A stretch of 35,635 nucleotides of DNA, from NCBI GenBank assembly GCA_030278895.1, contig JARXKK010000021.1, positions 1 through 35,635 of the forward strand, written 5' to 3'. The stretch's first letter is position 1, and each line of letters opens with the position of its first letter. The stretch comes from Acidobacteriota bacterium (GTDB lineage Bacteria; Acidobacteriota; Thermoanaerobaculia; UBA5066). Below the pieces are notes generated by a model. The model was not told the DNA's origin. It saw only the letters and a list, made by a program, of their open reading frames with translations, and did not search any database. Below are positions 1-35,635 of this stretch, one piece after another. The position numbers and the translations under genes are program-made.

Positions 1-1065
1 CGACTCGAGGTAGCCCTCGACGCCCGTGATCTGGCCCGCGAAGAAGACGCGGGGGCTCTTCTTCCACCGAAACAGCGCGTCGAGATGCGCCGGCCCGTTG
101 ATGTACGTGTTGCGATGGAGCATTCCGAACCTCACGAATTCCGCGCGTTCCAGGCCCGGAAGCATCCGGAAGACGCGTTTCTGCTCGCCGACCTTGAGCT
201 TCGTCTGAAACCCCACGAGGTTGAAGTGCTCCCGCGCGAGATCGTCCTGGCGGAGCTGCACGACGGCGTAAGGCTCCTTGCCGGTGCGCGGGTCCGGAAG
301 GCCGAACGGCTTCATGGGGCCGTGGCGCAGGGTCTCGACGCCGCGCTCGGCCATCGCCTCGATCGGGAGACACCCCTCGAAATAGACGGCCTTCTCGAAG
401 TCGTGAAAGGCCACCTTCTCGCCGGCGAGAAGCTCCCTCACGAAGGCCTCGTACTCCGGCCTCGAGAGAGGGACGTTGAGGTAGTCGTCGCCGCCGCCCT
501 TTCCCCACCGGGAAAGCGCGTAGAGCTTCTCCGTGTCGAGCGATGCGAGCTCCACGATCGGCGCCATCGCGTCGTAGAAGTAGAGGTACTTCTCTCCCAA
601 GGCCGCCAGCAGGGATTTCTCGAGCGCGGGCGACGTGAGCGGGCCCGTCGCGATCACGACGTAGTCCTCCCCCGGTTCGGGCACCAATTCCGCTTCGGCG
701 CGCACGATTTCGAGGAGCGGTTCGCCCGCGAGACGCCGCGTGACGGCCTCCGCGAACACGGCCCGGTCCACCGCGAGCGCGTCGCCGGCCGGGACGGCCG
801 CCTTGCGGGCCTCCTCGAGAATGAGCGAGCCAATCGACTCCATCTCGCGCTTCAGGAGCCCCACCGCGTTCGCCGGATTGTCCGAACGAAAGGAGTTCGA
901 GCACACCATCTCGGCGAGGCGGTCCGTGGCGTGCGCGTCGGTCGTGCGGACGGGCCTCATCTCGACGAGGCGCACCCGGTGGCCGCGGCGGATAAGCTGG
1001 TGCGCGCACTCGACGCCGGCGAAGCCGCCGCCGATCACCGTGACGGCTGGAGAACCGGCGCTCAC
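1..1065 (-). CDS. trmFO: TrmFO, methylenetetrahydrofolate--tRNA-(uracil-5-)-methyltransferase; 3' end truncated by left edge
   Basis: Minus strand from GTG at 1065 reads VSAGSPAVTVIGGGFAGVECAHQL...RRGHRVRLVEMRPVRTTDAHATDRLAEMVCSNSFRSDNPANAVGLLKREM: FAD-binding GGG.AG motif plus the TrmFO 'YEMRP...LAE.VCSNS.R' signature. Absent from the ORF track because its stop lies outside the window. Confidence 0.93.
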   Translation of the reverse strand, partial: MSAGSPAVTVIGGGFAGVECAHQLIRRGHRVRLVEMRPVRTTDAHATDRLAEMVCSNSFRSDNPANAVGLLKREMESIGSLILEEARKAAVPAGDALAVDRAVFAEAVTRRLAGEPLLEIVRAEAELVPEPGEDYVVIATGPLTSPALEKSLLAALGEKYLYFYDAMAPIVELASLDTEKLYALSRWGKGGGDDYLNVPLSRPEYEAFVRELLAGEKVAFHDFEKAVYFEGCLPIEAMAERGVETLRHGPMKPFGLPDPRTGKEPYAVVQLRQDDLAREHFNLVGFQTKLKVGEQKRVFRMLPGLERAEFVRFGMLHRNTYINGPAHLDALFRWKKSPRVFFAGQITGVEGYLES

Positions 1066-1115
1066 TCTCGGATTCTGGGGCCCGAAGCGGCGCGCGTCGA
1101 GTAGCGGGCACGCTC

Positions 1116-1138
1116 CTTGCGGGGATACTCCTCGCAGG
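1116..1138. other. Hairpin (10-bp stem including two G-T wobbles, 3-nt loop) in the trmFO/DUF4398 divergent intergenic region
   Basis: CTTGCGGGGA-TAC-TCCTCGCAGG can pair along its full length. Confidence 0.4.
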
Positions 1139-1222
1139 CGGCGAATCAGTAAAACTTTCCGATGTGCCTGCCGGAACCGGGGCTCTCCGGGGCCGCGGAA
1201 GGAATACCGAGGAGGTGGATCC

Positions 1223-1615
1223 ATGGCCAGGACAAGAATTGCTTTCGTCACGGCTTCTCTCGCGCTCTCTCTCGCGGCCGCGGTCGGCTGTGCATCGGGC
1301 ACGAGGATCGCGGACAAGGAGGTCGGCGACGTCGAGCTCTCGATCCGGTCCGCCGAGAACGCGACGGCGACCCAGCACGCCAAGGTCCTTCTCGACCGCG
1401 CGCGAAACGCCCTGTCGGCCGCCCAGAGCGAGCGCGCGAAGGGGAACGACGGCGCCGCGCGCGCCCGGCTCGAAGAGGCGCGCTCCGCGGCGAATGCCGC
1501 CGAGAGTCAGGCCCGGTCGGTTCGGGCCCTCGAAGAGGACGCCGCCATGAGGCGCCAGATCGACGAGATCGAACGGCGGATTCGAGAGTTCAACGTCCAG
1601 GCGCAGCGCGGGTAG
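1223..1615 (+). CDS. DUF4398-like lipoprotein, alanine-rich helical
   Basis: ATG at 1223 preceded by GGAGG (1211); MARTRIAFVTASLALSLAAAVGCASG signal/lipobox; SIRSAENATATQHAKVLLDRARNALSAAQSERAKGND resembles DUF4398. Confidence 0.75.
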   Translation: MARTRIAFVTASLALSLAAAVGCASGTRIADKEVGDVELSIRSAENATATQHAKVLLDRARNALSAAQSERAKGNDGAARARLEEARSAANAAESQARSVRALEEDAAMRRQIDEIERRIREFNVQAQRG

Positions 1616-1625
1616 GAGGACGAAA

Positions 1626-2816
1626 ATGAGACACATACGATTCGCACGCGGCCTCTCGAGCGCCCTGGCTGGAACGGCCCTCGCCGGAACCGCAGCCGCC
1701 GCGCTCTTCCTCTCGGGTTGCGCGGGAACGAAACCCGAGCCGCTCGAGCTGCGCGACGCTCGCCTCGCGATACAGGACGCCCGGAGCGCCGGAGCGCGTG
1801 AGGGTGCGCCCGAGCTTCTCGCGGCCGCGCAAGCCCATCTTTCGAACGCCGAGAACACCCTCAAGGCTTCCGGCGACGTGGAGTCTTCCGCGCATTACGC
1901 CCGGCTCGCCGAGACGGAAGCCCGCGACGCCCAGTACCGCGCGGTTGCCCGGAGCGCGCGCGCGTCCGTGGAGGCCGCGACGAAGCGCCGGGCCGACCTC
2001 GAGGTCGCCGTGCGCGATGCCGAGATCAAGGCGCTGGCGGCACGGGCCCAGACGGACGCCGAAAGAGCGCGTATCGTGGCGGACGCCCGGGCGCGCGATG
2101 AGCGCGAACGGATGGAAGCTTCGGCGCGGGCTCGCCAGGCCGAGCAGCAGGCGGCGGACGAGCGCGTGCGCGCGCTCCAGGCGCAGCTCGACGGGGAACG
2201 GCAGAAGACCGCCGAGCAGCAGCAGCAGGCGCAGGTGGACTCCCTGAAAGCACAGCTCGACGAGCAGAAGAAGGCCGCCGAGACCGCCCGCAAAGCTGCC
2301 GAGGAGCAGGTTCAGGCCGCCCGCAAGGCCGCCGAGGCGGAGCGCGCCCGCGCGGAAGAGGCCCGCGGCGAGGCCGCGCAGGCCGCCGCCCACGAGAAGG
2401 CGCAGGGCGATCTCCTGATTCGCCTCCAGGCGATCGAGCGGACCGCCCGGGTCGAGGCACGCGGCATCGTCCTGACTCTTCCCGGCAGCGTTTACTTCGA
2501 CACGGGCCGCGCGGACGTGAAGACGGGCGCGGCCGAACGCATCGCCCGGATCGCCGAAGCGCTCGGGGGCACGTCGAATCGCAGGATCCTCGTCGAGGGC
2601 CACACGGATTCGACCGGTCTGGCCGCGACGAACGAGAAGCTGTCGGCGCTGAGAGCCGAGTCCGTCAAGGCGATCCTCGTCGCTCATGGCGTCTCACCGG
2701 ACCGCATCGAGACGCAGGGCTACGCAGCCACGAAGCCGGTCGCGAGCAACGCGACGCCCGCCGGGCGCAGCCAGAACCGCCGCGTCGAGCTCATCATCCA
2801 GGGCGCCGCGCACTGA
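1626..2816 (+). CDS. DUF4398-like / coiled-coil / OmpA C-terminal domain lipoprotein
   Basis: Lipobox FLSGC; long Ala/Glu/Arg coiled coil; C-terminal OmpA peptidoglycan-binding signature GSVYFDTGRADVK...ILVEGHTDSTGLAATNEKLSALRAESVKAILVAHGVSPDRIETQGYAATKPVASNATPAGRSQNRRVELII. Confidence 0.92.
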   Translation: MRHIRFARGLSSALAGTALAGTAAAALFLSGCAGTKPEPLELRDARLAIQDARSAGAREGAPELLAAAQAHLSNAENTLKASGDVESSAHYARLAETEARDAQYRAVARSARASVEAATKRRADLEVAVRDAEIKALAARAQTDAERARIVADARARDERERMEASARARQAEQQAADERVRALQAQLDGERQKTAEQQQQAQVDSLKAQLDEQKKAAETARKAAEEQVQAARKAAEAERARAEEARGEAAQAAAHEKAQGDLLIRLQAIERTARVEARGIVLTLPGSVYFDTGRADVKTGAAERIARIAEALGGTSNRRILVEGHTDSTGLAATNEKLSALRAESVKAILVAHGVSPDRIETQGYAATKPVASNATPAGRSQNRRVELIIQGAAH

Positions 2817-2830
2817 GGCTTAGGCGCGTA

Positions 2831-2863
2831 GGCGCGCCGCCCGGCGGGTCCGGGCGGCGCGCC
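2831..2863. terminator. Very strong GC hairpin (14-bp perfect stem, 5-nt loop) downstream of the OmpA gene
   Basis: GGCGCGCCGCCCGG-CGGGT-CCGGGCGGCGCGCC; lies between the stop at 2816 and the GTG at 2878; no T-tract. Confidence 0.65.
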
Positions 2864-2877
2864 GCTAGACTCGTCGG

Positions 2878-3582
2878 GTGACGTTCGAGGGCCACCTCTA
2901 CGACCGCGGGTATTTCGAGGGGCTTCACAAGAGCCATTGGTTCACGAACCCGAAGCGGAAGTACGAAGAGCGCAATCGCGACGCCATCCGGGTCGTGGGT
3001 CTCACACCCTCCGACCGCGTCCTCGAGCTCGGATCCGCCCGCGGCGACGTGACGTTCTTCCTCGCCGCCCACGCGCGGGAGGTCGTGGGCCTCGACGCCT
3101 CGGACGACGCGCTCCACCTGGCCGAGCGCGCCCGCGCCGAGCGGGGGATTTCGAACGTGTCCTTCGTGAAGGGGGACGTCGCGGACCTGTCGGCTTTCCC
3201 CGACGCTTCTTTCGACGCCGTTGCCGCGATCGACCTCGTCGAGCACGTCGACGACCCGACGCTTTCGGCGATGCTGAAAGAGTGCGGGCGCGTCCTCAAA
3301 CCCGGTGGGCGGCTCGGGCTCTACACGCCCGACCGCGCCCACTACGTCGAGCGGTTGAAGGCGCACGACTTCATCCTGAGGCAATTTCCGCAGCACATCG
3401 CCGTGAGGCGCGTGGACGCGTACCGCCGCCTTCTCGCCGCGGCTCGCTTCCGAATCGACCTCGATACCTGGTCCGTCTCCCCGTTTCCCGGCGTGCGCCT
3501 CTTCGAGCGCGCGCTCGCGCCGCTTCCGCTCGTCGGTGGGACGTTCCGGTACCGCATCCTGATGCGGGCGGTGAACCCGTGA
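2878..3582 (+). CDS. Class I SAM-dependent methyltransferase (tandem copy 1)
   Basis: GTG start; VLELGSARGDVTFFLA motif I, AIDLVEHVDD, GRVLKPGGRLGLYTPD. Confidence 0.85.
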   Translation: MTFEGHLYDRGYFEGLHKSHWFTNPKRKYEERNRDAIRVVGLTPSDRVLELGSARGDVTFFLAAHAREVVGLDASDDALHLAERARAERGISNVSFVKGDVADLSAFPDASFDAVAAIDLVEHVDDPTLSAMLKECGRVLKPGGRLGLYTPDRAHYVERLKAHDFILRQFPQHIAVRRVDAYRRLLAAARFRIDLDTWSVSPFPGVRLFERALAPLPLVGGTFRYRILMRAVNP

Positions 3583-4295
3583 CGGACGGCCCCGCGAAGT
3601 TCGCCCCGAACGCCGACGTCTACGAGGCCGGCTACTACGAAAGAATGTACCGCCCGCACTGGTTCCTGAGAAACCGGCGGAAATACGAGGAGCGCGACGC
3701 CGCGCTCCTCAGGATCGTCAGGCCGACTCCCGCTTCTCGCGTCCTCGAGGTCGGTTCCGCCCGCGGCGACACGTCGTTCTTCCTCGCGCCGCTCGTCGGC
3801 GAAGTCGTTGGAATCGACGCGGCGTCCGCCGCCGTCGCCACCGCGCGGGCGGAACAGGCGGCGCGCGGCCTCGTGAACATACGCTTCGAGGAAGCGGATG
3901 CGCGCGACCTGACGCGTGTCCCGGGAGGACCGTTCGACGTCGTCCTCCTCGCGGACCTCGTCGAGCACGTCCTCGACGACGTTCTCGTCCCGTGCCTCGA
4001 GAGCGCGCGCCGCGTTCTCGCTCCGGGCGGCGCCGTCGCGATCTACACGCCGAACCGGACACACTGGGCGGAGCGCATCAAGGCGGCGGTCCCCGGGCTT
4101 CAGCAGGAGGACCACATCGCCGTCCGGCCGGCGGCCCGTGTCGTGGAGCTCGTCGAAGCGGCGGGGTTGCGCGTGGACGACCTCTTCTTTTCCGCGTGCC
4201 CGTACCCCGTCCTCGGCGCCCTCGACCGCGCGCTCCCGATGGTCGGCCTCTGCCGTTTCCGGACGTGCCTCCGGGCGGTAACGTCCGCTTCATGA
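3579..4295 (+). CDS. Class I SAM-dependent methyltransferase (tandem copy 2)
   Basis: GTG at 3579 overlaps the previous stop (GTGA); VLEVGSARGDTSFFLA, LADLVEHVLDD, RRVLAPGGAVAIYTPN. The longer track ORF (2937..4295) extends upstream in a shadow frame. Confidence 0.85.
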   Translation: MTDGPAKFAPNADVYEAGYYERMYRPHWFLRNRRKYEERDAALLRIVRPTPASRVLEVGSARGDTSFFLAPLVGEVVGIDAASAAVATARAEQAARGLVNIRFEEADARDLTRVPGGPFDVVLLADLVEHVLDDVLVPCLESARRVLAPGGAVAIYTPNRTHWAERIKAAVPGLQQEDHIAVRPAARVVELVEAAGLRVDDLFFSACPYPVLGALDRALPMVGLCRFRTCLRAVTSAS

Positions 4296-4305
4296 AGAGG
4301 GCGCC

Positions 4306-5223
4306 ATGAAGGTCTCCTTCGTCACCTGCGACGTCTTCACGAACCGCCCCTTCACGGGCAACCCGCTTCTCGTCGTGCCCGATGCGCGCGGCCTCTCGGC
4401 GGCCGAGATGCAGGCCGTCGCGCGCGAGATCAACTACTCGGAGTCGACGTTCGTCCTGCCCTCGACGAATCCCGCCTGCGCCTACCTCCAGCGGACCTTC
4501 GTTCCCGTGATGGAGATCCCGTACGCCGGCCACCCGACGGTCGGGACCGCGTTCGTGATGGCGGCGCTCGGCAAGCTCGCGGCCGGCGCGGCGGACGGCG
4601 TCCATCCGATCACGATCGAGGTCGGTTTCGGCCCGCTCCGGCTCGAGCTCCTGAAGAAGGACGGGCGCGTCTCGCGCGTGCGGATGGAACAGGGGAAGCC
4701 CGCGTGGAGAGAACCCGTCACGGGCGACGACGTGAAGGGGCAGATCGCGGCGGCGCTCGGCGTGCCTTTCGACGCCCTGCATCCGACGCTGCCGCCTCAG
4801 GCCGTCGGGACCGGCAACACGTTCCTCATGGTCCCGCTCGCGTCGGTGACGGCCGTGTCTGCGGCGCTTTCGGACACGCGGATGCTGAATCTCGTCGAGA
4901 AGGAGCTGGGCGTCCTCGGCCTCTTCTTCTTCGCGTTCGACGGGCCTCGCGTCAGGGCGCGCATGTTCGCGCCGGGCGCGGGGGTGCCCGAGGACCCCGC
5001 GACGGGCTCGGCGGCGGGACCGCTCGGCGTCTACCTCGCGCTCCACGGCGAGGTGCCGGGCGGCGTCGCGGACGGAAGCGGTCGCTTCGTGATCGACCAA
5101 GGCGTCGAGATGGGCCGCGCGTCCGAGCTCGACGTGACCGTCCTCGTCGAGAACGGCCGGCCTGTCGGCGTTCGCGTCGAAGGGAGCTCTGTCCTCATGA
5201 TGCGAGGCGAGGTCGACGTCTAG
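4306..5223 (+). CDS. PhzF family isomerase-like protein
   Basis: MKVSFVTCDVFTNRPFTGNPLLVVPDA...INYSESTFVLP...PYAGHPTVGTAFV...ARMFAPGAGVPEDPATGSAAGPLGVYL; PhzF/YddE signature motifs. Confidence 0.93.
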   Translation: MKVSFVTCDVFTNRPFTGNPLLVVPDARGLSAAEMQAVAREINYSESTFVLPSTNPACAYLQRTFVPVMEIPYAGHPTVGTAFVMAALGKLAAGAADGVHPITIEVGFGPLRLELLKKDGRVSRVRMEQGKPAWREPVTGDDVKGQIAAALGVPFDALHPTLPPQAVGTGNTFLMVPLASVTAVSAALSDTRMLNLVEKELGVLGLFFFAFDGPRVRARMFAPGAGVPEDPATGSAAGPLGVYLALHGEVPGGVADGSGRFVIDQGVEMGRASELDVTVLVENGRPVGVRVEGSSVLMMRGEVDV

Positions 5224-5242
5224 GAGACCGCGGGAACGGCGC

Positions 5243-7969
5243 TTACGAAGACTTCTTCTTCCTCGAAACGCGCGCGGTTTTCGCGGGTTTCGTTACCGCC
5301 GCGGTTGTCGCCTTCCCGGCTTTCGGCTTCGACACGCGCTTCTTCGCGCCCTTGACGGGTGCCGGCGTCCGCGCCTCGGCGATCGCGGCCTCGAGAGCTC
5401 CTTCGGGGATCCGGGTCGTGGGCTCGAAGGCGTCGAGGTCGGCCGCGCCGACGTCCAGCCCGCAACCCTCCGTCTCGCAGACGTAGAACGGGCCCGCTTT
5501 GCGGTCCCGGACGAGGAGGTACGGCGCCTTGCAGTTCGGGCACGTCTTCGGCACGGGGCGCGCGCGGAAGTTCCTGTCGCACGCCGGATAGTTCGAGCAG
5601 CCATAGAAAGGTCCGAAGCGTCCCCGCCGCACGAGGATGTCGCCCTCCGTGCACGTGGGGCATTTGACGCCGGTGAGCGTCACGGGCTTCGGCGGCTTGA
5701 ACCGGCAGGCGGGGTAGTTCGAGCACGAGACGTAGTCACCGAACCGGCCGTGACGCGTCACGAGAGAGTGATCGCAGTTCGGGCACTTCTCGCCGGTCGG
5801 GACGTCCGGCTTGGCCTCGGCCTTCCCGCCCGCGACCTTCACGGGAACCGTGTTGCGGCAGACGGGGTACGCCGTGCAGCCGAGGAACGCCGAACCGCTT
5901 CGCCCGGTACGCAGTTTCATCGGGCTGCCGCATTCCTCGCAGTTCTGGCCCTCGAGATCGGTCGCGTCGATCGGGTCTTCCTCGACTTCGGGGATGTCCT
6001 GCGTGAAGTCGCAGTCCGGGTAGCCCGAGCACGCGATGAAGAGGCCCGCCTTACCCATGCGGAGCTTCAGCGGGTGGCCGCTTTTCGGGCACGTGTCGCC
6101 CGGGTCGTTCGTCAGCTTGAAATCGACGAAGCGCGACCGCACTTCCGCCAGGAGCAAGCCCGCCTTCACCGAGACCATCTTCTTGCGGGCCTTGTCGCGG
6201 TCCCTCACGAACTTGCCGTCGAACTCCGCGAGCGCCGTGCGCCAGTCGAGCTTCCCCTCCTCGACCTCGTCGAGCTCCTCTTCCATCCGGGCGGTGTACG
6301 CGGTCTGGAAGAAGTCGTCGAAGCCCTCGCGGATGAGATCCACGACGAGGCGCCCGAGAGGCGTCGGCGTGAAACGGCGGTCTTTCTTCCGCACGTATTC
6401 GCGGTCCTCGATCTTGCGCATGATCTCCGCATACGTCGACGGCCGGCCGATCCCGTTCTCCTCGAGAAACTTCACGAGCGATCCCTCGTTGAAGCGCGGC
6501 GGGGGTTGCGTCTCGTGCCCCTCGGCCGCGACCGAAACGAGATCCAGGGCGTCGCCCGTAACGAGAGCCGGGAGGCGCACCTTGTCGCTGCCGTTTCCGT
6601 CTCCCCCGTTTCCGCTTTCGGCTTCGCCCTCGGTCTCGGTTTTTTCCTTTTCCTCGGGCTCGGGCTCGGCCTCTTTCTCGTAGACCCTGAGCCAGCCCGG
6701 GTCCTTGAGGACCGTGCCGGAGGCGCGCAGGCCCGCGACCACGCCCCCCTTGGTCGCCTCGATGTCGACGGAGGTCACCTCCGAGACGGAGGGGCTCATC
6801 TGGGAAGCGACGAAACGGTTCCAGATGAGGCGGTAGAGCTTCATCTCGTCCGACGCCAGGTACCGCGCGACGGCCTCGGGCGGCAGGTCGAGCGACGTGG
6901 GGCGGATGGCCTCGTGGGCGTCCTGGGCGTCCTTCTTCTGCCGGAAGCGGCGCGCCTCCTCGGGAAGCGCGCGCGGCCCATACGTCCGCCCGATGAAGTC
7001 GCGCACGGCGACGAGCGCTTCCTCGGCTGAGCGCGTCGAGTCCGTCCGCATGTACGTGATGAGGCCGATCGTGCCGCTCTCGCCGATCGTCTTGCCCTCG
7101 TAGAGCCTCTGCGCGATCTGCATGGTGCGGCGGACGCTGAAGCCGACGCGCGCCGCGCCCTGCTGCAGCTTGGACGTGGTGAACGGCGGCGGCGCGCTCG
7201 ACTTCCGCTCCTTGGCGTCGACCTTCACGACCGAGATCGCGGCTCCCTCGACGTGGGCGCGCGCGGCATCGGCCTGCCCGGCGGAAGAAAGCCGCGGGTC
7301 GGTGCCGTCGAACTTGAGCTTCTCGCCCTTCCAGACGACGACGCGCGCCGGGAAGGCGGTGTCGCCCTTCCGCAGGGTCACGGGAACCGAGAAGTAGGGA
7401 ACGGGGACGAAGCGCTCCCGTTCGCTCTCGCGCTCGACGATGATGCGAAGGGTGACCGTCTGGACGCGTCCCGCCGAGAGCCCTCTCCAGAGCTTCGACC
7501 AGAGGAGATCCGAGACCTCGTAGCCGACGAGGCGGTCGATGATCCGGCGCGCCTGCTGAGCGTTGACGCGGTTCTGGTCGATGACGCCCGGGTGGGAGAC
7601 GGCGCGCGTCACGGCCGCCTTCGTGATCTCGTGGAATTCGGCCCGGTGGAAGATCGTCTTCGGCAGGCTCGGCTTCAGGATCTCCTGCAGGTGCCAGCAG
7701 ATGGCCTCGCCCTCGCGGTCCGGGTCGGCCGCGAGATAGATCGTTTCGGCGCCCTTCGCGGCTCTCTTCAGGTCCTGGACCGTGCGCTCCTTGCCCGGCA
7801 GAATCTCGTAGGACGGCGCGTAGCCATGCTCCCGATCGACCGCGATGCCCTTCTTCTGGAGGTCGCGGACGTGGCCGTAGCACGCCATGACGGTGAAGTC
7901 CTTTCCGAGGAACTTTCCGAGCGTGGCGGCCTTCGCGGGCGACTCGACGATGACGAGTGATTTCGGCAT
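5243..7969 (-). CDS. topA: DNA topoisomerase I with five tandem C-terminal zinc-ribbon-like repeats and a basic tail
   Basis: MPKSLVIVESPAKAATLGKFLG, TOPRIM YLAADPDREGEAICWHL, active-site region GTIGLITYMRTDSTR, C-terminal CxxC...CxxYPxC repeats. Confidence 0.97.
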   Translation of the reverse strand: MPKSLVIVESPAKAATLGKFLGKDFTVMACYGHVRDLQKKGIAVDREHGYAPSYEILPGKERTVQDLKRAAKGAETIYLAADPDREGEAICWHLQEILKPSLPKTIFHRAEFHEITKAAVTRAVSHPGVIDQNRVNAQQARRIIDRLVGYEVSDLLWSKLWRGLSAGRVQTVTLRIIVERESERERFVPVPYFSVPVTLRKGDTAFPARVVVWKGEKLKFDGTDPRLSSAGQADAARAHVEGAAISVVKVDAKERKSSAPPPFTTSKLQQGAARVGFSVRRTMQIAQRLYEGKTIGESGTIGLITYMRTDSTRSAEEALVAVRDFIGRTYGPRALPEEARRFRQKKDAQDAHEAIRPTSLDLPPEAVARYLASDEMKLYRLIWNRFVASQMSPSVSEVTSVDIEATKGGVVAGLRASGTVLKDPGWLRVYEKEAEPEPEEKEKTETEGEAESGNGGDGNGSDKVRLPALVTGDALDLVSVAAEGHETQPPPRFNEGSLVKFLEENGIGRPSTYAEIMRKIEDREYVRKKDRRFTPTPLGRLVVDLIREGFDDFFQTAYTARMEEELDEVEEGKLDWRTALAEFDGKFVRDRDKARKKMVSVKAGLLLAEVRSRFVDFKLTNDPGDTCPKSGHPLKLRMGKAGLFIACSGYPDCDFTQDIPEVEEDPIDATDLEGQNCEECGSPMKLRTGRSGSAFLGCTAYPVCRNTVPVKVAGGKAEAKPDVPTGEKCPNCDHSLVTRHGRFGDYVSCSNYPACRFKPPKPVTLTGVKCPTCTEGDILVRRGRFGPFYGCSNYPACDRNFRARPVPKTCPNCKAPYLLVRDRKAGPFYVCETEGCGLDVGAADLDAFEPTTRIPEGALEAAIAEARTPAPVKGAKKRVSKPKAGKATTAAVTKPAKTARVSRKKKSS

Positions 7970-7996
7970 AAGCGGGCGGTCACGATGCCACGTTTG

Positions 7997-9127
7997 TCAA
8001 CTCTTTGCCCGTGCCCTCGCGAAAAGAGCCCCCGGAAGGACCGTCACGAGACCTTCCAGCTCGAGGTGCAGGAGGGCCGCCGAGAAGCGCGCCGCGTCGA
8101 GACCGGTGGCCGCGAGGAGGGCGTCCGAGTCCCGCGGCTCGTCGGCGTCGAGGCCCGCGAGGAGCGCCACGGCGTCGGGCGAAAGATGATCGGGAATCGC
8201 CCTCGCGTCGCGCTCCGGGACCGACCGCCGGAGCCGCCGGCGCTCCTCCTCCGGCAGCTCCTGGAGCAGATCGTCGGCGTTCCTCACGAAGATCGCGCCG
8301 TCCTTGAGAAGCGCGTTCGACCCGAACGTCCCCGGCGAGAGAATCGAGCCCGGGACCGCGGCGACGTCGCGGCCATAGCCCATCGCGCAGCGGGCCGTGA
8401 TCAGGGAGCCGCTCTTCTCGGCCGCCTCGACGACGCAGACGATGCGCGCGAGCCCGGCGATGATGCGGTTGCGCACCGGGAAGTTCCAGGGCTCGGGCTC
8501 CGTCCCCATCGGAAATTCCGAGAGCGCGGCCCCCGCCGCGAGAAGCGTCCCGAAGAGACTCTTCTGCTCGGGCGGGTAGCAAACGTCGACGCCGCAGCCG
8601 AGAACAGCGAGCGTCCGTCCGCCCGCGTCGAGCGCCGCGCGATGGGCCGCCGCGTCGACGCCGCGGGCAAATCCGGAGACGACGTTCACGCCGGCCTCCG
8701 CCAGGCCCGTCGCGAGGGCACGCGCCGCTTCGAGGCCCGCGCGGGACGCGCGACGCGCTCCGACGACGGCGATCGCCGGGGCCTCGGTGAGGGCGAGACC
8801 CCGCGCGAACAGGACGGGCGGCGGGTCGTGGATCTCGCGCAGAAGAGCGGGGTACTCGGGGTCGGTCAGGAAGACGACGCGCGCGCCCGAGCCCTCGAGC
8901 CGCCGGGCGTCCTCCCCGATTTCGTTCCCCTCGTCTCCCGCGACGAGCGGCGCGACGACGGCGAGGTCCTCGCCCGAGATCCGGGCGGCCTCTTCCGGGG
9001 ACAGCGTGCGGACGGCGGCGGGCGACCCGGCCGAAAGAAGGAGCGTCCGAAGGGCACGCGAAGCCCTGCCGCGCCCCTTTCGGGCCCAGATGAGTCCTGT
9101 CCGGGCATCGTTCGCCGCGCCTTGCAT
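7997..9127 (-). CDS. dprA: DNA-processing protein DprA
   Basis: AIAVVGARRASRAGLEAARALATGLAEAGVNVVSGFARGVDAAAHRAALDAGGRTLAVLGCGVDVCYPPE...FPVRNRIIAGLARIVCVVEAAEKSGSLITA; adjacent to topA. Confidence 0.95.
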   Translation of the reverse strand: MQGAANDARTGLIWARKGRGRASRALRTLLLSAGSPAAVRTLSPEEAARISGEDLAVVAPLVAGDEGNEIGEDARRLEGSGARVVFLTDPEYPALLREIHDPPPVLFARGLALTEAPAIAVVGARRASRAGLEAARALATGLAEAGVNVVSGFARGVDAAAHRAALDAGGRTLAVLGCGVDVCYPPEQKSLFGTLLAAGAALSEFPMGTEPEPWNFPVRNRIIAGLARIVCVVEAAEKSGSLITARCAMGYGRDVAAVPGSILSPGTFGSNALLKDGAIFVRNADDLLQELPEEERRRLRRSVPERDARAIPDHLSPDAVALLAGLDADEPRDSDALLAATGLDAARFSAALLHLELEGLVTVLPGALFARARAKS

Positions 9128-9193
9128 GCGGCACCCCTTTTGCTCAGAGAAGAAGTCTCAAGACCGGTGTCTATAATGCCCGACCTCTTCGTG

Positions 9194-9709
9194 ATGCGTC
9201 GCTTTCGCCCTGCCGCCGCGCTGTTCGTGGCCGTCGCCGCGACGGGTACGGTCGCGTGCGCGTCGTCGTCGCCCGCGGCGAAGTCCGGTGGCTCCTGGAA
9301 GGGCGAGAACGCGTACGGGACCGAAATGGCCCGCAAGGGTTTCTGGCGCGAGGCCCTCTTCCGTTACGAGAAAGCGGCCGCCGCGCAGCCCGCTAACGCC
9401 GCGGTCCAGAACAACCTGGGCGTCGCCTACGAGAGCGTCGGGGAGACGTCGCGCGCCCTGGCGGCCTACAAGAAGGCCCTCGAACTCTCCCCGCAGGATC
9501 CTAAAATCAAGCGCAATTACGCGCGCTTCGCCGAGTACTACACCTCGGTGCAGCGGGCGTCGTCGCTGCCCGCGCCCTCTGCGTCCGCGCCCTCTCTATC
9601 CGCGCCGGCCGCGCCGGCCCCCGTTCCCGCCGCGCCCCCGGTGCCGTCCCCCGCGCCCGTTCCTCCGGCACCGCCAACGTTCGCGACGCCTCCGGGAGGA
9701 TCGGCATGA
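9194..9709 (+). CDS. TPR-repeat lipoprotein with Pro/Ala-rich C-terminal tail
   Basis: ATG 9194 (alternatives GTG 9191, ATG 9176): MRRFRPAAALFVAVAATGTVACASSS; TPR AAVQNNLGVAYESVGETSRALAAYKKALELSPQDPKIKRNYARF; C-terminal PAP/VPAAPP run. Confidence 0.8.
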   Translation: MRRFRPAAALFVAVAATGTVACASSSPAAKSGGSWKGENAYGTEMARKGFWREALFRYEKAAAAQPANAAVQNNLGVAYESVGETSRALAAYKKALELSPQDPKIKRNYARFAEYYTSVQRASSLPAPSASAPSLSAPAAPAPVPAAPPVPSPAPVPPAPPTFATPPGGSA

Positions 9710-10407
9710 CGGCCGGCGGCCGGCGGCGCCTCGCCATCCTTCTCGCGGCCCTCCTCGCGGCCGCCTGCTCCTCGGCGAAGGAGGTCAAGCTCAAGCTTCC
9801 TCTTCGACCGAAGCTCGCCGTCACGGGGCGAGAGCGCCTCTCCCTCGCGCCCTTTCTCGTCGCGTCGAAGCTCTCCGACAAGAAGGACGCGCCGCGCTAC
9901 AAGGACCTCGACCTCGACACGGAGTTCCGCCGCTACCTCGGCAAGCAGCTCGGCAAGCGCACGAAGATGACGATCGTGGCGATGCCCCAGGATGTCCGCC
10001 TTCCGACGCAGAACCTGAAGGAGCTCGGCGAGGCCGCGGATTTCTGGCGCGGCGTCGGAACGCGAACGGGAGCCGACATTCTCCTGACCGGCGTCGTCGA
10101 CTTCCGCGTGGAGAACAAGTCCGGCTATCGCGCCGAGGAATACCGCAGCCCCATCGACAACCGGATCTACTACCGGCAGGTGCTCGTCGAGTCGACGGGT
10201 TTCACGTTCGACGTGACGGTCGTCGCGATCGACGGGCACACGGGGCTGAAGCTCTTCCAGGAAAATTTCCGCGACACGAAGGAGAAGAACCGCCGGACCA
10301 CGGACGAGCTCGTCGGCCTCTTCGAGAATCTCTTCTCCCTCGAAAACCAGCTCCTCGGGCTCTTCGTGGTGCGCGAGCGGGAGGCGAACCGTTATGTCTT
10401 CGATTAG
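9706..10407 (+). CDS. Putative lipoprotein of unknown function
   Basis: ATG overlaps preceding stop (ATGA); ILLAALLAAACSSAK lipobox; no family confidently recognised. Confidence 0.75.
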   Translation: MTAGGRRRLAILLAALLAAACSSAKEVKLKLPLRPKLAVTGRERLSLAPFLVASKLSDKKDAPRYKDLDLDTEFRRYLGKQLGKRTKMTIVAMPQDVRLPTQNLKELGEAADFWRGVGTRTGADILLTGVVDFRVENKSGYRAEEYRSPIDNRIYYRQVLVESTGFTFDVTVVAIDGHTGLKLFQENFRDTKEKNRRTTDELVGLFENLFSLENQLLGLFVVREREANRYVFD

Positions 10408-13264
10408 GAAGGTCAGGGCCCTCGCCACGTGCGCGGGCCTCGCGCTCGCGATCCTCCTCGCGAAAGAGGCGCGGCCCGCCGGACAGAACAAGATCGTCTA
10501 CGACAAGTTCGACTGGCAGATCTACCAGTCGACGCACTTCGACATGTACCACTATTCGCGCGAGAGACAGACCCTTCAAAAGGTCGTGTCGATGGCGGAG
10601 TCGGCCTACGACGAGCTGTCGCGCCGGCTGAACTACCAGATCCCGAAGCGGATCCCGATCATCTACTACGCGACGCACGCCGAGTTCGAGCAGAACAACA
10701 TCGAGCTCAACTTCATCCCCGAAGGCGTCGGCGCCTTCGCGGAACCCGCCCGCAACCGGATGGTTCTCCCGATCGACCTGCCGGACGAGAAGCTCCAGGC
10801 GCTCATCCAGCACGAGCTCACGCACGTCTTCCAGTACGAGATCCTGTTCGGCGGAAGGCTCGGCCGCGCTCTCACGGCGAACGTCCCGACCTGGGTCGTC
10901 GAGGGAATGGCGTCCTACTACGGGAACGACGAGGACGACAAGGACCGCATGTACCTTCGGGACGCGGTCAACCAAGACCTCATCCCCCCCATCACGAAAG
11001 TCAACATCGAGGGCTATCCCGCCTACCGCTACGGCCACGCCGTGTACGACTTCATGGAAGCGGAGTGGGGCAAGGACGCCGTCCGGGACTTCCTCTTCGA
11101 ATACCGTTCTTTCCTGGGCCGGGACGTCGCCATAGCGCTCCGGCGCGCCTTCGAGATCCAGCCGGACGACTTCGACCTCAAGTTCCGTCGTTACCTCCGG
11201 CGCAAGTTCCTGCCGCTCCTCGCGTCCAAGGGGGAGGCCAGCGAATACGGGGAACGCTTCCGCGTGGGCCCGTACGGACGGGAGTCGTTCGAGATCGGGG
11301 CGGCTCCGTCCCCTTCGGGCGAGTTCGTCGCGACGCTCACGACGGTCAAGGGAGACGTCGACATCGCCCTCCTCTCCGTGAGGGACCGCAAGCTCTACAA
11401 AAACCTGTCCGCGGGCCACACGACGCAGTACGAGTACATCGTCGGGCAGTACCTCACGACGGGCCCGGAAAGCGGGCGCGATCTCTCCTTCGCGCCGGAC
11501 GGCGACCGCATCGCCGCCTTCGGCCGGCAGGAGCGCGGCCGCAAGCTGCTCATCTTCTCGGCGCGCGGAGGCGGGCTCCTCGAGCGCATCTCCGTCGCCC
11601 CGGACGTTCCGCTCGCGCCGTCGTGGTCGCCGGACGGAAACTTCATCGTCTTCTCCGGCCTCGAGGGCAACAGCCGCGACATCTTCCTCCTCGACATGAA
11701 GACGCGTGCCGTCCGGAACCTCACGAACGATCCCGCCTATGACGAGGCGCCCGTCTTTTCGCCCGACGGCAAGTGGATCTACCACTCGAAGATCGTGGGC
11801 GGCTTCTCGAAGATCGTACGGTTCCCGGTCGACGATCCCTCGAAGATTGAGCAGGTCACGTGGGGCGACAGCAACGACGAGGATCCGTCCTTCTCGCCCG
11901 GCGGAAAAAGGATCTACTACGCCTCCTCCCGGGGCGGGATCTTCAACATCTACGGCCAGGACCTGGTCACGGGCGAGATTTCACAGTACACGGACGTGAT
12001 CGGCGCGGCGCTCGGGCCCGCCGCCTTCACCGGCCCCGACGGCCAGGAGAAGATCGTCTTCTCCGGCTTCCAGGGCCTCCGCTTCCAGCTTTACGTCGCG
12101 GACGCGAAGAAGCCGTTCCGCAAGCTCGACGAGCGCGCGCTGCCGCCCGCCCCGGTCACAGCGGGTGGAACGGCCGGTTTCGTGCCCGCCGTCGAAGTCG
12201 CGGTCGACCCGGAGAAGCTCTCGCGCCCGAAGTTCAAGCTCTTCCTCGACAACGCGCAGGTGCTCGCGGGCATCAACACGGACCAGACCTTCGTCTCGCA
12301 GGTCGTCCTGTCGTTCTCGGACTACCTCGGCGACCACCGCGCGTTCTTCCAGTTCGACTCCGTGTCCACGTTCTCGAACTTTCGCCTCGGGTTTTTCAAC
12401 ATCTCGAAGCGGTTCCAGTGGGGTCTTCAGGTCTACGATCAGCGCCAGTACTTCTACGGATACAACTACGAGACGGGCGACTTCACACGCGATCAGCGCA
12501 TCTCGCGGGACACGGGGATCTCGCTTTCCGGCTACTACCCGATCTCGCGTTACACGCGCCTCGAGGGAAACGTCGGCTTCCTGAGCCGCTCGCTCGACGT
12601 GCCCTATGCGATCTCGAACGCCGACGGATCCCAGGCGGTTTTCTACGATCCACGCACAGACAACGTGCCGACGGTGGGCGTCGGGATCTCGTACGACACG
12701 ACGCGCTACGCGGCCTTCGGTCCGATCGGCGGCAAGCGCATGGACCTGAACTTCCAGTACACGCCGTCCTTCCAGAAGGGAGAGTCCTCCCTCTCCTTCG
12801 ACGGTTTCATGGATGCCCGCATCTACATTCCGTTGTCGCGGCGCGTCCTCATCGCGATGCGCGGCTTCGCGGCGTTCTCCCGCGGGGCGGCACCGACGGT
12901 GTTCTCTTTCGGCGGCCTCGACACGCTCCGCGGCTACGACTACCGGAGCGTCTTCGGAAACAACGCCTTTTACGTGAATGCGGAGCTCCGGTTTCCCCTC
13001 ATCGACCTTCTCGCGACGCCGGTCTTGCAGTTCGGCGGCATCCGGGGACACGTCTTTTGCGACGTGGCGGGCGGCTGGCTCAAGGACGCGGGGTTCCAGT
13101 TCATCAAGGATGCGCGCCTGAAGAACGGGCTCTCCTCGTTCGGCGCGGGCTTCAGCGTCTACTTCCTCGGCCTGCCGTGGAACGTGGACTGGGCGAAGCA
13201 GTGGGACTGGAACTCGTCGCTGACCGACTGGACGACCTCCTTCTACATCGGGTACACGTTCTAG
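10394..13264 (+). CDS. Secreted fusion protein: gluzincin-type metallopeptidase domain + PD40/TolB-like beta-propeller + Omp85/BamA-like outer-membrane barrel
   Basis: N-terminal signal; QHELTHVFQYE...VPTWVVEGMASYYG (HExxH plus downstream Glu); propeller repeats FAPDGDRIAAF / WSPDGNFIVFS / FSPDGKWIYHS / FSPGGKRIYYAS; C-terminal GGLDTLRGYDY motif and terminal FYIGYTF. Confidence 0.85.
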   Translation: MSSIRKVRALATCAGLALAILLAKEARPAGQNKIVYDKFDWQIYQSTHFDMYHYSRERQTLQKVVSMAESAYDELSRRLNYQIPKRIPIIYYATHAEFEQNNIELNFIPEGVGAFAEPARNRMVLPIDLPDEKLQALIQHELTHVFQYEILFGGRLGRALTANVPTWVVEGMASYYGNDEDDKDRMYLRDAVNQDLIPPITKVNIEGYPAYRYGHAVYDFMEAEWGKDAVRDFLFEYRSFLGRDVAIALRRAFEIQPDDFDLKFRRYLRRKFLPLLASKGEASEYGERFRVGPYGRESFEIGAAPSPSGEFVATLTTVKGDVDIALLSVRDRKLYKNLSAGHTTQYEYIVGQYLTTGPESGRDLSFAPDGDRIAAFGRQERGRKLLIFSARGGGLLERISVAPDVPLAPSWSPDGNFIVFSGLEGNSRDIFLLDMKTRAVRNLTNDPAYDEAPVFSPDGKWIYHSKIVGGFSKIVRFPVDDPSKIEQVTWGDSNDEDPSFSPGGKRIYYASSRGGIFNIYGQDLVTGEISQYTDVIGAALGPAAFTGPDGQEKIVFSGFQGLRFQLYVADAKKPFRKLDERALPPAPVTAGGTAGFVPAVEVAVDPEKLSRPKFKLFLDNAQVLAGINTDQTFVSQVVLSFSDYLGDHRAFFQFDSVSTFSNFRLGFFNISKRFQWGLQVYDQRQYFYGYNYETGDFTRDQRISRDTGISLSGYYPISRYTRLEGNVGFLSRSLDVPYAISNADGSQAVFYDPRTDNVPTVGVGISYDTTRYAAFGPIGGKRMDLNFQYTPSFQKGESSLSFDGFMDARIYIPLSRRVLIAMRGFAAFSRGAAPTVFSFGGLDTLRGYDYRSVFGNNAFYVNAELRFPLIDLLATPVLQFGGIRGHVFCDVAGGWLKDAGFQFIKDARLKNGLSSFGAGFSVYFLGLPWNVDWAKQWDWNSSLTDWTTSFYIGYTF

Positions 13265-13339
13265 ACCGTCCAGCCTGTGAGTGTGAGGGCCGTCACCGCG
13301 TGAACATCGCGGGGCCCGCTGCCGCATAATCCCTCCTCC

Positions 13340-14101
13340 GTGCGCGTTCGCGTTCTCGGAGCCCATGGCGGCTCCTCGCCCTCCCATCGGCAGACGTCCT
13401 TCCTCGTGAACGGGACGGTCTGCGTCGACGCCGGCGCCCTTACGGACGCGCTGACGCTGGAGGAACAGGCCGAAGTACGCGCCGTCCTCGTCACGCACGC
13501 ACACATGGACCACATCGCGTCGCTCCCTTTCCTGGTCGAGAACGTCTTCGGCCGGAAGGCATCTCCCCTCGAGCTCGTGGCCCCGGAGGACGTTCTCGCC
13601 GCCCTCCGGAAACACCTGTTCAACGACGCCCTGTGGCCTGATTTCTCGCGTCTCCTGAACGATTTCGTGCCCGCGGTGACGTATCGGGCCGTCCCCGTCG
13701 GCGAGCCGTTCGCGGTCGGGGCGCTCATCGGAACCGCCATCCCGGTGTCGCACGTCGTCCCGACCGTCGGCTACATCCTCGAGGACCGCGGCACGAGCAT
13801 CGTGTTCTCGGGCGACACGGGCCCGACGGATGCGCTGTGGCGAGCCGCGCGCGCTCGAACCGACGTCAAAGGCATCTTCGTCGAGTGCTCGTTTCCGAAT
13901 TCTCTGCAGCACCTCGCGGACGTTTCGAAGCACCTTACCCCCGCGACGCTGCAGTCCGAAATCGTGAAGTTTCCGCCAGGGGCGCCGATTCATCTCTACC
14001 ACATGAAACCGCCGGGCCTTCCGCGCCTCAGGGCCGAGGTCGCGGAGCTCGGGGACGCGCGCGTCTCGATCCTCGCGGACGGAGACGTGCTGGACTTCTA
14101 G
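13340..14101 (+). CDS. Metallo-beta-lactamase-fold hydrolase, class II cyclic-nucleotide phosphodiesterase-like
   Basis: GTG start; MRVRVLGAHGGSSPSHRQTSFLVN...VLVTHAHMDHIASLPFLVENVFG...VPTVGYILEDRGTSIVFSGDTGPTDALW. Confidence 0.82.
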   Translation: MRVRVLGAHGGSSPSHRQTSFLVNGTVCVDAGALTDALTLEEQAEVRAVLVTHAHMDHIASLPFLVENVFGRKASPLELVAPEDVLAALRKHLFNDALWPDFSRLLNDFVPAVTYRAVPVGEPFAVGALIGTAIPVSHVVPTVGYILEDRGTSIVFSGDTGPTDALWRAARARTDVKGIFVECSFPNSLQHLADVSKHLTPATLQSEIVKFPPGAPIHLYHMKPPGLPRLRAEVAELGDARVSILADGDVLDF

Positions 14102-15213
14102 CCCGTTCTTCCGGGGCCGCCCGAGAGTTCGAAGAGCTCCGACACCAGGTGGAAGACGAGCGTCTTGCGGACGGCTTCCCCGGGCCCTTCGGGAGGCACG
14201 TCGGCAAGGGTCGCCCGGATCGTGATCCGCGAGCCTCCGGAGGCAGCCTCTTCCACGCGTTCCTCGCGGCTCGACACGAGAATGAGGGGGAGCGGGTCAC
14301 GCCCCACGCGTTCCTTCGCCTCGAGCGGCGCCACCGGGCTGAGATGAAACACCGAAAGCGTCGCCGGCTTCGCCACCTCGTCGAGCGGCTCTTCGGGCAG
14401 AAGGATTCCTTCGAGCTCGAGCGCGAAGATCTTCTCGATCGCGGCGCGCTCCGAAGCGGGAAGCGGATAGTCGAGCAGGCTCCATGCGTCGAGGATCGTC
14501 ATGCGCCCCGCGCGCCAGAAGAGGACGCGGTCGTCGAGAACGCGGAGAGCAAAACCCTTTTTGCTCCCGGGCGTGTCGAGCGGAGGAGAAGCGCCGGGAA
14601 GCGGTCTGCGAATTTCTTCGAGTGGAGGAGGGGGAGGATTCGCTGCGAGGTCGACGCGGAGCAGCTCCGTTTCCTCGCCGCGCGCATCGCACGTGATGCG
14701 GATGTCGTCGCCGCCGGGAGGGCTCTTCACTGTCAACGTTCCGAAGCCCGTCGGAAACTCGCGGTCGGGCGCATCGAGCGGCAGCAGGACGGGGAGTGGG
14801 AATCCCGCGTCCGCGAGGATGTGCCGCCCCGCGATCCTGGCGATCACGGCGCGATGCACCCCAGCCCCATCCCCCTTCAAAGAAAATCCACCGGGGCCTT
14901 CGCTCCACCGCTGCTCGTCGCGCTCTACCGTCTCCCAGGGTCTGAAGCAAAAAGAACTCTCGAGCTCGCACGCGAAGCCGAGCTGCCCCGCGAGCCACGC
15001 GAAGGCTCTCGCGCGCTCTTCGCCCACGAGGCCCCGTTCCTCTTCGACCCAGTTCCCGAAGAACGCCTCCGCGTCGAAGGCCCCGGGATTTCCGGACGGG
15101 CGCGTGAGCGTCTCGTTCGCCACGCGGCGCTGGAAGCGGAGGAAGAGGTCCTCGAAGAACCGCGTGTCCGGCGGGCGCCGTTCGAGGCCGAGCGCCTCGA
15201 GAAGTTCGTCCAC
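14098..15213 (-). CDS. Divergent arylamine N-acetyltransferase (NAT)-like protein, catalytic Cys apparently missing
   Basis: Segment EEERGLVGEERARAFAWLAGQLGFACEL aligns by eye with NAT RRGGYCFELNGLFERALRDIGF; HRAVIARIAGRHILADAGFPLPVLLPL matches the NAT His...Asp (THRLLLVDV...IADVGFG) region. Confidence 0.6.
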   Translation of the reverse strand: MDELLEALGLERRPPDTRFFEDLFLRFQRRVANETLTRPSGNPGAFDAEAFFGNWVEEERGLVGEERARAFAWLAGQLGFACELESSFCFRPWETVERDEQRWSEGPGGFSLKGDGAGVHRAVIARIAGRHILADAGFPLPVLLPLDAPDREFPTGFGTLTVKSPPGGDDIRITCDARGEETELLRVDLAANPPPPPLEEIRRPLPGASPPLDTPGSKKGFALRVLDDRVLFWRAGRMTILDAWSLLDYPLPASERAAIEKIFALELEGILLPEEPLDEVAKPATLSVFHLSPVAPLEAKERVGRDPLPLILVSSREERVEEAASGGSRITIRATLADVPPEGPGEAVRKTLVFHLVSELFELSGGPGRTG

Positions 15214-15229
15214 GTCCGTCGCGCTCGGG

Positions 15230-16045
15230 TCAGGCGCCGTGATGCAGAGCGCCGGCGAGGCCGCGCTGGCCGATCTCGGAGAACCAGGAGTCGACGAACG
15301 CCTTGCGCGCGTCGGGCTGCACGTCCATCGCCCGGTCGAACGCGGACCCCCTGAGGTCGCGCTTGACCGCCGCGTAGACCTCGCTCGAGGCGCCGCCGAG
15401 CTGCTCGGCGAACGCGATCGCCTCGTCGAGAAGCCGATCCGGCGGCACGATCCGGTCGATCGCGCCGAGCGTGTGCGCTTCCTCGAACGGCATCGTTTCC
15501 CCGAGAAGGGCCCAGCGCGTGAGGGCCTGTTCTCCGACCGTGGTGCGCATCGCCTCCACGTAGTGCCGGGGGACGTGAATGCCGAGCCGGACCTCGGGAA
15601 GGCCGATCGTACCCGGTCCCGCGGCCGCGAAGCGGAAGTCCGCGGTGCCCGCGAGCAGCGCTCCTCCGGCGACGGCGTGACCCGTCAATGCCGCGACGAG
15701 GGGCTTGCCCAGGAGGAAGAGGTCGAAGAAAAGCGCGTCGAACACGCGCACGAAGCGGCCGAAGTCCTCGGGCCCGGCGTGCGCCAGCTTCCGGAGGTCG
15801 AACCCGCCGCAGAAGATCTTCGGGGAGCGGGACGTCAGGACGACCCCGCGAACGGCGGGGTCCTCCTGGGCCTCCAGCGCCGCGCGGTGCAGCGTGGCTG
15901 CGAACTCGGTCGACAGGGCGTTCGCCTTGCCGCGGCCGAGCGCGAGGATCCGGATGCCCCCGCGGTCTTCGACGAGAAGGTCGTCCGCAGCGTCGAGAGT
16001 AAAGGCGGGAACGGCGGCGGACGTGGAGCGTGCGCTCATTCCCAT
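15230..16045 (-). CDS. Enoyl-CoA hydratase/isomerase (crotonase) family protein
   Basis: VRGVVLTSRSPKIFCGGFDLRKL...PLVAALTGHAVAGGALLAGTADFRFAA...IGLPEVRLGIHVPRH. Confidence 0.9.
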   Translation of the reverse strand: MGMSARSTSAAVPAFTLDAADDLLVEDRGGIRILALGRGKANALSTEFAATLHRAALEAQEDPAVRGVVLTSRSPKIFCGGFDLRKLAHAGPEDFGRFVRVFDALFFDLFLLGKPLVAALTGHAVAGGALLAGTADFRFAAAGPGTIGLPEVRLGIHVPRHYVEAMRTTVGEQALTRWALLGETMPFEEAHTLGAIDRIVPPDRLLDEAIAFAEQLGGASSEVYAAVKRDLRGSAFDRAMDVQPDARKAFVDSWFSEIGQRGLAGALHHGA

Positions 16046-16069
16046 GATTTTCTCACGCGGCCGTTCTTC

Positions 16070-16648
16070 TCACACGGACCCCCGCCCGGAGAGAAACACC
16101 GAGAGCACGCGAGGGTCCTTCGTCAGTTCGGGATGGAACGTCGCCGCCGTGACGTTGCCCTTGCGCACGAGAACCGGATCGCCGTCCCGCCGGGCGAGCA
16201 CCTCCACGTCGGGGTCGACGGCGGAAATCCTGGGCGCGCGGATGAAGACGGCCTCGAGCGGCTCTGCGCCGAGGACGTCCGGCGAGAGGTCCGTCAACCG
16301 CACGACCGCCGAATCCAGCTGCCGGCCGTAGGCGTTCCGGACGACGGTCATCGGAAGGAGGCCGAAGCCTTCGGCCCTCGGCCCCTCCACGTCCCGGGCC
16401 AGGAGAATCGCTCCCGCGCAGGTACCGAGGAGCGGATCGCCCCGGCGCGCCAGGGCGCGGATCGCCTCCTCGATTCCGGTCCCCTCCATGAGGAGGCGGA
16501 GCGTCGTCGACTCGCCGCCGGGAATGACGAGGCCCGTCGACGCGAGGATCTCGTCCGCGGACCGCACGTCGCGCGCCTCGACGCCCGCGCGACGGAGCGC
16601 TTCGCGGTGCGCCTCGAAGTCGCCCTGGAGTGCGAGAACGCCGATCAA
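16070..16648 (-). CDS. pdxT: Pyridoxal 5'-phosphate synthase glutaminase subunit PdxT
   Basis: MIGVLALQGDFEAHREALRRAGVEA...VIPGGESTTLRLLM...PLLGTCAGAILLA...ATFHPELTKD. Confidence 0.97.
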   Translation of the reverse strand: MIGVLALQGDFEAHREALRRAGVEARDVRSADEILASTGLVIPGGESTTLRLLMEGTGIEEAIRALARRGDPLLGTCAGAILLARDVEGPRAEGFGLLPMTVVRNAYGRQLDSAVVRLTDLSPDVLGAEPLEAVFIRAPRISAVDPDVEVLARRDGDPVLVRKGNVTAATFHPELTKDPRVLSVFLSGRGSV

Positions 16649-16652
16649 GGGA

Positions 16653-17570
16653 CTACCAGCCGCGGGTCTGGAGGAGCTCGGCCTCGGAGAGTTTCGAGGC
16701 CTCGATGCCCTTCATGCCTTCCCCGAGACCCTCCGATGCCTTCGCGATCCGCGCCGGATCCTCGAAATGCGTCGTCGCTTCGACGATCGCGCGCGCGCGT
16801 TTGGCCGGGTCCGTCGACTTGAAGATGCCGGAGCCCACGAAGACCGCTTCGGCCCCGAGCATCCGGCAGAGGGCCGCGTCGGCCGGCGTCGCGATGCCGC
16901 CGGCGGCGAAGTTCGGGACCGGAAGGCGGCCGTGCTGGGCGACCCAGGCGACGAGCTCGAACGGGGCGCCGAGGTTCTTCGCAGCCGCCATCCACTCGTC
17001 TTTCGTCAGGAGCGTGAGCGCCTTCATCTGGCGCGTCACCTCGCGCAGGTGCCGGACGGCGTGGACGATGTCGCCGGTCCCCGCCTCGCCCTTCGTCCGG
17101 ATCATCGCGGCCCCTTCGCCGATTCGCCGGAGCGCCTCGCCGAGATTGCGGCAGCCGCAAACGAACGGGACCTTGTAGTCGTGCTTGTAGACGTGGTTCT
17201 CCTCGTCGGCGGGGGTCAGAACCTCGGACTCGTCGATGAAGTCCACCCCGAGCGCCTCGAGGACCCGCGCCTCGGCGAGGTGGCCGATGCGGCACTTCGC
17301 CATCACGGGAATCGACACGGCGGCTTCGATCTCGCGGATCTTCGAGACCGGCGACATCCGCGCGACGCCGCCGTCCCTTCGGATGTCGGACGGCACGCGC
17401 TCGAGCGCCATGACGGCGACGGCGCCGGCGTCCTCGGCGATCTTCGCCTGGTCGGCGTCGACGACGTCCATGATGACGCCGCCCTTGAGCATTTCGGCGA
17501 GCCCGACCTTCACGCGGAACGCGTCGGTCGCGAAGGGTGATGTGAGGGGAAAGTCGCTGCTGTTCGTCAT
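16653..17570 (-). CDS. pdxS: Pyridoxal 5'-phosphate synthase lyase subunit PdxS
   Basis: [54 protein letters not shown]...[40 protein letters not shown]. Confidence 0.98.
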
Positions 17571-17616
17571 GTCGAGAACCCTTTCGGGGATTTCGGAATC
17601 CCCTGCCTGACGTCGG

Positions 17617-19149
17617 TCAAATCTGGATCAGCGCGGCCTCGGCCGCGTCCTTCGTCTCCTTCGCCGGAGTCTTCTGCCGCCGGGCGGCCTGCCGAGCGAG
17701 GTCGCGCGCGGCGGCGCCGACGATCTCGAGAGCCTTCGCGAGGTCCGCGCCGGACCCGCGCGCGACGGAGATCCGGATCGCGGAGACGTCGGCCTGGTCG
17801 GGCTGGAAGTCGGCTCCCGCGGAGAGAAGAACGCCCTTCTCGCGCGCCGCCGCCGCGAGGGCGCGGCCCGAGACTCCGGGCGGAAGCTCCGCCCAGAGAA
17901 CGTAGCCGCCGGACGGCTTGAGGGCGCGCGTCCCGATCGGAAAGCGGCCGAGAATCGTCCTGTGCGCGAGGGCGAGGCGGTTCTTCAGCCGGCTCCTCAT
18001 GCGCGCGAGATGCCTGTCGTAGTCGCCCTGGACGAGAAAGAGGTTCACCGCCGCCTGCAGGACGGGGGGTGACGTCAACTCGCCGACGCGCTTGAGCGCC
18101 GCGAGCCGGTGCACGAATTCCCTGGGCCCCGAAATCCAGCCGACGCGCACGCCGGGGAAGAGCGCCTTCGAGATCGTGCCGAGGTGGATCACGTGCCCCG
18201 GCGCGAGCGCCGCGAACGGGGGCGGCAGCTCGCCCTCGACGAGAAGATCCGCGTCGAATGCATCCTCGACGAGAAGGACGCCCGCCGCCGCCGCGATCCG
18301 CGCGATCTCCGCGCGACGGGGGGCGGAAGAGAGGAGACCCGTCGGGTTCTGGAAATCCGGAATCGTGTAGACGAACTTTGGCTTTTCGACGAGGGCCCGC
18401 TCGAGGGCCGCGGGCACGAGGCCGTCCCCGTCGAGCGGGACGCCGAGGAGCCGCGCCCGATGCGCGCGCAGGAGCGACAGCGCCCCCGCGTACGACGGCG
18501 TCTCGACGACGACGGAGTCGCCTGGGTCCACGAGGGACCGGGTGATGAGATCGAGGCCCTGCTGGGCCCCGTTCACGATGAGAAGGGCGTCCGGGTCGGC
18601 CGGGATCCCGCGCTTCGCGAGGCGCGCGGCGAGGGTCTCGCGGAGAGGGCGGTAGCCGAAGGGGGAGCCGTAGGAGAGGAGCGATCCGTCGCGGGCCACG
18701 TCCGCGAGAAGCGCCGCGAAGGCGGCGGCCGGAAAGTCCCGCTCGTCCGGCGCGAGGCGCGAGAGGTCGTACGGCACCGCCACCGGCTCGACGGCCGGGG
18801 GCTCGGCGAGAATGCGCGTCAGAAGCGACGACGCAATGCGGTCCCACGCGGGCGCGGGGCCGAGGACGGGCCCGGCGCTCGAGCGGCGTGCCACGCGCGT
18901 GCCCCCGCCCTTGTTCGTCTCGACCCAACCTTCGCGCTTCAGGGTCTGAAGCGCCTGATGCACGGTCGCCCGGTTCACCTCCAGCGACCGGGCAAGATCG
19001 CGAGACGCCGGGAGCCGCTCACCCTCGACGTGCCGCCCCCGGCGGATATCGCGGATGATCGCGTCCGCGATCGTACGGTAAAGCGGAACCCGGGGCGCCG
19101 GGATCGCGGGCCGTTCGGCGTTAGCGGCGTTCGTCGCCATCCCTGGCAT
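17617..19149 (-). CDS. MocR/PdxR-type GntR-HTH/aminotransferase regulator
   Basis: N-terminal GntR wHTH ([64 protein letters not shown]) fused to a type I aminotransferase domain ([28 protein letters not shown]); just upstream of and co-directional with pdxS-pdxT. Confidence 0.93.
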
Positions 19150-19157
19150 CTTCAGTC

Positions 19158-19204
19158 TTGGCCTAGACCAACGTCAACCTGAAAGCCGATTTGTGGCCAA
19201 CCAA
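19158..19204. promoter_or_regulatory. Putative regulator operator: two direct-repeat half sites, 33-bp centre spacing
   Basis: On the minus strand TTGGTTGGCCACAA (19204-19191) and TTGGTCTAGGCCAA (19171-19158), 9-55 bp upstream of the regulator start codon. Confidence 0.4.
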
Positions 19205-19245
19205 GGGTGTACCGAGACCGACCGGGCTCGCGCGGCCCTGTGACT

Positions 19246-19527
19246 CTATTCGCCGTGAGACAGGAGCGTCACGTAAGCGCGCTCCATTTCCTCAGCATAG
19301 AGGAGGTCCCACTCGCGCGACCCCTCGATGACGCGGCGCGCCTTCGCGAGCAGCTTCTTCTTCGTCTCGGCCGAGAGACGCTCGTTTTCCTTGTCCCATG
19401 CGAGCAGGCCCTGAAGCACGCGGCCGCGGACGAACTCGCGCTCGCCCGAGAGCGCGATCCCCGGCGTCTTCTTGAGTCGCTCCATCATGCGGTGGGAGAT
19501 GTCCACGGCCCGCTCACGCGAGATCAA
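19246..19527 (-). CDS. DUF507 family protein
   Basis: Ends RRVIEGSREWDLLYAEEMERAYVTLLSHGE, matching the DUF507 'IPEGSREWDILYRKYYEEE' signature; TTG start overlapping the preceding stop. Confidence 0.8.
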   Translation of the reverse strand: MISRERAVDISHRMMERLKKTPGIALSGEREFVRGRVLQGLLAWDKENERLSAETKKKLLAKARRVIEGSREWDLLYAEEMERAYVTLLSHGE

Positions 19528-20177
19528 TGAATCCTCCGCGGGCCGTCGGAGGGGGCGCTTCGAAGAGCCGCGACGCCCCGCGCCGTGAGGGGATGATCGA
19601 ACAGCCGGTCCAACACTGCGAACGGCAGCGTTGCGACATCCGCTCCCAAGGCCGCCGCGTCCAGGACGTGAATGGGGTTCTGGATTCCCTGCACCGAGAT
19701 CTGCGTCTCGAGGCCGTAGTTGTCGAAGACGCGCACGATGGACTCGACGACGTCCATGCCGATCTGGCCGGCGTCGTCGAGCTCGCCGACGGATGGCGAA
19801 ACGTAGGCGCTGCCGGAACGCGCGGCAAGAAGGGCCTGGGTCGCCGTGAAGACGAGCCCCACATCCGTGGCGATCTGCTCGTCGCCGAGGAGGCGCACGA
19901 CGCGGAGACCCTCCCGCGTCATCGGGACGCGCAGGACGACGTTCTTCCCGTGCTTGTGGAGTTCCCGGGCCTCTTTGTACATGGCTTTCGGATCGCCGGC
20001 CGCGAGCGTCGCGACGACCGGGCCATCTCCCACCTGCGCGAGATCGGCCAGGACGCGGCGGGCGTCGCGGCCCTTCATTTCCGCGGACTCGGGCCTGAGC
20101 AGGATCCCGTCCAGGAGGCCCCAGTCGCGCACGCGGCGGGCCTCTTCGATGTCGGCGGTGTCGAGGAAAAAACGCAT
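19524..20177 (-). CDS. Transaldolase / fructose-6-phosphate aldolase-like protein, Schiff-base Lys replaced by Arg
   Basis: MRFFLDTADIEEARRVRDWGLLDGILLRPES...EARELHKHGKNVVLRVPMTREGLRVVRLL...GLVFTATQALLAARSGSAYVSPSVGELDDAGQIGMDVVESIVRVFDNYG...GADVATLPFAVLDRLFDHPLTARGV. Confidence 0.9.
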   Translation of the reverse strand: MRFFLDTADIEEARRVRDWGLLDGILLRPESAEMKGRDARRVLADLAQVGDGPVVATLAAGDPKAMYKEARELHKHGKNVVLRVPMTREGLRVVRLLGDEQIATDVGLVFTATQALLAARSGSAYVSPSVGELDDAGQIGMDVVESIVRVFDNYGLETQISVQGIQNPIHVLDAAALGADVATLPFAVLDRLFDHPLTARGVAALRSAPSDGPRRIH

Positions 20178-20190
20178 CGGATCGCGGAGT

Positions 20191-27594
<7,404 letters not shown>

Positions 27595-27838
27595 GACTTC
27601 TCCTTATCTCCTCAATCCTATCATTTAGAGGTAGTCAAAAGTAGTAGAAGTAGTAGGGGGGGCCCAAAAGTGCATTAGGAGATAAAGATCTAAAAGGGAG
27701 ACATTTAGGACCGGCTCCGGGCTGTGGAACTCTGTCCCGAGGCCTGTGAAAAGAAAGGCCGACCGAGACGGTGGGGCGGACTTTTCCAACGGCGGCGAGA
27801 AGGGTCGCCCGGGCGGGGCGGAAAAGAGGTGGAAAAGG
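27595..27838. other. Putative chromosomal origin (oriC) in dnaN-dnaA intergenic region
   Basis: AT-richer than the surroundings; DnaA-trio array TAGTAGAAGTAGTAG (27642-27656), adjacent G/C cluster, near-consensus DnaA boxes at 27669-27677 (7/9), 27723-27731 (7/9), 27745-27753 (8/9) and 27828-27836 (8/9) against TTWTNCACA. Confidence 0.8.
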
Positions 27839-29152
27839 TCACCGAAACTGGGCCAGAAAACCCGCCAGGAGCCGGTCGAGCACGGGGTCCTCCTCGCGCA
27901 GCGCCGCGATCTTCCGGATGGCGTGCAGCGCCGTCGTGTGGTGTTTGTCGGAGAAAAGGCGGCCGATCTCGGGAAGAGACAGACCCGTGGCCTCCTTGAG
28001 GACGTACATCGTGACCTGTCGCGCGAAAACGATGGGGCCTCTCTTCGTGCGCGCGCGCAGCTCTGCGGGCTTGAGGCCATAGTGCGCGCCGACGAGCTTG
28101 AGGATCTCGGCCGGGGTCGTCGCGTGCTCCTCGGCGCGAAAGACGTCCTTCAGCGCCTCCCGGCCGAGGTCGAGCGAGATCGCCTCGCCCTTCAGGGAGG
28201 CGAACGCCACGACGCGGTTGAAATAACCCTCCAGCTCTCGGATCGACGATTTGATCTTGCCTGCCAGGAAGAACGCGACGTCGTCTTCGAGCACGACCTG
28301 GTTGGCCTCCGCCTTCTGGCGGAGGATCGCGACCTTCGTCTCGAAGTCGGGCAGCTGGATGTCCACGATGAGGCCGCCCTCGAATCTGCTCTTGAGTCGG
28401 TCCGTGAGGCCGGGAATCTCGCGTGGCGGGACGTCGGAGGAGAAGACGATCTGGTTGCCCTCGTCATAGAGCGCGTTGAACGTGTGGAAGAGCTCGTTTT
28501 CGGACGCTTCCTTCCCGACGACGAACTGAACGTCGTCGAGGAGCAGGATGTCCGCGGCGCGAAAGCGCTGGCGAAGGCTTTCCATCTTGTTGAACCGGAC
28601 CCCGAGGACGACTTCGTTCACGAAGTTCTCGGAGGTCAGGTAGACGACCTTCTCGCCCGGCCGCCGCGAAAGACGCCGATGGCCGATGGCCTGCATGAGG
28701 TGCGTCTTGCCGAGGCCGGTTCCTCCGCAGACGAACAGCGGGTTGTATTGCCGCGAGGTCTGGTCCGCCACGCGGAGCGCCGCCGCGTGCGCGAGGCGAT
28801 TGGACTCGCCGGTCACGAAGTGCTCGAACGTGTAGGCGGGGTTCAGGCCGCCCGCCCGGCGGCGGGGCTCCGCGGGCACTTTCTGGGGGTTCACGGCGGA
28901 ACGGTACTCCCCGTCGGCACCGAATCGGATCTCCCGGTTGCCGGCGCCCGCGAGGCGGGCCGCTTCGGCGATCTGTACGGCGTAGGCCTCTGGGATGTAG
29001 TCGACGAACAGCGGCGTCCGGACCTGCACGAAAATGGCTTCGGGGGTCTCGGACTTCTGCCGCGAATCCCGGAACCAAGAGTCGAACTCGCGCTCGTCCA
29101 CGCGCGTCTTCAGGTGCTCCAGGATCTTGGCCCAGGTCGATGTCTTTTCCAC
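27839..29152 (-). CDS. dnaA: Chromosomal replication initiator protein DnaA
   Basis: [19 protein letters not shown] (Walker A), [14 protein letters not shown] (Walker B), [40 protein letters not shown] (domain IV). GTG at 29152 has a GGAG SD; an upstream in-frame ATG at 29173 is the alternative. Confidence 0.98.
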
Positions 29153-29153
29153 A
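29145..29153 (+). promoter_or_regulatory. DnaA box, perfect TTTTCCACA
   Basis: Exact match to TTWTNCACA at the dnaA start. Confidence 0.7.
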
Positions 29154-29166
29154 GGATCTCCACCGC

Positions 29167-29175
29167 TGTGCATAT
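29167..29175 (-). promoter_or_regulatory. DnaA box-like ATATGCACA (8/9)
   Basis: One mismatch to TTWTNCACA, opposite orientation to the 29145 box. Confidence 0.5.
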
Positions 29176-29236
29176 CCGGCTTTGCGGAGGGAGGTGGATG
29201 GTATCAGTGCGCCCGCGGGGCGAAAAGGGGACCCGG

Positions 29237-29265
29237 TTGACAGGAAGCGCGCGACCCCCGAGAAT
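29237..29265 (+). promoter_or_regulatory. Sigma-70-like promoter for rpmH operon
   Basis: TTGACA (29237-29242), 17-bp spacer, GAGAAT (29260-29265); rpmH ATG at 29295 with GGAGG SD. Confidence 0.65.
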
Positions 29266-29294
29266 CCTCGTCCCCTTCGGAGGGATTCTTCACC

Positions 29295-29438
29295 ATGTCC
29301 AAGACCAAACGCACGTTTCAGCCCAACAACCGTCACCGGAGCAGGACCCACGGGTTCCTGGTCCGGATGAGAACCAAGTCGGGCCGTGCCGTTCTGGCCC
29401 GCCGCCGCGCGAAAGGGCGCAAGCGCATCTCCGCCTGA
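29295..29438 (+). CDS. rpmH: 50S ribosomal protein L34
   Basis: [47 protein letters not shown]; below the size cut of the ORF track. Confidence 0.98.
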
Positions 29439-29489
29439 GCGGAGGCGTCACCGGGCGGGCTGCGTCGCCGCGGCCCCCCGGCCGGTTCC

Positions 29490-29912
29490 ATGCACACACG
29501 GGCCAGCGCCGCGTCCGGTTCGCCGGGAAGAGAGACCTTCCCGCGGGAGCGCCGCATCGGGGCCCGCCGGGATTTTCGCGAGGCCTACGAGAGCGGCGCG
29601 AAACAGCACGGCCGGCTTGTGGTCGTCTTTGCGCGCCCGCGGCCCGAGGGTGGTTTCCGGCTCGGCATCACGGCGACCCGCAAGTCGGGCGGCGCTGTCC
29701 TGCGCAATCGCGCCCGCCGCCGCGTGCGCGAGATTTTCCGCCGGTGGCGGGCGGTCACGCCCGACGCGGCCCTGGACCTCGTCGTGAACGTCTCCGCGCG
29801 CGCCACCCGCGCGCCCTACGCCGCGCTTCAGGCCGAGATCACAGGACTTCTGGGGCGCGCGGCGGCCGCGGCGTCGAAACCGAGCGTGTCGAAAGCGGAA
29901 GTGTCGAGTTGA
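29490..29912 (+). CDS. rnpA: Ribonuclease P protein component
   Basis: [30 protein letters not shown]; position after rpmH. Confidence 0.92.
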
Positions 29913-30145
29913 GCGGGACCCCGATTGCGGAAGCCCCGGCCCGTGTCGTCGCGGGAGTCTTCGGCGCCTACAAGCGTTTCGTATCGCCCCTGCTACCGCC
30001 GGCGTGCCGGTTTGCGCCCACGTGCTCGGAATACGCGCGCGAGGCCGTCACGCGCCACGGCGTCCGGCGGGGCCTCTCGCTCGCCGTGCGGCGACTCGCG
30101 CGGTGCCACCCGTTTCGCGCGGGCGGACCCGACCCCGTTCCCTGA
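29909..30145 (+). CDS. yidD: Membrane protein insertion efficiency factor YidD
   Basis: [62 protein letters not shown] start overlapping rnpA stop (TTGA). Confidence 0.95.
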
Positions 30146-30163
30146 TTCGCCAGAGGAGAGCCC

Positions 30164-31855
30164 TTGGAAACGAAGCGTCTCGTCATTGCCTTCGCCCTTT
30201 CGGCCGCCGTACTGATCGGCTGGACGGTCGTTTTTCCCCCGCCGAAGCCGCCCCAACCGGCAGCAAAACCCGTCGCGAAAGCGGCCGCAAACAGCGCGGC
30301 GGCGCCCGCGACTTCCCCGCAGGCGGCGCCGGCCGCCTCCGCGCAATCGGCTGCGGCGGCCGCCGCGAGCCCGGCCACGCCCCGCGAACCCGTGTCGCCG
30401 GTTTTCGCGGAAGGGGAGGTAACGGTCGAGGTGAGAAGCCCGCTTTACACGGCGCGCCTCTCGAACGAGGGCGGCGTCCTGAAGTCGTTCGTCCTCACGC
30501 ACCACCGGGACGGCGCGGGAAAGGCGCTCGACCTCGTCCGCCAGGGAGCACCGTTTCCGGGCGCCACCCTCGCGCTGGATCCGGCGGATGCGTTCCTTGC
30601 CCGGGCCGCGAAGGCCCGGTTCGCCGTCGAGAAAGAGAGCGGAAACGGTGTCACGACCGTACGCTTTCGCTATCGCGAGGCGAGCGGAGAGGGCCTCAAA
30701 CGCGATTACGTGTTTCGCGACTCCTACGTCGTCGCCGTGAAGGCCGAGCGCGAGGGCGGCACGGGTCCGGTGGGCCTCGTCCTCGGGCCCGGCATCGGGA
30801 ACCCCTCGGGTGAAGAGCTCGCGAGCCGCTACACGAAGCCGGGCGCGACGATCACGCTGAGCGCGACGGCCTCGGTCGACCGCAAGGCGAAGGACGGACT
30901 GAAGGACGCCGAGGCCAAGGGCGCCGGGCTCGTCGCCGCAGGGCTCGAAGACAACTACTTTCTCACGGCGTTTCTTCCGTCCGGGAACGCGACCGTGGCG
31001 CTGCGGCCCGTGACGCTCGCGGGGGGGCCCACGGGAGAAGGCGGCAAGCTCGCGCCGCCGGAGGCCGAGAGCGAAGTCGTCCTGTCGGCGCCGGGCGCCC
31101 TCTCGACGGACGTCTTCATCGGCCCGAAGGAGCTCGACGTTCTGGAGAAGACGCGGCCCGGCATGGACCGCCTCATCGACTACGGGTGGTACGCCATCCT
31201 GGTGAAGCCGCTCCTGTGGGGACTCAAGGCGATCCACAAGGTCGTCGGCAACTGGGGTGTCGCCATTCTCCTCATCACGGTCGTGATCAAGGTTCTCCTG
31301 TATCCGCTCACGCACAAGCAGCTGGTCTCGATGAAGAAGATGAGCGTGCTGCAGCCGAAAGTGGAGACGATCCGCCAGAAGTGGTCGGGCAAGATCAAGC
31401 AGGATCCGCAGGCCCGCGTGAAGATGAACGAAGAGATGATGGCGCTCTACAAGCAGGAGGGCGTCAACCCCGCGGGCGGCTGCCTGCCGCTCCTCCTGCA
31501 GATGCCCATTCTCGTGGCGTTCTACAACCTGCTCGCGCACTCGATCGAGCTTCGCCACGCGCCCTTCATGCTCTGGATCACCGACCTCTCGTCGAAGGAC
31601 CCCTACTACGTCACCCCGATCCTGATGACGGCCACCATGTGGCTCCAGCAGCAGATGACCCCGACGGGCGGGGATCCCACGATGCGGCGCGTGCAGAACA
31701 TCATGCCGCTCGTCATGGGGTTCCTGTTCAAGGACGTTCCGTCCGGCCTCGTCCTCTATTGGCTCATGCAGAACATCCTCACGATCGGGCAGCAGATGCT
31801 CCTCAACAAATTCACCGACCTCGGCCCGACCTCGATGAAGCCGAAGGCCGCCTGA
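30164..31855 (+). CDS. yidC: Membrane protein insertase YidC
   Basis: N-terminal TM METKRLVIAFALSAAVLIGWTVVF; Ala/Pro-rich linker; C-terminal GNWGVAILLITVVIKVLLYPLTHKQLVSMKKMSVLQPKVETIRQKW...NPAGGCLPLLLQMPILVAFYNLL. Confidence 0.97.
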   Translation: METKRLVIAFALSAAVLIGWTVVFPPPKPPQPAAKPVAKAAANSAAAPATSPQAAPAASAQSAAAAAASPATPREPVSPVFAEGEVTVEVRSPLYTARLSNEGGVLKSFVLTHHRDGAGKALDLVRQGAPFPGATLALDPADAFLARAAKARFAVEKESGNGVTTVRFRYREASGEGLKRDYVFRDSYVVAVKAEREGGTGPVGLVLGPGIGNPSGEELASRYTKPGATITLSATASVDRKAKDGLKDAEAKGAGLVAAGLEDNYFLTAFLPSGNATVALRPVTLAGGPTGEGGKLAPPEAESEVVLSAPGALSTDVFIGPKELDVLEKTRPGMDRLIDYGWYAILVKPLLWGLKAIHKVVGNWGVAILLITVVIKVLLYPLTHKQLVSMKKMSVLQPKVETIRQKWSGKIKQDPQARVKMNEEMMALYKQEGVNPAGGCLPLLLQMPILVAFYNLLAHSIELRHAPFMLWITDLSSKDPYYVTPILMTATMWLQQQMTPTGGDPTMRRVQNIMPLVMGFLFKDVPSGLVLYWLMQNILTIGQQMLLNKFTDLGPTSMKPKAA

Positions 31856-31880
31856 CGCCCCGCGGGGCGGACGTTTTTCC

Positions 31881-33257
31881 ATGGCGCGCCTCGTGGCGGA
31901 CCCCGACCGCGAGGGCGACGTGCTCGTCGCCCCCGCGACGCCGCCGGGCATCTCGGCGCTCGCCGTCGTCCGGCTGACCGGCCCGGCGGGCGCGACCCGC
32001 CGGGTCGCGCGGCAAATTGCGCGGCGCCTTCCCGAAGAGCCGCGCCCGCGCGAGGCGGCGCTGCATCTTCTGGTCGGAGAGGACGGTCGGCCGCTCGACC
32101 GTGCGCTCGTCCTCTTCTTTCCGGCCCCGCATTCGGCGACGGGAGAAGAAGTCGTCGAGTTCCTGTGTCACGGATCCCCCGCAATCGTGGGGGGACTTCT
32201 CGCCGCGGCGCGTGCTGCGGGGGCACGGCCGGCCAAGCGGGGCGAGTTCACGCGGCGCGCCCTCGCGAACGGGAAGCTGGACCTGGCCGAGGCCGAAGGG
32301 GTCGCCGCGCTCGCGGCGGCGGAGAACCGGGGCGCGGCGAGGCGCGCGTTGTCTCTCGTGGAGGGGGACCTGTCCCGCCGCGTTCTCGCGGCGAAAGAGG
32401 CGATCCTCGACGTTCTCGCCGGCCTCGAGGCCGGACTGGACTTCGCCGAGGACGTGGAGGCCGCGGACCTCCTCGCGGCGGGCGCCGCGCTCGATGCTGC
32501 CGCGGGGGAAGTCGAGGCCCTGGCCGCTACGGCGGCCCGGGGGGGCGCGCGCGACCGGCGTAAGGTGGTTGCGATTCTCGGCCGGCCGAACGCGGGGAAG
32601 TCGACGCTCTTCAACGCTCTCGTCGGGCGCGACCGGGCCATCGTGACGGCCGTTCCGGGGACGACACGCGACGCCATCGCGGACACGTGCGAGATCGGCG
32701 GGGAGACGGTGACGCTGCTCGACACGGCGGGCCTCCGGGCGACGGAGGACGAAGTCGAGAAGATCGGCGTCGCGGTGGCCGAGCGCGCGGGCGAGGGCGC
32801 GGACCTCGTTCTTTACGCGATCGACGCCACGCGAGGCCTGTCCGAGGAGGACGAAGATTTTCTTAGAAGGGGAAGAGGTGAGGGGACGTTGCTCGTCAGG
32901 ACGAAGACGGATCTTGTCGGGGCTTCTTCTCTTTCTTCTTCTCCCGCAATCGAGCTCTCCGTCTCCGCCCTCATCGGCGCCGGTCTCGAAGCGCTTCGCG
33001 CACAGATGGCCGAGCGCCTCTCTCTCGTCGAGGCGGACGGCGAGCTGCTCGTCCTCGAACGGCATCGCGAGGCGCTCGCGTCCGCGGCGGCGTTCCTCCG
33101 CGACGCGGCGGACCTGGCCCGGCGTGTGCCCGGCGAACCCGAGCTCGTCGCGGCGCGCGTTCGCGAAGCCCTGGCGGCGCTCGGGGCGATCACGGGCGAA
33201 ACGGCGACCGAGGAGCTCCTGGACCGCATCTTCGCGGCGTTCTGCGTGGGCAAGTAG
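31881..33257 (+). CDS. mnmE: tRNA modification GTPase MnmE
   Basis: ISALAVVRLTGP; GRPNAGKSTLFNALVGRDRAIVTAVPGTTRDAI; C-terminal FCVGK. Confidence 0.97.
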   Translation: MARLVADPDREGDVLVAPATPPGISALAVVRLTGPAGATRRVARQIARRLPEEPRPREAALHLLVGEDGRPLDRALVLFFPAPHSATGEEVVEFLCHGSPAIVGGLLAAARAAGARPAKRGEFTRRALANGKLDLAEAEGVAALAAAENRGAARRALSLVEGDLSRRVLAAKEAILDVLAGLEAGLDFAEDVEAADLLAAGAALDAAAGEVEALAATAARGGARDRRKVVAILGRPNAGKSTLFNALVGRDRAIVTAVPGTTRDAIADTCEIGGETVTLLDTAGLRATEDEVEKIGVAVAERAGEGADLVLYAIDATRGLSEEDEDFLRRGRGEGTLLVRTKTDLVGASSLSSSPAIELSVSALIGAGLEALRAQMAERLSLVEADGELLVLERHREALASAAAFLRDAADLARRVPGEPELVAARVREALAALGAITGETATEELLDRIFAAFCVGK

Positions 33258-33267
33258 AGTGGCCGGG

Positions 33268-35175
33268 ATGCAGGCGCGGTGGGACGTCGTCGTCGTGGGA
33301 GGAGGGCATGCGGGCGCGGAGGCCGCGCTCGCCGCGGCGCGCCTCGGAAAGCAGACTCTTCTCCTGACGCGCGAAATGGCCACGGTCGGTCGCATGAGCT
33401 GCAACCCTGCGGTCGGTGGCCTTGCGAAAGGGCAGGTCGTGCGCGAGATCGACGCCCTCGGGGGCGCGATGGGCCTTGTCGCGGATCGAACGGCGATCCA
33501 GTTCAAGGTGCTCAACGGTTCCCGCGGAACCGCCGTGCGCGGGCTGCGGTGCCAATCCGATAAAGCACTCTACGCACAAGAGTTATCGCGAGTTTTGGGC
33601 GCGGCGAAAAACCTCGCGCTCGGAGAGGGCACCGCCGCGGGGTTTCTCGTCCGGGGCGGGCGTCTCGCCGGTCTGTTGCTCGAGGATGGCTCGACGCTCG
33701 CCTGCGGCGCGGCGGTCGTGACGACCGGGACGTTTCTCCGCGGCCTCCTGCACGTGGGAGACAAGCAGAGAGAGGCGGGACGCTGGAACGAGCCGCCGGC
33801 CCGGGCGCTGTCGGACGCGCTCTCGGGACTCGGCCTCCGCCTCGGCCGCATGAAGACGGGAACGCCGCCGCGGGTTCGCGCGGGGACGGTCGACCTCGCG
33901 AAGATGACGCGCGCGCCGGGCGACGAGCGGCCGGTCGCATTTTCGTTCCGGTCCCGCGGCGAGGCGTTCCCGCGGCAGCGACAGGTGGACTGCTGGCTCA
34001 CCCACACGGACGAAGCGGTACACGATCTGATCCGCGAGAGCCTTCCGCTCTCGCCGCTCTACTCCGGCCGGATCACCGGTCGCGGGCCGCGCTACTGCCC
34101 GTCGATCGAGGACAAGGTCGTCCGTTTCAGCGACAAGCCGAGACATCAGATCTTCGTGGAGCCGGAGGGCCTGTCGACCGACTGGCTCTACCTCAACGGC
34201 CTGTCGATGTCGCTGCCCGAGAAGACACAGGAGTCGATCGTCAGGATGATCCCCGGGCTCGAGCGCGCGGAGATCCTCCGGCCCGCATACGCCGTCGAGT
34301 ACGACATCGTTTTTCCCGAGCAGCTCGATGTGTCGCTCGAGACGCGCGCGCTTCCCGGCCTGTTCCTCGCGGGGCAGATCAACGGCACGTCCGGATACGA
34401 GGAAGCGGCGGGGCAGGGCCTCGTCGCAGGCACGAACGCGGCGCGGTCCGTGGCGGGCGAGGCGCCGCTCCGGCTCGGCCGGCACGAGGCCTATATCGGC
34501 GTCATGCTCGACGACCTCGTGACGCTCGGCCTCGACGAGCCCTATCGCCTCCTCACGTCCCGAGCCGAACATCGCCTGCTTCTCGGCGCCGACACCGCTT
34601 ACGCGCGGCTCACCGGCCGCGCACTCGCGTTCGGCCTCCTGAGCGAGCGCGAAGCCGCGCCGGTGCTCGACGCGGAAGCGCGGGTGGCGCGCGTGACGGA
34701 AGGGTTGAATGCGGCGCGCGTTCGACCCGACCGTGCCATGAAGGAACGCCTCTCGGGGCGCGGGGTGTCTCTCGTGGAAGAAACGACACTCGGCGGGCTC
34801 CTGCGCAGGCCCGGGACCGACCTCGAGGCGATCGAGGAGCTCTGTGCCGAGATTCTCGAAGCGGGCGCCGCCAGGGATCTCGCCGCGCTCCGGCCGGAGG
34901 AACGGGACCGCCTCGTCGCGGATCTCCGCTACGAGGGCTTCGTCACGCGCGAACGCGATGCGGTGGCCCGTGTCGCACGCTCGCTGGAGCGCGTGTTTCC
35001 CGAGGGATTCGCGTTCGCGGGACTTCCCGGCCTGTCCGCCGAGGCGGTGGAGAAACTCGAACGGCATCGCCCGCGCACGCTCGGCCAGGCCTCGCGCCTT
35101 CCGGGCGTGACGCCCGCCGCCGTGACGCTGCTCCTCGCGAGGCTCGTCGCCGCGGGGCGCGAGGCCGCGGCATGA
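33268..35175 (+). CDS. mnmG: tRNA uridine-5-carboxymethylaminomethyl modification enzyme MnmG
   Basis: WDVVVVGGGHAGAEAALAAARLGKQTLLLT...MSCNPAVGGLAKGQVVREIDALGGAMG...GTPPRV...GYEEAAGQGLVAGTNAA. ATG 33268 (GTG 33259 alternative). Confidence 0.98.
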   Translation: MQARWDVVVVGGGHAGAEAALAAARLGKQTLLLTREMATVGRMSCNPAVGGLAKGQVVREIDALGGAMGLVADRTAIQFKVLNGSRGTAVRGLRCQSDKALYAQELSRVLGAAKNLALGEGTAAGFLVRGGRLAGLLLEDGSTLACGAAVVTTGTFLRGLLHVGDKQREAGRWNEPPARALSDALSGLGLRLGRMKTGTPPRVRAGTVDLAKMTRAPGDERPVAFSFRSRGEAFPRQRQVDCWLTHTDEAVHDLIRESLPLSPLYSGRITGRGPRYCPSIEDKVVRFSDKPRHQIFVEPEGLSTDWLYLNGLSMSLPEKTQESIVRMIPGLERAEILRPAYAVEYDIVFPEQLDVSLETRALPGLFLAGQINGTSGYEEAAGQGLVAGTNAARSVAGEAPLRLGRHEAYIGVMLDDLVTLGLDEPYRLLTSRAEHRLLLGADTAYARLTGRALAFGLLSEREAAPVLDAEARVARVTEGLNAARVRPDRAMKERLSGRGVSLVEETTLGGLLRRPGTDLEAIEELCAEILEAGAARDLAALRPEERDRLVADLRYEGFVTRERDAVARVARSLERVFPEGFAFAGLPGLSAEAVEKLERHRPRTLGQASRLPGVTPAAVTLLLARLVAAGREAAA

Positions 35176-35635
35176 GTGGTCTCGGTGTAGCCGGGCTCGA
35201 CGACCGGGTCCGGGCTCTCGCGGCGAGTTTTCCCGGGGAGGAGCGCGCGCTCGTGGTGGCGGCCGCGGACCGTCTCGCCGGGTTCCTTGCGATCCTGCTC
35301 GAAAGGAACGCGGAGATGAACCTCGTTTCGGCGCGTTCCGCGGCCCCGGAAGTCCTCGTGGAGACGCATCTCTTCGATGCCCTGCTCGGCCTCGCGCTGC
35401 TGCCGAAGCCGCGAGAAAACGCCATGCGCGTTCTCGACCTCGGCTCCGGCGGAGGGTTCCCCGCGATTCCTCTCCTCATCGCAAGGCCCGATCTCGCCGG
35501 TACACTCGTCGAGTCGTCCCGCAAGAAGGCGGCGTATCTCGACGACGTGCTCGATCGCCTCGCGTTGACCGCCCGGGCCGTGAACGCTAGATTCCCGGAT
35601 TCGTTTCCCATGGACGGAGCACAGCGGTACGACGT
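35172..35635 (+). CDS. rsmG: 16S rRNA (guanine-N7) methyltransferase RsmG, 3' end truncated by right edge
   Basis: NAEMNLVSARSAAPEVLVETHLFDALL...VLDLGSGGGFPAIPLLIARPDLAGTLVESSRKKAAYLDDV; ATGA overlap with mnmG. Confidence 0.95.
   Translation, partial: MSGLGVAGLDDRVRALAASFPGEERALVVAAADRLAGFLAILLERNAEMNLVSARSAAPEVLVETHLFDALLGLALLPKPRENAMRVLDLGSGGGFPAIPLLIARPDLAGTLVESSRKKAAYLDDVLDRLALTARAVNARFPDSFPMDGAQRYD

Follow-up and report, generated by a model that had tools for sequence, protein, structure and literature searches.

The closest described relatives of the protein reported here are those of the WD40-Omp85 subfamily, which was catalogued in 2014 by Heinz and Lithgow as POTRA-less proteins combining an Omp85 barrel with a propeller similar to that of TolB, which was left uncharacterised and which these authors likened to a BamA-BamB fusion (PMC4104836). 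The same catalogue contains a "Metallo" Omp85 subfamily that is defined by PF00149. Another point of reference is PlpD, a patatin-Omp85 protein once thought to be exposed at the surface or secreted and which keeps its patatin domain in the periplasm; the 2024 paper on PlpD considers that the WD40 and metalloprotease Omp85 subfamilies are still not well characterised (PMC11116518).

Domain layout of the fusion protein

The window analysed here is a stretch of 35,635 nt that corresponds to one whole contig in the genome of an uncultured acidobacterium (3.47 Mb in 243 contigs). An intact ORF with an ATG start (10394-13264, plus strand) encodes a protein of 956 aa, in which a preliminary description had read a gluzincin, a PD40 propeller and an Omp85 barrel devoid of POTRA. 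The ORF and the motifs that it had listed were all located as given, namely HELTH, VVEGMASYYG (residues 168-177), GGLDTLRGYDY (residues 840-850) and FYIGYTF at the end of the chain, and its domain reading agrees with AlphaFold2 (AF2), Foldseek and profile analyses: the model contains a 16-strand barrel and an N-terminal domain whose fold matches that of gluzincins, the PD40 profile was matched with an E-value of 7.6e-20, PF01103 (Omp85) scored above its curated cut-off at the locus and Pfam Peptidase_MA_2 was matched by 44 of 56 members.

The full-length AF2 model, obtained with a 56-sequence alignment, has a mean pLDDT of 87.9 and a pTM of 0.86. It predicts in order a mixed helix/strand domain, six blades' worth of strands and 16 barrel strands, the numbers of blades and of barrel strands being counted from the AF2 strand list, and a Foldseek search using the complete model retrieved structures of TolB, of TamA and of BamA in numerous states. 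Along the chain, all on the plus strand, a signal-peptide-like N-terminus (residues 1-28; 10394-10477), with a hydrophobic stretch LATCAGLALAILLA and a pLDDT below 50, precedes a gluzincin-type metallopeptidase domain (residues 29-285; 10478-11248), a six-bladed beta-propeller of the TolB type that contains PD40 repeats (residues ca. 293-584; 11270-12145), a linker (residues 585-616; 12146-12241) and the 16-stranded barrel (residues 617-956 plus the stop codon; 12242-13264). Similar hydrophobic N-termini occur in homologues. No POTRA domain is found in the model, residues 29-584 being occupied by the protease and the propeller and the linker having just 32 aa; this linker is Pro/Ala-rich with little secondary structure, its pLDDT is locally reduced and its conservation is the lowest of all segments. 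Sequence and model together show that a gluzincin protease and a TolB-like propeller of six blades are joined in a single chain to an Omp85 barrel of 16 strands that lacks POTRA.

When modelled alone (AF2 pLDDT 88.8, pTM 0.88), the N-terminal domain best matched in Foldseek the peptidase domains of M9 clostridial collagenases (E = 2.7e-5, TMq ca. 0.6), followed by M1 aminopeptidases, and a comparison of its profile with PDB sequences again gave these two groups, weakly. The domain shares with both the HExxH...E signature and the fold of the catalytic domain, but identity is limited to ca. 9-17% and the collagenase activator domain is missing. Peptidase_M9 (PF01752) was matched at E <= 0.01 by 23 of the 56 members (best 7.1e-7), the window protein itself giving no match. 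The predicted zinc-binding and catalytic motif HELTH (residues 140-144; 10811-10825) and the predicted third zinc ligand Glu170 (10901-10903), the gluzincin glutamate located 26 residues past H144, are strictly conserved: H140, E141, H144 and E170 are invariant in 56/56 aligned homologues with identities down to 24%, and HExxH is kept in all 66 extracted ORFs. With an HExxH and a downstream Glu on a predicted zincin fold, the domain can be assigned to the gluzincins (MA(E)).

The propeller is nearest to TolB. The TolB-propeller model TIGR02800 was matched with an E-value of ca. 4.2e-27 (95.1 bits versus a cut-off of 343.15), and TolB entries of the PDB were retrieved both by sequence (E = 5.5e-20) and by fold (2ojh, TMt 0.71). 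The likeness consists of six blades, ca. 20% identity and a good fold match, whereas the window protein has no Pfam match to TolB_N (PF04052) and remains far below the TolB cut-off. Since a separate TolB-like gene (341.9 bits) exists in the host genome, the window protein is not the TolB of this organism. PD40 propellers are greatly expanded in this genome (3.5 Mb), in which 47 places match the TolB-propeller model, many of them in large ORFs.

For the barrel, profile searches with the window protein gave E-values of 4.5e-6 (Omp85_fam) and 1.2e-5 (BamA OM_YaeT), an Omp85 Pfam match was found in 20 of 51 members, and Foldseek matched the BamA barrel 6qgw (TMt 0.66) as well as TamA (4c00). The loop-6 signature LRGYDY (residues 845-850; 12926-12943) lies at the junction of strands 11 and 12; R846 is invariant (56/56) and G847 is present in 46 of the 56 sequences, while the acidic partners of the motif are E864 in strand 12 (56/56) and D890 in strand 13 (48/56). 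A predicted 16-strand barrel and a loop-6 (V/L)RG(F/Y) motif whose acidic partners are conserved place the protein in the Omp85 superfamily, whereas the POTRA found before the barrel in canonical POTRA-bearing members (BamA, TamA, FhaC) is absent from the predicted structure. That the window protein might be the BamA of this genome was rejected, a POTRA-bearing BamA being encoded elsewhere (G000:C46) in addition to a second BamA-like protein (G000:C108:8854-10797, model positions 96-741). With a canonical BamA present elsewhere, the window protein is not the housekeeping assembly factor.

Distribution and selection

A whole-protein search at E <= 1e-20 gave matches in 150 of the 297 sampled Acidobacteriota genomes, a number that may include a few weak propeller-only matches. 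When domain profiles were applied to 149 genomes, 82 strong protease matches (E <= 1e-70) were found in 72 of them, and a hand tally indicated a strong barrel match in the same ORF for 78. Of the remaining four matches, three are in shorter ORFs, one of which (in G110) starts at base 14 of its contig, and the fourth is in G064, where the protease and the barrel occur in adjacent ORFs of 486 and 495 aa (G064:C206:1725-4335), either because the gene is split or because of a frameshift. No clear stand-alone barrel of this type was found with the domain profiles in the 149 Acidobacteriota genomes. The fusion is near-obligate within Acidobacteriota; the phyletic survey that the preliminary description had called for thus finds the architecture in ca. 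half of the sampled genomes of the phylum, nearly always as one ORF. An assembly artefact or a chance fusion is ruled out by this near-obligate occurrence and by the 56 homologues having the same architecture. Nor do the protease and barrel motifs occur together by accident, since H140, E141, H144, E170, R846, E864 and further residues are invariant in these homologues.

All named relatives detected by contig scan are Acidobacteria, the closest being a Thermoanaerobaculia MAG with 89% identity. A second subfamily (subfamily B, L073-L078) displays the same architecture with 24-25% identity and forms a separate, well-supported clade; its members sometimes share a genome with the first subfamily and lack the upstream FlgT_M-like gene (see below). 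Beyond the phylum, where plasmids were covered, the sole match was a barrel-less protein of Salinibacter ruber pSR116 (WP_118831798.1; L085:5902-7803), which has 633 aa and is annotated as "basic secretory protein-like protein". This protein resembles the window protein in having a protease and a propeller, with 29% identity to it over residues 30-533 and a higher value, 41%, with subfamily B, but differs from it by having no barrel, and its sequence suggests that in Rhodothermota the protease-propeller module occurs without one.

Median identity to the window protein is 44% for the protease, 36% for the propeller and 32% for the barrel. Versus three close relatives, dN/dS values are 0.04-0.06, 0.07-0.10 and 0.23-0.28, respectively, and versus the more distant L011 they are higher (0.21, 0.32 and 0.53) with the order unchanged; by this measure constraint is strongest on the protease, and the barrel evolves fastest. 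A pseudoenzyme was rejected in view of the invariant active site and the lowest omega in the protease, and because the catalytic site is conserved and omega is lowest in this domain, we infer that proteolysis would be the retained function, with the barrel acting as an anchor.

Neighbouring genes

Two genes precede the fusion gene on the plus strand. The first encodes a putative TPR lipoprotein with a TVACA lipobox (9176-9709, with a start at 9176 or 9194) and overlaps by 4 bp the gene of a putative FlgT_M-like lipoprotein of 233 aa with a LAAAC lipobox (9706-10407), which in turn shares 14 bp with the fusion gene. An alternative reading of ORF 7985-9709 as a 574-aa TPR protein was discarded, as just its last ca. 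175 aa (from 9176/9194) resemble the conserved gene. Among the 46 loci with longer flanks, the FlgT_M-like gene is found directly upstream in 33, across the phylum, and a TPR gene occupies the corresponding position in 28, with Pfam TPR matches at the window. The FlgT_M profile was matched by 16 of 26 members of the upstream partner (best E = 3.4e-5), and in several relatives the FlgT_M-like protein has, by eye, a plain signal-like N-terminus and not a lipobox. From these sequence comparisons, the TPR, FlgT_M-like and fusion genes are predicted to form a conserved operon that is usual in Acidobacteriota. Loci with no FlgT_M-like neighbour fall in two clades, L013-type and L073-L078, and so the operon is not required by all members. 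Downstream, a gene for a metallo-beta-lactamase-fold hydrolase (Pfam Lactamase_B_2/PDEase_II; 13340-14101, plus strand) is shared by 10 of the 46 loci, in nearer relatives only.

Elsewhere in the window, an origin-type cluster composed of gyrA, gyrB, a gene for a RecF/SMC-like ATPase and dnaA occupies the minus strand (20191-29173) and mnmE is found at 31881-33257 (plus strand), the fusion operon being located near this origin-type cluster. The region 1626-2816 encodes an OmpA-family C-terminal domain and a DUF4398, possibly a Pal/OmpA-like lipoprotein.

FlgT-M structurally resembles the N-terminal domain of TolB. For the upstream FlgT_M-like lipoprotein, no convincing relative was found in the PDB, and a profile comparison of this partner with acidobacterial TolB_N (hhalign) gave a weak match with a probability of just 36%; it may represent the TolB_N-like part of a split TolB. 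This similarity, added to a propeller nearest TolB by sequence and fold, would fit a Tol-Pal-like envelope tether that would hold a Pal-like lipoprotein through its propeller and whose role would be mainly structural or in division. We regard such a tether as highly improbable, given that the genome has its own TolB-like gene and that the invariance of the protease active site would be left unexplained.

A dedicated Omp85 translocon or assembly factor is another reading, in which a cargo that may be the partner lipoprotein would be moved or inserted by the barrel, received by the propeller in place of POTRA and trimmed by the protease. The loop-6 RG motif and its acidic partners are kept as in active Omp85 proteins, the adjoining lipoprotein genes are conserved, and the BamA-BamB comparison made for WD40-Omp85 (PMC4104836) points the same way, but the barrel evolves fastest of the domains, the neighbourhoods have no obvious gene for a secreted cargo in common and two sub-clades lack the lipoprotein, so that we consider this reading unlikely.

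Topology and proposed function

In the model, loop 6 follows strand 11, the position that it has in Omp85 proteins already characterised, and both ends of the barrel are on the periplasmic side; because loop 6 comes after strand 11, the N-terminus would also be periplasmic. Site variability was 0.29 on the predicted extracellular side versus 0.17 on the inner side (permutation p = 0.007, neighbouring sites not being independent).

This topology bears on the earlier proposal of a protease that secretes itself or is threaded through its own barrel, with patatin-Omp85 as the analogue. In a reading of this kind, the protease and propeller would thread their own barrel and act or be released outside, for instance in the digestion of external proteins. 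A folded propeller cannot cross the lumen of an Omp85 barrel without unfolding, which counts against self-secretion, as do the N-terminus that the predicted barrel topology sets in the periplasm and the nature of the conserved partners, which are TPR and FlgT_M-like (lipo)proteins. Threading is by itself compatible with the ca. 32-residue linker, a point to be set against the periplasmic reading, and Omp85/TpsB barrels such as FhaC do translocate polypeptides (PMC4104836); moreover, the closest folds to the N-terminal domain are secreted collagenases and the barrel-less Salinibacter protein implies that the module can operate without a barrel. PlpD, the nearest fusion that has been studied and once given the same role, has a periplasmic enzyme (PMC11116518), and because of this the balance moved from surface display to a periplasmic enzyme; the analogy with patatin-Omp85 now speaks for the periplasm, and self-secretion appears decidedly unlikely.

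The reading that we favour, with about even confidence, is an outer-membrane-anchored periplasmic zinc endopeptidase that would take part in envelope protein processing or quality control together with partner proteins; a role in envelope quality control had also been suggested in the preliminary description. It is preferred because of the model and fold matches combined with an invariant HExxH...E, because purifying selection is strongest on the protease, because the fusion is near-obligate in the phylum and the upstream genes are conserved, and because strand order sets loop 6 after strand 11 and both barrel ends on the periplasmic side, with the predicted outer side showing the higher variability. 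Following Sec export, BAM would insert the barrel into the outer membrane, where it would hold the protease and the propeller at the periplasmic surface; substrates would be recruited or gated by the propeller together with the adjacent (lipo)proteins, and the protease would cleave envelope proteins on the periplasmic side, either to control the quality of outer-membrane or secreted proteins or to mature them. Anchoring and sensing would be the chief tasks of the barrel, which might also pass substrate. A bolder and doubtful extension would be an autonomous site of proteolysis at the outer membrane that does not depend on BAM/BepA and is made of a phylum-wide POTRA-less Omp85, a substrate-gating propeller, an active zinc endopeptidase and two dedicated (lipo)proteins; the propeller and the FlgT_M-like partner would then each supply a part of a TolB-like module.

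With respect to known systems, the name alone of the "Metallo" Omp85 subfamily suggests a metalloprotease-Omp85, but PF00149 is Metallophos in Pfam and not a zincin, and membership was rejected as the window protein has no Pfam match to PF00149. In PlpD, likewise, the same chain carries an enzyme domain ahead of an Omp85 barrel (PMC11116518), but this enzyme is a patatin phospholipase accompanied by POTRA and there is no propeller; by sequence and model, the patatin domain and the single POTRA that define the PlpD type are both absent from the window protein. No NCBIfam model spans the full chain above its cut-off, and a literature search restricted to open-licence papers found none on a protease-propeller-barrel fusion. 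The protein does share with WD40-Omp85, as presented in the main text of PMC4104836, a predicted TolB-like propeller directly before an Omp85 barrel and no POTRA, and by this architecture would fall in that subfamily; the difference is that a protease ahead of the propeller is not mentioned in this main text, although the comparison being with the main text only, members catalogued in 2014 may carry the same protease unrecognised. The replacement of POTRA, which the preliminary description had pointed out, was already known for its propeller-barrel part, and the protease part is what that main text does not contain. Overall, a barrel and propeller of this kind were known, and the invariant protease and the partner genes seem not to have been described. 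The usual view of Omp85 proteins is that of machines made of POTRA and a barrel, and a widespread lineage in which POTRA gives way to a TolB-like propeller and a protease that invariably looks active offers a testable case of what a barrel can do by itself, while the active site and the partner genes provide clues to function for the WD40-Omp85 subfamily.
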